Positions 1 to 64,000 of a stretch of 64,000 nucleotides of DNA are shown piece by piece. A program made the translations under genes and the position numbers. Within the stretch, counting starts at the first letter, position 1. Each line of letters opens with the position of its first letter. Source of the stretch: Actinomycetota bacterium (lineage in GTDB: Bacteria; Actinomycetota; Geothermincolia; Geothermincolales; RBG-13-55-18); contig JAQVFR010000008.1 of the NCBI GenBank assembly GCA_028697145.1, forward strand, positions 1-64,000, given 5' to 3'. Under the pieces are notes generated by a model. That model saw only the letters and a program-made list of their open reading frames with translations, did no database searches and was not told the DNA's origin.

Positions 1-32
1 GCCAGGTCGATACCGATGTACACTCTACTCAT
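1..32 (-). CDS. IS110-family transposase, N-terminal fragment (runs off window)
   Basis: Only the first 10 complete codons are in the window, read leftward from an ATG at 32: MSRVYIGIDL, followed by a partial Ala codon. The GIDL(A) segment matches the first catalytic Asp strand (GIDxAK) that opens the RuvC-like DEDD domain of IS110-family transposases. A good ribosome binding site (AAAGGAGG) lies 6 bases upstream of the ATG. The rest of the gene is outside the window, so the family call rests on a short but characteristic N-terminus. Confidence 0.6.
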   Translation of the reverse strand, partial: MSRVYIGIDL

Positions 33-34
33 GG

Positions 35-90
35 GACGCCTCCTTTCAATTAGGCACCAGAAATGACCCACCTAATTGTTCGGAGGCGTT
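35..90 (-). promoter_or_regulatory. Two-helix hairpin upstream of the IS110 transposase, sequestering its ribosome binding site
   Basis: Bases 35-43 (GACGCCTCC) pair with 82-90 (GGAGGCGTT, one G-U pair). After symmetric 4-nt internal loops (TTTC and GTTC), bases 48-54 (AATTAGG) pair with 71-77 (CCTAATT), leaving a 16-nt apical loop. In the transposase mRNA the 3' arm carries the AGGAGG ribosome binding site, so the fold would block initiation. IS110 elements are known to encode a structured bridge RNA in a non-coding end. This hairpin could be part of one, but only about 73 nt separate the ATG from the adjoining repeat, so translational control is equally likely. Confidence 0.55.
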
Positions 91-105
91 CGGTCTTTAT
101 CATTC

Positions 106-166
106 CAGGTCTTGTTTTTTGCATACCGCGGGGAACAAGGGGGTCAGCCCTTAACATTCATCATTT
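106..166 (+). repeat. Partial GGGGTCAG-family repeats next to the IS110 end
   Basis: Bases 106-131 repeat exactly at 243-268 (starts CAGGTCTTGTTTTTTGCATA). Bases 140-166 (starts GGGGTCAGCCCTTAACATTC) are identical over 27 nt to the left terminus of the element at 7894 and to the inverted right terminus at 8069-8095. The first copy lacks its GGGGT start, as if the IS110-like element had inserted there or replaced it at about position 105. No coding potential is seen. Confidence 0.75.
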
Positions 167-204
167 CATTAGCGTTGCTGACTAAGTTGCAGGGCGAATA
201 AACC

Positions 205-228
205 GGAGCCGGGATCCTTCCCGGCTCC
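205..228. terminator. Strong hairpin, possible terminator
   Basis: A perfect 10-bp stem (GGAGCCGGGA at 205-214 with TCCCGGCTCC at 219-228) closes a 4-nt loop. The following bases are only TTCCG, so an intrinsic terminator is possible but not clear. It lies between two GGGGTCAG-type repeats, not directly after a visible gene. Confidence 0.4.
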
Positions 229-237
229 TTCCGATGT

Positions 238-790
238 GGGGTCAGGTCTTGTTTTTTGCATACCGCGGTATGTTGCCTGTTGGCAGCAGGGGTTTTATCG
301 CGTTCGTGCAAAACGTGACCCCCATGGCTTGTGTCCTAGGTGGTTCATGTTCTTCCCGGCGTTGCCCTGGGAGGGAAGGTGGTCTCAAACGATGGGGGTA
401 GCTATGTATCGATACCCTTGTCTGAGGTAATGGCGACTGTTGTCAGGTCTTGTCATTTCACGCCTCCGGCTCCGCCTGCGGCGCAAAACGCAAGACCAGA
501 CCCCACCCTGCGGGGAAAAGAACGAGCCGGGGCGGGCAGACGGATGGGCGATTGAGCGAACGCCGGGTGCTCAGACCGGCAGGTTATGTATCGTTACGCC
601 GGGCCTGAGGTAATGGAGGTTGGGGCCAGGATAAATCCTTTCCCGCAGCGCTTCGCGTCGCTGGCCTTGGGGGTGGGCAAGGCTCGGTCTTGTCATTCCT
701 CGCCTGCGGCTCGGACGCAAAACCGAGCCCGTGTGGCGGGTTGGGGAGAGGACGAAGTGGGCAGACCGGCGGGTTGGTGAGAGAGCGGGG
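238..790 (+). repeat. Long mosaic repeat, copy A (second copy at 60470-60830)
   Basis: This non-coding stretch is built from nested palindromes. Block 238-322 begins GGGGTCA and ends TGACCCC. Block 442-504 begins GTCAGGTCTTG and ends CAAGACCAGACCCC. Block 681-729 is closed by GGCTCGGT and ACCGAGCC. Bases 238-440 and about 600-780 are closely similar, in the same order and orientation, to 60470-60660 and 60640-60830; copy A carries about 160 extra bases between them. The short open frames here have no protein-like composition and are not called as genes. Confidence 0.8.
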
Positions 791-946
791 GTGGGCAGAC
801 GGAAAGAATCAGTCTGCGCCAGCCACGACTTGAGGGCTACCAGCCCTGGTGTCAGCGGAAGCGGGCAAGCCCTCCATCTGCTTGGCCGTCGCCAGCCCGG
901 GCCCGGGCTCCTGCTGAAAAAGAGCCCTACCCGGAGACTCGGGCAC

Positions 947-2242
947 TCACGATGAGACGGGCAGGAAGCCCTGGGGGGCCTCGTTGGCCTGGGCCTTGGC
1001 CTTGAGCCACTTCTCCACCAGGTACGGTTTGAGCCACTCGAACTCCTCTGCCTGGCGCTGCACCAGCTGCTCGGCCTCCATGGAGGTCATGTTGCGGGTG
1101 CGGATGGCGGTGTCCGCCGTGCGGGCGCAGTAGAGGGGCACCATGGAGCGCACGAGTGCCGGGCGGGACACGTCGCAGTCGAAGTTATAGGCCACCGCGT
1201 AGTCGTAGACGATCTTGGCCCACAGCTTCTCGGGGAAGGAAAAATCCTCTTCCTTCCTGCCCTGCGCGGCGAAGGCCACCTCCATCATGTTCGCGGCCTC
1301 CAGGACCCTTTCCCACAGCTCGCGGTAGTCGGCGTAGCCCACCTCGAAGTGGTCCATAAGGTTCTCCACGTTTATCTCCATGGTGGCGGGCTCCTCGTAT
1401 CTCACGTCGCCGAAGATGCGCGTGGCCGTGGAGCCCTTCACTCCCATCCATTTCACGTCATGCATACCCATAAGATAGAAGAGGGTCGATGTCACCTGGG
1501 TGAACATGGAAGCGAGGTCGCTGCCCGGGTCCTTGACGTTGTGGATCTTCACCCCCATAGCCGACTGGCAGACGCGGAAGCCTTCGGTGAGAGCGGTGGT
1601 GGTCATCCAGATATCGATGCCGAACTTGGCGATGTCTGACTGCCATACGTCCATGTGAGAGTAGAGCAGGGCCAGGGAGCCGGTGAACCCGAAATCACCG
1701 CCTATGGGCTGGCGGATGCGCCGCCCGTACAGCGCCTGAGTCAGCGGGTAGGCGAGGTTGTTAGTGATGGTGCCGTCGTACTTGTGGCGGATATAGTAGG
1801 GGGCCACGAAGCCGTAGGAGCTGGTATGCACCGGCTCCCCCAGCAGGCGTATCCACTCCGGAGTGATGCTGCGCAGGTCGGAGTCCACCACGATGCAGAT
1901 ACGCGTGCGCAGGCGGCTGGCGATCTCGAAGATGGCGTTGAAGGCCGAGCCCTTGCCCGGCAGGCCCTTGTAGGGGGTGACGATCTTCTCGACCTCGGGG
2001 GGCACCGGCGTCTGCAGCACCACGTCCACGGTGTCGTCGGTGGAGCCCCCGTCGGAGTTTACGATCACCGGCCTAAGCCCGGGGAAATACTTGACCATGC
2101 CGGCGGCGGCGGCCTGCACCACGTGGGCGATGGTGTCCGCGTTGCGGAAGCTGGGGATGCCGACCACGATGTCGGCGCAACCTATCTCCTCGCAGCGGCG
2201 GATGACCTCGGGGTCGAGGACGCTGCGCGATTCGCCCATCAT
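947..2242 (-). CDS. GT-A fold glycosyltransferase, GT2/GT81-like (possible glucosylglycerate-type synthase)
   Basis: A 431-residue protein. The N-terminal half is a nucleotide-sugar transferase domain: VGIPSFRNADTI at the start of the fold, VNSDGGSTDDT for the nucleotide, a GKGSAF loop, then VVDSDLRS as the metal-binding DxD-type motif. The later RQPIGGDFGFTG stretch resembles the acceptor region of GT81 glucosyl-3-phosphoglycerate synthases and related osmolyte enzymes. That specificity is inferred and not certain. The start is ATG at 2242 (or the adjacent ATG at 2239), preceded by AAAGGTGAG. It lies 13 bases after the upstream gene, so the two are probably co-transcribed. A longer open frame reaching 2500 only overlaps the neighbour and is rejected. 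No membrane segments are evident. Confidence 0.75.
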   Translation of the reverse strand: MMGESRSVLDPEVIRRCEEIGCADIVVGIPSFRNADTIAHVVQAAAAGMVKYFPGLRPVIVNSDGGSTDDTVDVVLQTPVPPEVEKIVTPYKGLPGKGSAFNAIFEIASRLRTRICIVVDSDLRSITPEWIRLLGEPVHTSSYGFVAPYYIRHKYDGTITNNLAYPLTQALYGRRIRQPIGGDFGFTGSLALLYSHMDVWQSDIAKFGIDIWMTTTALTEGFRVCQSAMGVKIHNVKDPGSDLASMFTQVTSTLFYLMGMHDVKWMGVKGSTATRIFGDVRYEEPATMEINVENLMDHFEVGYADYRELWERVLEAANMMEVAFAAQGRKEEDFSFPEKLWAKIVYDYAVAYNFDCDVSRPALVRSMVPLYCARTADTAIRTRNMTSMEAEQLVQRQAEEFEWLKPYLVEKWLKAKAQANEAPQGFLPVSS

Positions 2243-2255
2243 GCACTCACCTTTA

Positions 2256-3500
2256 TCAACCGTACCGCCCCATGACGTACTCGTGCAATCCACCGTCGCT
2301 GGATATAAATGCCATGAACTCCGCCCAGCGGTTCCTCCAGTCGAGGTACCAGAGGTAGGGGTCAGTGGCTGGACGGGCATCCGTGCGGGCACGCAGGACA
2401 TTGGCCATGCACCGCGAGTAGCCCTCCTCGTCGCCCCGGGAGAGGCAGTCCATGCCCATGAGCGTGCAGGTGCGAAAGATGAGGTCCTCGAGGTCGTCAC
2501 GCAGAAAGCGCCCCGGATAGGGGTCCAGTTCCTCTACCGCGACCACGCGCCTGCCCTCACCTTCCACCTGGCCGCGCAGTTTCTCGCGGCTGTAGATGAA
2601 GCGGTCGAGGTCCTCCCGGAACCTCCTCCACGGGGGGGCGGTCTTGGGCGGCGGCAGGTGGCGTATCCACAGCGTGTTGTCGAGCATGAAGTCGTGCCCA
2701 AAGAACTTCGCGCTGGTGAGGTAGTCTATGTCCTCTCCCCGGGTCACGTTGGGATCGAAGGCGACGCGCGTGAACAGCTCGCGGTGCACCACCATGTTGC
2801 CGCCGAACACCCATGGGGTCGGCTTGAGCCTCTCCCCTCCCGCGATGATGTCGAAGGCGCGGTTCATGTATTCGGCCGCGGGCCACTCCGCGAACACGGG
2901 ATCGCGGTTGGCGGGCACGCGGTAGGAGCCGTTGGGGTTGACATAGTAGCCGGCGATGCCGAATACGGGCCGCCCCCCGCGCTCCCTCCCGATATTCTCC
3001 GCCACCTTGTCCAGGTAGAAGGGGTCCTCGTACACCTGGTCGTCGTCGAAGAGCACCGCCGCCTCCGCCCGGGTGAGGCACGCGGCGATAAGGCAGAGGT
3101 TCCTGATATTGGAATAACCGCGCAGGGAGAGCATCTCCGCGCATCCCGCCGGGCCCCTCTCCCCCAGCATCCTTCTCATCTCGCTCTCATGAGAGTGGGT
3201 GATCAGGGCGACGGGGTAATGGCGGCGGAACGGAGCTACTATCTCCTCCAGGCGCCTCTCCACATCTTCCTCGATCTCGAGGTGGGTTGCCGCCCCCAGC
3301 ACCACCACGTAAAAGTCATCGCGCGCAAGGAGGCGGATGCTCTCCAGGGCACGTCCAAGGGTCCCCTCAGCGTCCAGGGGGGTGGGGTGGTCGTAGACCT
3401 GGTCCTCCGGGTTGAATGGCTCGCCCGACCTCCTCCCCCAGTAAGAGGGGATGACGATCGTGAACCTTGCCTGCTTGCGCTGCGGCGGGATCTTCCTCAC
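2256..3500 (-). CDS. Glycosyltransferase-like protein (GT-A fold), 414 aa
   Basis: The protein begins with a nucleotide-binding strand (FTIVIPSYWGRR). It has an aspartate-rich metal-site motif LFDDDQVYEDPFY near residue 150, and a PWVFGGNMVVHRELF segment plus VTRGEDIDY further on, as in family 2-like glycosyltransferases. The donor and acceptor cannot be read from sequence. GTG at 3500 is the only plausible start for the full N-terminal strand; its ribosome binding site is weak. The gene is followed after 13 bases by a second glycosyltransferase, suggesting a two-gene unit making a glycosylated solute or surface glycan (inference). Confidence 0.7.
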   Translation of the reverse strand: MRKIPPQRKQARFTIVIPSYWGRRSGEPFNPEDQVYDHPTPLDAEGTLGRALESIRLLARDDFYVVVLGAATHLEIEEDVERRLEEIVAPFRRHYPVALITHSHESEMRRMLGERGPAGCAEMLSLRGYSNIRNLCLIAACLTRAEAAVLFDDDQVYEDPFYLDKVAENIGRERGGRPVFGIAGYYVNPNGSYRVPANRDPVFAEWPAAEYMNRAFDIIAGGERLKPTPWVFGGNMVVHRELFTRVAFDPNVTRGEDIDYLTSAKFFGHDFMLDNTLWIRHLPPPKTAPPWRRFREDLDRFIYSREKLRGQVEGEGRRVVAVEELDPYPGRFLRDDLEDLIFRTCTLMGMDCLSRGDEEGYSRCMANVLRARTDARPATDPYLWYLDWRNRWAEFMAFISSDGGLHEYVMGRYG

Positions 3501-4143
3501 CTCGGTTTTTTCTGTCGATCTCTGCTTCTATCGTTCTATCAGGCTTTTCTTATCCCTTTTCTCGGGATTTACACTGCGCCGCTTGAACGGTGTCGTTACC
3601 TTAGACGGAGCGCAGCCGCCACCGCTCCTTCCTCGGCTGCAAAACCTCATGGCTCGCTATCATACATGATTACCACTCGAAATGCCTTGTCGTGAAAGCG
3701 AGTTTCAGTGGTTTTCTCTAAGAGGTATTGATCCAGCTGGTTAATCACTACTCATATATTCCATGTGGAGAGCATTAGGATGCTCGATTCCGTATCGAAC
3801 GAACATTTTTCATTATGTATGTTGTTATAAAATCAACATCATAATCCCGGATATGAAGGAAAGGATTCCCAAACACAGCGATACGATGATCTCAACCTTG
3901 AAGCCTCTTCTCCAGGATTGTTCAGATCTCCAGGACTATAAACTTGGATGATTCTAGTTCCATTCTTAATATACCATTAGAACCACAATGGTGGAGTTCC
4001 CGAAGGGGGTGCCGATTTGAACTCTGGATAATCTCATACCTGCCCAAAGAAGACATCGATGTGGATTATGGTAGTTAAGAAGACGGGCGGGTTTGCGGAC
4101 AAGGGAGAGCCCCCGGTGCGGCCGGGGGCTTTATTTTATGTCC
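3501..4143. other. AT-richer intergenic spacer without a convincing gene
   Basis: Between the glycosyltransferase start and the dehydratase stop, the stretch 3660-4090 is visibly richer in A and T than its surroundings. It holds only one short frame (3763-3951, 62 codons) with no good ribosome binding site and no recognisable motif. The promoter of the leftward glycosyltransferase genes should lie near 3501-3600. The contrast in composition could mark a decayed foreign insert. Confidence 0.5.
4108..4130 (-). terminator. Terminator hairpin after the 4-hydroxybutyryl-CoA dehydratase gene
   Basis: A 9-bp GC stem (AGCCCCCGG at 4108-4116 with CCGGGGGCT at 4122-4130) and 5-nt loop lie 14 bases beyond the stop codon of the leftward gene. 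The T-rich side (TTATTTTA) is on the plus strand, so it may act in both directions. Confidence 0.65.
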
Positions 4144-5667
4144 TTACTTTTCGGGCTTGTCCTCCGCGGGTTTCTGCGCCTGCTTGTTAAAAACTTCGCG
4201 GTCGCCGCCGCTCATACCGGCCAGGTAGCGCACCAGTTTCTTGCGGGACTCGATGTCGTACTGGGTGGTTATGGCGATCTGCTCCATGATGGGTGAGCCG
4301 CCGCCGTGGTAGTTCCCGATGTTCACGATCCCGCCCGTCGCCGAGCACATGAGGTCGCCCAGGTAGCGCCAGAACTGCGCCTGGTCCTCGGCGGGTATGT
4401 CCGGGTTGCGCTTGGTGTACTTCAGCAGCAACTCGCCGGTCTCGGGATTGGCGAAATCCCTCTCGTGCGGGAAGGTTGCGACCACGCCGCCCGCGATGTC
4501 GCAGAGGATCTCCGACTCGCGCCATACCGCCTCGCCGGTGAGGCAGCGGCCCACGTTGCAGTAGATGGAGTTGGGGATGTAGGAGCCGGGGCCGTAGGGC
4601 ACGAAGCCCACCCCCGGGATGTAGACCTCGGGTTTGCCGAGGTCCGATGCCGTGTAACCCGCGGCGTAGCCAAGTTCTCCGGTCATGATGATCTCGGCCA
4701 GCTTCTCCCGTACGTGGGGCTGTTTGTGTATGTTGTTCATCTCCGCTGCCAGGGCCGCCGTGCCCAGGATGACGTCGCCGATGGCCGGCTTGCACCCCGA
4801 ATAAGAGTGGCGGTGGAAGAGCGCGAAGAGCAGGGCGAGGGCACCACCGTGCATGTATTCGCCGGCCAAGAAGACCCTCTCCCAGGGGACGAAGCAGTCC
4901 TCGAAGATGAGGTAGGAGTCGGTGGCGCCGGGCATGAATCCCCGCTGGTAGACCTCCCTTGGCCGCAGGTTGTGGATGGTAACCACGTGCTTGAGGCCCT
5001 CCCAGTCGCCGGGGACCGCGAAGGCGACGGCGTAATCCGAGTCCTCGGGCCTGAGGGCGCGGGTGGGCAGTACCAGGATCTCGTCGGCCACCGAGGCCTC
5101 GGAGATGTGCAGCTTGCATCCCTCGACCACGATGCCGTCCGCCAGCCTCTCCTTGATGTGGACGTATGCTCCGGGGTTCGGCTGGTCGGCCGGGCGCAGC
5201 ATGCGGTCGCCTTTCACGTCCGTCTGGGCGCAGCAGCCCACCAGGTCCTCGTCCTGGAAACGGATGAGCCATTTCTTGAAGTTTTCGTGATACTCCGTGG
5301 CGCCGTCGTTCTGCTTGTCCGCTTCGTAGGAGGCGTTATAGATGGCGTTGGTGCCGTCGATGCCCATGCAGCGCTGGATGCATCCCCCGACCTTCTGACA
5401 CAGGAAGCGGGTCATGTCCTGCTTCTTGTGCAGGTCGTCGGTGTTCTGGTGGATATGGGTGAAGCGGTTGATCCTGTTCCCGGTGAGATGAGAGATAGCG
5501 GTCATAAGGTCCGCGTTCTCCGGTTTCTCCGCCTCGTCGAAGGTGGTCCCGATGACATCGAGGCAGTTCATCTGGAGCTCGCTGTCGCGGTCGATCTTCT
5601 CACCGTTGAAATAGACGTTCCTCCCCATCTTCGCCAAGCCCTCGATATACTGTTGCTTGGTCCTCAT
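4144..5667 (-). CDS. abfD: 4-hydroxybutyryl-CoA dehydratase / vinylacetyl-CoA isomerase
   Basis: A 507-residue member of the HpaB/4-hydroxybutyryl-CoA dehydratase family. The four [4Fe-4S] ligands of the clostridial enzyme (Cys99, Cys103, His292, Cys299) all have counterparts: Cys96 and Cys100 in CIQRCMG, and His285 and Cys292 in HRHSYSGC, with identical spacing. Flavin monooxygenases of this family lack these ligands, so the dehydratase call is strong. The enzyme converts 4-hydroxybutyryl-CoA to crotonyl-CoA by a radical mechanism and is oxygen-sensitive. It is used in 4-aminobutyrate/succinate fermentation or 4-hydroxybutyrate carbon cycles; which one applies here cannot be told. ATG at 5667 has AAGGAGG 10 bases upstream. 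The gene appears to stand alone and ends in a terminator hairpin. Confidence 0.92.
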   Translation of the reverse strand: MRTKQQYIEGLAKMGRNVYFNGEKIDRDSELQMNCLDVIGTTFDEAEKPENADLMTAISHLTGNRINRFTHIHQNTDDLHKKQDMTRFLCQKVGGCIQRCMGIDGTNAIYNASYEADKQNDGATEYHENFKKWLIRFQDEDLVGCCAQTDVKGDRMLRPADQPNPGAYVHIKERLADGIVVEGCKLHISEASVADEILVLPTRALRPEDSDYAVAFAVPGDWEGLKHVVTIHNLRPREVYQRGFMPGATDSYLIFEDCFVPWERVFLAGEYMHGGALALLFALFHRHSYSGCKPAIGDVILGTAALAAEMNNIHKQPHVREKLAEIIMTGELGYAAGYTASDLGKPEVYIPGVGFVPYGPGSYIPNSIYCNVGRCLTGEAVWRESEILCDIAGGVVATFPHERDFANPETGELLLKYTKRNPDIPAEDQAQFWRYLGDLMCSATGGIVNIGNYHGGGSPIMEQIAITTQYDIESRKKLVRYLAGMSGGDREVFNKQAQKPAEDKPEK

Positions 5668-5752
5668 TATGGCACCCCTCCTTGCAGTCCTGACTGAGAC
5701 TTGCCGTGATATCTACCTGTATATTCAATTCTACACCGCCGCCCCCGGCGGG

Positions 5753-6778
5753 TTATTGACGTTCGGCAAGCGCCGCGGGGTTCATGACGTTCTCCGGCTC
5801 GCCGCGGTAGAAGGATACGACATTGGCAACGGCGATGGCGGTCATGCGGTCCTTGGCCTCGCGGGTGTTGAAGGCGATGTGCGGGGTGAGCACCACGCGG
5901 TCGAGGCGCACGAGGCGGCCGAGATCGGGGTGGGGCTCGCCCGGGAAGTTGTCCAGCCCGGCCCCGGCGATGCGCCCCTCCTCCAGAGCGTCCGCGAGGG
6001 CGTCGAGGTCGAGCACCTCGCCGCGGCTGGTATTGATGAGGAAGGCGCCCGGGCTCATCCAGCCCAACTCCCTCGCGCCGACGAGGTTCAGCGTCTCGGG
6101 GGTGTAGGCGACGTGCAGGCTGATGATGTCGCAGGTGGAGAAGAGCTCCCGCATGTCCAGGTAGGCGGCAACGTCCTCGATCTCAGGCCGCCTGACCACG
6201 TCACAGTAGAATACCCGCAGCCCGAAGGCGTGGCACAGGCGCGCCATCTCCCGCCCCACGGAGCCCATGCCCACCAGGCCTATGCTGCGGCCGGAGACCT
6301 GCACGCCCTCGCGGTCCATCGAGGTCCAGCGGCCGGCGCGCAGGTCGCGGTCGCCCCGGGCGATGTTGCGCGCGGCGGCGAGGATGAGGCTAAGGGCGTG
6401 CTCGGCCACGGAGCGGTTGCCGTAATCGGGGGTGTTGGTGACCGCGATGCCCAAGTCCGTCGCCGTCGTGATGTCCACGAAATTCGCGGCTCCCACCCCG
6501 ATGTAGGAAACTATCTCCAGGTCACGGCAGCGCTCCAGCACCGCGGCGTCCAGGTTCGACCAGTCCAGGAACACGGCGTGGGCGCCGGAGATGCGCTCCA
6601 GCAGGAGGCCGGCCTCGTCCAGGCGGTTCTTGTAGTAACGGTAGGAGCCGTATTCCAGCAGTGGTTCCATCACGCGCTCGTAGGCGGAGGTGCCCGCGAT
6701 GAATTCCAGGCCGTCGAGGAAGACGAACAAGCGCTCCTTGCCGGCCCCCCTCATCTTCCCCTCTCCGATGAGCGGCAT
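5753..6778 (-). CDS. D-2-hydroxyacid dehydrogenase (NAD-dependent)
   Basis: About 341 residues. The Rossmann motif GLVGMGSVGRE lies mid-protein. The catalytic trio of the family is visible as Arg in INTSRGEVLD, Glu in the LDNFPGEPHP region and His in LTPHIAFNT. It would reduce a 2-keto acid or oxidise a D-2-hydroxyacid in the cytoplasm; the substrate is unknown. It follows hisC by 10 bases and is likely co-transcribed. Start ATG 6778 is chosen because it lies just after the hisC stop; ATG 6754 has a slightly better ribosome binding site (GGAGAGGGGAAG) and is a real alternative. Confidence 0.85.
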   Translation of the reverse strand: MPLIGEGKMRGAGKERLFVFLDGLEFIAGTSAYERVMEPLLEYGSYRYYKNRLDEAGLLLERISGAHAVFLDWSNLDAAVLERCRDLEIVSYIGVGAANFVDITTATDLGIAVTNTPDYGNRSVAEHALSLILAAARNIARGDRDLRAGRWTSMDREGVQVSGRSIGLVGMGSVGREMARLCHAFGLRVFYCDVVRRPEIEDVAAYLDMRELFSTCDIISLHVAYTPETLNLVGARELGWMSPGAFLINTSRGEVLDLDALADALEEGRIAGAGLDNFPGEPHPDLGRLVRLDRVVLTPHIAFNTREAKDRMTAIAVANVVSFYRGEPENVMNPAALAERQ

Positions 6779-6788
6779 TGCCGGCCCC

Positions 6789-7892
6789 TCAACTCCCGGC
6801 GCTGATAGCGCGCAGCGCCCGCTCCAGCATGTCGTTCTGGGCGTCGTCGCCGATGGTGATGCGCACATGCCCGGGGACGCCGATAGCCTCCCCTTCCCGC
6901 ACGATGACGCAGTTCTCGATGAGCCTGCGGAAGAGGTCGGGATGGGGCCCGTTCTTGACCAGGATGAAATTGGCCTGGGTAGGGACGTATTCGAACCCCG
7001 TCTCTTCCAGGACGCGGTAGAGCCTCTCCTTGCCCCGACGGTTGAGCTCGCGCGAGTGCGCCACGTGCTCGTCGTCTCCCAGGGCCGCCAGGGCGGCTAC
7101 CTGGGCAATGCGGTTGACGTTGAAGGGCAGCTTCACCTTCTCCAGGGCGTCGCGCACGGGCTTGGAGGTGACGACGTAGCCCACGCGCAGGCCCGCCAGC
7201 CCGTAGACCTTGGAGAAGGTGCGGGCGATTACCAGGTTGGGGTGGTCCTCCAGGTAGGTCAGGGAATCCGGATGGCCGGGATCGGTCACGTACTCGACGT
7301 AGGCTTCGTCCAGGACCAGCAGGACGTTCACGGGCAGGGAACTCAACATCTCCTCGATTTCCACCTTGTTCACCGCCGTCCCGGTGGGGTTGAGGGGGGA
7401 GCACAACACCGCGTACTTGGTGCGCTCTCCCACCGCCTCCAGCATGGCCGGAACGTCCTGGAGGTAATCGCGCAGGGGGACGCGCACCGCCGTAGCCCCC
7501 ATGGTCCTGGCGGCCAGCTCGTAGGAGGTGAAGGTTGGCTCACCCACCACGATCTCGTCTCCCCGGTTCAGAAACGCGAAGGCCAGGAGGTCGAAGGCCT
7601 CGTCCGCGCCGTGGCATACCACGATACGGTCAGCCTCGACCGCCAGTTTGCCCGCCAGCGCCTCCCGCAGCTCCACGCTGTTGCCGTCGGGGTAGATGTG
7701 GGTCTCGGGGAGGGCTTCGCGCATGGCCTCCATGGCCCGCGGCGAGGGGCCGAGGGGGTTCTCGTTGGAGGCCATCTTCACGCAGCCGAAGACGCCCAGT
7801 TCCCTCGCCACCTCCTCGGGGGATTTGCCCGGGTTGTAGATGGGGAGGTCCCTTATCTCCTCCCTGATCAACCTGTCGATATCGAATTCCAT
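6789..7892 (-). CDS. hisC: Histidinol-phosphate aminotransferase
   Basis: A 367-residue class I/II PLP aminotransferase with the HisC N-terminus (REEIRDLPIYNPGKSPEE), the ASNENPLGPSP substrate strand, the VLDEAYVEY aspartate/tyrosine block and the PLP lysine in RTFSKVYGLAGLRVGY. It transfers an amino group from glutamate to imidazole acetol phosphate in histidine synthesis. The start ATG directly abuts a GGGGTCAG-bounded inserted element, and no Shine-Dalgarno sequence is visible upstream of it, only element sequence. hisG lies upstream in the same orientation with two unrelated genes between them. Confidence 0.92.
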   Translation of the reverse strand: MEFDIDRLIREEIRDLPIYNPGKSPEEVARELGVFGCVKMASNENPLGPSPRAMEAMREALPETHIYPDGNSVELREALAGKLAVEADRIVVCHGADEAFDLLAFAFLNRGDEIVVGEPTFTSYELAARTMGATAVRVPLRDYLQDVPAMLEAVGERTKYAVLCSPLNPTGTAVNKVEIEEMLSSLPVNVLLVLDEAYVEYVTDPGHPDSLTYLEDHPNLVIARTFSKVYGLAGLRVGYVVTSKPVRDALEKVKLPFNVNRIAQVAALAALGDDEHVAHSRELNRRGKERLYRVLEETGFEYVPTQANFILVKNGPHPDLFRRLIENCVIVREGEAIGVPGHVRITIGDDAQNDMLERALRAISAGS

Positions 7893-7893
7893 T

Positions 7894-8095
7894 GGGGTCA
7901 GCCCTTAACATTCATCATTTGCTTAGCATCAGCAAATATCTCGTAAAATGCATGCGACATAGCGTTTTCCTATTCTATCACGGCCGCTAAAGACCTTACT
8001 CTTACCGAATCCACTCGCCGAATCCATGGTACCCGAATCGAGCAGGACAATGCTTGCCTGTGGCAAATAAATGATGAATGTTAAGGGCTGACCCC
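7894..8095. mobile_element. MITE-like element with 27-bp terminal inverted repeats
   Basis: The left end (7894-7920, GGGGTCAGCCCTTAACATTC and seven more bases) is repeated perfectly in inverse orientation at 8069-8095. The 202-bp interior has no open frame. The element fills the whole gap between two minus-strand genes: its right end encodes the last residues and the TAA stop of the phosphoesterase (Gly-Val-Ser-Pro-stop), and its left end touches the hisC ATG. A third copy of the terminus is at 140-166. No target-site duplication is evident by eye. The structure suggests a non-autonomous element moved in trans. Confidence 0.75.
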
Positions 8096-8860
8096 GTGGG
8101 TGTGGATGTAGCCGGTGCGCTTGTAGTAGGCGACGTTGATCACCCTCGTCTCCCCCACTATCAGCTCGCGCTGGGCCGGCTGGTGGACGTGCCCGTGGTA
8201 GACGATGCGCGGCTTGTTCTCCTCGATATACCGCAGCAGGCTCTCGCTCCCCTCCACCGGCCTGCCCGCGACCACGTCCATGGTGGCCGCCTCCAGCCGG
8301 GGCGGGATGTGGGTGCAGAGGACGTCCACCGGCCCCAGTTCGGTCAGACGTTCCCCGAAGGCCCCGTCGTCCATCTCCGCGGGCATCATGAAGGGGGAAT
8401 AGAGCGCCCCGGGCACGAATCCGAACGTGCTGCCGCCGATGTCGAACTTTCCCCTCGCCAGCAGGACGTTGGGGGACCCGTCGAGGGCGGCCTCGAGGAG
8501 CTCCGGGATGTCCCCGTTGCCGAAGATGACGTAAGCCGCGCACCCGATCCTCTCCAGCGCGCCGACGAAGTCCTCGTACGACTCACCCACGCGGCGCAGC
8601 AGCTCCTCGTAGAATCCTCCGTCGGGAGCCAGCAGCTCGTCCCTCAGGCTGACCGCTGCCCGCGAGCCCTCTCTCGCCGCCGACATGAGCTTTTTTATCA
8701 GGTTCTCCCTGCCCACCACCTCCGGAAGGATGCCGCTGATGTCGGCCCAGTCGATGAGGTCCAGCAGGTCTCCCAGCACGAGCAGGATGTCTTCGGATGA
8801 TACCGTCTCCTCCAGGTTCTCGAAGCGCCCGTGGGGATCGGCCAGGAGCTTTATCGCCAA
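8081..8860 (-). CDS. Calcineurin-like metallophosphoesterase
   Basis: About 259 residues with the dimetal phosphoesterase motifs in order: DPHG (Asp8, His10), GDLLD, FGNGD in place of GNHE, CTHIPP, and GHVH near the C-terminus. It probably hydrolyses a phosphomonoester or phosphodiester; the substrate is not predictable. The last residues (GVSP) and the TAA stop are supplied by the inserted element at 7894-8095, so the native C-terminus may have been a little different. TTG at 8860, with GGGAGGG upstream and sitting at the stop of the preceding gene, is preferred. GTG at 8887 would add nine residues and also initiates in frame. Confidence 0.8.
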   Translation of the reverse strand: MAIKLLADPHGRFENLEETVSSEDILLVLGDLLDLIDWADISGILPEVVGRENLIKKLMSAAREGSRAAVSLRDELLAPDGGFYEELLRRVGESYEDFVGALERIGCAAYVIFGNGDIPELLEAALDGSPNVLLARGKFDIGGSTFGFVPGALYSPFMMPAEMDDGAFGERLTELGPVDVLCTHIPPRLEAATMDVVAGRPVEGSESLLRYIEENKPRIVYHGHVHQPAQRELIVGETRVINVAYYKRTGYIHTHGVSP

Positions 8861-8861
8861 T

Positions 8862-9812
8862 TCAGCTTCCCTCCCCGCCGCCCTCACCGCGGAATATCAC
8901 CACTTCCCCCGGGGCGTCGGAATGGGACGAACGCATGGCCTCGACGGCGGAGGCATAGAGCTTCTCGGGCTGCCGCACTTCCTCGGGGAAAGACGCCATC
9001 CCCCAGCGCAGTTCCGGGGCCTTCTCTCCGGACACCAGGGCCGGTACCTCGTTCTGCAGGTACCTGTTGAGACGCTCCGCCATGACCTTCCCGCCGCGCC
9101 ATCCCGTCTCAGGCAGCAATATGGCGAAGCCCCCCTCGCTCAGGCGGGCTACGACGTCGCAGTCCCTGGTCATGCGTTCCAGCGCGATGGCGACACCCCT
9201 CACAATCTCGCCCGCCTGCTCGCTCCCATCGACGTCCCTGAGGGCGAAGTAGTTGCTTATCTCCAGCAGCGCCAGGGTGATGTCGTGCTCGTAGCGCACG
9301 GAACGCCTCAGTTCCTCTATCATGCGGCCGTGGAAATAGCTCTTGTTGTACAGCCCGGTCTCGGCGTCCCTGAGCGGGTTTTCCATCATCTCCCTGGAAT
9401 GCTCGTAATGGTAGGCGGAGGCCGCCGCCTGCAGCATCAGGTCGAAGCAGCCGTTCATCCTTTTCTCCAGGTGGAAGTCGACCGCCTGCTTCATGTTCAT
9501 CTCTACGTGGAATACGTTCCAGAACTCATTGCGGATTATTATATGCTCCTGCACCAGCTCCTCGATGGCGAAGCCCTGCTGGCGCCGCAGCCGGCCCAGC
9601 CCCTCCGCGTCGCCGTATGCGTCCCCGCCGGCCTGGAAGCGGCTCGCGGCTTCCTCCTCGTTGACCGCCGCCATCACCGCCGACGCCAGCTTCAGCACCT
9701 TCTCCCTGGCCTCGCCCTCCGTCACCTGCACGTGGGCCGGCAGCGGCAACCTCTGCATCTCCTGTTTCCACCTCTCCAGGAGCACGTCCGCTTTGTCCGG
9801 CAGCGGTGTCAT
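8862..9812 (-). CDS. RsbRD-N-like sensor with degenerate GGDEF domain
   Basis: A 316-residue cytoplasmic protein. Residues about 1-130 are helical and resemble the N-terminal domain of RsbR-type stress proteins (RRQQGFAIEELVQEH). Residues about 150-300 are a GGDEF-fold domain beginning DAETGLYNKSYF. The signature is lost: the RYGGDEF position reads RLSEGGF, and the metal-site DxD strand reads LLEISNY, so diguanylate cyclase activity is unlikely. It may act as a nucleotide-binding or protein-interaction module. The gene sits between hisG (16 bases away) and the phosphoesterase, with which it overlaps or nearly overlaps, so all three are likely on one transcript. Confidence 0.75.
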   Translation of the reverse strand: MTPLPDKADVLLERWKQEMQRLPLPAHVQVTEGEAREKVLKLASAVMAAVNEEEAASRFQAGGDAYGDAEGLGRLRRQQGFAIEELVQEHIIIRNEFWNVFHVEMNMKQAVDFHLEKRMNGCFDLMLQAAASAYHYEHSREMMENPLRDAETGLYNKSYFHGRMIEELRRSVRYEHDITLALLEISNYFALRDVDGSEQAGEIVRGVAIALERMTRDCDVVARLSEGGFAILLPETGWRGGKVMAERLNRYLQNEVPALVSGEKAPELRWGMASFPEEVRQPEKLYASAVEAMRSSHSDAPGEVVIFRGEGGGEGS

Positions 9813-9828
9813 GGCGCCTTCCTTTCCT

Positions 9829-10707
9829 CTAGCCGATGATCTTCGAGATGGGGATCTCGATGATATCCTCCGCTCCCCTCTTCACCAGCTCCGGGATGAG
9901 CAGGTTGATGCCTTTCTTCTCCACCACGCTCTCGACCGCGTAATAATCACCCGCGAGCAACCGCGACAGGGTGGGGGCTTTCATGGACGGGAGCACTCCC
10001 ACCACCGCGTCCAGGTCCTCCTCGGCCACGTTGAACTTGATGAGCACCTTGCCCCGGGCGTTCAGGGCCCCGAGGATGAGGAGCTTGATCTCCTCCATGA
10101 GCTGGCGCTTCCCGGCGTCGGCATGGCTCTCCCTGTTGGCGATGAGGCGGGTTGTGGATTCCAGCACGGTGTCGATGATGCGCAGGCCGTGCTTTCGCAG
10201 CGTCCCCCCGGTCTCGGTGAGCTCGACCACGGCATCCGCCATCTCCGGCACCTTGGCCTCGGTGGCGCCGTAGGACAGATAGACCGCCGCCTTCTTCCCC
10301 AAGGCCTTGAAATAGGCCTCGACAAGATTGGGGTATTCCGTGGATACCCGCAAGCCGTCCGGAAGGTCCTCCGGCCGGTTGTAGGGGGAATCGCCTGCCA
10401 CCGCCAGCACGATGCGGACCACGGTGCCCACGTCGGTCTTGGTGTAGGGGAGGTCCGCAATGTCCACCACGTCGGCGCCCGACTCGCGCACCCAGTCGTA
10501 TCCGGTTATGCCCAGGTCGAAGAACCCGTCCTCCACGTACTTCGGTATCTCCTGCGGCCTGAGAATGCGCACCTGCTCGATACGCGGATCGTCGATGCGT
10601 GCATGGTACTCGCGGTCTCCGCTCCTGCGCACGTTGAGGTCAGCGTCTCTGAGTATCTCGAGGGTGGTGCCTTCCAGGCTGCCCTTCGGAATGACCAGTT
10701 TCAGCAT
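9829..10707 (-). CDS. hisG: ATP phosphoribosyltransferase (long form)
   Basis: A 292-residue HisG of the long, hisZ-independent class. The N-terminus LVIPKGSLEGTTLEIL, the DLGITGYDWV strand and the PRPP/ATP site region LTETGGTLRKHGL fit the catalytic domain. The last ~75 residues (VLIKFNVAEEDLDAVVG onward) form the ACT-like histidine-feedback domain. It carries out the committed step of histidine synthesis. ATG at 10707 is preceded by GAGAGGAGAG. It follows a cupin gene by 22 bases. Confidence 0.93.
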   Translation of the reverse strand: MLKLVIPKGSLEGTTLEILRDADLNVRRSGDREYHARIDDPRIEQVRILRPQEIPKYVEDGFFDLGITGYDWVRESGADVVDIADLPYTKTDVGTVVRIVLAVAGDSPYNRPEDLPDGLRVSTEYPNLVEAYFKALGKKAAVYLSYGATEAKVPEMADAVVELTETGGTLRKHGLRIIDTVLESTTRLIANRESHADAGKRQLMEEIKLLILGALNARGKVLIKFNVAEEDLDAVVGVLPSMKAPTLSRLLAGDYYAVESVVEKKGINLLIPELVKRGAEDIIEIPISKIIG

Positions 10708-10729
10708 CTCTCTCCTCTCTCGGCGTTGC

Positions 10730-11095
10730 CTATAAACCCCGCTCGTCCTTTTCCTCGAGCCCGCGCCCGTAGGCGTCGTTTATGCGGTAATTGTCGTCCT
10801 CGCTCGTGAAGCCGATGTCTATCTCCAGCACCCTGCCCCGCTTTCCCAACGACCTCAATTTGTGTTTGCCCATGGCCGGGACCATGAACTCCTCGCCCTC
10901 CGTGGGGAGAAAGACCTGCTCCCCGATGGTGACCTCCAGGCCGTCGTCCAGTATTATCCACATGTCGTCGCGCAGCTTGTGATAATGCAGGCTTGTCTCC
11001 TGGCCAGGCTCCACGGTTATCAGCTTGACCGTACATGGCTGGTTCAGGGCATAGGCTTTGATGCTACCCCACGGTTTCTCCAGGAACATATCCAT
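10730..11095 (-). CDS. Cupin, type II phosphomannose isomerase-like
   Basis: A single-domain 121-residue cupin similar to the C-terminal isomerase domain of mannose-1-phosphate guanylyltransferase/phosphomannose isomerase. It opens with KPWGS, followed by the metal motif PGQETSLHYHK and ending in the LEIDIGFTSEDDNYRIND block. Two His and one Glu in the motif would bind a metal. Its real substrate is uncertain, since many such small cupins act on other sugars. The ATG at 11095 has GGAGG upstream; GTG 11098 is less likely. It is directly upstream of hisG. Confidence 0.75.
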   Translation of the reverse strand: MDMFLEKPWGSIKAYALNQPCTVKLITVEPGQETSLHYHKLRDDMWIILDDGLEVTIGEQVFLPTEGEEFMVPAMGKHKLRSLGKRGRVLEIDIGFTSEDDNYRINDAYGRGLEEKDERGL

Positions 11096-11210
11096 CACAT
11101 CCTCCGTTCTCGGACGATTATCACAAATAGTATTTTACCTGATTGTTCCACGAGGTATCATTTCCCCATCACCTAGCCCGCGAAGACCTGCGAAGCTGGC
11201 GGTCCGGGCG

Positions 11211-12110
11211 CTATCGCTCGCCGGCCGCGGACACGCTGCATGCGACCAGCCATTCGACCAGGTCGGGCTCTCTCCCGCGGAGCTCGGTATGGCCGGCCCC
11301 TTCGATGACCCATAGCTCGGGTTCTCTTCCCAGCCCGGCGAGCATGGCATCCAGGTCCTCGCGGGAGTAGAAGGCCTCGCAGGCGCCGTGCACCACGAGC
11401 AGGGGGACGTCGGGGAAATACCCGGCCGCGTCCATGGGCAACGGCCCTTCGCCGCGGACGGCCTTGAAGCGGGCTCCCAGCACGCGCAGGAACAGGGACC
11501 ATGCGGGCAGTATCCGCCGGTAGGGCTCGATGTCCGGCAGCAGCGGCGGAGCCCCCACGACCGCCACGGCGTCCAGCCCCCCGTGAAGCGCGGCATACAG
11601 AAAGGCGGTCATGCCCCCGAGGGAGAATCCTACGGCCCCCACCCAGGCATAGGAGCTCTCCCCGACCATCCCCAGGACCGCGCGCATGTCCTCCAGGGGT
11701 CCCCGCAGGTCCAGCTCCAGCCGGCCTTCACTGCCGCCGTGTCCCCTGAAATCGAAGGTATAGACGTCGAAATGCCCCGCCAGCATCTCCGCGAGATCTA
11801 CCAGGGGGGCATAGCGCTGTCCGGTAACGGCGGGGTGGGCCAGGATGACCGCCCCGCGGTCGCCTCCGGGCAGGTAGCGCGCGCATATGCGCACCCCGTC
11901 GGCGGTGACCGCGTCGAATTCCTTGTAGGGAATGCTCGGATCGCGGCGCGGCATCATCTCTCTCAAGCGGTGCCCCAGGAAGGCCGTCCCGGTCAGCCCC
12001 AGCGCCGCGATTGCGCAGAGCAAGCACGTCCCGTTCCGCCTCGTGGGGTCAATAAAAAAGGGGCCTCGGCCCCGCGCTCCCCGCCTTCCCGCCTCGATCG
12101 GCGCTTTCAT
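11211..12110 (-). CDS. Membrane-anchored alpha/beta hydrolase
   Basis: About 299 residues. A hydrophobic N-terminal helix (around CLLCAIAALGLTGTAFLG) likely anchors it. The nucleophile elbow is GFSLGG, the acid lies in the MDAAGYFPDVPLLVVHG region, and the final His is in EGAGHTEL. It resembles small esterase/peptidase-like hydrolases; the substrate is unknown. The ATG at 12110 overlaps the MarR stop (ATGA), implying coupling. However, a terminator-like hairpin with six T residues lies inside the first 20 codons (12051-12073), so a start further in (for example TTG near the membrane helix) is possible. Confidence 0.75.
   Translation of the reverse strand: MKAPIEAGRRGARGRGPFFIDPTRRNGTCLLCAIAALGLTGTAFLGHRLREMMPRRDPSIPYKEFDAVTADGVRICARYLPGGDRGAVILAHPAVTGQRYAPLVDLAEMLAGHFDVYTFDFRGHGGSEGRLELDLRGPLEDMRAVLGMVGESSYAWVGAVGFSLGGMTAFLYAALHGGLDAVAVVGAPPLLPDIEPYRRILPAWSLFLRVLGARFKAVRGEGPLPMDAAGYFPDVPLLVVHGACEAFYSREDLDAMLAGLGREPELWVIEGAGHTELRGREPDLVEWLVACSVSAAGER
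12051..12073 (-). terminator. Terminator-like hairpin inside the 5' part of the hydrolase frame
   Basis: On the minus strand GGGGCC-GA-GGCCCC is followed by TTTTTTATT, an intrinsic-terminator shape. It follows the marR stop codon by about 35 bases. It would end the marR message or attenuate expression of the hydrolase. Confidence 0.55.
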
Positions 12111-12580
12111 CTACCCTCGCTCGTCCCCGGCGTTTCCTCCCGGGAGATCGCGGCTAACTCGCCCCCTATCCTCTCCAGCGTCCTCAGGAAGACCGCCTTC
12201 TCCGCCTCGGGCACCCTCTCCAGGGCCCGCGTGATCAGTTCCCTCTGCTTCGCCTCTTTTTCGTCCACCACCCGTCTGCCCCGGGGAGTCAGATCTAAAT
12301 AGACCAGCCTGCGGTCTTTCTCGTCCGCCCTCTTCCTGATCATGCCCTTATCGCAAAGGGTGTTTATCATGCGGCTCGCGGTGGGCTTGGACACCATCAT
12401 CATGGCGCTGAGGTCGGTGACCCTGGCCGTGCCGCTCGCCTTGATGTACATGAGCAGGTGGAACTGCTGCGGTGTCACCTCGTGTCGAGAGAGCAGGTCG
12501 CGAAGGATGGCATGGCGGCTTCTTCCCACGCGATAGAACGCCAGCATCAACCGCTGCGCGTCCGCATCTCCTTTCTCCAT
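12107..12580 (-). CDS. MarR-family transcriptional regulator
   Basis: A 157-residue winged-helix repressor. The recognition-helix region reads VTDLSAMMMVSKPTASRMI, and the wing carries the family signature DEKDRRLVYLDLTPRG. ATG at 12580 has a perfect AAGGAGG. Upstream are a consensus -35/-10 pair and a palindrome that starts right after the -10, so the protein probably represses itself and the hydrolase that overlaps its stop. The divergent glycosidase gene at 12786 may also be under its control. The ligand is unknown. Frames reading farther upstream than 12580 are rejected. Confidence 0.88.
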   Translation of the reverse strand: MEKGDADAQRLMLAFYRVGRSRHAILRDLLSRHEVTPQQFHLLMYIKASGTARVTDLSAMMMVSKPTASRMINTLCDKGMIRKRADEKDRRLVYLDLTPRGRRVVDEKEAKQRELITRALERVPEAEKAVFLRTLERIGGELAAISREETPGTSEGR

Positions 12581-12594
12581 GTCCCTCCTTTTAG

Positions 12595-12637
12595 TTAGCA
12601 TTGCTAATAAGTTAACATCCCTCCATGCGGGTGTCAA
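12595..12637 (-). promoter_or_regulatory. marR promoter with MarR-type operator
   Basis: On the minus strand a perfect -35 TTGACA (12632-12637) is followed after 17 bases by TAACTT (12609-12614). The palindrome TTAGCAtTGCTAA occupies 12595-12607, just downstream of the -10, where a bound repressor would block the polymerase. The ribosome binding site begins about 5 bases further on. Confidence 0.65.
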
Positions 12638-12785
12638 GACACCGCGCGTCGTCGTCGCGCGCATCGAGCTTTCTCCGCAGCAAAGGGTGTTGGCTGGGAG
12701 GATTGATGACGCCCTCCGGCGTAAGCATTGTAGAGGGTTCTCCGGCGCCGCCGGCGGGTGCGCGGCATCTGCGTGATGAGAGGGG

Positions 12786-14861
12786 ATGATGATCGTGGGC
12801 CGGAAAAGTGAGGGGGGTAAGGGCTGGCAGGCCGTTGTCGAATCGGAGGGAGAGGAGCGGGAGAGACGCATCGCCGCTATGGTTGCGGGCATGTCCCTGC
12901 ACGACAAGGTGCGGGAGATGGCGGGCACCACCAACCTGCTCAAGCAGGCGGTGATGCTTATCCGTTACAATCGCTTTCCCTTCCTCGCCGGCGGGAACAG
13001 GCGCCTCGGCATCCCTCCCCTGCGCTTCACCGACGGGCCGCGCGGCGTGGCCCTGGGGCGTTCCACCTGCTTCCCGGTGTCCATGGCGCGCGGGGCCACC
13101 TTCGACCGCGACCTGGAGGAGCGCATCGGCGAGGCCATGGGCATCGAGGCCAGGGCGCAGGGCTCCGACTTCTTCGGGGGGGTGTGCGTCAACCTGCCCC
13201 GTCACCCGGGCTGGGGGAGGGCGCAGGAGACCTTCGGCGAGGACCCCTGCCTCCTGGGCGAGATGGGCGCCTCCATGGTAAGGGGCCTGCAGAGACACGT
13301 CATGGCCTGCGTCAAGCACTACGCGTGCAACAGCATCGAGGAATCGCGCTTCTTCGTTGACGTGCGCATCGATGAGCGCACGCTGCGGGAGGTCTATCTC
13401 CCCCACTTCAAGCGTTGCGTGGACGAGGGTGCGGCCGGCGTCATGAGCGCTTACAACAAGGTCAGCGGATGGTACTGCGCGCAGAACCGGCACCTGCTGC
13501 GTGACATACTGAAGGGAGACTGGGGGTTCGCTGGCCTGGTCATGTCGGATTTCCTCTGGGGGACGAGATCGACGGTGTACGCGGCCCTGGGAGGGCTGGA
13601 CATCGAGATGCCCCTGCGCCGCTACTTCGGCCGCAGGCTGGAGAGGGCCGTGCGCAAGGGTACGGTGCCCGAGAAGGTCGTTGACGAGGCCGTTACCAGG
13701 ATCCTCCGCACCAAGGCGAGGTTCGCTAAGAGAGGCGGCGTTTACCCGCGGGACATGATAGCCTGCAAGGAGCACGTCGACCTCGCCTTCGAGTCGGCGT
13801 GCAGATGCATGGTGCTGCTCAAGAACGAGGCCGGCACACTGCCCCTGCGCCGCGACGAGCTGAAGAGGCTGGTGGTCATCGGCAAGCTGGCCGACCGGGG
13901 AAACATCGGGGACAAAGGCAGCAGCCGTGTCAGGCCTCCCTACGTCGTCACCCCCCTGCAGGGCATCCGCGCCCGGGCCGGCTCCGTGGAAGTCGACCAC
14001 GTCGACGGAGAGGACCCCTCCCTGGCGGCTGACGCGGTAAGCGACGCCGACGCCGCCGTCGTGGTGGTGGGGTTCACCGCCAGGGACGAGGGGGAGTCCA
14101 TCCCCTACATGAAGGCGGGAGGCGACCGCGAGGACCTCGGCTTGCGCGACTCCGACATCGCCCTCATCAAGGCGGTAGCCGCGGCGACGGACAGGTGCAT
14201 AGTGGTTCTGGTGGCGGGATCGGCCGTCCTCACCGCGGACTGGCGGGACGAAGTGCCCGCCATCCTCGTGGCCTGGTACCCGGGCATGGAAGGCGGCAAC
14301 GGCCTGGCGGCGGTGCTCTTCGGGGACGAGAACCCCTGCGGAAAACTCCCGGTCGTCTTCCCCGAGAGCAATGGACAGCTCCCTTTTTTCGACAAGAAAG
14401 CCAGTTCCGTGGAATACGGTTACTACCACGGCTACCGCCTCTTCGACAAGGAGGGGGAGGAGCCCGCCTTCCCCTTCGGCTACGGCCTGCACTACACGGA
14501 ATACCAGTATTCGAACCTGCGCGTGAGCGCGAGGGAGATGGGGGCGGACGGCAGCATCACGGTGAAGGCGGATATAAGCAACCGGGGAGACATGGCCGGC
14601 TGCGAGATCGTCCAGCTCTACGTGGGCTACCCCGCCTCGGGCATAGACCGCCCCCTGAAAGAGCTGAAGGGGTTCGACTGCGTCCGCGTCGAGCCGGGTG
14701 AGACCAGGACGGTGTCCTTTGAGCTGGCCGCGCGGGACCTGGCTTACTACGACGTCAGCGCCGGGGCCTGGAGGGTCGAGGCGGCTGAGTACGACATCTT
14801 CATCGGCTCGTCATCGCGCCTTTCGGACCTGCGCCTCGAGGGGACTTTTCGCGTCCGCTAG
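12786..14861 (+). CDS. Glycoside hydrolase family 3 (beta-glucosidase/xylosidase-like)
   Basis: A 691-residue three-domain GH3 enzyme. The TIM barrel includes LRFTDGPRGVALG, KHYACNSIEESR and the nucleophile aspartate in GLVMSDFLWGT. The alpha/beta sandwich (from about residue 340, CMVLLKNEAGTLPL) contains VLVAGSAVLTADW. A C-terminal fibronectin-like domain starts near FPFGYGLHYTEY. No signal peptide is seen, so it probably acts on imported oligosaccharides. Substrate choice cannot be read, but the xylose-isomerase-like and xylulokinase genes beside it favour a pentose or hemicellulose context. It converges on the next gene, and the two stop codons overlap in a single CTAG at 14858-14861. Confidence 0.88.
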   Translation: MMIVGRKSEGGKGWQAVVESEGEERERRIAAMVAGMSLHDKVREMAGTTNLLKQAVMLIRYNRFPFLAGGNRRLGIPPLRFTDGPRGVALGRSTCFPVSMARGATFDRDLEERIGEAMGIEARAQGSDFFGGVCVNLPRHPGWGRAQETFGEDPCLLGEMGASMVRGLQRHVMACVKHYACNSIEESRFFVDVRIDERTLREVYLPHFKRCVDEGAAGVMSAYNKVSGWYCAQNRHLLRDILKGDWGFAGLVMSDFLWGTRSTVYAALGGLDIEMPLRRYFGRRLERAVRKGTVPEKVVDEAVTRILRTKARFAKRGGVYPRDMIACKEHVDLAFESACRCMVLLKNEAGTLPLRRDELKRLVVIGKLADRGNIGDKGSSRVRPPYVVTPLQGIRARAGSVEVDHVDGEDPSLAADAVSDADAAVVVVGFTARDEGESIPYMKAGGDREDLGLRDSDIALIKAVAAATDRCIVVLVAGSAVLTADWRDEVPAILVAWYPGMEGGNGLAAVLFGDENPCGKLPVVFPESNGQLPFFDKKASSVEYGYYHGYRLFDKEGEEPAFPFGYGLHYTEYQYSNLRVSAREMGADGSITVKADISNRGDMAGCEIVQLYVGYPASGIDRPLKELKGFDCVRVEPGETRTVSFELAARDLAYYDVSAGAWRVEAAEYDIFIGSSSRLSDLRLEGTFRVR

Positions 14862-15997
14862 CCTTTGTACATGGCGTCGAAGTGGCGGTAGGCGCTCATC
14901 ACCGCCTCACGCACGAGGTCCTCGGCCCTGGCTGTCTCCCGCCGCTCCAGGTACCGCAGGAGCACCGCGGTGTCCATCTCCCTCTCCGCCATCTCGCAGG
15001 CCTCCCAGGAGAGAATTGACCTTATCACCCTGTCTATGGCCTGCTCCTCGTTGTCGTAGGGACGTGCCTGCATGTCGTGACCCTTCCACCTGGCGTACCC
15101 GGCGCGGCGCGCCAGCCCGGCAATGGCGACGTTCATGCCGTTGATCCTCGCCCCGTGGTCGATGTCGAACTTGCCCGGCCCGCCGAGGATAATGCCGTCG
15201 CTCAAACCCTGGCTGTTCACATGCATGTGCGCGAGCATGCCGTTGTCGATCTCCTCTGCCGTATCGTAGACATGGTCCAGTCCGATCATCTCGGAGTGGC
15301 CGAACTCCTTGTTGACGCCCTTCCCGGCCAGGTCCACGCCATATTCTTCCCGCAACCGCTTCCAGAAGAGTATGGCGCTCGCCACCGTGGGCAACAGCAT
15401 GGCGGGGTGCCCCTCGTTGGGCTTCGGCTCGATGGCCACGAAGAGCTCTCCGCCCTTCTTCGCCTCGTAGCCGCACAGCCCGGCGACGCCCTCCTTGAGG
15501 TGCCGGTACATCTCCGCCACCCCCACGGTCGCCAGGTCGTACCCGTAGGAGCCGTTCCAGAGCGCCAGGGACGGCGCCAACCCCGGTTCGGGATTCCAGG
15601 CCTTCCTCAGGGGCCCGTAGGCGAGGTCAACGGTGCGCTCGCAGAATCCCCGCGCGGCCCGGCGCTCCTCCCCGTCCAGGGAAGCTATGCCCCCGTAGGC
15701 GAAGTGACGGTGTGCGCCGGGAGTGATGAGGGCCAGGTGGATGCCGCTGTCCAGGAGGGCTTCCGCCACCGCCCCGGCGTTGGACTCGTCCACCTCGTAA
15801 TCGTAGTGCAGCTCCATGCCCAGGCGTATATGTGCCGGCAGGCGCGGGGCGATCCTCTTCCCCACCAGTTCCACGGCCCCGGGCGTGTCCAGGCGCGCGG
15901 CCGCCCATTCGGGCACCGCATCCTCCGGCACGAAGCCGCCCTTGCCGGCATGAAAGGTCCAGCGGCACACGCTGTGACAAGATATCCTGTCCTCCAT
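14858..15997 (-). CDS. Xylose isomerase-like TIM-barrel protein
   Basis: A 379-residue protein with the metal-ligand pattern of xylose isomerases and related sugar isomerases: Glu in AIEPKPNEG, a KEFGHSEMIGLDH block, MHVNSQG and KFDIDHG with paired aspartates. The sequence departs from classical XylA in the N-terminal third, so another ketose/aldose pair is possible. It is followed upstream in the same orientation by a xylulokinase only 15 bases away, which supports a sugar isomerase/kinase pair feeding the pentose phosphate pathway. Confidence 0.75.
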   Translation of the reverse strand: MEDRISCHSVCRWTFHAGKGGFVPEDAVPEWAAARLDTPGAVELVGKRIAPRLPAHIRLGMELHYDYEVDESNAGAVAEALLDSGIHLALITPGAHRHFAYGGIASLDGEERRAARGFCERTVDLAYGPLRKAWNPEPGLAPSLALWNGSYGYDLATVGVAEMYRHLKEGVAGLCGYEAKKGGELFVAIEPKPNEGHPAMLLPTVASAILFWKRLREEYGVDLAGKGVNKEFGHSEMIGLDHVYDTAEEIDNGMLAHMHVNSQGLSDGIILGGPGKFDIDHGARINGMNVAIAGLARRAGYARWKGHDMQARPYDNEEQAIDRVIRSILSWEACEMAEREMDTAVLLRYLERRETARAEDLVREAVMSAYRHFDAMYKG

Positions 15998-16012
15998 AAT
16001 CTTCCTCCATGT

Positions 16013-17509
16013 TCATTCCAGGCGGGCCATGAGGGCGTCGCGCCACCGGCCATAGGCATGGGCGTAGGCCTCCTCGAGTCCCGGGTCCGGCTCGATCACC
16101 ATGGTCCGCTGCAGCCCCCCGTAAGCCTCCCTTATGTCCCCGAAGATGCCGGCTCCGAGCCCGGCACCCCTGGCCGCGCCCTGCGAACCGTCCGTAGCGT
16201 ACAGTTCCACCGCCATACCGCAGGTGGAGGCAAAGGCCTCGCGGAACAGCGGGCTCTGGAACATGTTCGTTTCGGCGGCCCGCAACGCCTCGAACCTCAC
16301 CCCCATGCCTCTCATTATCTCCAGCCCATACGCGAGGGCGAATACGATGCCCTCCTGCGCGGCGCGCAGCAAGTGCGCACGGGTATGCAGGTTGAGGTCC
16401 AGCCCGTGTACGGAGGCCCCGATGGCGCGGTTGCCGAGCGTCCGCTCCGCCCCGTTTCCGTAGGGCAGGACGATCAGCCCTCCCGCTCCCACCGGTGCGG
16501 TGGCCGCCAGCTCGTTCATGTCCCCGCAATCCACCCTCTGGCCAGGCATGGCCATGTTCGCCTTCAACCAGCGGTTGAGCATGCCCGCCCCGTTAACGCA
16601 TAGCAGCACCCCGTAGCGAGGTTCCCGTGCGTCGTGGTTGACATGTACGAAGACGTTGACGCGCGAACCGGGGTCGCTCTCCGGCCTGGAGATGACACCG
16701 TATACGACCCCGGACGTGCCGGCGTTCGCAGCCGCCTCGCCGGGATGCAGCACCTTGAGAGAGAAGGCGTTGGTGGGCTGGTCGCCGGCGCGATAGGAGA
16801 CGGGAGTCCCCGGCGCCAGGCCCAGTTCTCCCGCCGCCGATGCGGTCAATCCCCCCTGCACCGAGAAGGTGGGGCGTACCTCGGGGAGCAGATCTGCTGA
16901 TATGCCGTAGTGGTCGAGGACCGCCTCCGCCACTCCCTCCCGCGAGAAGTCCCACAGCACCATCTCCGACAGGCCGGAGGGAGTGGTGGTTACCTCCCCC
17001 GTCATCCTCATGGCCAGGTAGTCGCCGGGCAGCATCATCTTGTGGATGCGTCTATAGAGCAGGGGTTCGTTCACCTTGACCCATGCCAGCTTGGAGGCGG
17101 TGAAGTTTCCAGGGGAGTTCAGAAGGTGGCCCATACAGGTCCCCTCTCCCAGGCTGGAGAAAGCTTCGTCCCCGACTGAGACGGCCCTCGAGTCACACCA
17201 GATGATGGAGGGCCTCAGGGGTTCGAGATCCCGGCTCACGATCACCAGCCCGTGCATCTGATACGAGATGCCGACCGCCTTCACCCCGCGCATATCGACT
17301 CCCGATTCCTCCCGCACGAGGGCGGTGGCGCGCTTCAGGTGTTCCCACCATACCTCCGGGTCCTGTTCCGCCCATCCGGGGCGGGGGGAAGAGATGGCAA
17401 GCTCCGCCGCGGGAGAGGCGGCGGCAGCCGCCACCCTGCCGGTTTCCGCTTCCAGCAGTGTGGCCTTGACCGAGGAACTCCCCGCATCGTAACCGAGAAG
17501 ATATCCCAA
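16013..17509 (-). CDS. xylB: FGGY-family carbohydrate kinase, xylulokinase-like
   Basis: About 498 residues. The N-terminal ATPase-fold motif is LLGYDAGSSSVKATLLE; the substrate-contact MHGLVIV and the SWRAGD-like SYRAGDQPTNA follow. The C-terminal half carries ANAGTSGVVYG and GSQGAARGAGLGAG. It would phosphorylate D-xylulose or a similar ketose. TTG at 17509 is chosen: it lies just before the conserved strand and has a GAAGGCGG-type site. A longer frame to 17602 would run into the divergent methyltransferase region. It pairs with the isomerase-like gene downstream. Confidence 0.85.
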   Translation of the reverse strand: MGYLLGYDAGSSSVKATLLEAETGRVAAAAASPAAELAISSPRPGWAEQDPEVWWEHLKRATALVREESGVDMRGVKAVGISYQMHGLVIVSRDLEPLRPSIIWCDSRAVSVGDEAFSSLGEGTCMGHLLNSPGNFTASKLAWVKVNEPLLYRRIHKMMLPGDYLAMRMTGEVTTTPSGLSEMVLWDFSREGVAEAVLDHYGISADLLPEVRPTFSVQGGLTASAAGELGLAPGTPVSYRAGDQPTNAFSLKVLHPGEAAANAGTSGVVYGVISRPESDPGSRVNVFVHVNHDAREPRYGVLLCVNGAGMLNRWLKANMAMPGQRVDCGDMNELAATAPVGAGGLIVLPYGNGAERTLGNRAIGASVHGLDLNLHTRAHLLRAAQEGIVFALAYGLEIMRGMGVRFEALRAAETNMFQSPLFREAFASTCGMAVELYATDGSQGAARGAGLGAGIFGDIREAYGGLQRTMVIEPDPGLEEAYAHAYGRWRDALMARLE

Positions 17510-17624
17510 TCGACGTCCGCCTTCTATCCGATGACACGGCCGCGGTGATGGCGGCAGCCAGCCACCGCTCTGCCATCTATAATATTTGAAGACGGCGGCC
17601 ATAAGAAGACACGGGAGCCGGGAG

Positions 17625-18371
17625 ATGAAGCGGCGAGAGTACGATACCCTTTACGCGGTGGAGGACCGGCACTGGTGGTACCTGGGCCACCGCCGCCTCT
17701 ACGCCTCCCTGCTGGACCGCTATTGCGCCCCCGCCGCGAGCGGGAGGGTGCTCGACGCCGGATGCGGCACCGGGGGGTTCACGCAATGGCTGCGTGACGG
17801 CTACCATCCCCACAGGCTGGTCGGCATGGATATAAGCGAGGAGGCTCTCGCCCGCTGCGGTGAAAGGGGCCTGGAGGAACTGCTGCGCTCTTCCGTGGAT
17901 CACATCCCCCTTCCCGACGCGTCGTTCGACCTGGTGCTGTCCCTCAACGTCCTCTATCATCGCGAGGTCGCGGACGACCTGGAGGCGCTGGGGGAGATGC
18001 ACCGGGTCCTGGTTCCCGGGGGATTCCTCCTCGTCAACCTGCCCGCTCTCTCCTTTCTGCGCGGCGGGCACGATGAAGCCGTGGGCGGTGTGCGGCGTTA
18101 CCGTGCTTCCGGCTTGCGCGAGATGCTCTCGCATGCGGATTTCGAGGTGGTCAAGATGACCTATTTCGTCTTCACCCTTGTGCCGCTCATCGCCGCGCAC
18201 CGCATACGGAGCAGGAGGGACGCCGGTGTCGACGTCGCCTCCGACCTGAGGCTGCCGCCCGCCGCGATAAACCGCGCCCTGGCATCCCTGCTCTCCATCG
18301 AGGCTGGATTCGCCATGCGATGCGGTCTCCCTCTGGGCAGCTCCCTCACGGCGCTGGCCCGCAAGGGGTGA
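17625..18371 (+). CDS. Class I SAM-dependent methyltransferase
   Basis: About 248 residues. The SAM-binding motif I is VLDAGCGTGGFT, motif II-like GMDISEEAL and post-motif SFDLVLSLNVLYH are present, with the late VLVPGGFLLVNLP strand. The N-terminal YAVEDRHWWYLGHRR box is common in methyltransferases linked to glycan or lipid genes. The target is unknown. ATG at 17625 (GGGAG upstream) is preferred over 17586. It is divergent from the xylulokinase. Confidence 0.82.
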   Translation: MKRREYDTLYAVEDRHWWYLGHRRLYASLLDRYCAPAASGRVLDAGCGTGGFTQWLRDGYHPHRLVGMDISEEALARCGERGLEELLRSSVDHIPLPDASFDLVLSLNVLYHREVADDLEALGEMHRVLVPGGFLLVNLPALSFLRGGHDEAVGGVRRYRASGLREMLSHADFEVVKMTYFVFTLVPLIAAHRIRSRRDAGVDVASDLRLPPAAINRALASLLSIEAGFAMRCGLPLGSSLTALARKG

Positions 18372-18499
18372 TGACGCAGCCCTCCTGCCGACCCTGTTCG
18401 TCTCCTTCCGTATGCTCATCCGCCCTCGATTACCAATATTTTCTGACGCTGGTGTATATTTATTATGACTGCAGGTGCGATCGGCAAGGAGGTGAAGAA

Positions 18500-19471
18500 A
18501 TGGCGGGAGAAGCAAAGGTCCTGACCGTCGCCGCGGTGCAGATGGTCAGCGAGAACGGGAACGTGGAAGGCAACCTGGAACATGCCACCGCCTTCGTCGA
18601 GGAGGCCGCGGAAAAGGGAGCGAGCCTCGTGGTCCTGCCCGAGTTCATGCCCAACGGATATATCTACGATAGCGGCATGATGTGGGATACCGCGGAGAGA
18701 GAAGGCGGGCCGACCTCGACCTGGATGAAGGAGACCTCGAGCAGGCTGGGGATCTGGTTGGGGGCCGGTTTCCTGGAGGCCGAGGGCGAGGACTTCTTCC
18801 TCTCCTTCCTCGTCACCGCCCCCGACGGCGGAGAGGCCGGGCGCGTGCGCAAGCAGACGCCGGCCTTCGCCGAGGCCTTCTTCATAAGAGGAGAGCCGGG
18901 ACCACACATTATCCAGACCGACCTGGGAAAAATAGGGGTGGGCATATGCTACGAGAACCATCTCTCCTACATGCCGCGACTGATGTACTCCCAGGGCGTG
19001 GACCTCATGCTCATGGTACATTCGTCCCCGTCCCCCATGCCCAACCCCCTCTACCCCGCGAAGGCAGTGGAGAAATACGACCGCGACCTCAAGGGGCTTG
19101 CGGGTTTCTACGCAGACATGCTGGGCGTACCCGTCATCTCGAGCAACAAGTGCGGCGAGTGGCGTTCTCCCCTTCCCCTGCTGCCTTTTCTTGCCCAGGA
19201 ATCGAGCTTCACCGGTTTTACCACCATCGCCGACTCGGACGGCGGCATCAGGGCGCAGCTGAACAAGGAGGAAGGGGTCATCGTCGAGGGCGTCACCCTG
19301 GATCCCGATCGTAAAGCGGTCACGCCCCCCGCCGGACGCGGGCGCTGGTCGCACAAGGTGCCGTGGCAGATGAACCAGTTCCGCCTCTTCGAGGCCATCG
19401 GCGGTCTACAGTACCGCCTCAGCGGCGAGCGCAAGCGCCGTGCCCGGCAGATATCGTCGAGCGCCGCATGA
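18500..19471 (+). CDS. Carbon-nitrogen hydrolase (nitrilase superfamily)
   Basis: A 323-residue amidohydrolase with the catalytic triad visible: Glu48 in VVLPEFMPNG, Lys118 in RVRKQTP and Cys150 in GVGICYENH. It would cleave a C-N bond of an amide, carbamoyl compound or nitrile; the substrate is not clear. ATG at 18500 has a strong AAGGAGGTGAAG site. The 18430-18470 stretch upstream is AT-rich and probably contains the promoter. The frame upstream of 18500 is not conserved-looking and is left out. Confidence 0.87.
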   Translation: MAGEAKVLTVAAVQMVSENGNVEGNLEHATAFVEEAAEKGASLVVLPEFMPNGYIYDSGMMWDTAEREGGPTSTWMKETSSRLGIWLGAGFLEAEGEDFFLSFLVTAPDGGEAGRVRKQTPAFAEAFFIRGEPGPHIIQTDLGKIGVGICYENHLSYMPRLMYSQGVDLMLMVHSSPSPMPNPLYPAKAVEKYDRDLKGLAGFYADMLGVPVISSNKCGEWRSPLPLLPFLAQESSFTGFTTIADSDGGIRAQLNKEEGVIVEGVTLDPDRKAVTPPAGRGRWSHKVPWQMNQFRLFEAIGGLQYRLSGERKRRARQISSSAA

Positions 19472-19476
19472 GAGAA

Positions 19477-19503
19477 GGCCCCCGGAAGCTCTCTCCGGGG
19501 GCC
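19477..19503. terminator. Terminator hairpin between convergent genes
   Basis: A 10-bp stem (GGCCCCCGGA with TCCGGGGGCC) and 7-nt loop start 6 bases past the amidohydrolase stop. The T tail is weak (TTGCC). It can serve the convergent lipoprotein gene as well. Confidence 0.65.
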
Positions 19504-19534
19504 TTGCCCTGCGATGTCGCCGGGGCGCCTCCGC

Positions 19535-20434
19535 TCAGACTTTCTGCAGGTCCGAGGGGACGGGTTGCCCCTTGAACTCGATGCCGCTCCACGGCGGCTC
19601 GCCCGTTGCCAGGCACTCCCAGTCCCCAAGCATGTTGTTGAAGACCAGCACAGCCTCGAAGGTCTTGTCGTCCGGGAGGGTTATCTTGACGACCTCCCAG
19701 CTGGGGTCCTGTGCGCTCCTCTTCACCAGAGCGATCTTCCATTGCTCCGAGCCGGCGGTGGATTCTCCCTTCGACTGCAGATAGGAGATGACCGCCTGCT
19801 TCTGGGCGTCCAGCTTGTCTTCTTCGCTCCCGATCTTGAAGATCGCCTCGTTGCTCTTCCCCGCCGCGTTCTCCACCGTGACCCCGTATGTGTTGGCCTT
19901 GAGGTTCGCGGGCACCTTGATGGTTATGGAGGTGTCCGACCATGCCTCCACCTGCGCCGCCTGCGTGCCGAAGAGCACCTTGCCGCCGTCCTGCGTCTTA
20001 CCGAAACCGCTCCCTCCGATGACCACGCTGTCCCCTGATGCCCCGCCCTCGGGATTGAGGGACGTTATCTTCGGCGCGCCCGCCGCACCTTCGGCCACCT
20101 TGAATTCCACCTCGTTGCTGATGCCCTGCTCCGTCTCCACGGTAACGCCGTACGCAGCCTGCGGCATATCGGTGGGTATCTTCACCGTGATCACCGTATC
20201 GGCCCAGGCCACGACGGTGACCTCCCTGCCGCTGAAGAACACCACCCCGGTGCCCTGGGTGGACCCGAAGCTCGCTCCCTCGATAACCACCTCGCTGCCG
20301 GGAGGACCGCTCTGCGGTTCGAGCGATTTTATCTCCGGCCTTGTCGCCGCCTTGCCGCATCCGAAGAGCGACAACATCAACGCAAAGGACAGCACTGATA
20401 GCAGTGCTGTGGTATGGATCCTCCTCCTGTTCAC
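19535..20434 (-). CDS. Lipoprotein with two IPT/TIG domains
   Basis: About 299 residues. The N-terminal signal ends in a lipobox LFGC with Cys26 as the lipid-modified residue, so it is exported and anchored to the membrane. Two Ig-like IPT/TIG repeats follow: one starts PEIKSLEPQSGPPGSEVVI, the second PKITSLNPEGGASGDSVVI. After them comes a C-terminal ~85-residue domain rich in K/E that I do not recognise. GTG at 20434 is chosen over an upstream start because it has GAAGGAGG at good spacing and puts the signal peptide at the N-terminus. Its role is likely surface binding or adhesion (inference). Confidence 0.82.
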   Translation of the reverse strand: MNRRRIHTTALLSVLSFALMLSLFGCGKAATRPEIKSLEPQSGPPGSEVVIEGASFGSTQGTGVVFFSGREVTVVAWADTVITVKIPTDMPQAAYGVTVETEQGISNEVEFKVAEGAAGAPKITSLNPEGGASGDSVVIGGSGFGKTQDGGKVLFGTQAAQVEAWSDTSITIKVPANLKANTYGVTVENAAGKSNEAIFKIGSEEDKLDAQKQAVISYLQSKGESTAGSEQWKIALVKRSAQDPSWEVVKITLPDDKTFEAVLVFNNMLGDWECLATGEPPWSGIEFKGQPVPSDLQKV

Positions 20435-20703
20435 GCACTGACCTCCTTCTCGTTCGACGCCATTCTTCCCGGTTATCGGCATCCCCGCCATATACCTTGC
20501 GCCTCCTGCACCCACGCTCCGGCTTCCCGTGCCGCCCCTACCCGCCCGGTGTCGCGTGTCGCGTATCGCGTTTCCGCCGCGTCACATACAGGACGACGAC
20601 TTCGGTTTGAAGGGGCACCGGGCGGGAAAAATAGGGCGTGAGGGAAGCGGCTGATGCGGGTCGCACCAAGGCAGCCGGCATGGATATCGGGAGGTGAGCC
20701 TGG

Positions 20704-21261
20704 ATGATAAGCGAGGAGGGAAGCCCTGCTGCGCCGCCCGTTCCCGACGATCAGGAAAAACGGGAAGACGACGCGCGTGCCGAGAGAGCGAAGCTGAGAT
20801 ACGCCCACCTGCCCGGGAACATGAGGATGCTGCTGGAAAGATATCCCGCCCTGGGCATGAGCCAGCACCCAAGGATAGTGCATTTTCCCATGGCCGCCGC
20901 GGTGCTCTCGCCCTTCTTCAACCTGGCATACCTGCTCAGCGGTAGAAAGAGCCTGGGGGAGACCGCCTTCCACCTCAACCTCATCGGCGCGGCCAGCGTT
21001 CCTCCCGTGGCCCTCTCCGGCGCCGCGAGCTGGTGGATCACTTACCGCGCCCACTGCTTCAGGAACATCAAGGTGAAGGTGGCACTCTCTCCCCTGATGA
21101 TGGCGGGGTTCACGACAACCACGGTGATGAGATGGCGCAACCCCGCTATCATGGAAGCAGCGGGGACGGGGCGCCGCGTGTACATGCTGCTCTCCCTCTC
21201 TATGCCGCTGATGGCCGGGGTGATGGGGTATTACGGGGGCAAGATCGTCCACCGCCATTGA
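20704..21261 (+). CDS. DUF2231-like membrane protein
   Basis: A 185-residue protein with a soluble charged N-terminus of about 50 residues, then about four membrane helices. The HPRIVHFPMAAAVLSPFFN segment matches the conserved HPxxVHFP start of DUF2231 proteins. Some of these bind heme or redox partners, but the function is not established. ATG at 20704 has GGGAGGTGAG. It stands alone between the lipoprotein and the hydroxyacyl-CoA dehydrogenase. Confidence 0.75.
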   Translation: MISEEGSPAAPPVPDDQEKREDDARAERAKLRYAHLPGNMRMLLERYPALGMSQHPRIVHFPMAAAVLSPFFNLAYLLSGRKSLGETAFHLNLIGAASVPPVALSGAASWWITYRAHCFRNIKVKVALSPLMMAGFTTTTVMRWRNPAIMEAAGTGRRVYMLLSLSMPLMAGVMGYYGGKIVHRH

Positions 21262-21286
21262 CGTCCCCGCCGGACACGCGAGGCGC

Positions 21287-22228
21287 TCAGATGGGCTCGA
21301 AAGCGCCGATGGCCTCCAGTTGGTCGAGCATCTCCAGGTAGCGCCTGTCCCTCCCGGCAAGGATCTCCGCCTCCGCGCGGCCGCCGTAGTCGTAGATCCC
21401 TTTTCCCGTCTTCGCCCCGAGGCTCCCCTCCTCCACCTTGCCGGCAATAAACTCGTTCATGAATCCGTAACTCTTCATCACGTCCAGCACGAGGTCGAGG
21501 CCGGTGAAGTCCAGGTTCTGGACTACGCCGACGATGGGCAGCCGGATACCCAAACTGTTCTTCACCGCCCGGTCGATGTCCTGCGGCTCCACCAGTCCGC
21601 TGCCCAGGAGCTCGAAGACGGCGAGGGCGATCATGTTCTGTATCTTGTTCACGATGAAGGCGCGAGTGAAACCCTTCAGGACCACCGGCACCTTGCCGAG
21701 CCTCTGCATGAGAGCCGCCGTGCTACTAACGGCCCCGGGTGCCGTGTCCGGACCGGGGACGACCTCGACCAGCGGCACGATATGCGGCGGGAGAAACCAG
21801 TGAGCGATGAGCAGCCTTCCCGGCCTTGCCACCTCTGCGAACGAGAAGATATCGAGCCCCGAGGTGTTGCTGGCGATGATCACTTCCTCCGGGCAAAGCT
21901 CGTCGAGTCGCGTAAATACCTCTTTCTTCACCTCCGGCACCTCGGGCACCGCCTCCACCACGAAGTCCACACCCTGCGCCGCGGCCTCCAGGTCGGTGTC
22001 TGGATGAATGCGGCCAAGTACCGTCCCGATCTCCCCGCGGCCCACCTTCCCCGCATCGACGAGGGCCCCGAGACCGGACTCGATCAGGCCCATGGCGCGG
22101 TCCAGCGCATCCCGGCCAACGTCAACCAGGCCGACCCCGATGCCCGCGCGAGCGAACACAAGCGCTATGGAGTTACCCATCGCTCCCGCCCCCACCACCA
22201 GAGCTTTCCGCACGTCCTCAGGACCCAT
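21287..22228 (-). CDS. 3-hydroxyacyl-CoA dehydrogenase (single-domain type)
   Basis: About 313 residues. The NAD motif VVGAGAMGNSIALVFA opens the protein, the catalytic His is in AHWFLPPHIVPLVEVV, and the C-terminal helical domain ends in GAKTGKGIYDY. It oxidises a short-chain 3-hydroxyacyl-CoA, as in butyrate or fatty acid metabolism, which fits the dehydratase, reductase and acyl-CoA ligase genes in the window. ATG at about 22228 is preferred; a GTG three codons upstream also reads in frame. Confidence 0.88.
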   Translation of the reverse strand: MGPEDVRKALVVGAGAMGNSIALVFARAGIGVGLVDVGRDALDRAMGLIESGLGALVDAGKVGRGEIGTVLGRIHPDTDLEAAAQGVDFVVEAVPEVPEVKKEVFTRLDELCPEEVIIASNTSGLDIFSFAEVARPGRLLIAHWFLPPHIVPLVEVVPGPDTAPGAVSSTAALMQRLGKVPVVLKGFTRAFIVNKIQNMIALAVFELLGSGLVEPQDIDRAVKNSLGIRLPIVGVVQNLDFTGLDLVLDVMKSYGFMNEFIAGKVEEGSLGAKTGKGIYDYGGRAEAEILAGRDRRYLEMLDQLEAIGAFEPI

Positions 22229-22420
22229 GGGAACCACCTCTCCATCGACGCTGCACTTCTTCGACCCTCTCCGTCCTCTAAAGGCGCATCTCCGCCCTCC
22301 TTTTCCGCTACTGAAGATTGTAGCACCCCCCTGGGATCTTCTCGTGCAGAGTCGCGGAGCCGCTGAGGGGCGAGCGGGGGGTCATGCGGGACATCTCCCG
22401 CGCGTGCGCGTGCATTCACA

Positions 22421-22456
22421 CGAGAAAAAGCGGGGGAGGGTCTCCCCTCCCCCGCT
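22421..22456 (-). terminator. Strong intrinsic terminator of the multicopper oxidase gene
   Basis: A 12-bp perfect stem (AGCGGGGGAGGG with CCCTCCCCCGCT) and 4-nt loop are followed on the minus strand by TTTTCTCG, 17 bases beyond the oxidase stop codon. Confidence 0.8.
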
Positions 22457-22472
22457 GCTCTCTCTTCGTGTC

Positions 22473-25400
22473 CTATGGTATGGCGGCTGAGGCCTCGTTG
22501 GATGGCGCGGAGTCAGCTTGCACGGTGGGGAAGCCGGCGGCCGTTGGCGCATAAGGTATCGGCGGCAGGTAGCCCACGGCGTTGGTTGCGAACACGCGGT
22601 AGTAGTATGTGGTGCCCGCCTGCACCGCGGTGTCCGTGAACGACTGCGTGCCCGTCCCCGCGCGGTCGGAGGTCCATGCGTTCGCCATGGTATCCCACGG
22701 CACGGACATGGGGTCCGTGGTCCTCTGGATTATGAAGTGGGTCTCGTTGGTGGAATTATCGTTCCAGGTAAGAGCGACCTGCGGTCCCGCTTCTGCTACG
22801 GCCGCCAGGCCGTCCGGATCCGCTGGTGCGACCCGGGCGGGCGTGAAGACCAGGGTGTGCATCATGTCCATCTCCTCGTGGGAGAGGATGTGGCAGTGCA
22901 TCATGTACTCCCAGCCGAAGTTAACGAGAGCGTTCGTGAGCAGTCCCTCTACACCGTCGGTGATAACCGGCGTGCCGCCTATATCGAACCACTCGCCCGT
23001 CGGCGGGGGATCCATGAGGGGGGCGCCCACCGGCATGCACGGATCTATAGGCCTTATGCTGTCCGGCACCTCGAACGGAAGGTCGGGAGCGTAAGGCCTC
23101 ACCGCGATGATGGTGTCCTCCAGCGGGTTCACCCTCACCGTCTCCTTCCATCCCAGCTCGTTGGGGTCGGGCGGCATGACCATATTGTCCCAGGCCACCC
23201 GGTTTATCAATTGCACGTTGAAGAGGTGGAAGTGCATGGGATGCGTGTCCACGCCGTTGTGGGTTATCTTCCAGATCTGGGTCTCGTCACCGGGCAGAGG
23301 CTCGGAGGGCGTGATGTTGTCTATGGTGATGTCCACGGGCGGGGAGCTGAACGGGTAAAGGATGAAGTTCTGGTTCTGAGACCCCGTGTTGGGCAATTCG
23401 AGGCCCAGGAACCCGGCCATCCTCCCGTAATCCATGTCGAAGGCCTCCCCCATCTCGTCCTGGATGGCCTTGGGCTCAAACGGGATGGTCACCGTCGCTC
23501 CCGAGATGGTCTGGAACGTCTTCTCGAACTCGAAGATCCTCACGTACGGATCCGCCGTGAAATCGGCGTTGTAAGCCGAGTTGTAGGCGGAACCGGGCAC
23601 GAGGATGGGGTCCTGGCTCGACGCGAATACCCCCGGTTTCGTATCCTTCTCAGCCCATACCGCCATTAGCGCATCTACGTTGTAGGGGGCGGGATTGGGA
23701 GCGGCGGCCACCTTTATCTGCATGATGGTACGAGTATTGGAGCCGTAGCCGGCCACGGTCTCGGGCGCGCCCCCCGTGTCGGTCTGATCGGGAGCGCCCG
23801 TGTAGTAGTCGTAACGCGGGTCGCCCGCCGGGAACGGCGCCGGGCAGTCGTTGTAGAGTATTAAGGTCTTGCCGGCATAGGCCGAGAAGTCGACGATGAC
23901 GTCGGCCCGCTCGGCCGGCCCCAGGAGAACGGTCTTGTCGGTAACGTTGCCGACGTTGAACAGCGTCGGATCCATCTGCCAGGCGATGGGTTGATTCGGT
24001 ATCACCGCGGGTGCCGGCAGGAACCCTCCTTCCGTGCCTATCTGTATCCAGTCCGGACCGGCTGTGGCCGGATCGGGGACGCCGCCCTCCCTGCCGTCGG
24101 TCGGCCAGGCCTCTGGGAATCCCTCGGTGGCGTTGGCCGGAACCATCTTGACCTCGGTGTCCGTCCTTCCGTCCGGTGTGACCACCGTGGGATCGGCCTC
24201 GTAGAGCTGCAGGTTGAAGAAGCGGTCGTTAGCGATACTGAGGACGCGGAAGCGGTACGCCTTGGGCTCGACCGTCAGGCTGGGATAGGCGGTCCCGTTC
24301 ACCAGCGGCGTGTCCATGAAGGACTCCATGACGCCGGAGACGTCGGGCACTCCGGGGATGGTCTCGTTCTCCCAGGGAGCGTTGACCGGGTCGTAGTAAG
24401 GGTTCGGGACCGGCCCGTACTTTATGTTGTCTGTCGGCGGCCAGAACCAGGGCCCGTAGTGCCAGCGCGCGAAGGCGTTGAAGCCGCCGGGGTCGGCCGG
24501 GTTCTGGTTGGGCATGTAGACGTGGGGGAACCACAGGTTGCCCATGCCGCCCCACAGGGCCGGATCCCAGGTCGGGTCCTGCCAGGCCAGCTGCTCGGCG
24601 TCGGGCACGAAGGTCTTGTCCTGGATGACCAGGGGGATCTGCTCCTCGGGGATGACCTTGACCAGGCCCGGGTTCACGCCGGAGACGTTGGTGCCGTAGA
24701 TGAGGTCCTTCTCCACCTGGTCCTCGATGATGTAGGGTGCGGCCTGACCGGCGTAGACGTTCAGCCGGGTGATACCCCAGGCATGGTCGTGATAGAACTG
24801 CAGCCTGGCGCTCTGCTGGTTGGTGTAGAAGAAGGTCATGGAGCCGTCACCGGGATCCGGCATGTCGGGGACATTCGCTGCGCTGACGCCCCTGGGGTAG
24901 CTGGTGTTCTCGCCGGCGGGGGTGATCCACTGGTGTGGCGTGCCGTCGCTGATCCAGGGGGTGAAACCGCCGTGCAGGTGCACTGCCGCGCGGTTCTGCG
25001 TGTACAACTCGGCGATGTCGCCCAGGACGGTCGCGGGGCCGCCCGGGTCTTCATCGAGGGTGACCCGGAAGTGCATCGCGTCCAGTCCGTCGGCGAGCAC
25101 GGTGAAGTCGCCGTTGTAGGCGGCGGGCTCGAAGTCCTTGAACTTGACCCGCATGCCGGCCTGGAAGGTATGGGCCCCCATGGTCATGACCTCGATGGTG
25201 GCGCCGGTCCCGCCCACCTGCATGGCGTGCATGGGCATGGCCATATTCGGGCCCATCCCCGCGCCCATCATGGTGGTGTCCACGGGCAGGAAGAGATCGC
25301 CGCCTTCGCCCGTCGGGAGGTTGTTGGTGAACTTCACGCGCACCGGTCTATCCCTCTGCGATACGATCATGGGCCCGAGGTAGTTGAACACGCTCACGGT

Positions 25401-27332
25401 GGGGTCCGACGTGTTGGTCTGGCGGTATCCCTGCAGCGTGGTCGGAGGCAGGTCGGAGTGCAACTGCTCCGTATATTCGCCCAGCTCTATCTCGTAGTAG
25501 TCGGAGCCGGGATAGGTGGTCGTATCGGGGATCGCCACCGGTATATACTGCCCCAGGTTGTTGGCGTTCGCAACCCCCAGACCCGGGAGCGTGTCCACGA
25601 ACTTCCTCATGCCCGTGCCCGCGACCACCGTCTTCCTGGCGGGTATGACGGACGAGCTGGCCTCGGGCAGGCCGATCACGTCGTGGCCGCCGTCCCAGGC
25701 GCCCTTATAGTTGAAGTACATGGGCCGCTCGGCCACGATCTGCTGGCCGTTGGTGCACTCCACCTTGGCGCTGAAGTCGTGAGCCACGTCGTCGGCGCTC
25801 CCCAGGGTGTTCAGGGGCAGGACCGTCGCCCGGGAGTTGGGCATGACGTTCAAAGACTCGGTGGCCGTGGTGGCGTCGCCCTTCATGTAGGTGATGGTGA
25901 CGTCGGCCGCCGTTCCGCCCGGGTTCTGAATGCAGATGTAAGGCTCGAAGTTGGGGCGGGTCGTGCCCTCGGCAAAGAAGAAGGCGGTGGAGGTGACCTT
26001 CGTCCCCACCACGTCATGGCCGCCGTCCCAGGCGCCCTTGTAGTCGAAATACATGGGCCGCTCGGCCAGTATCTCCTGGCCGTTGGTGCACTCCACCCTG
26101 ATACTGAAGTCGTGGATGTGGTCGTCGGCGACGCCAAGGGTGCTGGCGGGTATGGCGGTCATGCGCGAGTTGGTGGGGACGGTCATCAGCTCCGTAGCTA
26201 TGGTGCCGTTGCCCTTCATGTAGGTTATAAGCACGTCGGCGTCCAGTCCGCTCGGGTTCTGGATGGAGATATAAGGCTCGAAGCCGGGGCGGGTGGTGCC
26301 CTCGGCGAAGAAGAAGGCGGTGCCGGTCTCCGTCGCCCCCACCACGTCGTGCCCGCCGTCCCAGGCGCCCTTGTAGTCGAAGTACATGGGCCGCTCGGCC
26401 ACGATCTGCTGGCCGTTGGTGCACTCCAGCTTGGCGCTGAAGTCGTGGACGTGGTCGTCCGCGACGCCAAGGGTACCCGAAGGGATGACGGTGCTGCGGG
26501 AGTTGGCCAGGACCGTCAGGGTCTCGGTAGCCGTGGTGGCGTCCCCCTTCATGTAGGTGATGGTCACGTCGGCCGCCGTTCCGCCCGGGTTCTGGATGCA
26601 GATGTAGGGCTCGAAGCCGGGACGGGTCGTGCCCTCGGCGAAATAAATCACGGAGCTGGTCCCCGTCGCCCCCACCACGTCGTGGCCGCCCTTCCACATG
26701 CCCTTGTAGTCGAAATACATGGGCCGCTCGGCCACGATGCTCTGCCCGTTGGTGCACTCCACCTTGGCGCTGAAGTCGTGGGCCACGTCGTCCGCGCTGC
26801 CTAGGGTGCTGGCGGGCATGGTGGTCAGGCGGGAGTTCGCGGGCACCACCAGGGCCTCGGTGGCCGTGGTGGCGTCACCCTTCATGTAGGTGATGGTGAC
26901 GTCCGCATCGGTGCCGCCCGGATTCTGGATGCAGATGTAGGGCTCGAAGCCGGGACGAGTGGTGCCCTCGGCGAAGTAGAACACCGTGGTCGCGGCCGGC
27001 GGTACGGGCTCGGGGGGAACGTCGATCACCTCGGGCAGCGGGCTGTTGGCGTAGTTAGGCATGCCGAAGTAGTCGGGCGTGTCGCCCGGCCCGATGGCGG
27101 CCGTAGCCGCCGCCGTATACTCGGGCCCCGCCTCCAGGCCCGCCGCCTTCGCATTGTCCGCGGCGGCCTGCCTCTGCTCCTGGGTCACCCTCGTATCGGC
27201 GGGACGCTTGATCTCGCCGCCGTCCTGCGCTGAAGCGGACGTGCCCGCGCCATTGCCGCTGGACGCCATGAGCAAACATAACGACAATAGCATCACCACC
27301 AGCGCAGTCTTTCTCAGCCTGTGTCTTCTCAT
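22473..27332 (-). CDS. Secreted multicopper oxidase with four N-terminal surface repeats and a fibronectin III domain
   Basis: A 1619-residue protein. A Sec signal (KTALVVMLLSLCLLMASS) opens it. Residues about 118-562 are four tandem ~111-aa repeats, each starting (F/I)(Y/F)FAEGTTRP and ending ERPMYF(D/N)YKGxWxGGHDV. The oxidase domain has all ten copper ligands: HLHGG near 782, HDHAWG near 845, HPMHFH near 1362 and HCHILSHEEMDMM near 1477. A Met-rich segment (residues about 683-716) is inserted before the first motif. A fibronectin III-like domain closes the protein. It should oxidise metals or phenols using oxygen at the cell surface; the electron donor is unknown. ATG 27332 has GGAGGTG upstream. 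Such a large architecture is uncommon in the family. Confidence 0.88.
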   Translation of the reverse strand: MRRHRLRKTALVVMLLSLCLLMASSGNGAGTSASAQDGGEIKRPADTRVTQEQRQAAADNAKAAGLEAGPEYTAAATAAIGPGDTPDYFGMPNYANSPLPEVIDVPPEPVPPAATTVFYFAEGTTRPGFEPYICIQNPGGTDADVTITYMKGDATTATEALVVPANSRLTTMPASTLGSADDVAHDFSAKVECTNGQSIVAERPMYFDYKGMWKGGHDVVGATGTSSVIYFAEGTTRPGFEPYICIQNPGGTAADVTITYMKGDATTATETLTVLANSRSTVIPSGTLGVADDHVHDFSAKLECTNGQQIVAERPMYFDYKGAWDGGHDVVGATETGTAFFFAEGTTRPGFEPYISIQNPSGLDADVLITYMKGNGTIATELMTVPTNSRMTAIPASTLGVADDHIHDFSIRVECTNGQEILAERPMYFDYKGAWDGGHDVVGTKVTSTAFFFAEGTTRPNFEPYICIQNPGGTAADVTITYMKGDATTATESLNVMPNSRATVLPLNTLGSADDVAHDFSAKVECTNGQQIVAERPMYFNYKGAWDGGHDVIGLPEASSSVIPARKTVVAGTGMRKFVDTLPGLGVANANNLGQYIPVAIPDTTTYPGSDYYEIELGEYTEQLHSDLPPTTLQGYRQTNTSDPTVSVFNYLGPMIVSQRDRPVRVKFTNNLPTGEGGDLFLPVDTTMMGAGMGPNMAMPMHAMQVGGTGATIEVMTMGAHTFQAGMRVKFKDFEPAAYNGDFTVLADGLDAMHFRVTLDEDPGGPATVLGDIAELYTQNRAAVHLHGGFTPWISDGTPHQWITPAGENTSYPRGVSAANVPDMPDPGDGSMTFFYTNQQSARLQFYHDHAWGITRLNVYAGQAAPYIIEDQVEKDLIYGTNVSGVNPGLVKVIPEEQIPLVIQDKTFVPDAEQLAWQDPTWDPALWGGMGNLWFPHVYMPNQNPADPGGFNAFARWHYGPWFWPPTDNIKYGPVPNPYYDPVNAPWENETIPGVPDVSGVMESFMDTPLVNGTAYPSLTVEPKAYRFRVLSIANDRFFNLQLYEADPTVVTPDGRTDTEVKMVPANATEGFPEAWPTDGREGGVPDPATAGPDWIQIGTEGGFLPAPAVIPNQPIAWQMDPTLFNVGNVTDKTVLLGPAERADVIVDFSAYAGKTLILYNDCPAPFPAGDPRYDYYTGAPDQTDTGGAPETVAGYGSNTRTIMQIKVAAAPNPAPYNVDALMAVWAEKDTKPGVFASSQDPILVPGSAYNSAYNADFTADPYVRIFEFEKTFQTISGATVTIPFEPKAIQDEMGEAFDMDYGRMAGFLGLELPNTGSQNQNFILYPFSSPPVDITIDNITPSEPLPGDETQIWKITHNGVDTHPMHFHLFNVQLINRVAWDNMVMPPDPNELGWKETVRVNPLEDTIIAVRPYAPDLPFEVPDSIRPIDPCMPVGAPLMDPPPTGEWFDIGGTPVITDGVEGLLTNALVNFGWEYMMHCHILSHEEMDMMHTLVFTPARVAPADPDGLAAVAEAGPQVALTWNDNSTNETHFIIQRTTDPMSVPWDTMANAWTSDRAGTGTQSFTDTAVQAGTTYYYRVFATNAVGYLPPIPYAPTAAGFPTVQADSAPSNEASAAIP
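25649..26981 (-). repeat. Four 333-bp direct repeats within the oxidase gene
   Basis: Near-identical blocks recur about every 333 bases (for example GGCTCGAAGCCGGG at about 26941, 26608 and 26276, with a variant at 25942). They encode the four FAEGTTRP repeats. High nucleotide identity suggests recent duplication or conversion. Confidence 0.9.
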
Positions 27333-27362
27333 CTTCCAGCACCTCCGTCTTTGCTCGTGCCG

Positions 27363-27413
27363 GAGGGATAGTAGATTATCCATCGTGCGTTTCCCGCGAT
27401 GCGACTATCCCTC
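27363..27413 (-). promoter_or_regulatory. Leader hairpin upstream of the multicopper oxidase
   Basis: GAGGGATAGT (27363-27372) pairs perfectly with ACTATCCCTC (27404-27413). An inner helix CATCG (27381-27385) pairs with CGATG (27397-27401). It lies about 31 bases before the start codon and could be an operator dyad or a structured leader. Beyond it, up to 27750, I see no other gene. Confidence 0.5.
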
Positions 27414-27750
27414 TCTTCAGCCATCTTACGGCCCATGATTCCCCCGGGCTGTTTCCTTAAACATACTTTTTTTACATGTTTTCACCAGGGCTTTTATGCG
27501 TGGCGTGCAGGAATAACGGCTGCGGTAAGGCGCGCGGCGCGGGAAGACAGCGGCGCGTTCTCGCTGGTGCACGGGGAGGTGGAGGGGGTGCCGGGGGTCA
27601 AGCGCACGCGATCGCCGTTCACGCCTCAAGGCAGCGAGGTTCCAGTGCCGCAGAGCCGTCCCCTGGCACCATATGAAGCGTGGGGACGCGGATCCCCCCG
27701 GCGCAGGCGGCCGCCGGATACCCCGACCTCTCAGCGGCGGGGCCGGTACG

Positions 27751-29553
27751 TTATGAGGAGCCGGCCCCGTATTTCTCGCTCACCAGCTCCTTGAGTTCCC
27801 GGTAGTGCACCTTGCCCGTGATGAGGCGCGGCAGTTCGTCCACGAAGATCACGTACTTGGGGGCTTTGTAGTCGGCGAGGCGTTCCTTGCAGAAGGCCTT
27901 CAGCTCCTCCTCGTCCAGCTCCGCGCCCTCCCTGGGCTGGATGACGGCGGTCACCGCCTCGCCCCAGCGCTCGTGGGGCACGGAGGTCACCCCGGACAGC
28001 TCCACGCCGGGATGCTGGTTGAGCACCTCCTCCACCTCCTCGGGGAAGACTTTCTCGCCTCCGGTATTGATGCAGCCGGAGCCCCGGCCGATGAGGTGGA
28101 TGTGCCCGCGCTCGTCCACCATGCCCATGTCGCCGGTGAAGATGTAGGTCCTCCCCCCCACCTTGCGGTAGGTGCGGGCGCTCTTCTCCGCGTCGTGAAA
28201 GTAACCGGATGATCCCTGGTGCTCCCTCGCCACGGCGACCTCGCCGATCTCCCCGGCGCTCACCTCTCTCCCGTCCTCATCGAGCACCTTCACCGTCTCG
28301 CTCACCTTGAACACCGTCTTGGCCAGCTCCCGGTCCGCGGCGGTGTAGGGCGTGATGGAGATATAGTGCCCTTCCGTCGAGGCCAGGACATCGAGGATGA
28401 CCAGCCTGGGGAGGTGGCGGAAAAGGCGTTCTTTAACGTCGACGGACAGGGCCATGCCGCTGGTGAGGATGACCGCCAGCGAGCTCAGGTCGTAGCTGCG
28501 GCCTTCCGCGGCCGCGCGGTCGAGTTCATCGGCCATGGGGCGGCACTGGCCGTCGCCCACCGCCACCAGCACGTTGGCGCGGGTCTTCCCCAGGGTCTCC
28601 ATCATCTCCACCACGTCGAAGGCCTTCGAGGGCAGGAGGACGCTGGTGAAGCCGCCGATCATGCCGATGATTGCGTGGTTGTATGCCCAGGCGTGCATCA
28701 TGGGGCTGGCCAGCAACATCCTCACCTTGCCGCCGCTCAAGCGGGACATGATACCCAGAAAGGCGCGTATCACCGGGTAGGGGGATCTGTCGATGAAGGG
28801 GCCGGCGTGCTTGCCCACGGTCGATACCACCTTGCGCGCGGCGTCGCGGGAGAGGAGCCAGGGCAGGAAACGGGCTGTGCCGGGTATCTTCACGGCCTTC
28901 TCGATTCCCTCGAAGATGGAGGGTGGGGCCTGGGCGATCTCCTTGAGGCCTCCCGCGAGGTTCCTGATCATGGCCTCCAGGGGAGCGCTCAAGACCTGGT
29001 CATGGGTATAGATCACTCCTTTGGGGTACCCGGTCGTCCCCCCGGTGTACATGAGCACCACGATGTCGTCGTCGCGAAAGGTGTCCCAGCACAGGTCGGG
29101 GTGCGTGGGCGGCCTGCCGGGAAAGAGGTCGGAGTAGTTGAGCATGCCCTCGACCCGGCGCTCTCCGATGATCACGTAGTGCCTGACCCCGGGCAGCTCC
29201 GCGCGCAGGTTTATCATGCGGTCGGCCAGGTCCTCGTTGAAAAAGACGGCGGTCATGCCGGCGTCCTCGATGACGTGCTTCAGTTCCCACTCCTTGAACT
29301 TGAAATTCAGGGTGACCGCGCGGGCGGCGATCTTCCATGCCGCGGCGGTCACCTCGAGGAAAGCCGGCGTGTTGTACTCCGCTATGCCCACGTTCTCATC
29401 GCGCTTTATCCCCAGCTCCAACAAGGCATGGGCAAGGCGGTTGGACTGTTCGTCGAATTCCCGGTAGGTTATCGTGCGGTCACCATAGATCATAACCGGG
29501 TAGCGAGCGAAGCTCCGGAGCATGGCGGTGTAAAAGCCGTTGAAGTCGGTCAT
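27751..29553 (-). CDS. Acyl-CoA synthetase (AMP-binding, FadD-like)
   Basis: About 600 residues. The adenylate-forming core motifs are present: LMYTGGTTGYPKGVIYTH (P-loop), a LASTEGHYIS box, TGDMGMVDERG, RGSGCINTGGEKVFPEEVEE (hinge) and the C-terminal lysine in PRLITGKVHYRE. It activates a carboxylic acid, probably medium/long chain or steroid-like, as acyl-AMP then acyl-CoA. ATG at 29553 has AAGGGGG at useful spacing. A 9-bp hairpin (27738-27746 with 27761-27769) encloses the stop codon and may aid termination. Confidence 0.88.
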   Translation of the reverse strand: MTDFNGFYTAMLRSFARYPVMIYGDRTITYREFDEQSNRLAHALLELGIKRDENVGIAEYNTPAFLEVTAAAWKIAARAVTLNFKFKEWELKHVIEDAGMTAVFFNEDLADRMINLRAELPGVRHYVIIGERRVEGMLNYSDLFPGRPPTHPDLCWDTFRDDDIVVLMYTGGTTGYPKGVIYTHDQVLSAPLEAMIRNLAGGLKEIAQAPPSIFEGIEKAVKIPGTARFLPWLLSRDAARKVVSTVGKHAGPFIDRSPYPVIRAFLGIMSRLSGGKVRMLLASPMMHAWAYNHAIIGMIGGFTSVLLPSKAFDVVEMMETLGKTRANVLVAVGDGQCRPMADELDRAAAEGRSYDLSSLAVILTSGMALSVDVKERLFRHLPRLVILDVLASTEGHYISITPYTAADRELAKTVFKVSETVKVLDEDGREVSAGEIGEVAVAREHQGSSGYFHDAEKSARTYRKVGGRTYIFTGDMGMVDERGHIHLIGRGSGCINTGGEKVFPEEVEEVLNQHPGVELSGVTSVPHERWGEAVTAVIQPREGAELDEEELKAFCKERLADYKAPKYVIFVDELPRLITGKVHYRELKELVSEKYGAGSS

Positions 29554-29913
29554 TGTCTTTCCCCCTTCCGTTTCTTCCCTTCCTGCCACGCCGGCGGCGT
29601 GCCCGCACGCCCGCGGCGCCTCCCATGCCTGCCCCCCGACGCCAATATTCTACCACTCCCGGGCACGATCGCCCTCGCAGCGCCAGAGGCCCCTGCGCCC
29701 TTCATCCACGTCTTGCTGCGATAATCATGGGGCTTTCCCCTGGTGGATCTACCCTCAGACGGCGATCTTTCCATGACCGTTACCCCGCCCTGGCGGCCTC
29801 CCGGCAGCGGAAAACGCCCTTTCGCGGGATTTACGTGGACTCAAAGGAAATAAAAGCCAATAAATATAGTGGTATGCGGTACGCGGTACGCGGCAAACAG
29901 GGAGTCCGCGACG

Positions 29914-30285
29914 ATGAAGAGGATAGCTTACATAGAGGATGACCCCGACATGGTCGAACTCGTATCCATGATCCTCGAGAAACACGGCTACCAGGTGGAC
30001 GGTTTCACGGAGAGCCGCGAGATAATGCCGCGCCTGGAGTCCGTAAAGCCGGAGCTCATCCTCCTCGACCTGATGATGCCGCACGTCGACGGCCTCGAGC
30101 TGTACGAGGAGATCAGGAGCCGGGACGGCATGGAGGAGACACCGGTGGTCATAATATCCGCCATGAAAAGAGCGGTCACGGAGATAGAACGGCAGGGCAC
30201 CATGAAGGTCGAGGCCTGCCTGGTCAAACCCTTCACCATCGTGGAACTGCTCGATACCGTCAAGCGCATAATCGGAAGGGCGTGA
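29914..30285 (+). CDS. Single-domain response regulator (CheY-like)
   Basis: A 123-residue receiver domain. Acidic residues Glu8-Asp9-Asp10, phospho-acceptor Asp52 in LLDLMMPHVDG, Ser82 in IISAM and Lys105 in LVKPF are all intact, so it should be phosphorylated by a histidine kinase. No output domain or kinase is nearby; it probably works by protein contacts. ATG 29914 has GGGAG about 10 bases upstream. Confidence 0.88.
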   Translation: MKRIAYIEDDPDMVELVSMILEKHGYQVDGFTESREIMPRLESVKPELILLDLMMPHVDGLELYEEIRSRDGMEETPVVIISAMKRAVTEIERQGTMKVEACLVKPFTIVELLDTVKRIIGRA

Positions 30286-30317
30286 GCCTCCGGACTGAAG
30301 CGAGTATGAAAACATGA

Positions 30318-30348
30318 AAAAGGCTCCCCGCGCGAGCCTTTTCTTCTT
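30318..30348 (+). terminator. Intrinsic terminator of the response regulator
   Basis: AAAAGGCTC (30318-30326) pairs with GAGCCTTTT (30334-30342) around a 7-nt loop; TCTTCTT follows. It begins 32 bases after the stop codon. Confidence 0.8.
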
Positions 30349-30518
30349 GTCATCTTCGCTGCCAACCACCCTCGACAGGGATCCTCCTCCTTCCAGGCAA
30401 GGCCGATCCGGCTCCCTTCACCCGGACGGCCAGCAGCCCGCCACGTTCACATCGTCGTCCTCATCAACTCCTGGATATCCGCCACCGTACGGGAGAGAAG
30501 AAGGCCGGGGGGGTCGCG

Positions 30519-30816
30519 TTACAGGTCCTGCACCAGGACTTCCAGGGCCTCTATGTCCGGCGTTCCGATCAGCATCGCCGCGAACTTCTTGATCTGTTCC
30601 TGCATGAACCCGCTCTCCTGGGCCGCAATCAGCTTTTCCCTGTCCTCCCAGAGGGTGATGGAGATACCCCCTGCCGGAACTGCGGTCCCCAAGCAGTATC
30701 GCGCCGACGCCTCCGTCTCTTGCCTTGACCGCTGGCGCGACACTCTCCTCGTAGATCTTGATCGCCTTGTCCACGCGGTAAACGTCGATCAGTACCGTAA
30801 TCACGCGTGCCTCCAT
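30519..30816 (-). pseudogene. ABM-domain (antibiotic biosynthesis monooxygenase-like) gene with a frameshift
   Basis: The start (ATG 30816, AAAGGGGGG upstream) gives MEARVITVLIDVYRVDKAI and runs to GAILLGDRSSGRG. The ABM-like continuation ISITLWEDREKLIAAQES and the normal C-terminus ALEVLVQDL lie in the next frame and end at 30519. The break coincides with a run of five C on the plus strand at 30667-30671; removing one base joins the frames into one normal ~98-residue ABM protein. It is either a real frameshift mutation or a homopolymer sequencing error. Confidence 0.75.
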
Positions 30817-31213
30817 TTTGCCCCCCTTTCCGGGAACGATCCCCTCCTGAACCGACTGCCTTAACGATCTACCCAATAGCGATTGTATCCACTCGCGGGA
30901 TTATCAAACACGGCCTGGTATCGAGGATGACGTGGGTCCGCCCGTTTGCCTTGATTGTGATAGATTGTTCCACATGGGGTCGTGCATCAGTCGAGGCATG
31001 CCCGAACCGGGCGAAGACCCTCTTCGGGATGGTTCTTGCTGCCGATCAGCGGATGGAGCGGCCGATCGGCGGGCCGGAGTGCGGCCGAATGGCGGTATTA
31101 TGGTAAACCGCCCATGCAAGCAAAGGGCATCAGGTTCATATGAAGAATATCGGTTATATCTACTGGTCGGGCCGTGACCGAATCTATTCACACCCATAAG
31201 GAGATTTCCCGAA
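30817..31213. other. Intergenic stretch with no gene recognised
   Basis: The stretch between the ABM gene start and the next methyltransferase has only short overlapping frames on both strands and none with a good start or motif. Promoters for both flanking genes should be here, but I cannot pick a convincing -10/-35 pair. Confidence 0.5.
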
Positions 31214-31960
31214 ATGGACATTCCACGCATCTTCAACGTCACCGAAAGCGCTCACCGCATCCATAACCCGCTCACACCCGAAAAGCTCGCCACTCTCGGC
31301 GCGGCGCTGCGCCTGGAGCCGGGGACCCGGGTGCTCGACCTCGGCAGCGGTTCGGGGGAGATGCTGTGCACCTGGGCACGTGATCACGGAGTCGTCGGCA
31401 CCGGCGTCGACATGAGCCGGTTGTTCACCGAGCATGCGAGACTCCGCGCCGAAGAACTCGGCGTCGCCGATCAAGTCGGGTTCATCCATGGCGATGCCGC
31501 CGGCTACGTCTCGGACGACAAGGTCGACGTGGCAGCCTGCCTCGGTGCCACGTGGATCGCTGGGGGAGTCACCGGCACTATCGAGCTTCTGGCGAAGAGC
31601 CTCCGCACCGGAGGTATTATCCTCGTCGGCGAGCCCTACTGGCGGCAGTTACCGCCGACGGAAGATGTTGCCAGGGGGTGTCTTGCCGGCTCTATCTCCG
31701 ACTTTCTCACGCTCCCGGGACTTCTCGCCTCTTTCGGCCGCCTTGACTACGACGTCGTGGAGATGGTTTTGGCGGACCAAGACAGCTGGGACAGGTACGA
31801 TGCGGCCAAGTGGCTCACCATGCGCCGATGGCTTGAAGCCAATCCCGACGACGAGTTCGCGAAAGAAGTCAGAGACAAACTGACCACGGAACCCGAGCGC
31901 TACGCCGCCTACACGCGTGAATACCTGAGTTGGGGCGCGTTCGCGCTGATGGCGCGGTGA
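31214..31960 (+). CDS. SAM-dependent methyltransferase
   Basis: A 248-residue methyltransferase. Motif I is VLDLGSGSGEMLC, followed by GVDMSRLFTEHARLRAEELG and a VGEPYW strand after the SAM fold. The substrate is unknown. ATG 31214 has AAGGAGAT upstream. It lies in the accessory zone just before the tRNA-derived repeat at 32065, followed by a strong terminator. Confidence 0.82.
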   Translation: MDIPRIFNVTESAHRIHNPLTPEKLATLGAALRLEPGTRVLDLGSGSGEMLCTWARDHGVVGTGVDMSRLFTEHARLRAEELGVADQVGFIHGDAAGYVSDDKVDVAACLGATWIAGGVTGTIELLAKSLRTGGIILVGEPYWRQLPPTEDVARGCLAGSISDFLTLPGLLASFGRLDYDVVEMVLADQDSWDRYDAAKWLTMRRWLEANPDDEFAKEVRDKLTTEPERYAAYTREYLSWGAFALMAR

Positions 31961-32035
31961 TGAGTTGTGGCGTCCGCATCTGGTTTCTATTCTTCGGCTG
32001 GCTACTCTTTAAGTTCAAGTCCTGGGTTTATTATA

Positions 32036-32066
32036 TACAGGGCTCCAGGAGGAGCCCTGTATTTCT
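32036..32066 (+). terminator. Terminator hairpin
   Basis: TACAGGGCTCC (32036-32046) pairs with GGAGCCCTGTA (32051-32061), 4-nt loop, then TTTCT. It ends the methyltransferase gene; it also sits immediately beside the 15-bp tRNA-like repeat and may be the former terminator of the tRNA-Glu gene. Confidence 0.7.
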
Positions 32067-32079
32067 GGTAGCGCATGTG
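32065..32079. repeat. 15-bp copy of the tRNA-Glu 3' end (candidate attachment site)
   Basis: CTGGTAGCGCATGTG occurs here and at 33796-33810, where it is the 3' end of tRNA-Glu including CCA. The 1.7 kb between the copies holds the MNT/HEPN pair and a START-like gene. A direct repeat starting at a tRNA 3' end is the usual trace of tyrosine-recombinase integration; no integrase is present. Confidence 0.6.
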
Positions 32080-32258
32080 CGCTCGCGTCCAACTGCATAA
32101 CTCCCAGGTCTTTCGCTGAGCGGTTATCGGCGTAAACGGGAACTATCGAACTCAGACGGGCTGGACACGGCAGCGAGCAAGATACATGGCCGGGCACGAA
32201 TCTCTCGGTGTCTCTCTTGTGGTATTGTAGATATTGGGAATAAAGAGGGGGGTCAGAA

Positions 32259-32621
32259 ATGGCGAAGCTGGACATCGAAGAGATCGAACGCAGGAAAACC
32301 GAGAGGAAGGAACTGCTGCAGTCCTCCCTGGAACGCCTGCTGCCGCAGCTGGAGAGTATAGGAGCGGTAAAGGTAGTGGTTTTCGGCTCTCTCGCGGATG
32401 GGACCACACATTCCAGAAGCGACCTGGATATCCTGGTGGTCATGCCGCAGGAACGCTCGGGTAGAGAATGGTCCCGTATTATTTATTCAGAGATCGACCG
32501 GGCTGTAGCCTCGGATATCCTGGTGTTCAATACCGTCGAGCTGACCGAAGAGGTCGAGGCCAACGTATTCCTGCAGCAGGCCCTGGAAGGCGGGAGGACG
32601 GTCTTTGAAAAGGATGCCTGA
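32259..32621 (+). CDS. mntA: MNT nucleotidyltransferase (antitoxin of MNT/HEPN pair)
   Basis: A 120-residue minimal nucleotidyltransferase. The GSx10DxD signature is exact: Gly43-Ser44 in VFGSLADG, then Asp55 and Asp57 in RSDLDILVV. In known MNT/HEPN modules the partner HEPN protein is an RNase toxin, and the MNT protein neutralises it by AMPylation. It overlaps the next gene by 17 bases, typical of these pairs. ATG 32259 has a GAGGGGGG stretch upstream. Confidence 0.85.
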   Translation: MAKLDIEEIERRKTERKELLQSSLERLLPQLESIGAVKVVVFGSLADGTTHSRSDLDILVVMPQERSGREWSRIIYSEIDRAVASDILVFNTVELTEEVEANVFLQQALEGGRTVFEKDA

Positions 32622-33024
32622 AGAAGAGGCGCGGCGCTGGCTCCTGCAGGCCATGGACGAATTCGCAGATGCCGAAGACCTGCGCAAGCGGGAACGGTTC
32701 TACCTCGCCCTGTTCCATTTCCAACAGGCTGCGGAGAAGGCACTTAAAGCTTACCTTTATCTGAAGTTGGAGGAGCCCGACGTCTTCAGGACCCATTCAG
32801 TGGCGGAGCTGATAGAAGCGGCGGAGAAAGTAGACCCCGTTTTCTCCCGCATGAAAAGGTCCAAATCACTGGATGGATATTATATCCCCACGCGGTATCC
32901 CAACGGCCTCCCCGGTGGCGTTCCGTCCCGGTTCTACGACGATCCCGCCGAAGCCGAGGAGGCGGAAAGCCTGGCAAGGCAGGTCATAGAGGCGGCCAAG
33001 GCAGCGTTCCCCGACGGCGCATAG
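32605..33024 (+). CDS. hepT: HEPN-domain protein (toxin of MNT/HEPN pair)
   Basis: A 139-residue helical protein. The HEPN family core reads RFYLALFHFQQAAEKALKAY (Arg31...His38, an Rx6H spacing), and a C-terminal YYIPTRYPNGLPGG loop is also typical. The classical RNase Rx4-6H near the C-terminal helix is not obvious, so toxicity is uncertain. TTG at 32605 with GGGAGG upstream is chosen; ATG 32614 is the alternative. Confidence 0.82.
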   Translation: MKRMPEEEARRWLLQAMDEFADAEDLRKRERFYLALFHFQQAAEKALKAYLYLKLEEPDVFRTHSVAELIEAAEKVDPVFSRMKRSKSLDGYYIPTRYPNGLPGGVPSRFYDDPAEAEEAESLARQVIEAAKAAFPDGA

Positions 33025-33268
33025 CCGCGAAGCGCCGTCTTCCCCGCCCCTTCGCGCCGGTGATCACCTTTTCATCTCAAGCAAGCCCCCTCTCCCGCTC
33101 CTGTTTTAGCCCCCCCCCAGCGGGTATATACATCTCTGGGCACTGTTTCATGCTGCGGGCTTTACGCGAGCTTTGCGCCTATGGGGGGTGATATATGGGT
33201 ACTCGGGCTGAACGGATCGAGATAGGAAAACGAGGCGATCCGGGGGTGTTGAGAGGGGGGGTATCGCC

Positions 33269-33706
33269 ATGAAGACAGTGGAGGCAAGCATCCATGTCCA
33301 AGCTCCGATCGATCGTGTATTCGATCTCATGATCGATACAGAAGGCTGTCCTGCATGGTTAAAAGGTGCGAAAAAGGCAAAACTGCTCAAGGAGGGGAAC
33401 GATGCTCGCTATGGGGCAGGCGCAATCAGGAGTATCCGCCTTTCGGGCATCTCCTTCGCAGAGGAGATCGTGAAATACGATCCACCTGATTCATTCGACT
33501 ACAAGGTTCAGAAGTGCACGCTGCCGATGAAGCACGAGTTGGGCCGCATGGAGTTCGTTCGTAGCGGAGACGGCACTGACGTTCACTGGATAAGCCGCGC
33601 CAGGGGCAAACACATCGGGCGCCTGCTTGAACCCTTAATGAGTCGGGCGATGACAAAAAGCTTCCAGGATATATTGGGACAGGCAAAAGCGGCGCTTGAG
33701 TCCTGA
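33269..33706 (+). CDS. SRPBCC (START-like/polyketide cyclase) protein
   Basis: A 145-residue helix-grip protein: begins VEASIHVQAPIDRVFDLMID, which matches the first strand and helix of the SRPBCC family, and ends with a long helix (SRAMTKSFQDILGQAKAAL). It binds a hydrophobic ligand; the specific role is unknown. The 33025-33268 gap before it shows no gene. It is the last gene before the tRNA-Glu end of the putative island. Confidence 0.82.
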   Translation: MKTVEASIHVQAPIDRVFDLMIDTEGCPAWLKGAKKAKLLKEGNDARYGAGAIRSIRLSGISFAEEIVKYDPPDSFDYKVQKCTLPMKHELGRMEFVRSGDGTDVHWISRARGKHIGRLLEPLMSRAMTKSFQDILGQAKAALES

Positions 33707-33769
33707 AGGTAGCTTTTACTAACAGGCGAAGATCGCGAGCCTCACGCAACTTATTGTCCACACCAATGA

Positions 33770-33791
33770 AAAGGCCCCTTGCGGGGCCTTT
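33770..33791. terminator. Bidirectional terminator between START-like gene and tRNA-Glu
   Basis: AAAGGCCCC (33770-33778) and GGGGCCTTT (33783-33791) pair around TTGC. T-rich bases follow on the minus strand (TTTTCA), serving the leftward tRNA genes. Confidence 0.75.
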
Positions 33792-33796
33792 GTTGC

Positions 33797-33874
33797 TGGT
33801 AGCGCATGTGGGATTTGAACCCACGATCTCCGCCTTGAGAGGGCGGCGTCCTAGGCCAACTAGACTAATGCGCC
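33797..33874 (-). tRNA. tRNA-Glu (anticodon CTC)
   Basis: Minus strand: 5' GGCGCAT pairs with ATGCGCT (one G-U), discriminator A and encoded CCA. The D-loop region, anticodon stem CCGCC/GGCGG with loop CTCTCAA (anticodon CTC), and T-arm GTGGG-TTCAAAT-CCCAC are all present. Its 3' end is duplicated at 32065-32079. Confidence 0.95.
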
Positions 33875-33894
33875 ACGCATTCGATATTCAATTC

Positions 33895-33968
33895 TGGCTG
33901 GGGGAGAAGGATTCGAACCCTCACAACGAGATCCAGAGTCTCGCGTCCTACCATTAGACGATCCCCCA
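33895..33968 (-). tRNA. tRNA-Gln (anticodon CTG)
   Basis: Acceptor TGGGGGA/TCCCCCA, discriminator G and encoded CCA are present. Anticodon stem CGAGA/TCTCG encloses loop CTCTGGA, giving anticodon CTG. T-arm GAGGG-TTCGAAT-CCTTC is standard (one G-U pair). It lies 20 bases upstream of tRNA-Glu, probably in one transcript. Confidence 0.95.
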
Positions 33969-34020
33969 GGGAATGTCCTTGGCTATGATAGCATAAGGCC
34001 TGTTGGGGCTCAATGTCGCA

Positions 34021-35040
34021 TCATGGCTGTATCTTGACGACGGTGCGTCCCTTGGAGGCCTTGGCGAGGAGGAGCTGGATCCTTTCTTCCACCTCTTCCA
34101 GGCTTACCTCCGCCGACAGCTCCTCGAGGTTGTCCAGCTTCCACTCCCCCGCCAGCTTCTCCCAGACCTCCAGGCGGGGCTCCATGGGGCATTCAACCGA
34201 GTCCACGCCCAGGAGGCTGACGCCGCGCAGGATGAAGGGATAGACGTTGAGGTCCAGCTCGTGTCCCGCGGCGTTGCCGCAGGTGGTCACGAAACCTCCG
34301 TATGCGGTGGATTTGACCACGGTGGCCAGGACGTTCCCTCCCACGGTGTCTATGGCGTTGGGCCAGACCGGCTTGAGCATGAGCTTGCCCGAGGTGTCGT
34401 CCACCTCCGAGGCGGGTATGACGCGGGACGCCCCGAGGTCTTCGAGCTTTTTCTCGTATTTCGCGAACTCCGACTCGTCCATGAGCCCGGCGGCGGCCAC
34501 CACGGTGTAACCCAGCTTGGCCAGGATGCGCATGGCTATGCTGCCCACGCCGCCGCTTGCTCCCGTCACCAGCACCTCGCCGTCCCCCGGTTTTACGCCC
34601 GCCGTGGTCAGCCTCCTCACCGAGAGAGCGGCGGTGAAGCCGGCTGTGCCGTAGATCATGGATTCCTTCAGGGTAAGGCCTGCGGGAAGTCTTACCACCC
34701 AGTCCGCGGGGACGCGGATAAACTCGGCCAGGCCTCCCGAGGTGTTCATACCCAGGTCGTAGCCGGTCACCAGCGCCTCGTCTCCCGGGGAGAAGCGGCC
34801 GCTGGCGTCCTCCTCCACCGTGCCCGCGGCGTCGATGCCGGGGGTGTGGGGAAAGTTCCTGGTCACGCCGCGGTTGCCCGAGGCGGAAAGCGCGTCCTTG
34901 TAGTTCACCGAGCTGTAGAGGACTCTTATCACCACGTCGCCCTCGGGGAGGTCCTCGATGTTCCTCGTCTCGATGCTGCGCGTGAAGGTCTTGTCCTCGC
35001 CTTCCCGTGCCACCAGCGCCCTGAATGATACGTTCTCCAT
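34021..35040 (-). CDS. Acrylyl-CoA reductase/quinone reductase family (AcuI/YhdH-like)
   Basis: A 339-residue zinc-free medium-chain dehydrogenase. The N-terminal SSVNYKDALSASG and TPGIDAAGTV blocks and the cofactor motif VTGASGGVGSIAMRIL are diagnostic of the YhdH/AcuI group. Members reduce acryloyl-CoA or other enoyl compounds with NADPH; which one here is uncertain. ATG 35040 has GGAGGGG upstream. It stands beside the tRNA genes. Confidence 0.83.
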   Translation of the reverse strand: MENVSFRALVAREGEDKTFTRSIETRNIEDLPEGDVVIRVLYSSVNYKDALSASGNRGVTRNFPHTPGIDAAGTVEEDASGRFSPGDEALVTGYDLGMNTSGGLAEFIRVPADWVVRLPAGLTLKESMIYGTAGFTAALSVRRLTTAGVKPGDGEVLVTGASGGVGSIAMRILAKLGYTVVAAAGLMDESEFAKYEKKLEDLGASRVIPASEVDDTSGKLMLKPVWPNAIDTVGGNVLATVVKSTAYGGFVTTCGNAAGHELDLNVYPFILRGVSLLGVDSVECPMEPRLEVWEKLAGEWKLDNLEELSAEVSLEEVEERIQLLLAKASKGRTVVKIQP

Positions 35041-35197
35041 GTCACCCCTCCAGGTCTGATAACGTTACCCTTTTATGACGCCATTCATCATATCAAATAA
35101 CCCTCGTGCATCAACCGCAACTCGGGTGGCAAGACAGCGGTGACCACCAGAAAAGCCGCGGCCCGTCAATGCCTGCAGGAACGCGTGTCCTCACACC

Positions 35198-35535
35198 CTA
35201 TGCGTTGCCGATCACCAGGACGGCCATGGAGTGAGGGGGCAGGGACAGCTCGATACTGGAGCCCGCGACCGGCAGCTCACCCTGGTCGAGCCGCACCTCA
35301 CGGTCGGCCGGCGAGGAGGCCGTAAGGGAGTTCGTCCTGGCCCACAGCACAGGGAAGCCCGGCCATTGACGGCCAGGGCCTCCTTCACCCGGGGATCGGT
35401 CTCCCACCCATCCCCCGCACGGCGCAGAAGGCCTCCATAGATGCACTTGCCCAGGTTCTCGATGAAATGCCCGTATAGATACGGGCTTATGTTCTGCCGC
35501 GCTTCCCCCGCCTCCAGGATGACCCTTGCGCGCAT
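35198..35535 (-). pseudogene. GH51 alpha-L-arabinofuranosidase remnant, internally deleted
   Basis: The first ~50 codons (from 35535) read like a GH51 N-terminus: VILEAGEARQNISPYLYGHF, then NLGKCIYGGLLRR and DPRVKEAL. The end (35198, other frame) reads like its C-terminus: LDQGELPVAGSSIELSLPPHS then MAVLVI. The roughly 400-residue catalytic domain is missing, so the two ends are joined by a deletion of about 1.2 kb with a frameshift. The start has a GGGGGAAAGAG-type site. It implies past use of arabinan or arabinoxylan. Confidence 0.7.
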
Positions 35536-35603
35536 CTCTTTCCCCCCTCGATTACAGGTACGCTCTTTCCCGCTTTCCTCTAACCACTATCTATGGGCGC
35601 CGC

Positions 35604-36365
35604 TCAGAGTTCGATCGGCTCGTTGATGGCGGGCACGCGCACCCGCGCCTGTATGCCCCGCCGGCGTAGCTCCGCCTCGAAGTCGCCCAGGTCGATGAAG
35701 CGGCTCAGGGGCGGGAAAAAGTCGTCGTGATGGTGGGGGATGACCAGCGGCGGCTTGACCCTGCGCACAAGGTCGGCCGCCACCTCGCAGATGTCCGTCC
35801 TTCCCTGCACCGGCACCAGGAACACGTCCACCTCGGCGTTGAGGTCCCAGGGAAGGCAGGCGCTGCCCATGTGGAAGAGTCTTTTCCCCTCCACTTCGAT
35901 GTACCATGCGAGCACCTGTCCGCAGGGGTATTTCGTCGTGCTCACGCCCGCCAGCTCCTTGAGGCAAGGCAGGCATCTGCGTGCCGTGGAGAGAACCAGG
36001 GGAACGTCAAAGGTCACGTGCCTGGCGGGCACGGAGGTGAAGCGGAAGGGCCCCACCTCGCCCGTCTCCCCTCCCCAGTGCGGCCGCAGCCTGTTCCAGG
36101 GAACCCCCCTGGCGGCAAGCGACTGGCACACCAGGGGGGAGGCGAAAACCGCGGCTTTCGTCGATTCCACTATTGCGGGCACATCGTAGGCGTGGTCGAA
36201 GTGCCCGTGGGTGAGCAGCACCGCCTCGGCCCCCGGGAAGTCCCCGGGGCTCAGTTTCTGCACGGGATCAGACCTGGGGTTCCGGGTGAAGTACGGGTCG
36301 ATGAGCAGGGAATGGGGGCCGCTCAGGATCTCGAACCCGGCCGTGCCCAGCCAGCGCAACCGCAT
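35604..36365 (-). CDS. MBL-fold metallohydrolase
   Basis: A 253-residue metallo-beta-lactamase fold protein. THGHFDHAYD is the metal-binding HxHxDH motif, and further metal-type residues are in the RHVTF, HMGSACLPWD and PHHHDDFF segments. It resembles UlaG-like hydrolases; the substrate is unknown. ATG 36365 has AAGGAGG. Confidence 0.83.
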   Translation of the reverse strand: MRLRWLGTAGFEILSGPHSLLIDPYFTRNPRSDPVQKLSPGDFPGAEAVLLTHGHFDHAYDVPAIVESTKAAVFASPLVCQSLAARGVPWNRLRPHWGGETGEVGPFRFTSVPARHVTFDVPLVLSTARRCLPCLKELAGVSTTKYPCGQVLAWYIEVEGKRLFHMGSACLPWDLNAEVDVFLVPVQGRTDICEVAADLVRRVKPPLVIPHHHDDFFPPLSRFIDLGDFEAELRRRGIQARVRVPAINEPIEL

Positions 36366-36439
36366 ATCGTCCTCCTTCCCGCGGTCAGCCCTCCATTATC
36401 AACAACGGGGGTCAGGCCTCCACGGTCGATCCGTCGATA

Positions 36440-37891
36440 TTATCGGTCTTGCTCCCCGCCAGCCTCCAGGGCGCGGGCGATACGCTGCATGCACTTCTCC
36501 CGTCCCAGTATGTGCATGGACTCGAAGAGGGGCGGGCTTACCCTGCTCCCGGAGACGGCTACGCGGATGGGCTGGAAGGCCTTGCGCGGCTTTATCCCCA
36601 TGCCTTCCGCCGTGGCGCGCAGGGCCTCCTCGATGGAGGCCGAGTCGAAACGGTCCAGCTCCAGCAGACGCTTCCCCGTTTCCCTGAGGATGGCCTGGTT
36701 TTCCTCCCCCCGCAGCAGTTCCTTCGCCTCTTCCTCCGCCTCCACCTCGCGGAAGAGGAATGCGACCAAGGGGACGGCGTCGGACAGCACCTTCATGCGC
36801 TCGCGTATGAGGGGCGCGGCGCTCAGCATCCTTTCCAGCGCCTGCTCGTCATCCTCCTCCGCCAATCCCTCCCGCGCCAGGAAGGGCATGAGGGCGCGCG
36901 CCAGGTCCTCGTCGCCCATGGCCATGATGTACTGGGCGTTCATCCACAGCAGCTTGTCGTCGTCCCACACGGCGGGCTTCGAGCCCACCCGCTCCAGGCC
37001 GAAGTTCGTCACCAGGGTACGGCGGTCGATGATGGTGGTGGCATCGTCCAGGGACCACCCCAGCAAAGCCAGGAAATTTACCATGGCGTCGGGGAGGAAC
37101 CCCTCCTCGCGGAAGCGGCCCACCGCCACGTCCCCGTGCCGCTTGGAGAGGGGCTTGCCGTCCTGCCCCACGATCATGGGGAGGTGGGCGAAGGCGGGCT
37201 CCGCCGTGTCCAGGGCCCGGTAGAGCAGGATCTGTTTGGGTGTATTGGGGAGGTGGTCGTCGCCGCGCACCACGTGGCTTATCTCCATGTCCCTGTCGTC
37301 CACCACCACCGCGAGGTTGTAGGTGGGAGTGCCGTCGCCGCGCAGCAGCACGAAGTCCTCTATCTCGGCGTTGTTGAAGGTGATGTCGCCCCTGATGGCG
37401 TCCCTCACGACAGTCTCTCCCTCCGGCACCAGGAAGCGCAGGGCGAATGGCCTGCCTTCCTGCTCCATGCGATGCGTTTCCTCGGGGGGGATGGAGCGGC
37501 AGCGGCGGTCGTACATGGGGCTGCGCCCCTCCGCCACCGCTTTTTCGCGCCGCGCCTCCAGTTCCTCCGGCAGGCAGAAACAGCGGTAAGCCTTGCCTTC
37601 CTCCAGCAGGCTGCGTGCCGCCTTGAGGTAAAGTGTCGCGCGTCCGGTCTGGCGATAGGGCCAGTGGTCCCCTCCCGTCTCCGGCCCCTCGTCCCAGTCC
37701 AGCCCCAGCCAGCGCATGTCCTCCAGGATGGCCTCGATGGCCTCCTCGGTGGAGCGGGAGATATCGGTGTCCTCGATGCGCAGGACGAAGGCGCCGCCGA
37801 AGCGGCGCGCCAGCAACCAATTGTAGAGCGCGGTGCGCGCGCCTCCCACGTGGAGGTAGCCCGTCGGGCTGGGCGCGAAGCGCAGTCGCAA
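36440..37891 (-). CDS. gltX: Glutamyl-tRNA synthetase
   Basis: About 483 residues. The class I HIGH-like motif is FAPSPTGYLHVGGART at the N-terminus, and the KMSKS-like loop is KPLSKRHGD. The C-terminal helical anticodon domain follows. It charges tRNA-Glu (and perhaps tRNA-Gln, if an amidotransferase is used). TTG at 37891 with AGGGGAG is the preferred start; the longer frame reaching 38062 has no homologous N-terminus. Confidence 0.93.
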   Translation of the reverse strand: MRLRFAPSPTGYLHVGGARTALYNWLLARRFGGAFVLRIEDTDISRSTEEAIEAILEDMRWLGLDWDEGPETGGDHWPYRQTGRATLYLKAARSLLEEGKAYRCFCLPEELEARREKAVAEGRSPMYDRRCRSIPPEETHRMEQEGRPFALRFLVPEGETVVRDAIRGDITFNNAEIEDFVLLRGDGTPTYNLAVVVDDRDMEISHVVRGDDHLPNTPKQILLYRALDTAEPAFAHLPMIVGQDGKPLSKRHGDVAVGRFREEGFLPDAMVNFLALLGWSLDDATTIIDRRTLVTNFGLERVGSKPAVWDDDKLLWMNAQYIMAMGDEDLARALMPFLAREGLAEEDDEQALERMLSAAPLIRERMKVLSDAVPLVAFLFREVEAEEEAKELLRGEENQAILRETGKRLLELDRFDSASIEEALRATAEGMGIKPRKAFQPIRVAVSGSRVSPPLFESMHILGREKCMQRIARALEAGGEQDR

Positions 37892-38038
37892 TGATCTCTC
37901 CCCTCGTTTTTCCAGTTCCGGCGATGGACATATGATATCACAGCCCCGCGCGCACCGATGCGGGGTACGGTCGATGTCACTGCCAACACATAAAGTAATG
38001 ACTACTTGCAGTCGTAATTTATTTCGAAGGAGGGCTTC

Positions 38039-38731
38039 ATGCTGCCGCGAATCATCATCCACAACCAGGTAAGCGTGGACGGGCGTTTCGATTGGATCGT
38101 GCCGGACCTGGCGTTGTTCTACGGCATAGCCGCCTCGTTAGGGGAGGATGCCACCCTCGCGGGTTCGAACACCGTCTTGGCTGGCTATCCAGACGAGGCG
38201 ACCTGGCTTAGCCTGGACGCGGAGTACGAGCCGACCCGGCGTGAACCGGACTCTTCCCTCCCCCTCCTGGCGGTCCCGGACAGCCGGGGCCGCATCAGGG
38301 TGTGGCACCTGCTGCGGCAGGAGCAGTACTGGCGTGACGCGGTAGCGCTGGTATCCAGCTCCACTCCGCGGGACTACCTGGACTACCTGGAGAGACTGCG
38401 CGTGGACTATATCGTCGCCGGCGACGACCACGTGGACATGCGGGCCGCCCTCGAGGAACTCAATGCGCGTTACGGTGTGAAGGTGGTGCGCGCCGACTGC
38501 GGCGGCACCCTCAACGGCGTGCTCCTGCGCGAGGGGCTGGTGGACGAGGTGAGCCTGCTCATCAGCCCCAGCCTGGTGGGTGGAACGGAGGTGCGCTCGA
38601 TCTTCATCGCCCCGGAGCTCGAGGCGGCCAGGGGGGTCATCGACCTGAGCCTGCGGCGTATGGAGAGGCTGGAGGGCGACGTGGTCTGGCTGCTCTACCA
38701 GGTCAAGCAGGCCTCACGGCGGGGGCAATAA
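38039..38731 (+). CDS. RibD C-terminal domain / dihydrofolate reductase-like protein
   Basis: A 230-residue protein opening with IIIHNQVSVDGRFDW, the first strand of the RibD reductase domain, and having LAGSNTVLAG, the DCGGTLNGVLLREGLVDEVS helix and ISPSLVGG. It would reduce a pyrimidine or pterin-like substrate with NADPH. The deaminase domain of full RibD is absent. ATG 38039 has AAGGAGG. Its last 18 bases overlap the convergent membrane-protein gene. Confidence 0.8.
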   Translation: MLPRIIIHNQVSVDGRFDWIVPDLALFYGIAASLGEDATLAGSNTVLAGYPDEATWLSLDAEYEPTRREPDSSLPLLAVPDSRGRIRVWHLLRQEQYWRDAVALVSSSTPRDYLDYLERLRVDYIVAGDDHVDMRAALEELNARYGVKVVRADCGGTLNGVLLREGLVDEVSLLISPSLVGGTEVRSIFIAPELEAARGVIDLSLRRMERLEGDVVWLLYQVKQASRRGQ

Positions 38732-39703
38732 GCCTGGCGGCGGCCCGGGAAGGTCGGTGAGGGGCGGGCGGAAGGCCTCCCCTTCCTCCCCGTCCGCCGC
38801 CCGTGGGCTAACCGTTGCCTCATCTCGTGCGTCCCCCTCCCTCAACTCCAGGTAGGTAATCGTCCACAGCGAGGACCTGAAGCACTGCGTGCCCGTCTGT
38901 ATGATGACGAGGCCTCCGGCGAGGATCAACCAGACAGCTGCGCGGATAAGCCAGCGCAGGGGCGCGAACCCGATGGGGTCCACGAGCTGCCCCGCCGCCC
39001 ACGGCAGCAGGGCGGATAGCGGCCAGGCGATTGCCACGAAGGCGATGTCCACCGCCAGGACCTGCAGCCAGGCCACCACGCACCTGCTGCTGTCGGCGCG
39101 GAACAGCCTCCATCCCTCGCGCCATGCCCCAGGTATCCCCCTCTCCCACAGCAAGCTGCAACGGGCCGCCAGCGTCGCCGTGATCCCGGCGAACACGCTC
39201 GCCGCCACCAGCAGGCAGAACCACAGCAGCAGGGCCAGGAGGTAGAGGAAGATGTGATCCAGGTCGGGATCCCACCTGTCCCACAGCGCGATCATGAGCG
39301 ACGGGAGGTAGATGAGAGCGATGCGCAGCGCGTCCCAGGGGAGCAGGGTGACGGCAAAGGGAAGGTACCCGTGGCGCGAGGCGGAGAAGGCGCCATCGAA
39401 ACGCGGCACGTTACCCCTCTCCCCATCCGCCACCTGCCTCACCAGCACCATCTCTCCCAGGTAGCCGACGGCCTTGATCGCCAAGAAGGCGGCCAGCGCG
39501 GCGGCTACGAAGGCGATTAAGGCGGCGGCATCCCCCAGCACAGCCCCCACCGACCTCTCCCATCTCTCGCCCAGGGACTCCGGGCCCCAGTCGAAGACCA
39601 GCCACCACGCCTCGGAGAAGGCCAGGGCGGCGATGAGCCCCGCGGCCCACAGCCCTTTTTCCTCCAGCGCGTACCTTATCGCCCGCCTGTAATCCTGTTC
39701 CAT
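38714..39703 (-). CDS. Polytopic membrane protein, unknown function
   Basis: A 329-residue protein with about six hydrophobic helices (for example FAVTLLPWDALRIALIY and YLLALLLWFCLLVAASVFAG) and a charged, proline-rich C-terminal tail. I do not recognise a family. ATG 39703 has AGGGAG upstream. It is convergent with the RibD-like gene. Confidence 0.72.
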   Translation of the reverse strand: MEQDYRRAIRYALEEKGLWAAGLIAALAFSEAWWLVFDWGPESLGERWERSVGAVLGDAAALIAFVAAALAAFLAIKAVGYLGEMVLVRQVADGERGNVPRFDGAFSASRHGYLPFAVTLLPWDALRIALIYLPSLMIALWDRWDPDLDHIFLYLLALLLWFCLLVAASVFAGITATLAARCSLLWERGIPGAWREGWRLFRADSSRCVVAWLQVLAVDIAFVAIAWPLSALLPWAAGQLVDPIGFAPLRWLIRAAVWLILAGGLVIIQTGTQCFRSSLWTITYLELREGDARDEATVSPRAADGEEGEAFRPPLTDLPGPPPGLLPPP

Positions 39704-39812
39704 GTGACTCCCCTGCTAAGCGATGACAATATGCCTATCGGCATCGGCGGTCCGGCGGGAAAGGCCGGTTTCGGCTCCGGGAGAAGAGACCACCGCGGGA
39801 TACGGGATGCGG

Positions 39813-40565
39813 TCAGACCACGGCGTTCCTGAGGGTGTCGAGTCCCGAGATGGCCACCTCGACGGTGTCGCCGGGGCGCATCTCCCCCACCCCGGAGGGA
39901 GTACCGGTCATGATCACGTCACCCGGCAGCATGGTCATGATGCGCGAGACGAAGCTCAGCAGTTCCGCCGGGCCGAAGGCCATGTTGGCGGTGTTCGAGG
40001 ACTGGCGCACCTCGCCGTTGAGCCTGAGCTCGATGGCCATGCTCGAGGGATCGACGTCCGTCTCGACGAAGGGGCCCAGGGGGCAGAAGGTGTCGAAGCT
40101 CTTGGCGCGCGTCCACTGCCCGTCCTTGGCCTGCAGGTCACGGGCGGTGACGTCGTTGCCGCAGGTGTAGCCGAGCACGTAGGCGGGCGCTTCCTCGGGC
40201 GTGATGCCCCGGCATTCCCTGCCGCACACCAGCACCAGCTCCGCCTCGAAATCGACGCGCCTGCTCATCTCCGGATAGACTATCTCTCCCCCGTGGGCCA
40301 GCAGGGCGGTGGGGGGTTTCATGAACAACACCGGCTCGTCCGGCATGTCCAGGTTGAACTCCTCGGCGTGGTCGCGGTAGTTGAGGCCCACGGCCACGAT
40401 CTTCTGGGGGAAAACCGGGGGAAGCAGCTCCACCCCGCCAACATCGTATTTGCGCCCCTGCATCTCCATGCCGCCGAAGGGTGGTCGCGCCAGTTCATGC
40501 AGGATGTCCCCCTCCAGTACGCCGTAGCACACGCGGCCGTTGAAAATATATCTCGCCAGCTTCAT
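39813..40565 (-). CDS. Fumarylacetoacetate hydrolase family protein
   Basis: About 250 residues. The FAH fold metal site is VDFEAELVLV, and the conserved GYTCGNDVTARDLQ segment is present; GLNYRDHAEE marks the N-terminal strand. Family members cleave or decarboxylate beta-diketo acids in aromatic catabolism; the substrate here is unknown. ATG 40565 has AAGGAG. It is the last gene of the long leftward operon, separated from cimA by the repeat element at 40580-40705. Confidence 0.83.
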   Translation of the reverse strand: MKLARYIFNGRVCYGVLEGDILHELARPPFGGMEMQGRKYDVGGVELLPPVFPQKIVAVGLNYRDHAEEFNLDMPDEPVLFMKPPTALLAHGGEIVYPEMSRRVDFEAELVLVCGRECRGITPEEAPAYVLGYTCGNDVTARDLQAKDGQWTRAKSFDTFCPLGPFVETDVDPSSMAIELRLNGEVRQSSNTANMAFGPAELLSFVSRIMTMLPGDVIMTGTPSGVGEMRPGDTVEVAISGLDTLRNAVV

Positions 40566-40579
40566 GACCACTCCTTGCT

Positions 40580-40705
40580 GGGGTCAGGTTTTGAAATCTC
40601 GACATACCCGAGTATGATAAGCGCGATCATAACCCCTATTAACAGGACGGATATACTCTGCTTTTGTAAAGATACTTCGGTATGCAAAAAACAAGACCTG
40701 ACCCC
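40580..40705. mobile_element. 126-bp palindrome-ended element between cimA and the FAH gene
   Basis: Ends GGGGTCAGG (40580-40588) and CCTGACCCC (40697-40705) are inverted; the next bases also pair in part (GTTTTG / CAAGAC). The right end abuts the cimA TAA, and the left end stops about 14 bases before the FAH start, so the element fits exactly between the genes. It contains the TTGTTTTTTGCATACC segment also found at 110, 247 and 60475, so it belongs to the same family. Confidence 0.75.
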
Positions 40706-40706
40706 A

Positions 40707-42293
40707 TTACTTTTCGGGTTGGGCTTTCTTGTGGAGGAGGCCGTACTCGATGGAGTCCACCAGGGCCTCCCAGGAGGCCTCGATGATGTTCTCCGACAGG
40801 CCGATGGTCCCCCAGCTCTTCTCGCCGTCGCCGCTCTCGATGAGCACGCGGGTGACGGCGGCGGTGGCCTTCTCGGGGTTGAGGATGAGCACCTTGTAGT
40901 CGTTGAGGTCGATGTCGTCCAGTTCCGGGTAAGCCCTGCCGATGGCCAGGCGCAGGGCGGTGTCCAGGGCGTTCACCGGGCCGTTCCCCTCGCCGGTGGC
41001 GATGATCCTCTTGCCCCGCACGTGCACCTTGATGGTGGCCTCGGTGACCACCCTGCCGTCCTCCCGCTTCTCCATGATCACCCGGAAGCTCTCCAGGCGG
41101 AAGAAGATCTTGTGCATGCCCAGGTGGCGGCGCATGAGCAGCTCGAAGGATCCGTCGGCAGCCTCGAAGTGGTAACCGCGATGCTCCATCTCCTTGATCG
41201 CGTCCAGTATCTCCTGCACCTTCTCCGGGCTCCGGGTGAGGTCGCGCCCCAGCTCCTTGCCCTTGATGATGATGGTACTCTTCCCGGAGAGCTCGGATAC
41301 CTCGATATGCTGCGTGTTCCCCACCAGCTCGGGCCTGATGTGCTCGTAGGTCTCGGGCTCGCGCGTCACCGCGCTCACATGCATGCCGCCCTTGTGAGCG
41401 AAGGCTTTCTGGCCCACGTAGGGCTGGTGGGAGTCCGGCTTGATGTTCACGATCTCGCTCACGAAATGCGACAGCTCGGTCAGCCCCCTGAGGCCGTCCG
41501 GCGATACCACGGGGAGGTCCATCTTCAGCGCCAGGGCGGGGATGATCGAACACAGGTTGGCGTTGCCGCACCTCTCACCGTACCCGTTGATGGTGCCCTG
41601 CACCATGGTGGCCCCCTCCTCCACCGCGACCAGGCTGTTGGCGACGGCGCACTCCCCGTCGTTGTGGGCATGTATGCCCAATGGCACGCTGATCTCCTCC
41701 CGTACCGCGCGCACGATCTCCCTTACCTCGGAGGGAAGGGTGCCGCCGTTGGTGTCGCACAGGCACACCCAGTCCGCGCCCGCCTCCACCGCAGCCCTCA
41801 CCGTCTCCATGGCATAACGGGCATTGCTCTTATAGGCGTCGAAGAAGTGTTCCGCGTCGTAGGCGATCTCGCGCCCCTGGCGCTTGATGAAATCCACGGT
41901 GTCCGCGATCATGTACAGGTTCTCGTCCAGCTGGGTGCGCAGGGCCGTGCGCACGTGCAGCTCCCAGGTCTTGCCGACGATGCACACCGCGCGCGTCTCC
42001 GCTCGCAGCAGGTCTTCGAGGCCGCGGTCCTTGTCCGTACCTATCATGGCCTTGCGCGTGGAGCCGAAGGCCACGGGGACCACGCTCTTCAACTCCAGCT
42101 CCGGGAGGCGCCGGAAGAACTCCGCGTCCTTGGGATTTGAGCCCGGATAGCCGCATTCCACGTAATGGAACCCGAAATCGTCCAGGCGGCGCAGGATCTT
42201 CAGCTTGTCTTCCACCGAAAGGGACACGCCCTCCATCTGGGCGCCGTCGCGCAGGGTGGTGTCATATAACCTTATGCGAGCGTCTGTCAACAT
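40707..42293 (-). CDS. cimA: (R)-citramalate synthase
   Basis: A 528-residue DRE-TIM metallolyase: YDTTLRDGAQMEGVSLS at the catalytic start, HAHNDGECAVANSL for metal binding, NGYGERCGNANLC and the C-terminal regulatory LeuA domain (about residues 380-520). It condenses pyruvate with acetyl-CoA to citramalate, giving 2-ketobutyrate for isoleucine without threonine. ATG 42293 has GGAGGG. It follows ilvE in the branched-chain operon. Confidence 0.93.
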   Translation of the reverse strand: MLTDARIRLYDTTLRDGAQMEGVSLSVEDKLKILRRLDDFGFHYVECGYPGSNPKDAEFFRRLPELELKSVVPVAFGSTRKAMIGTDKDRGLEDLLRAETRAVCIVGKTWELHVRTALRTQLDENLYMIADTVDFIKRQGREIAYDAEHFFDAYKSNARYAMETVRAAVEAGADWVCLCDTNGGTLPSEVREIVRAVREEISVPLGIHAHNDGECAVANSLVAVEEGATMVQGTINGYGERCGNANLCSIIPALALKMDLPVVSPDGLRGLTELSHFVSEIVNIKPDSHQPYVGQKAFAHKGGMHVSAVTREPETYEHIRPELVGNTQHIEVSELSGKSTIIIKGKELGRDLTRSPEKVQEILDAIKEMEHRGYHFEAADGSFELLMRRHLGMHKIFFRLESFRVIMEKREDGRVVTEATIKVHVRGKRIIATGEGNGPVNALDTALRLAIGRAYPELDDIDLNDYKVLILNPEKATAAVTRVLIESGDGEKSWGTIGLSENIIEASWEALVDSIEYGLLHKKAQPEK

Positions 42294-42335
42294 CGACCCT
42301 CCAGGGAAAGCCCTTGCATGACGTCTTCGCTCCGC

Positions 42336-43253
42336 CTATTCCACATAATCAAGCCAGCCCTCGTATTCCTTTTCCGTTCCCTTGACGATGGAGAAGAACT
42401 TCTCCTGGATGCGCCGGGTGATGGGGCCGGGTTCGCCGATGACGCGGTCGTCCACCGAGCGTATCGGCACCACCTCCGCCGCCGTGCCGGTGAAGAAGGC
42501 CTCGTCCGCGGTATAGAGGTCGGTGCGTGCGAGGTCCTTCTCCCGGCAGGGGATATCGGAGTCCTCGGCGATGCGTATGACCGCGTCGCGCGTTATCCCC
42601 TCCAGGGCTCCCGAGATCGTGGGCGGGGTGAGCAACACTCCGCCGCGCACCACGAATATGTTCTCGCCCGCCCCGTCCGAGACGTGGCCGTGCATATTGA
42701 GGAGGATGGCCTCGTCGTAGCCCGCCTCCACCACCTCCATCTTGGCCAGGATGGAGTTGAGGTACTGGCCCGTGGCCTTGGCCGCGGTGGGGATGGAGTT
42801 GGACTCGTTGCGGCGGAAGGATGAGACCTTGGCGCGCACGCCGTGCTCGATGCCCTCCTCTCCCAGGTAGGCGCCCCAGGGCCATACGGCGATGGCCACG
42901 CTCACCGGGCAGGACAACGGGTGCAGGCCCATCTCACCGTAACCCCTGATGGCGATGGGACGGATATAACAGCTCTTGAGGCCGTTGGCGCGGATGACTA
43001 CCTTGGTGGCCTCGATGAGCTCCTCCTGCGTATAGGGGATGGGCATATGGTAGATCAAGGCGGAACGGTAAAGCCTCTTGATGTGGTCGGCAAGGCGGAA
43101 CACCGCCGCACCGCGCGCGGTCTCGTAGGCGCGTATGCCCTCGAACACCCCCGAACCGTAGTGCAGGGTATGGGTAAGGATGTGGATCTTGGCCTCCGCC
43201 CAGTCCACCAGTTCCCCGTCCATCCATATCTTATCTACTTCCGGAATCGGCAT
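42336..43253 (-). CDS. ilvE: Branched-chain amino acid aminotransferase
   Basis: A 305-residue fold-IV aminotransferase. The early HTLHYGSGVFEGIRAYE block, SYIRPIAIRGYGEMG-like strand and the catalytic lysine in KATGQYLNSI are family features. It does the last step of leucine, isoleucine and valine synthesis. ATG 43253 has AAGGAG. Confidence 0.92.
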   Translation of the reverse strand: MPIPEVDKIWMDGELVDWAEAKIHILTHTLHYGSGVFEGIRAYETARGAAVFRLADHIKRLYRSALIYHMPIPYTQEELIEATKVVIRANGLKSCYIRPIAIRGYGEMGLHPLSCPVSVAIAVWPWGAYLGEEGIEHGVRAKVSSFRRNESNSIPTAAKATGQYLNSILAKMEVVEAGYDEAILLNMHGHVSDGAGENIFVVRGGVLLTPPTISGALEGITRDAVIRIAEDSDIPCREKDLARTDLYTADEAFFTGTAAEVVPIRSVDDRVIGEPGPITRRIQEKFFSIVKGTEKEYEGWLDYVE

Positions 43254-43310
43254 GTGTACTCCTTCCGTTGCTTGCCGCGTTCGTATCAGCGCCGGCGGGC
43301 ACCGTTTCCG

Positions 43311-44369
43311 CTATTCCTCCGTGATGTATTTTACGACAAGATCCCCCACTTCCGAAGTCGACCTGCCCATCTTGCCCGCCGACATGGACTCGAGGTCCCG
43401 GGCGCACACGCGCATCACCGCCCTCTCGATACGGTCGGCGGCGTCCCTTTCCCCCAGGTGGTCCAGCATCATCTGCACCGCGCAGATGGCCGCCAGCGGA
43501 TTGATGACGTTCTTCCCGGTGTACTTGGGAGCGGAGCCGCCGATGGGCTCGAACATGGAGGTCCCCTCGGGGTTGATGTTGCCCCCCGCCGCGACGCCCA
43601 TGCCGCCCTGGATCATGGCCCCGAGGTCGGTGATGATGTCGCCGAACATGTTGTCCGTCACTATCATGTCGAACCATTCCGGGTTCTTCACGAACCACAT
43701 GCAGATGGCGTCCACGTGGGCGTAGTCCGTGGAGATGTCCGCGTACTCCGCGGCCAGCTCGTTGAAGGTCCTCTCCCACAGGTCCCAGGCGTAGGTGAGC
43801 ACGTTGGTCTTGCCGCACAGGGTGAGCTTGCGTTCGCGGTCGCGGCGGCGGCAGTATTCGTAGGCGAAGCGCAGGCAGCGCTCCACCCCCTTGCGCGTGT
43901 TGACGCTCTCCTGCACCGCCACCTCCTCCGGCGTGCCCTTGCGCAGGAATCCTCCGGTGCCGGCGTAGAGGCCCTCGGTGTTCTCGCGCACCACCACGAA
44001 GTCTATGTCCTCCGGCCCCTTGTCCTTGAGGGGGCAGTCGACGCCGGGATAGAGCTTCACGGGACGCAGGTTTATGTACTGGTCCAGGGCAAAGCGTATA
44101 CGCAGCAGGATGCCCTGTTCCAGGATGCCCGGCTTGACATCGGGGTGGCCGATGGCCCCCAGGAAGATGGCGTCGAATGCTCGCAGCCCCTCCACCTCTT
44201 CGTCGGTGAGGACCACGCCCGTGTCCAGGTAGCGGTCGCCGCCGTAGGCGAAGAACTCCGTATCATAGTCGAATCCGGCCGCGCCCGCCGCGGCCTCGAG
44301 GACCTTGACGCCCTCCCTGGCCACCTCCGGCCCCGTGCCGTCGCCGGGGATCACCGCAATCTTGTACAT
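43311..44369 (-). CDS. leuB: 3-isopropylmalate dehydrogenase
   Basis: A 352-residue enzyme. Nucleotide/loop start VIPGDGTGPEV, substrate motif GILEQGILLRIRFALDQY of the actinobacterial-type LeuB, and VTDNMFGDIITD / [15 protein letters not shown] are present. It oxidatively decarboxylates 3-isopropylmalate (and citramalate-derived methylmalate). ATG 44369 has GAGGTGAG; the longer frame upstream is not used. Confidence 0.92.
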   Translation of the reverse strand: MYKIAVIPGDGTGPEVAREGVKVLEAAAGAAGFDYDTEFFAYGGDRYLDTGVVLTDEEVEGLRAFDAIFLGAIGHPDVKPGILEQGILLRIRFALDQYINLRPVKLYPGVDCPLKDKGPEDIDFVVVRENTEGLYAGTGGFLRKGTPEEVAVQESVNTRKGVERCLRFAYEYCRRRDRERKLTLCGKTNVLTYAWDLWERTFNELAAEYADISTDYAHVDAICMWFVKNPEWFDMIVTDNMFGDIITDLGAMIQGGMGVAAGGNINPEGTSMFEPIGGSAPKYTGKNVINPLAAICAVQMMLDHLGERDAADRIERAVMRVCARDLESMSAGKMGRSTSEVGDLVVKYITEE

Positions 44370-44462
44370 CCTCTCACCTCGCGTGATCGTGTGATGACAG
44401 GTCCGTTTCCCGCGGGGCATGGCCCATAGCGGGTTAACCGTTCTCCTCTGCAAACTATACGC

Positions 44463-44966
44463 CTATTTCCCCAGGCGTTTCCTGACGTATTCCACCAGCC
44501 CACCCAGGGAAATAATCTCCCGCATGAAATCGGGGAAGGGCTGGGCCTCGAAGGTATTTCCGGTCGAGAGGTTCTCCACCATACCCCTCTCCAGGTCCAC
44601 GCGCAGGTGGTCTCCCCCGCCGATATCATCCACCGCTCGCGGGCATTCCAGGATGGGCAAACCTACGTTGATGGCATTGCGGTAGAATATCCTGGCGAAG
44701 GACGATGCGATGACGCAGGACACCCCGCAGCCCCTGATAGCCAGCGGGGCGTGCTCCCGCGAGGAACCGGAGCCGAAGTTCTCCTCCGCCACGATGAAGT
44801 CCCCCTTGCGCACGCGCCGCCTGAACCCGGGGTCCAGGTCTTCGAGGCAATGGGCGCCCAGTTCGGCGGGGTCCGTCAGGGTCAGGTAGCGGGCGGGTAT
44901 GATGACGTCGGTGTCTACGTCGCGGCCGTAACGCCATGCCTTTCCCTCCAGGATCATGCCGCTCAT
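44463..44966 (-). CDS. leuD: 3-isopropylmalate dehydratase small subunit
   Basis: A 167-residue swivel-domain subunit. Its substrate loop reads ARYLTLTDPAELG, as in normal IPM isomerase; GSGSSREHAPLA is the conserved serine/arginine loop. ATG 44966 overlaps the leuC stop (ATGA) with GGAGGTG upstream. It works with LeuC. Confidence 0.92.
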   Translation of the reverse strand: MSGMILEGKAWRYGRDVDTDVIIPARYLTLTDPAELGAHCLEDLDPGFRRRVRKGDFIVAEENFGSGSSREHAPLAIRGCGVSCVIASSFARIFYRNAINVGLPILECPRAVDDIGGGDHLRVDLERGMVENLSTGNTFEAQPFPDFMREIISLGGLVEYVRKRLGK

Positions 44967-46231
44967 CCCCCCATCACCTCCCTGGGATCGGTGAGCCTGC
45001 CGGTCACGGCGGAGGCCGCCGCCACCGCGGGCCCGGCGAGATAGACCTCCCCTTCCTTGTGGCCCATGCGTCCCACGAAATTGCGGTTGGTGGTGGATAC
45101 CGCCCTCTCTCCGGCGGCGATCACCCCCATGTGGCCGCCCAGGCACGGCCCGCAGGTCGGCGTGCTCACCACCGCTCCCGCGCGGATGAAGGTCTCCATC
45201 CAGCCTCGGCGGATCATCTCCAGCTTTATCCTCGGCGTGCCGGGAAAGATGATGGTGCGGACGTGGGGATGCACCTCCCTGCCCTCGAGGATGCCGGCGG
45301 CAGTCTCCATGTCCTCCAGCCACCCGTTGGTGCAGGAGCCGATGACCACCTGGTCGATCTTCACTTCCCCGGCCTGCGAGATGGGGCGCACGTTGGAGGG
45401 CAGGTGCGGGAAAGCCACCTGCGGCTCTAGCGCTCCCACGTCGAAAGTGATCTCCTCTTCGTACACTGCGTCGGGATCGCTCTCGAAGGCGCGGTAATCG
45501 CGCCGCGCCCTTTTCTCGAGCCAGGCGCGGGTCTTCGCGTCCACAGCGAAGATGCCGTTCTTGGCACCCGCCTCTACCGCCATGTTGGCCATGGTGAACC
45601 TGCCCTCCATGGAGAGGGCGTCTATGGCCGGCCCGCAGAACTCCATGGCGCGGTAGCGGGCGCCGTCCACCCCGATGCTGCCGATGGTGTGCAGGATGAG
45701 GTCCTTGCCCCCGATCCACGGCTTCAGTTCCCCCTCGTAGCGCAGGCGCATGCTCTCGGGCACGCGCAGCCACACCTCCCCCAGGGCCATGGCCATGGCC
45801 AGGTCGGTGGAGCCCATCCCCGTGGAAAAAGCTCCCAGTGCGCCGTAGGTGCAGGTATGGGAATCGGCCCCCACGATCAGCTCGCCCGGGAGCACCAGGC
45901 CTTCCTCGGGGAGCAGCACGTGTTCTATGCCGACCCTGCCTACCTCGTAGTAGTGCTCCAGCCCCTGTTGCCGTGCGAAATCCCTGATCAGGGCGCAGTT
46001 CTCCGCCGCCGGGATGTCCCGGGCGGGGGCGAAGTGGTCCGGCACCAGCGCTACCCGCGAGGGGTCGAAGACCCTCTCGGCTCCCATGGCGCGGAAGGCC
46101 TCAATGGCCAGGGGGGCGGTGATATCGTTGGCCAGGGCGAGGTCCACGCGCGCTCCCAGCAGCTCTCCCGGCCTCACTTCATCGCGGCCGGCATGCCACG
46201 CCAAAATCTTCTCAGTGATCGTCTTTCCCAT
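44963..46231 (-). CDS. leuC: 3-isopropylmalate dehydratase large subunit
   Basis: A 422-residue aconitase-family subunit of the short LeuC type. The [4Fe-4S] cysteines are in VIGSCTNGWLED and TPTCGPCLGG; ADSHTCTYGALGAF is a substrate-site loop. It isomerises 2- to 3-isopropylmalate together with LeuD. Confidence 0.92.
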   Translation of the reverse strand: MGKTITEKILAWHAGRDEVRPGELLGARVDLALANDITAPLAIEAFRAMGAERVFDPSRVALVPDHFAPARDIPAAENCALIRDFARQQGLEHYYEVGRVGIEHVLLPEEGLVLPGELIVGADSHTCTYGALGAFSTGMGSTDLAMAMALGEVWLRVPESMRLRYEGELKPWIGGKDLILHTIGSIGVDGARYRAMEFCGPAIDALSMEGRFTMANMAVEAGAKNGIFAVDAKTRAWLEKRARRDYRAFESDPDAVYEEEITFDVGALEPQVAFPHLPSNVRPISQAGEVKIDQVVIGSCTNGWLEDMETAAGILEGREVHPHVRTIIFPGTPRIKLEMIRRGWMETFIRAGAVVSTPTCGPCLGGHMGVIAAGERAVSTTNRNFVGRMGHKEGEVYLAGPAVAAASAVTGRLTDPREVMGG

Positions 46232-46252
46232 GTGGTTACACCTGTATGCGGA

Positions 46253-47902
<1,650 letters not shown>

Positions 47903-47981
47903 CGCTCCTTCCTTTCCGCTCAGATCCGCGCCGCCGCGGCGGCCACTCCCCTGATTATACTGCCTGCAGGCCCCAAAGCCC

Positions 47982-49565
47982 TTACCAAAGGGTAATGAAC
48001 TTGCTGTCGTTGACGTCCGGGATGCGGCGTATCTCCTCCATCACCTCTTCGGGGATAGGTATATCGACGTTGATGCCCATCACCGCCTCTCCGCCTATCT
48101 TCCGCCTCCCCACCTGCATGTGCGCGATGTTGATGCCGTGGTTCCCGAGTATGGTCCCCACCTTGCCGATCATGCCGGGGATGTCCGCGTAGCGGAAGAA
48201 GGCCATGTACTGGGAGGGCCCGAGGTCGATGTCATATTCGTAGACGTGCACGAAACGCTCCGCGTTGGACAGCCCCACCAGGGTGCCTCCCACCGCGACC
48301 TCGTCCCCCTCGCGGCGTCCCCGCACCATGATCAGGTTCACGTAATCGCGGGTCTGCTCCGACTTGGTCTCGCGCACCGCGATGCCCCTGTCCTTGGCGA
48401 ACAGCGGCGCGTTGATGTAATTGACGGGCTCGAATACTACCTTCTGGAAGAATCCCTTGAGCACGGCCACGGTGAGCACCCCTGTCTCGTAGCCCGCTAG
48501 TTCGCCCAGGTACTCCACCTCTATCTCGTCCACATGCCCCTCCACCAGGTAGGTGAGTAGCAGTCCCAGCTTCTCCGCCAGGGGCAGGAAGAGGCGCACC
48601 GATTCGTCCACCTCCGCCGGGACCGGTAGGTTCACCACGTTGGCCACGAACTCACCCTTCAGCGCCGCGCCCACGAACTCCGCTATCATGGTTCCAGCGC
48701 GGTCCTGAGCCTCCTGGGTGGACGCTCCCAGGTGCGGAGTGGCTATGACCCCGGGGTGCTCGATGAGCGGGCATTCCGTGGCCGGCTCGTTCTCGAACAC
48801 GTCCAGGGCGGCGGACGCCACCTTGCCGGAGTCCAGGGCTCTGTGCAGGGCTTCCTCGTCGATGATGCCGCCGCGCGCCACGTTGAGCACGCGCACGCCG
48901 TCTTTCATCTTCGCGAACTCGGCGTCCCCCAGGAGGTGGTAGGTCTCGGGGGTTTTGGGCAGGTGGACTGTGATGAAGTCCGCCTGGCTCAGCAGCTCTT
49001 CCAGCTCCGATACCAGCTCTATGCCCAGCTTCTTCCCCTTCTCCTCGGAGACGTACGGATCGTAGGCGATGACCTGCATGCCGAAGGCCTGGCAGCGGTG
49101 GGCAACCAGGGTGCCGATGCGGCCGAGACCGACGATACCCATCACCTTGTGGAAGAGCTCCACGCCCTCGAATCTCTTGCGGTCCCAGCACCTCTCGCGC
49201 AGGGAGTTCACCGCCTCCGGCACGTTGCGGCACATGGCCATGAGCAGGGCCATGGTCTGCTCCGCGGCGGAGATGATATTGCTCTGGGGAGCGTTGATGA
49301 CCATTATGCCCCGTTTTGTCGCCGCTTCGACGTCGATATTGTCCACGCCCACCCCGGCGCGGCCGATGACCTTCATGGACGTTGCGGCCTCGACGGCCTC
49401 GGCGTCCACCCTGGTGGCCGAGCGCACGATGAGGCCCTCGTACTCCCCCAGGCGTTGGAGCATCTCCTCCCTGGACATGTCGGGCAGGAAGTCAACCTCG
49501 AAATCCTTGCGCAGCATCTCGATGGCCGCTTCAGCTATCTTCTCCTTGACCAGGATACGGGCCAA
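47982..49565 (-). CDS. serA: D-3-phosphoglycerate dehydrogenase
   Basis: A 527-residue long-form SerA: an NAD domain with GIVGLGRIGTLVA, catalytic residues in NVARGGIIDEE and TPHLGASTQEA, then an intervening domain and a C-terminal ACT domain (IAHMQVGRRKIGGEAV). It starts serine synthesis. TTG at 49565 follows GGGAGG at good spacing. Its place inside the branched-chain operon is notable. Confidence 0.92.
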   Translation of the reverse strand: MARILVKEKIAEAAIEMLRKDFEVDFLPDMSREEMLQRLGEYEGLIVRSATRVDAEAVEAATSMKVIGRAGVGVDNIDVEAATKRGIMVINAPQSNIISAAEQTMALLMAMCRNVPEAVNSLRERCWDRKRFEGVELFHKVMGIVGLGRIGTLVAHRCQAFGMQVIAYDPYVSEEKGKKLGIELVSELEELLSQADFITVHLPKTPETYHLLGDAEFAKMKDGVRVLNVARGGIIDEEALHRALDSGKVASAALDVFENEPATECPLIEHPGVIATPHLGASTQEAQDRAGTMIAEFVGAALKGEFVANVVNLPVPAEVDESVRLFLPLAEKLGLLLTYLVEGHVDEIEVEYLGELAGYETGVLTVAVLKGFFQKVVFEPVNYINAPLFAKDRGIAVRETKSEQTRDYVNLIMVRGRREGDEVAVGGTLVGLSNAERFVHVYEYDIDLGPSQYMAFFRYADIPGMIGKVGTILGNHGINIAHMQVGRRKIGGEAVMGINVDIPIPEEVMEEIRRIPDVNDSKFITLW

Positions 49566-49668
49566 CTTGATCCTCCCTGTTCTCGTTCTCTCACGGGTGT
49601 ATTTTCATCGGACGCCTGCCCGCGCCACGGTCCCGGCCGCTGGCTTCCCGCGTCTTTGTATGATCCAC

Positions 49669-50835
49669 TCAGCTTGGCGAATGGGTCATTTCCAAGTATA
49701 CCTTCTCCGCCGCGGCTATGCCCGAGCCCATGTCGAAGGAATGGCCGAGCTCCGCCAGGGTCATCTCCAGCGCAGATAAGGCCGCCACCACGTCCAGGAA
49801 GCCGTAATAACCGACGTGTCCTATGCGGAAAACCCTTCCCTTCAGGCGATCCTGCCCGCCCGCGATGATCACGCCGTGAACGCGATTCATGTGCCTGACG
49901 ATGTCCCCGCCGCCGATCCCACCGGGCGCCTTCACGGCCGTCACCGCGTAGGCGCGGTCAAGGTCCTTGGGGAAGAGCTCCAGGCCCATGGCACGCACCG
50001 CGGCCCGCGTGCACATGGCCAGCACGCGGTGCCTCTCCCAGGCCTCCTCCATGCCCTCCTCCAGCAGGATGTCCATGGCCACGGACATGCCCTTTACCAG
50101 GCTCACGGGCGGCGTGAACGGCGACTCCGGGCTGTCGGAGTTGAATTTCTTGCGCGCCTTCTTGAAGCAGAAATAGTAGGCCGGCAACGTCGCCGCATCC
50201 ACCAGCTCCCAGGCCTTGGGGCTCACGGCCACTGCGGCCAGACCGGGCGGCGTCATCAGGGCCTTCTGCGAGCCGGTGACCAGCACGTCGACGCTCCATT
50301 CGTCGGTGCGCAGCTCGAGCGCTCCCGCTCCGCTGATGGAGTCCACCACCAGGATGGCGCCGGTGCCCCTCACCGCCTCTCCGATGGCCTTGACGTCGTT
50401 GACCACACCCGTGGAGGTCTCGGAGTGGGTGACGAACACCCCCCTGGTGTCCGGTTTTTCCCGCAGGTAACGCGCTATGACCTCCGCGTCTGCCGCCTCG
50501 TCCCAGGGGTATTCGTATTCCTCCACCTCCAGGCCGTAGACCCTGCCTATCTCGGCGAAGCGCTGCCCGAACTTCCCTCCCGCCGCCACCAGCACGCGGT
50601 CGCCGGGGCTGAAGCAGTTGGCCACCGCCCCCTCCATGGCCCCGGTCCCCGAGGCCGCGAAGGTGAGCACGTCGTTCTTCGTCAGCAGGACCTTCTTCAG
50701 GCCCTCCACCATGCGCACGAACAGCTCCGTATAGGCCGGGGTGCGGTGGTGGATGATGGGCTCGGCCTGCACCAGGCTCACCTGGTGCGGGATGGGCGTG
50801 GGCCCCGGGGTCATCAGGTACTCCTTGCGGATCAT
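49669..50835 (-). CDS. Class V aminotransferase (serine-glyoxylate / phosphoserine type)
   Basis: A 388-residue PLP enzyme beginning LMTPGPTPIPHQV, with the lysine in VTGSQKALMTPPGL and the SGTGAMEGAVAN phosphate loop. Next to serA it may serve as a phosphoserine or serine aminotransferase, but alanine-glyoxylate activity is also possible. ATG 50835 has GGAGGAGG. Confidence 0.88.
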   Translation of the reverse strand: MIRKEYLMTPGPTPIPHQVSLVQAEPIIHHRTPAYTELFVRMVEGLKKVLLTKNDVLTFAASGTGAMEGAVANCFSPGDRVLVAAGGKFGQRFAEIGRVYGLEVEEYEYPWDEAADAEVIARYLREKPDTRGVFVTHSETSTGVVNDVKAIGEAVRGTGAILVVDSISGAGALELRTDEWSVDVLVTGSQKALMTPPGLAAVAVSPKAWELVDAATLPAYYFCFKKARKKFNSDSPESPFTPPVSLVKGMSVAMDILLEEGMEEAWERHRVLAMCTRAAVRAMGLELFPKDLDRAYAVTAVKAPGGIGGGDIVRHMNRVHGVIIAGGQDRLKGRVFRIGHVGYYGFLDVVAALSALEMTLAELGHSFDMGSGIAAAEKVYLEMTHSPS

Positions 50836-51024
50836 TGCGGACCTCCTCCTGTCGCTTTATCCATCACCGCCACGCCTCCGATTTCAGAGTAACCTTCACC
50901 GCCGACCTGTGTCCTGGTTTCAGTTCCGGCCTACTCCAAGGTCGCCAGGCCCCGGGTGGAGCCTCGCTCCCTAAAATTATCATAAATCCCGCCCGCCTGC
51001 TCGCGGCGGTCGGAACCTTTCTTC

Positions 51025-52020
51025 CTATTCCTTGGGCAGCCAGCTCATCATGGAGCGCAACTCGCGCCCGACCTGCTCGATGAGGTGAGCCGCGTCCCTG
51101 CGCCGCAGGGCGTTATAGGCCGGGCGCCCCGCCTGGTTCTCCAGTATCCACTCGCTCGCGAACCTGCCGCTCACGATCTCCTCCAGGATGGCGCGCATCT
51201 CCCGCCGCGTGTCCTCGGTGATGATCCTGCGCCCGCGCGTGAGGTCGCCGTACTCGGCGGTGTCGCTGATGGAGTAACGCATGTAGGAGATGCCCCTCTC
51301 GTAGATGAGGTCCACGATGAGCTTGAGTTCGTGTAGGCACTCGAAGTATGCGATCTCCGGCTGGTAGCCCGCCTCGACCAGGGTGTCGAAACCCGCGCGG
51401 ACGAGCTCGGTGACGCCCCCGCAGAGCACGCACTGTTCGCCGAAGAGATCGGTCTCCGTCTCCTCCTCGAAGGTGGTCCTGATCACGCCGGCGCGCGCCG
51501 CCCCCAGCCCCTTGGCGTAGGCGAGGCCGACGCCCAGGGCGCGTCCGGTGTAATCCTGGTGCACCGCCACCAGCGAGGGGACCCCGCTCCCCTCCTCGTA
51601 CATGCGGCGCACGATATGGCCCGGCCCCTTGGGGGCCACCATGATCACGTCGACGTTCTCGGGGGGGACGATCTGGCTGAAATGGATGTTGAAGCCGTGG
51701 GCGAAGAAGAGGGCGTTGCCCTCCGCGAGCCCTGGCTTGACGCTGTTTTCGTAGACCTCTTTCTGGAACTGGTCGGGCACCAGCATGACCACGATGTCTC
51801 CCGCCGCGGCGGCCTCGGCGAGGCCCAGAACCTCGAAGCCGGCTTGCTGCGCCCGCTCGCGGTCGGGATCGGACTCGCGCAGTCCCACCACCACCCGCAC
51901 CCCGGAGTCGCGCAGGTTGAGGGCATGCGCATGTCCCTGGCTGCCATATCCGATCACGGCCACCGTCTTTCCGTCCAGGAGCGAGAGGTCCGCGTCTTCC
52001 CCGTAATATATATCCGCCAT
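51025..52020 (-). CDS. ilvC: Ketol-acid reductoisomerase
   Basis: A 331-residue class I enzyme. Cofactor motif [15 protein letters not shown], metal ligands in [13 protein letters not shown] and the C-terminal helical knot are visible. It converts acetolactate to dihydroxyisovalerate. ATG 52020 has a strong GAGGAGG. Confidence 0.94.
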
Positions 52021-52053
52021 TTCTTCCTACCTCCTCATGCTGAGCTTGCTGTG

Positions 52054-52530
52054 CTATTTACCGCGCGGCAAGGCCACCTTGCCGGTCCTCACCAGTTCCC
52101 TTATTCCGTACGGTTTGAGCAGGTCCTCGAAGGCCCTTAGCTTGGGGGCGTTGCCGGTGACCTCAACGATGATGCTCTCGCTCGATACGTCGATGATGTT
52201 CCCCCGGAAGATATCCGCGATCTCGATGACCTCTGAGCGGTTCCCCGCGTCGACCTTTATCTTGGCCATGACCATCTCCCGCGCCACCGAGGTCTCGGGG
52301 TCGAGGTCGGTGATCTCGATGACGTTGATGAGCTTGTGCAGCTGTTTGCGCACCTGCTCCAGGGAGTGCTCCTCCACGTCCACCACGATGGTCATGCGCG
52401 AGATGTCCGGCTTCTCGGTGGTCCCCACCGCCAGGCTCTCGATGTTGAAGCCGCGGCGGGCGAAGAGCTCCGCCACCCTGGCCAGGACGCCGGGCTTGTT
52501 CTCCACCAGAACGGAAAGCGTGTGCTTCAT
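52054..52530 (-). CDS. ilvN: Acetolactate synthase small (regulatory) subunit
   Basis: About 158 residues with the N-terminal ACT domain (LSVLVENKPGVLARVAELFA, SLAVGTTEKPDISRMTIVV) and C-terminal domain. It gives feedback control to IlvB. The ATG at 52530 is chosen; GTG 52539 and ATG 52536 are also in frame, with the ribosome binding site at the ilvB stop. Confidence 0.92.
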   Translation of the reverse strand: MKHTLSVLVENKPGVLARVAELFARRGFNIESLAVGTTEKPDISRMTIVVDVEEHSLEQVRKQLHKLINVIEITDLDPETSVAREMVMAKIKVDAGNRSEVIEIADIFRGNIIDVSSESIIVEVTGNAPKLRAFEDLLKPYGIRELVRTGKVALPRGK

Positions 52531-52542
52531 CCCCATCACCCC

Positions 52543-54291
52543 TTAGAGGAACGGCTCCTCGGCCTTCTCCGGGTGGATCTTCTCCACCGGGTAGAGCATG
52601 TCACCGATCATATCGTACAGCGGCGCCCCGGGGGCCACCATGGGGTAGACGTTCTCCTCCGGCTCGACGCGGAAATCGATGAGCACCGGGCAGTCCGTCT
52701 CTATCGCCTCCACGATTGCCGCCTCCACCAGGTCGGGATCCGTCACCCTTATCCCCTTGGCCCCGAAGGCCTCGGCCAGGGCCACGAAGTCGGGGCTCTC
52801 CTGCTCCCTCTCCAGGCAGGAACAGGAGTAGGTGCGGTTATAGAAGAGCTGCTGCCACTGCCGCACCATGCCCAGGTAGCCGTTGTTGAGGATGGCCACC
52901 TTCACCGGGGCCCCCTCGAGCACCGCCGTGGCCAGCTCCTGCATGGTCATCTGGAAGCTGCCGTCGCCGGCGATGTCAAATACCAGGTCACCGGGCCGGC
53001 CCAGCTGCGCCCCGATGGAGGCGGGGAAGCCGAAGCCCATGGTGCCCAGCCCGCCGGAGGAGACGAAGCGCCGGGGCTTTTCCATGGGGTAGAACTGCGC
53101 CGCCCACATCTGGTTCTGCCCCACCTCGGTGCAGATAATCGCGTTTCCCCCCGTGATCTCATGTATCTTCTCCACCACGTACTGGGGCTTGAGTCCGGGG
53201 CCTTTCTCGTAGGTCAGGGGATACTTCTCTTTCCAGTCCATGACCAGGGAATCCCATTCGCGCCGGTCCGGCGACTGCACCTCATCCTTCAACTCCCTGA
53301 TGGCCGCGTTCAGCTCCTTGAGGACCTGCCTGCAGTCCCCGACGATGGGGATGTGGGCACGCACGTTCTTGCTGATCTCCGCGGGGTCGATATCGATGTG
53401 GATCACCCTGGCCTTGGGGGCGAACTCCGAGAGCTTACCGGTGATGCGGTCGTCGAAACGCGCCCCCACCGCCACGATGAGGTCGGTCTCGCAGATGGCA
53501 TAGTTGGCGCACCTGGTGCCGTGCATCCCCAGCATACCCAGGGAGAGCCGGTGGCTCTCCGGGAAAGCCCCCTTGCCCATGAGGGTGTGGGCGACGAAGA
53601 TCTTGTTGCCCGCCGCCAGCTTCTTGAGCTCACCCTCCGCGCCGGCGGTGATCACGCCCCCTCCCGCGTATATCACCGGACTCCTGGACTCCAGGATGGC
53701 GCGGGCCGCCATCCTGATCTGCTTCTTGTGGCCCTTGACGGTGGGCTTGTAACCGCGCAGCACGGGATGCTCCCGCCGGCGGTATTCGAGCTCGGCGCGG
53801 GAGACGTCGACGGGCAGGTCGATGACCACCGGCCCCGGGCGACCCGTGTGCGCGATATAGAAGGCCTCCTGCACCACGTCGGGTATGTCCGCCGGGTCCT
53901 TGACGAGATAATTGTGCTTGGCTATGGGCAGGGTTATGCCGGTGGTGTCCGCCTCCTGGAAGGCATCGGTGCCTATGAGGTTGGTCGCCACCTGCCCGCT
54001 TATGGCCACCATGGGCACGGAGTCCATGTAGGCGTTGGCGATGCCCGTGACCAGGTTGGTCGCTCCCGGGCCCGAGGTGGACATGCACACCCCCACGCGG
54101 CCGGTCACGCGGGCATAACCGTCGGCGGCATGCGCGGCCCCCTGCTCGTGCCGGGTGAGCACCTTGCGCATCCTGCTCTCGTAAAGTGCGTCGAATACCG
54201 GGAGCATCACGCCGCCGGGGATGCCGAAGATTACCTCGACGCCCTCGTCCTCGAGGCTCTTCACCAGCGCTCTGGCTCCGGTAAGTCTCAC
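52543..54291 (-). CDS. ilvB: Acetolactate synthase large subunit
   Basis: About 582 residues. The ThDP glutamate region FGIPGGVMLPVFDAL, the HEQGAAHAADGYAR block and the ThDP/Mg motif FDIAGDGSFQMTMQE through VAILNN are present. It is the first common step of valine/isoleucine synthesis. GTG at 54291 with AAGGTGG is the preferred start; GTG at 54300 and 54297 are alternatives. Confidence 0.93.
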   Translation of the reverse strand: MRLTGARALVKSLEDEGVEVIFGIPGGVMLPVFDALYESRMRKVLTRHEQGAAHAADGYARVTGRVGVCMSTSGPGATNLVTGIANAYMDSVPMVAISGQVATNLIGTDAFQEADTTGITLPIAKHNYLVKDPADIPDVVQEAFYIAHTGRPGPVVIDLPVDVSRAELEYRRREHPVLRGYKPTVKGHKKQIRMAARAILESRSPVIYAGGGVITAGAEGELKKLAAGNKIFVAHTLMGKGAFPESHRLSLGMLGMHGTRCANYAICETDLIVAVGARFDDRITGKLSEFAPKARVIHIDIDPAEISKNVRAHIPIVGDCRQVLKELNAAIRELKDEVQSPDRREWDSLVMDWKEKYPLTYEKGPGLKPQYVVEKIHEITGGNAIICTEVGQNQMWAAQFYPMEKPRRFVSSGGLGTMGFGFPASIGAQLGRPGDLVFDIAGDGSFQMTMQELATAVLEGAPVKVAILNNGYLGMVRQWQQLFYNRTYSCSCLEREQESPDFVALAEAFGAKGIRVTDPDLVEAAIVEAIETDCPVLIDFRVEPEENVYPMVAPGAPLYDMIGDMLYPVEKIHPEKAEEPFL

Positions 54292-54313
54292 GCCCACCAC
54301 CTTCTCGCTTTCC

Positions 54314-55999
54314 TCAGCATTCCTCGAACCGCAGTCTCACGGCCCCCCTGCTCGCGCTGGAGACGCGCCGCGCATACTCGGCCAGCACGCCCTCCGTTAC
54401 CCTTGGCGCGGGTGGCCTCCAGGCTTCCGCCCTCCGCTTCATCTCCGCGTCATCCACGGCGGCGTCGATGCGGCGCCCGGGTATGTCCAGCTCTATGACG
54501 TCCCCCTCCTCCAGCAGGGCGATAGGCCCTCCCTGCGCGGCCTCGGGGGAGATATGCCCTATCGCCGCCCCGCGCGAGCCGCCCGAGAAGCGGCCGTCGG
54601 TTATGAGCGCGACCTTGCCCGACAGGCCCATGCCCGCGAGGGTGGCGGTGGGATTGAGCATCTCGCGCATGCCGGGGCCTCCGCTCGGTCCCTCGTAGCG
54701 CACCACGATGACGTCGCCCTCGCTGATGCGTCCGGCCCGCATGGCCTCCACCGCCTCCTCCTCGCCGTCGAAGACCCGCGCGGGGCCGCGGTGGCGCAGC
54801 AGGTTCTCCGGCACGGCGGACTGCTTGACCACGGCCCCCTCCGGCGCCAGGTTTCCGCTGAGGATGGCCAGGCCGCCCGTGGGCATGTAGGGATCGTCCA
54901 CCGGCCTGAGCACCTCGGGGTTGAGGGTGTTCCTGCCCGCCACGATGTCCCCGATGCGGTCCGCAGCCACGCAAGGGGCATCGAGGTCGATGAGCCCCTT
55001 CCTGGAAAGCTCTCCCATCACCGCGGGTATGCCTCCCGCCTCGTGCAGGTCCTGCATGTGGTGGCGGCCCTCGCCCGCCGGACTGATGCGCGCCAGGTTG
55101 GGCGTGGCGTCGCATATCTCCTGTATGGTATCCAGGTCCAGCTCCAGGCGCGCCTCGTAGGCGACAGCCAGGAGGTGCAGGACGGTGTTGGACGACCCCC
55201 CGACGGCCATGTCCACCGCCAGGGCGTTGCGCAGCGACTCCGGGGTGATGATGTCTCTCGGCCTGCGCCCGATACTCAGCATCTCCATGACCGCCATGCC
55301 CGCCTCCTTGGCCAGGCGCAGGCGCTGTGCGTACACGGCGGGGATGGTGCCGTTGCCGGGAAGCCCCATGCCGATGGCCTCGGTGAGGCAGTTCATGGAG
55401 TTGGCCGTGAAGAGCCCGGCGCAGCTCCCGCAGCCCGGGCAGGCGCATTCCTCGAGCTCCGCGAGTTCCTCCGCCTCCATGCGTCCCGCCTCCACCGCGC
55501 CCTGCGCCTCCATGACGGTGATGAAATCCACGTCGCGGGCGCGGTGGCGTCCCGCCAGCATGGGCCCGCCGCTCACCACCACCGTCGGGATGTTCACCCG
55601 CGCCGCCGCCATGAGCATGCCGGGATCGATCTTGTCGCAATTGGTCACCAGCACCATGGCGTCGAAAGCCTGCGCCCTGGCCATCATCTCCACGCTGTCA
55701 GCGATGATCTCGCGCGAGGGCAGCGAGTAGTGCATGCCGGCATGCCCCATGGCGATGCCGTCGCAGATGCCGATGACCCCGAACTGCATGGGAGTCCCCC
55801 CCGCCATGCGCACGCCCGCCTTCACCGCGTCCGCCACCTGCTGCAGGTGGGTGTGTCCGGGTATGACCTCGTTCGCCGCGCAGGCCACCCCCACCCAGGG
55901 CTGCCCGATCTCGCGGTCGGTGTAGCCGATGGCCTTGAGCAGGGAGCGGTGGGGCGCCCTCGCCAGGCCCTTTTTCGCGGAGTCGCTTATAAGTCCCAT
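54314..55999 (-). CDS. ilvD: Dihydroxyacid dehydratase
   Basis: About 561 residues with Fe-S cysteines in [21 protein letters not shown] and a third upstream, and the [12 protein letters not shown] motif. It dehydrates dihydroxyisovalerate. ATG 55999 has GGAGGG. It is the first gene after the operon promoter at 56054-56082. Confidence 0.93.
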
Positions 56000-56053
56000 T
56001 ATTTCCCTCCGGTATAGCAAAGAAGGCAATCGGAAACCGCAGTTATAGACTGT

Positions 56054-56082
56054 ATTATTTAGATAATGGAAGCGGTCGTCAA
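56054..56082 (-). promoter_or_regulatory. Promoter of the branched-chain operon
   Basis: On the minus strand TTGACG (56077-56082), 17 bases, AATAAT (56054-56059); each box is 5/6 to consensus. It is ~55 bases before ilvD. No T-box, leader peptide or attenuator is visible in the short leader. Confidence 0.65.
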
Positions 56083-56146
56083 GGTTTCCCCCGTCTGCTC
56101 CATGACTCGCCGACAGGGCTGTGGGACTTATCCTGGCCTCAATCCT

Positions 56147-56545
56147 TTACCTCCCACCAACGCCCTGCTCTCTCCGGAAGACCATGATGCAGGCGTCGCG
56201 CATGTATTCGATGCCGCTTTTTTCGCAGTATGCCGCCGCCTCGTCGCATTCCGAACCCGGCTGCATCCATATGCGCTCTATGCCCGCCTGCTCAGCCTCC
56301 CTCACCACCTTCTCCGTGACCTCGGGAGGGACCACGGTGATGACCAGGTCAGGCCTGCGCGGCAGGCTTGCCAGGTCCGGGTAGCAAGGGACCCCTTCTA
56401 TCTCATCGCAAGCGGGATTCACGCCGTAAGCCTCGTAGCCGCCATGTTTGAGGTCCATGAGCACCTTGTAGCCGAACTTCCCGCGGTCCCTGGAAGCTCC
56501 CACTACCGCGACGACTTCTATCTGCCGCAGGTCCAGGTCCATCAT
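56147..56545 (-). CDS. CoA-binding domain protein
   Basis: A 132-residue Rossmann-like YccU/CoA_binding protein: VVAVVGASRDRGKFGYKV for the nucleotide, LVITVVPPEVTEKVV, and IWMQPGSECDEAA at the C-terminal part. It may bind CoA; its function is not known. ATG 56545 (or 56542). Confidence 0.83.
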   Translation of the reverse strand: MMDLDLRQIEVVAVVGASRDRGKFGYKVLMDLKHGGYEAYGVNPACDEIEGVPCYPDLASLPRRPDLVITVVPPEVTEKVVREAEQAGIERIWMQPGSECDEAAAYCEKSGIEYMRDACIMVFRREQGVGGR

Positions 56546-56689
56546 CTCACATCACTCCCCAAACCCATTCTAGCAGAACCGTTCCCAATCGCCTTCGGGT
56601 GGCATGCAGGCATTGCCTGTGTTCCGTCTCATGCCGGCGATTACCACCGTGCGGCAGTGACCAGCTCGTGAGACATCGCCCTTTTCACC

Positions 56690-56721
56690 AACAGGGCCAG
56701 GCCAAACGGCCTGGCCCTGTT
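56690..56721 (-). terminator. Hairpin after DUF5320-like gene
   Basis: A 14-bp perfect stem (AACAGGGCCAGGCC with GGCCTGGCCCTGTT) and loop AAAC sits 17 bases past the stop codon of the DUF5320 gene. The T-rich side (TTTCTCGTT) is on the plus strand. Confidence 0.65.
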
Positions 56722-56737
56722 TCTCGTTGTCAAGCCT

Positions 56738-57043
56738 CTATTCGTCAGCCTTCTCGAGGTCGTCGATACGCTTGCTGATGTTCTCCAACTGCTGGGTGAG
56801 CAGCTCGGACTGCCTCTTCAGATAATCCAGCTCGTTGAAGCCTCCGGCCGCCGGCCCCATTCCTGCGCCTGCCTGAAACGCCTGCTGCATCTGCGGGGTA
56901 GGCCATCTGCCGGTCATGATGTATTCCGCGCAAGGTCCCAATCCGCTGGCGCTACGCCCCTGCCATCCCGGGCTGTAACCGAACCTCATCCACCCCGGAA
57001 GGCCGGTAGCATAGTACATGTTCCTATTGCCATAACCTCCCAC
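56738..57043 (-). CDS. DUF5320-like protein (small, coiled-coil C-terminus)
   Basis: A 101-residue protein. The Gly/Tyr-rich N-terminus (MGGYGNRNMYYATGLPGWMR) resembles DUF5320; the last ~35 residues form a coiled coil (LKRQSELLTQQLENISKRI). GTG at 57043 has AAGGAGGG. Function unknown; such proteins often accompany NifB/NifX-like or ParA metal-cluster genes, none of which is in the window. Confidence 0.75.
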   Translation of the reverse strand: MGGYGNRNMYYATGLPGWMRFGYSPGWQGRSASGLGPCAEYIMTGRWPTPQMQQAFQAGAGMGPAAGGFNELDYLKRQSELLTQQLENISKRIDDLEKADE

Positions 57044-57085
57044 TTGCGACCCTCCTTCCGTTCACGATAGTCTCCTCGAGCACAC

Positions 57086-57334
57086 TCAATAGCCGGGGCC
57101 GTACCCGCCCCAGACGCCTCCTGGTCCAGCACCTCCAGGCAACCACGGCGCCGATGCGGGATATTCTCCGCTCCCATAGATTCCCGGACTCATGGCTCCC
57201 GAATAACCGTATCCGGGGTAAGCCCACCATCGCCTCGGCAGCCATGGATAGAACCTGCAGTGCGGATAGGGATTTCCTCTTCCCCTTCCCGGCCTGCCTC
57301 CGAAACCGGAGCCTCCTCTTCCTCTCGGCGGCAT
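57086..57334 (-). CDS. DUF5320-like Gly/Pro/Tyr-rich protein
   Basis: An 82-residue protein with strong Gly/Tyr/Pro bias (GRGGSGFGGRPGRGRG, WWAYPGYGYSG). It has a perfect AGGAGGTGAG at 57334 and a strong promoter upstream, so it is likely expressed. It is followed after 42 bases by a second gene of this type. No catalytic motif is seen. Confidence 0.7.
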   Translation of the reverse strand: MPPRGRGGSGFGGRPGRGRGNPYPHCRFYPWLPRRWWAYPGYGYSGAMSPGIYGSGEYPASAPWLPGGAGPGGVWGGYGPGY

Positions 57335-57360
57335 CTGCTCACCTCCTATATCTTTACGGT

Positions 57361-57405
57361 CATATGCCCATAATCATGATAACGCCTTAATTGGGCATAT
57401 GTCAA
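57361..57405 (-). promoter_or_regulatory. Promoter with inverted repeat operator for the DUF5320-like pair
   Basis: Minus strand: perfect -35 TTGACA (57400-57405), 18 bases, TATCAT (57376-57381). Perfect 10-bp arms CATATGCCCA (57361-57370) and TGGGCATATG (57392-57401) flank the -10; the outer arm overlaps the -35. This is the shape of a repressor or activator dyad. Confidence 0.7.
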
Positions 57406-57538
57406 ATATTCAATGGCACCTGCAAGGCGGCGTCATGAGGGGTGGATTTGCACCATACCGTCCAGCATGCGAGCGAGACCGTGGTATCAAGAGGGAGCCG
57501 GTCCAAACGGCCAAAGGCGCGTATCAGTGCGCGACAGC

Positions 57539-58534
57539 CTAAAGCCTCGCGATTATCGCATCCGCCATATCCGAGGTCCCGGCCTCGCCGCCCAGGTCGT
57601 AGGTGACCGTCTTGCCCTCGGCTATGACCGCCGCCGTCGCGCCGTAGATGCGCCGCGCCGCCTCCTCCTCGCCGATGTGGTGCAGCATGAGCACGCCGGT
57701 GAGGATCTGGGCGGTGGGGTTGACCTTGTTCATGCCCGTGTACTTGGGCGCGCTGCCGTGCACCGGTTCGAAGACCTGTATATCCTCGCCGATATTGGCG
57801 CTGGGAGCTACCCCCAGCCCTCCCACCAGCCCGGCGCAGAGGTCGGAGATGATGTCTCCGTAGAGGTTGGGCAGGACCAGCACGTCGTAGATATGCGGTT
57901 TCTGCACCAGCTGCATGGCCATGTTGTCCACGATGCGGTCCTCGAACTCGATATCCGGGTAGGCCGTCGCCACGCTCCGCGCGACCTCGAGGAAGAGGCC
58001 ATCGGTGAACTTTAGTATGTTGGCCTTGTGCACCGCGGTGACCTTGCTCCGCCCCTCGCGGCGGGCGTAGTCGAAGGCGAAGCGGCAGACGCGCTCGGAC
58101 GCCCCGCGGGTGATGAGCTTGATGCTCTCCGCCGTGTCCTCGTCCACCTGGCGCTCGATGCCGGCGTAGAGATCCTCGGTGTTCTCCCTCACCACCACCA
58201 GGTCGATGTCCCTGTAGGGCGAGCGCACGCCCTCGATGCTCTTCGCCGGGCGCAGGTTGACGTAGAGGTCGAGTTCCTTGCGCAGGGCGACGTTGATGCT
58301 GCGGAAACCGGAACCGACCGGGGTGGTGACCGGTCCCTTCATGGCCACCTTGTTCTCACGGATGGAATCCAGCACGTGGGCGGGCAGGGGGGTGCCGTAT
58401 TTCTCCATGACGCCGGCCCCCGCCTCCTGCACTTCCCATGCTATCTCCACTCCCGCCGCCTCGATGATCCTGCGGCAGGCCTCGACGATTTCCGGCCCTA
58501 TGCCGTCGCCCGGTATCAGGGTAACCTTCCTCAT
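57539..58534 (-). CDS. Isocitrate dehydrogenase-like (NAD type) decarboxylating dehydrogenase
   Basis: A 331-residue member of the isocitrate/isopropylmalate dehydrogenase family. The recognition strand [18 protein letters not shown] has Ser79, Asn81 and Arg85, the isocitrate-type SxNxxxR pattern, instead of the LLxxR of LeuB at 43311. [15 protein letters not shown] and [16 protein letters not shown] complete the family pattern. It should act on isocitrate (or homoisocitrate). ATG 58534 overlaps the upstream gene's stop by 4 bases. Confidence 0.83.
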
Positions 58535-59040
58535 AGCTCGAATCCTCCATGTTTCCTCAGGTATGCGGTGAGCCCGCCCTCCGCGAGGATGTCCATCATC
58601 ACGGCGGGCAGCGGTGTTATCTCGGCCTCGCTTCCACGGGTTAGGTTCCTCACCCTGCCCGCCCCCAGGTCGACCTCCAGCTCGTCACCGGCCTCGATGC
58701 CGGCCGTGTCGCACTCCACAGCGGGCAGTCCCTTGTTGATGGCGTTGCGGAAGAAGATGCGCGCGAAGGAGCGGGCCAGGACGGCACTTACCCCGGCGTG
58801 CTTGATGACCAGGGGGGCCTGCTCCCGGGACGAGCCGCAGCCGAAGTTGCCACCGGCGACGATGAAATCTCCCGGCTGCACCCTTGCGTAGAAGTCGGGG
58901 TCGATGTCCTCCATGCAATGGCAGGCCAGCTCGTCCATGTCCAGCGTCTTGAACTTGTATTTGCCCGAGATGATGTAGTCGGTGTTGACGTCGTCCCCGA
59001 ATACATGGGCCTTACCCCTCAGTATCATGTCCCGGTCCAT
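58531..59040 (-). CDS. Aconitase/IPM-isomerase family small subunit (second copy)
   Basis: A 169-residue swivel subunit. Its substrate loop, [16 protein letters not shown], differs from ARYLTLTDPAEL of leuD at 44463, so specificity is probably different; [12 protein letters not shown] is intact. It partners the large subunit just upstream and precedes the IDH-like gene. ATG 59040 has a weak ribosome binding site. Confidence 0.85.
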
Positions 59041-59065
59041 GAGCTTGTTCCTTTTCCTTCCGTGC

Positions 59066-60319
59066 TTACAGCATGCGGCGGGGGTCGGTTATCTTTCCAG
59101 CCACCGCGCTCGCCGCCACGGTGGCGGGGCTTGCCAGGTAGATAAAGGCGTTGGCGTTGCCCATTCGGCCCTTGAAGTTGCGGTTGGCGGTGGATATCAC
59201 CCGCTCCCCGTCTGATGGCACGCCGTTATGGGTGCCCACGCACGGTCCGCATCCCGGGGTCACGAATGCCGCGCCGGCCTCTATCAGCCTCTGCGCTACG
59301 CCCCTGTCCATGGCGTCCATGAGCACCTGCCGGGACGCGGGCGCCACGATGAGGCGCACCTCGGGGCTTACCCTCCTGCCGGCCAGGATGCGGGCCGCCA
59401 CCTCCAGGTCCTCCAGGCGCCCGTTGGTGCAGGTGCCGATGACCGCCTCCTGTATGGGGGTGCCCTCCACCTCCTCCACCGGCCTCGCGTTGTCCACACG
59501 GTGTGGCTCCGCCACCTGGGGCGTCAGGCCGCCGAGGTCGCATTCCCTCACCTCCGCGTAGTCGGCATCCGGGTCGGGAGCTGCCGGTGCGCAGGAGCGC
59601 GTAACGCGTCCTTCCAGCCACGCCATGGTCTTCTCGTCCGCCTCCATGAGTCCCGCCTTGGCCCCCATCTCCACCGCCATGTTGGATATGGTGAAGCGCG
59701 CCTCCACGCTCAGCGAGTCTATCACCTCGCCGCCGTACTCCACCGCCAGGTAGGTGGCGCCGTCCGCCGTGATCTCGCCGGCCAGGAAGAGGGCGACGTC
59801 CTTGGAATAGACGCCTTCCTGCAGCTTGCCTTGCAGTTCCAGGCGCATGGTGGGCGGGACCTTGAACCACAGCTTGCCGGTGAGCATGGCCGCGGCCAGG
59901 TCGGTGGACCCCACCCCGGTCGAGAAGGCGTTGATGGCACCGTAAGTGGTGGTGTGTGAATCGGCCCCGATGACGATGTCGCCGGGCGCCACGTGGCCCT
60001 GTTCGGGCAGGAGGCAGTGGCACACCCCGCACCCCACGTCGTATATGCCCACCCCCTGCTCCGCGGCGAAGGCGCGCATCATGGCGTGGAGGTTTGACAC
60101 CCCCTCCAGGGGGCTGGGCGCGCTGTGGTCTATGACCAGCGCCACCCGCGATGGGTCCTGCACCTTTTCGCCGCCGAGCTCGCGGAAGGCATTGACAGCC
60201 AGGGGCGACGTGCCGTCCTGGCCCATCATGAAGTCCACCTTCGTGACCACCAGTTCCCCCGCCCTCACATCGCGGCCACAGTGGGCGGAGAATATCCTCT
60301 CCGCAATGGTCATACCCAT
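59066..60319 (-). CDS. Aconitase/IPM-isomerase family large subunit (second copy)
   Basis: About 417 residues. Fe-S cysteines lie in VIGTCTNGRLED and TPGCGPCVGTHNG; GADSHTTTYGAINAF is the substrate loop. With the small subunit and IDH-like gene it makes an operon that could convert citrate (or homocitrate) to a 2-oxoacid. ATG 60319 has GAGGAG; the extra 11 codons before it are not used. Confidence 0.87.
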   Translation of the reverse strand: MGMTIAERIFSAHCGRDVRAGELVVTKVDFMMGQDGTSPLAVNAFRELGGEKVQDPSRVALVIDHSAPSPLEGVSNLHAMMRAFAAEQGVGIYDVGCGVCHCLLPEQGHVAPGDIVIGADSHTTTYGAINAFSTGVGSTDLAAAMLTGKLWFKVPPTMRLELQGKLQEGVYSKDVALFLAGEITADGATYLAVEYGGEVIDSLSVEARFTISNMAVEMGAKAGLMEADEKTMAWLEGRVTRSCAPAAPDPDADYAEVRECDLGGLTPQVAEPHRVDNARPVEEVEGTPIQEAVIGTCTNGRLEDLEVAARILAGRRVSPEVRLIVAPASRQVLMDAMDRGVAQRLIEAGAAFVTPGCGPCVGTHNGVPSDGERVISTANRNFKGRMGNANAFIYLASPATVAASAVAGKITDPRRML

Positions 60320-60922
60320 CGATCCACTCCTCGCGTATCCTCTTGATTTCATGCGTAATTGCTGCTCTTGCAGTTATTTCGCGGTCCTGCGGCGCCTGCT
60401 TTCCCGGACCACGGCTATCATTATCGACTACAACCCTCCATTTCGCAAAGACCAAGCTCAAAACCAACTGGGGGTCTTGTTTTTTGCATACCGCGGTATG
60501 TTGCTTGTTGGCAACCGGGGTCTTATCGCGTTCGTGCAAGAAGTGACCCCCATGGCTTGTGTCCGAGGTGGTTCACGTTCTTCCCGGCGTTGGTCTGGAG
60601 GGGAGTGGTCTCGAACGGCAGGGGTGGCTGTCTATCGATGCGCCGGGCATGAGGTAATGCGGGTTGGGGCCAGGATAAATCCTGGCCCGCAGCGCTTCGC
60701 GTCGCTCCGCTCTGATAGGCGGGTATGGGCTCGGTCTTGACATTCCTCGCCTGCGGCTCGGACGCAAAACCGAGCCCGTGTGGCGGATTGGGGAGAGGGC
60801 GCGGGTGCGCGGACGGGCGGGTTATGGATAGGGCGGGGTTAATGATAAAATATCCTGGATGTTCAAAAGACCGTCACGGGTCGTAAACCCGCTGGATTCG
60901 TGAAAGCTCGAAGGAGGAAGAC
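60320..60922. repeat. Intergenic repeat region with mosaic repeat copy B
   Basis: 60470-60551 (GGGGGTC...TGACCCCC) and 60727-60777 (GGGCTCGGT...ACCGAGCCC) match blocks 238-322 and 681-729 of copy A, in the same order. The 60560-60830 stretch is otherwise similar to copy A but lacks its middle ~160 bases. No gene is seen; the lpdA promoter is probably within 60830-60910 (a TAAAAT at 60846-60851 is suggestive). Confidence 0.75.
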
Positions 60923-62332
60923 ATGGCAGCAGATTCGCAGAAAGCCAAGGTAGTAGTCATCGGGGCAGGCCCGGGAGGATACGTGGCCGCCATCAGGGCG
61001 GCCCAGCTGGGCAGCGGGGTGGTACTGGTGGAGAAAAACCTCCTGGGAGGGACCTGCCTCAACTGGGGCTGTATACCGACAAAAGCCCTGCTCGCTTGCG
61101 CAGAGGCGCTGGAGGTCATCAAGGATGCGGATGAATATGGCATCAAGGTCTCCGATCCCGTTCCCGACCTCAAGGCCATGGTCGAGCGCAAGGAGAAGAT
61201 AAGCGAGCAGCTTCGTAACGGCATCGCGCAGCTTCTCAAGGCCAACAAGGTGGAATACGTGAAGGGAACGGCCTCCCTGGCCTCACCCGGCCAGGTGAAG
61301 GTGGCCACGGACGAGGGCGAGAAGGTCATCGAAACCGAGAGAGTGATACTCGCCACCGGATCCGAGCCGGCACGCCTGCCCACCTTCGACTTCGACCAGC
61401 CGGCCATACTCACCTCGACGGAGGGGCTGGAGCTCACCGAGATCCCCAAGTCCATGATCATCGTCGGCAGCGGCGTGGTGGGCTCGGAGTTCGCCACCAT
61501 CTACAATGCCCTCGGGACCAAGGTCACCATGGTGGAGCTCATGTCCCGCATCCTCCCCACCGAGGACGACCGCATCTCACAGCAGATGAAGCGCATCCTG
61601 AACAAGAAGGGGATCGAGATACTCACCGAGACCACCATCGACGAGATGGTGGAATACCGTTCCGACGGCGTGAAGGCCAAGCTCTCCAGCGGCGATATCC
61701 TCGAGGCGGACAAGCTGCTGGTCTCCATTGGCAGGTCCCTCAACTCAGCCGGGCTCGGTCTGGACGAGGTCGGTGTCGAACTCGGCAAGCGCGGCGAGAT
61801 CGTCGTCAATGAACGCATGGAGACCAGCGTGCCAGGGGTCTACGCCATCGGCGACGTGGTCGGAGGGATCCTCCTCGCCCACGTTGCCTCCTTCGAGGGA
61901 GTCTGCGCCGCGGAAAACGCCATGGGCGTGGACGCGGTCATGAACTACAACGTCGTTCCCGCCTGCATCTTCACCGAACCGGAGATCGCCAGCGTCGGCC
62001 TGACGCCCTCCAAGGCCGAGGAGCAGGGCGTGGAGACCCGCATCGGCCGCTTCATGTTCGGTGGCCTGGGCAAGGCCCTGGCCATGGGCAAGGGGCAGGG
62101 TTTCATCCAGTTGGTGGTGGATGCTTCGTCGGACAAGATCATCGGCTGCCAGATCATGAGCGCCCATGCCTCCGACCTCATACACGAGCTGGCCCTGGCC
62201 ATCCAGATGGGCATAACCGCGGAACAGATCGGGAGGACGGTCCACGCTCATCCCAGCCTCGCGGAGGCAGTCATGGAAGCGGCGGAAGCGGCTCACGGCC
62301 GCGCCATACACGCCGCCCCGGCACGCAAATAA
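60923..62332 (+). CDS. lpdA: Dihydrolipoyl dehydrogenase
   Basis: A 469-residue flavoprotein. FAD motif VVIGAGPGGYVAAIRAA, redox disulfide Cys45/Cys50 in GGTCLNWGCIPTKAL, second nucleotide motif IIVGSGVVGSEFA and the C-terminal catalytic His in VHAHPSLAEAV are present. It reoxidises dihydrolipoate of a lipoyl protein, here probably GcvH, whose gene is next. ATG 60923 has AAGGAGG. Confidence 0.94.
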   Translation: MAADSQKAKVVVIGAGPGGYVAAIRAAQLGSGVVLVEKNLLGGTCLNWGCIPTKALLACAEALEVIKDADEYGIKVSDPVPDLKAMVERKEKISEQLRNGIAQLLKANKVEYVKGTASLASPGQVKVATDEGEKVIETERVILATGSEPARLPTFDFDQPAILTSTEGLELTEIPKSMIIVGSGVVGSEFATIYNALGTKVTMVELMSRILPTEDDRISQQMKRILNKKGIEILTETTIDEMVEYRSDGVKAKLSSGDILEADKLLVSIGRSLNSAGLGLDEVGVELGKRGEIVVNERMETSVPGVYAIGDVVGGILLAHVASFEGVCAAENAMGVDAVMNYNVVPACIFTEPEIASVGLTPSKAEEQGVETRIGRFMFGGLGKALAMGKGQGFIQLVVDASSDKIIGCQIMSAHASDLIHELALAIQMGITAEQIGRTVHAHPSLAEAVMEAAEAAHGRAIHAAPARK

Positions 62333-62405
62333 GGCTTGATGGCATACGGATAGCGGTTGCGATATTATTGCATAGTCGTAAACGAGCTACGTGGAGGTGA
62401 AGTAG

Positions 62406-62786
62406 ATGTATCCCGAGGACCTCAAGTATCATGCGGAGCACTGCTGGGCAAGGATCGACGGCAACATGGCCACCCTGGGAATAACCTATTACGCCCAGGA
62501 CCAGTTGGGGGAGATAGTCTTCCTCGAGCTTCCCGAGACGGGGACGGAGGTAGGGGCGGGCAAGCCCTATGCCGAGATCGAGTCCGTAAAGTCGGTTTCC
62601 GACGTATATAGCCCGGTGAACGGGACCATCGTCGAGACCAACAAGGAAGTGGTCGAGGCGCCGGAGATCATCAACGAGGACTGCTACGAGGCAGGCTGGA
62701 TGGTCAAGGTCGAGCTGGCGGAGGATTCCGGGGTCGAAGACCTCCTGGACGCAGCCGCCTACGAGAAGCTGGTCGCCGAGTCATAA
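62406..62786 (+). CDS. gcvH: Glycine cleavage system H protein
   Basis: A 126-residue lipoyl-carrier. Lys62 in EIESVKSVSDVYSP is the lipoylated residue. The rest is the hammerhead fold with VVEAPEIINEDCYEAGWM. With LpdA it belongs to glycine cleavage; gcvT and gcvP are not in the window. ATG 62406 has GGAGGTGA. Confidence 0.94.
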   Translation: MYPEDLKYHAEHCWARIDGNMATLGITYYAQDQLGEIVFLELPETGTEVGAGKPYAEIESVKSVSDVYSPVNGTIVETNKEVVEAPEIINEDCYEAGWMVKVELAEDSGVEDLLDAAAYEKLVAES

Positions 62787-62813
62787 ACCGATTGCAGAGC
62801 AGAGAACGAGTCG

Positions 62814-62840
62814 AAGCGGGGGTCCACCGATCCCCGCTTT
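62814..62840 (+). terminator. Terminator of lpdA-gcvH
   Basis: AAGCGGGG (62814-62821) pairs with CCCCGCTT (62832-62839) around a 10-nt loop, then TGCGC. It starts 27 bases after the gcvH stop. Confidence 0.65.
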
Positions 62841-62970
62841 GCGCTTCTCGCGGCCGGTTACGGGACCAGTCCCCCTGCGGCTTCTTCTCTTCGGGGGCCA
62901 GGTTGATCAAGGGCGGGGGTCGCCCCCCGCCGCATACCCTCTCCGTTCACCGCGGAGTGCTCTAGACGCT

Positions 62971-63933
62971 TCAACTGCTGTTCCCGGGAAGGTCCTCCAT
63001 GAGCTGCTCCAGCTCATCCAGCAGATCCTGCAGCTGTTCGGGGCTCATATTCTCCAGGTCTTCGAGGCTCATCCCTTCGGGCAGGAAGCTCTCTAAATCC
63101 TCCATGTCCTCCAGGTTGAAGCCCTCCATGTCCCCCATGTCGAGGTCCTCCAGGTCCCCCATGTCGAGGTCATCCATGTCGAAGTCCACGTCGCCCCCCA
63201 TGGAGCCCGGCATTGGATCCTGGGTGAGGTACCATCTGCCGCCCTTCTTCGTCATCTCGAACACCATGGGATCATCGGCCAGGTCATACTCCTGTTCGAA
63301 TCCCATGACGGAAAAGACGGCGTTGCCCTCCGTGGTCACCACCGTGGCGCTGCTCCCTTGCTCCGACTTGAGCTCCAGGGCATAATCCTCGAACTTCACC
63401 GTCATCATCTCGAAGCTCATCTTCAGCAATTCCTTCATATCCATGCCCTCGAAGATCTCGATGTCCTCCAGGAAGCCTTCCTCGAAACAGGCCAGGTAAG
63501 CGTCTACGTCGCCTTTCTCCATGGCGCTTATATACTTTTCGGCCAGCGCTATGGGTTCATCCGTTCCGCCGCCTCCGTCTCTCCACATGGTCAGCCACAG
63601 CACCAGCACCACGATTCCCGCGACGACGAGAACTCCTCCTATCAAGCCCACCAGGAGCGCCGCCTTGCTCTTCCTTGGGGGAGGTCCGGGAGCATACCCC
63701 GGCGCGGGAGGTTCTTCCCCGGCCGCTTCGGTGGTGGGGGGAGCCTGCGCCGGGATCCCGGCTTGCGGCAGCGGCTGCGTGGCCTCCTGCGTCACCGGCG
63801 GCACGGGAGCGGTGGCGGCGTCACCGGCGCCGGCGGGACCTCCCAGGGCCGCCCCGCAGTCTGTGCAGAACGACGCTCCTTCCTTCACCGGTTTGCCGCA
63901 GCCCGGACATGTCTTCTCTGCTTCTCCGTTCAT
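62971..63933 (-). CDS. Zinc-ribbon membrane protein with acidic repeat C-terminus
   Basis: About 320 residues. A CPGCGKPV...FCTDCGAA zinc ribbon (CxxC...CxxC) opens it, then a Pro/Ala linker and one membrane helix (AALLVGLIGGVLVVAGIVVLVLW is split by its own length). An external NTF2/DUF4878-like domain follows. The last ~80 residues are Asp/Glu/Met/Leu repeats (DLDMGDLEDLDMGD). Function is not known. ATG 63933 has GGGAGG. Confidence 0.75.
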   Translation of the reverse strand: MNGEAEKTCPGCGKPVKEGASFCTDCGAALGGPAGAGDAATAPVPPVTQEATQPLPQAGIPAQAPPTTEAAGEEPPAPGYAPGPPPRKSKAALLVGLIGGVLVVAGIVVLVLWLTMWRDGGGGTDEPIALAEKYISAMEKGDVDAYLACFEEGFLEDIEIFEGMDMKELLKMSFEMMTVKFEDYALELKSEQGSSATVVTTEGNAVFSVMGFEQEYDLADDPMVFEMTKKGGRWYLTQDPMPGSMGGDVDFDMDDLDMGDLEDLDMGDMEGFNLEDMEDLESFLPEGMSLEDLENMSPEQLQDLLDELEQLMEDLPGNSS

Positions 63934-64000
63934 CCGTGCCTCCCATCCCTCTCTTGTCGGGCTTCTCAAGCCTAACTTTCCAGGCTTTTCCGCAGAAGAT

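What the first reader, a model, noticed from the sequence alone, without database searches (positions are those of the whole stretch)
1..131. IS110-like element end placed in a repeat, with an RBS-sequestering two-helix hairpin
The transposase start is preceded by a hairpin whose 3' arm contains its AGGAGG. The hairpin has symmetric internal loops like bridge-RNA stem-loops, and the adjacent repeat copy (106-131) lacks its GGGGT end, consistent with insertion there. IS110 elements often target palindromic repeats.
Basis: partly seen in the sequence, partly recalled or inferred. Interest (0 to 1): 0.5.

Follow-up and report, generated by a model that had tools for sequence, protein, structure and literature searches.

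The report
RNA-guided jumping gene in a repeat
The first 107 bases are the end of a bacterial jumping gene whose guide RNA, seen in sister copies, matches the repeat it sits in; a hairpin there probably keeps its enzyme switched off, and sequence at the element's other end could open it.

Summary
Window 1-107 is the left end of an IS110-family element; the contig ends ten full codons into its transposase. It is not the bridge RNA. Relatives and two right ends elsewhere in this genome carry a 344-424 nt downstream non-coding region with target and donor loops. In this genome the target loop reads CAAGACCTG and CTTGGGGTCA, matching the left flank here and the right flanks there: the motif CAAGACC|TG|ACCCC, found 65 times in the genome and flanking one of its three RAYT genes. 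Insertion into a REP-like repeat is thus supported, with an IS1111-like layout.

New: the hairpin's 5' arm has a second complement near the right end, kept by compensating changes in all 11 two-ended elements examined and better than the RBS arm. In the excised circle these arms, the subterminal repeats and a terminator-like stem are contiguous and can fold as a three-way junction; predicted RBS opening rises in 7 of 10 elements, or 4 of 10 with longer upstream sequence. That switch is inferred. ISPpu9, another REP-inserted IS110 element, already has an RBS-occluding leader.

The parts
1..32 (-). 5' end of an IS110-family transposase gene (ATG at 32-30; ten complete codons, then the contig ends)
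   Evidence: same N-terminus as L062/L063 proteins that hit PF01548 and PF02371
36..43 (-). 3' arm of the hairpin, holding the RBS (AGGAGG at 44-39)
47..78 (-). inner helix (47-54 with 71-78) and apical loop
78..89 (-). 5' arm C' of the hairpin; complementary to the RBS arm and, over 12 nt, to GTTCGGAGGCGT near the right end of the element (G000:C3)
92..99 (-). left subterminal inverted repeat TAAAGACC, partner of GGTCTTTA at the right end
99..107 (-). TGGAATGAT, left end of the element; its reverse complement ATCATTCCA is in the donor loop of the downstream RNA
106..107 (-). core dinucleotide TG shared by target and both ends
   Evidence: inferred from flank comparison
108..131 (-). left half of the target: interrupted REP-like repeat ending in CAAGACC
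238..268 (+). uninterrupted copy of the repeat, with GGGGT

Best explanation
Window 1-107 is the left end of an RNA-guided IS110-family insertion sequence with an IS1111-like layout (short left end, long downstream non-coding region). Its transposase and the bridge RNA from the downstream region would recombine the circular element at TG into the motif CAAGACC|TG|ACCCC at the edge of REP-like repeats that belong to a RAYT. The hairpin at 36-89 is the leader of the transposase mRNA: it pairs the RBS and keeps translation low, notably for transcripts entering from host DNA. Shown: sequence, homology, guide/flank matches, covariation of the arms. Inferred: RNA expression, recombination, translational repression.
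For: Left end shared with relatives up to TGGAATGAT in different flanks. PF01548 and PF02371 in both intact relatives scanned; D, E, D, D columns invariant in 8 aligned proteins. Downstream RNA of G000:C3 carries CTTGGGGTCA (10 nt complementary to its right flank TGACCCCAAG, also the flank of G000:C37) and CCAAGACCTGG (left flank in the window), plus guides for both element ends. Guides follow flanks in other copies: own right flank sole best in 8 of 14 comparisons, own left flank sole best in 6 of 10; e.g. 11 nt in a Bacteroidetes copy, 10 nt in G001, 9 nt in G025 and G022. Core RNA alignable in 13 sequences with 28 invariant columns. Motif CAAGACCTGACCCC: 65 in this genome, reversed control 0; it flanks RAYT genes in L116, L117, L119 and, as a variant, L118, i.e. 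4 of 9 RAYT loci. Hairpin: leader RBS unpaired probability 0.00-0.31 in ten elements; arm pairing 133 of 160 cells in 20 elements.
Against: The window copy itself has no right end: left flank and RNA come from different contigs (C26; C3, C37), so guide and left flank are matched across copies. G005, G774 and G002b fit another element's right flank as well or better. RNAalifold on the RNA core gives almost no consensus (-1.08 kcal/mol, 7 pairs); the loop anatomy is read by eye. L110 has no RNA core that I could recognise and was left out. In G000, G005 (intact), G001 and G002b the residue at the catalytic serine is threonine, so activity is uncertain. Rfam has no match in three loci. The RBS-arm pairing is weak in G774, G001, L110 and absent in G400.
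Confidence: 0.85

Rival explanations
1. Circle-sensing switch: in the excised circle the right-end copy C lies just upstream of C'. RNA crossing the junction pairs C with C' as it is made, so the later RBS arm stays free; in the integrated element C is absent upstream and the RBS is locked.
For: C/C' paired in 85 of 88 cells against 72.2 on permutation, 0 of 20000 as good; thinned to 8 elements 63 of 64, 1 of 20000. C-stem-sTIR|sTIR-C' run contiguous with gaps of 0-3 nt by eye. RBS opening rises by at least 0.1 in 7 of 10 elements when the RNA starts at C, and scrambling C matched it in at most 3 of 40 for those 7.
Against: With 150 nt upstream only 4 of 10 rise (that script lacked one core base in four elements). 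L107, L108, L110 do not open. The stem before the right end looks like a terminator, and a promoter at the junction would start transcripts downstream of C. G400 keeps C/C' without an RBS arm.
Confidence: 0.25
2. End-to-end pairing: C, at the 3' end of the element transcript or of the bridge RNA, pairs with the 5' end of the transposase mRNA, freeing the RBS or protecting the RNA.
For: C pairs better with the left end than with any other part of the right region in 11 of 11. A 14-nt C in trans raises RBS opening by at least 0.1 in 8 of 10.
Against: With C through the 3' end only 5 of 10 rise by 0.1 or more, in the cis model 3 of 10; copies from other elements open some leaders as well as the cognate one.
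Confidence: 0.3
3. DNA-level inverted repeat: C/C' is an extension of the subterminal inverted repeats, bound by the transposase.
For: Lies beside the subterminal repeats; kept in G400 which has no RBS arm.
Against: Very unequal distance from the two ends (11-17 against 59-82 nt); two G-U pairs; shares its sequence with the RBS arm.
Confidence: 0.2
4. The 5' hairpin is itself the bridge RNA or part of it.
For: Hairpin with symmetric internal loops.
Against: Left end only 63-89 nt in nine elements; all four guides lie in the downstream region.
Confidence: 0.03

Closest known systems
IS1111-type elements with seekRNA (PMC11187229, passages seen)
   Same: DEDD transposase, long non-coding region downstream of tnp, subterminal inverted repeats, guides for both flanks
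   Different: RBS arm, its 5' arm and a third copy before the right end; transposases not placed on the published tree here
IS621 bridge RNA system (PMC11208160 and PMC11208158, passages seen)
   Same: target loop then donor loop, guides on both sides of each loop, core dinucleotide
   Different: RNA downstream rather than upstream; core TG in the actinobacterial copies
ISPpu9 of Pseudomonas putida (PMC8450116, abstract and passages seen)
   Same: IS110 element in REP sequences; mRNA leader structure occludes the RBS and pairing RNA opens it
   Different: ISPpu9 has a 244-nt leader and an antisense RNA as opener; here a short leader and a same-strand copy at the right end
REP/REPIN with RAYT (PMC3116915, PMC2817692, listings only)
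   Same: motif in inverted pairs around RAYT genes
   Different: here it serves as target of the element

Membership tests
IS110 family | DEDD_Tnp_IS110 and Transposase_20 domains | tested here: met
   two intact relatives; the window holds only the first codons
IS110 family | catalytic D, E, D, D | tested here: met
   D9, E55/E56, D93, D96 invariant in 8
IS110 family | conserved serine in the Tnp domain | tested here: inconclusive
   Ser in G002a, G025, G022, L109, G400; Thr in G005, G001, G002b and G000:C3
IS1111 group | longer non-coding region downstream of tnp | tested here: met
   344-424 nt downstream, 63-89 nt upstream
IS1111 group | subterminal inverted repeats of 7-17 bp | tested here: met
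   best runs 6-15 nt, some with mismatches; G005 only 6
IS1111 group | transposase related to IS1111 over its full length | not tested
   no tree with IS1111 members was built
bridge RNA / seekRNA | loops complementary to both target flanks and both donor ends | tested here: met
   statistics for target guides only
bridge RNA / seekRNA | RNA made and bound by the transposase | not testable with these tools
   needs RNA-seq and binding
IS110 family | circular intermediate | not testable with these tools
   -
REP/RAYT | motif flanks a RAYT gene in inverted orientation | tested here: met
   L116 in this genome; 1 of its 3 RAYT loci

The most novel reading that the evidence does not exclude
The element carries a circle-sensing RNA switch: one 5' arm chooses between the RBS arm and a copy placed before the right end, and a three-way junction of that copy, a terminator-like stem and the subterminal repeats forms only in RNA that crosses the joined ends, so the transposase is translated from the circle and not from integrated copies.
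Probability: 0.25. Interest if true: 0.8.

Novelty: new variant of a known kind. Interest (0 to 1): 0.52.

Why it matters
How bridge-RNA elements restrain their recombinase is little known; ISPpu9 is the one worked example I found. A three-way choice of pairing that links transposase translation to the right end, where the bridge RNA is made, or to the joined circle would be a simple self-contained control. The set also gives natural re-targeting examples: guides and flanks changing together in related copies, with REP/RAYT repeats as the niche.

Tried and rejected
Hairpin as bridge RNA: rejected (guides are downstream). Third copy as chance: rejected for the group; in single elements 0, 0, 0, 0, 1, 2, 4, 16, 17, 19 and 30 of 500 shuffles reached the observed score, the last being L107, whose best match is not the homologous one. 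Third copy as part of the downstream RNA's own fold: no better partner there in 11 of 11.

Is it general for IS110? 13 other elements on plasmids, chosen from the listings: RBS hairpin reached by at most 7 of 300 shuffles in 3 of 13 (L216, L220, L225), third copy in 3 of 13 (L216, L217, L224), both in one (L216). Same RBS-hairpin test in the group here: at most 8 of 300 in 7 of 11.

Searches with no yield: genome contigs with one protein, viral contigs, Rfam, the right half of the G023 element. Relatives are rare: 6 of 396 genomes of the phylum, 3 of 387, 1 of 395.

Known faults: one search used a wrong left tag for L110, replaced; one search left out one core base in four elements, repeated with it; columns were off by one and its structure string was not used; core dinucleotides of L108, L110 and G774 are uncertain by 1-2 nt. 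Arm registers were set by hand, and related elements make the permutation optimistic. G023 was registered poorly there (3 of 8).

Full report
What the window holds. The window begins at a contig end (G000:C26). Its minus strand reads ...CAAGACC TG GAATGATAAAGACCGAACGCCTCCGAACAATTAGG...AAAGGAGGCGTCCC ATG AGT AGA GTG TAC ATC GGT ATC GAC CTG.

Relatives. A search of 59 genomes with bases 1-131 found matches in 8, one of them (G004) only through the repeat. The conserved part starts at TGGAATGAT while flanks differ. Intact relatives encode 351- and 346-aa proteins with both IS110 domains. Relatives at lower identity were found in MAGs labelled Kiritimatiellae, Victivallis, Neomarinimicrobiota, Desulfobacula and Bacteroidetes and in G774, from the phylum of the Kiritimatiellae record.

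The other end. In this genome two contigs (C3, C37) end at the same base inside the transposase gene and continue into the right end. C37 has lost sequence between the gene and the donor loop. The C3 copy shows a 408-nt downstream region. In it stand CTTGGGGTCA, complementary to the right flank TGACCCCAAG, and CCAAGACCTGG, the left flank in this window; then ATCATTCCA, complement of the left end, and TAAAGGTGA, the right end. Across copies the guides follow the flanks: own right flank sole best in 8 of 14 and own left flank in 6 of 10. Failures are told: G005, G002a, G774, G002b on the right (G000 and C37 tie because they share guide and flank), G005, G002a, G025, G001 on the left, mostly where elements share a target. 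The RNA core aligns in 13 sequences, but RNAalifold finds hardly a consensus; I read stems by eye, for instance GCCGGG/CCCGGC, GCAGGG/CCCTGC and GCCAGA/TCTGGC around the target loop.

The target. CAAGACCTGACCCC occurs 65 times in this genome and 99 times in G023, reversed control 0 in both. It stands in inverted pairs around one of three RAYT genes of this genome and RAYT genes of G012 and G023, with a variant in G002; 5 of 9 RAYT loci lack it. Four contig starts of G023 hold a related element end beside CAAGACC; its right half was not found.

The leader. Across 20 elements the 5' arm pairs with the RBS arm in 133 of 160 cells, with changed pairs such as GGACGACC/GGTCGTCC and GGGTATCC/GGATACCC. 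In the 10 two-ended elements with an RBS arm, 68 of 80, against 62.0 on permutation, 83 of 20000 as good. A leader that occludes the RBS is published for ISPpu9 (PMC8450116, abstract and passages seen).

The third copy. In 10 of 11 two-ended elements the best complement between left end and right region is the 5' arm, 11-17 nt from the left end, and a stretch ending 59-82 nt before the right end; in L107 a homologous GTCGTCC is there but is outscored. Pairing is 85 of 88 cells, 0 of 20000 permutations as good. The copy is followed at once by a stem whose second strand holds TTGACT in most elements and then by the right subterminal repeat; the left subterminal repeat is followed by the 5' arm. 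In the circle these are contiguous.

What it may do. Folded from C across the junction, 6 of 10 elements have the C/C' three-way junction as minimum energy structure, and RBS opening rises by 0.12 to 0.40 in 7. With 150 nt upstream, 4 of 10 rise. In trans a 14-nt C raises it in 8 of 10, C through the 3' end in 5 of 10, the cis model in 3 of 10. G400, without RBS arm, keeps C/C', so the pairing may have another role. I therefore hold RBS occlusion as likely and the switch as an open, testable idea. The TTGACT and AATGAT pair as junction promoter is inferred; no promoter scan was run on the joined ends.

Print. Searches of the held library listed no paper that, by title, abstract or the passages I read, describes the third copy; most subscription papers and preprints are not held.

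Noticed in passing
L062, L102, L106, L085 (G000:C3): The residue aligned with the catalytic serine of IS110 recombinases is threonine in four actinobacterial copies, one with an intact 351-aa frame.
   Followed up: partly
window 40580-40705: Inverted pair of the target motif (one copy with a mismatch), a REPIN-like unit without the element.
   Followed up: no
L086 (G000:C37), L102 (G002:C60): Copies with internal deletions that keep the right end: C37 joins the gene to the donor loop, L102 lacks the stretch with the third copy.
   Followed up: no
window 132-400: Two dispersed repeats abut the insertion: 238-399 in about 30 further places and 132-184 in a handful of others of the genome.
   Followed up: no
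L009 (G000:C2:48370-49380): A second, distant IS110-family transposase of 338 aa in the same genome.
   Followed up: no
L153 (G403:C240), L161 (G399:C147): Other IS110 genes also show complementary arms around the RBS by eye.
   Followed up: partly
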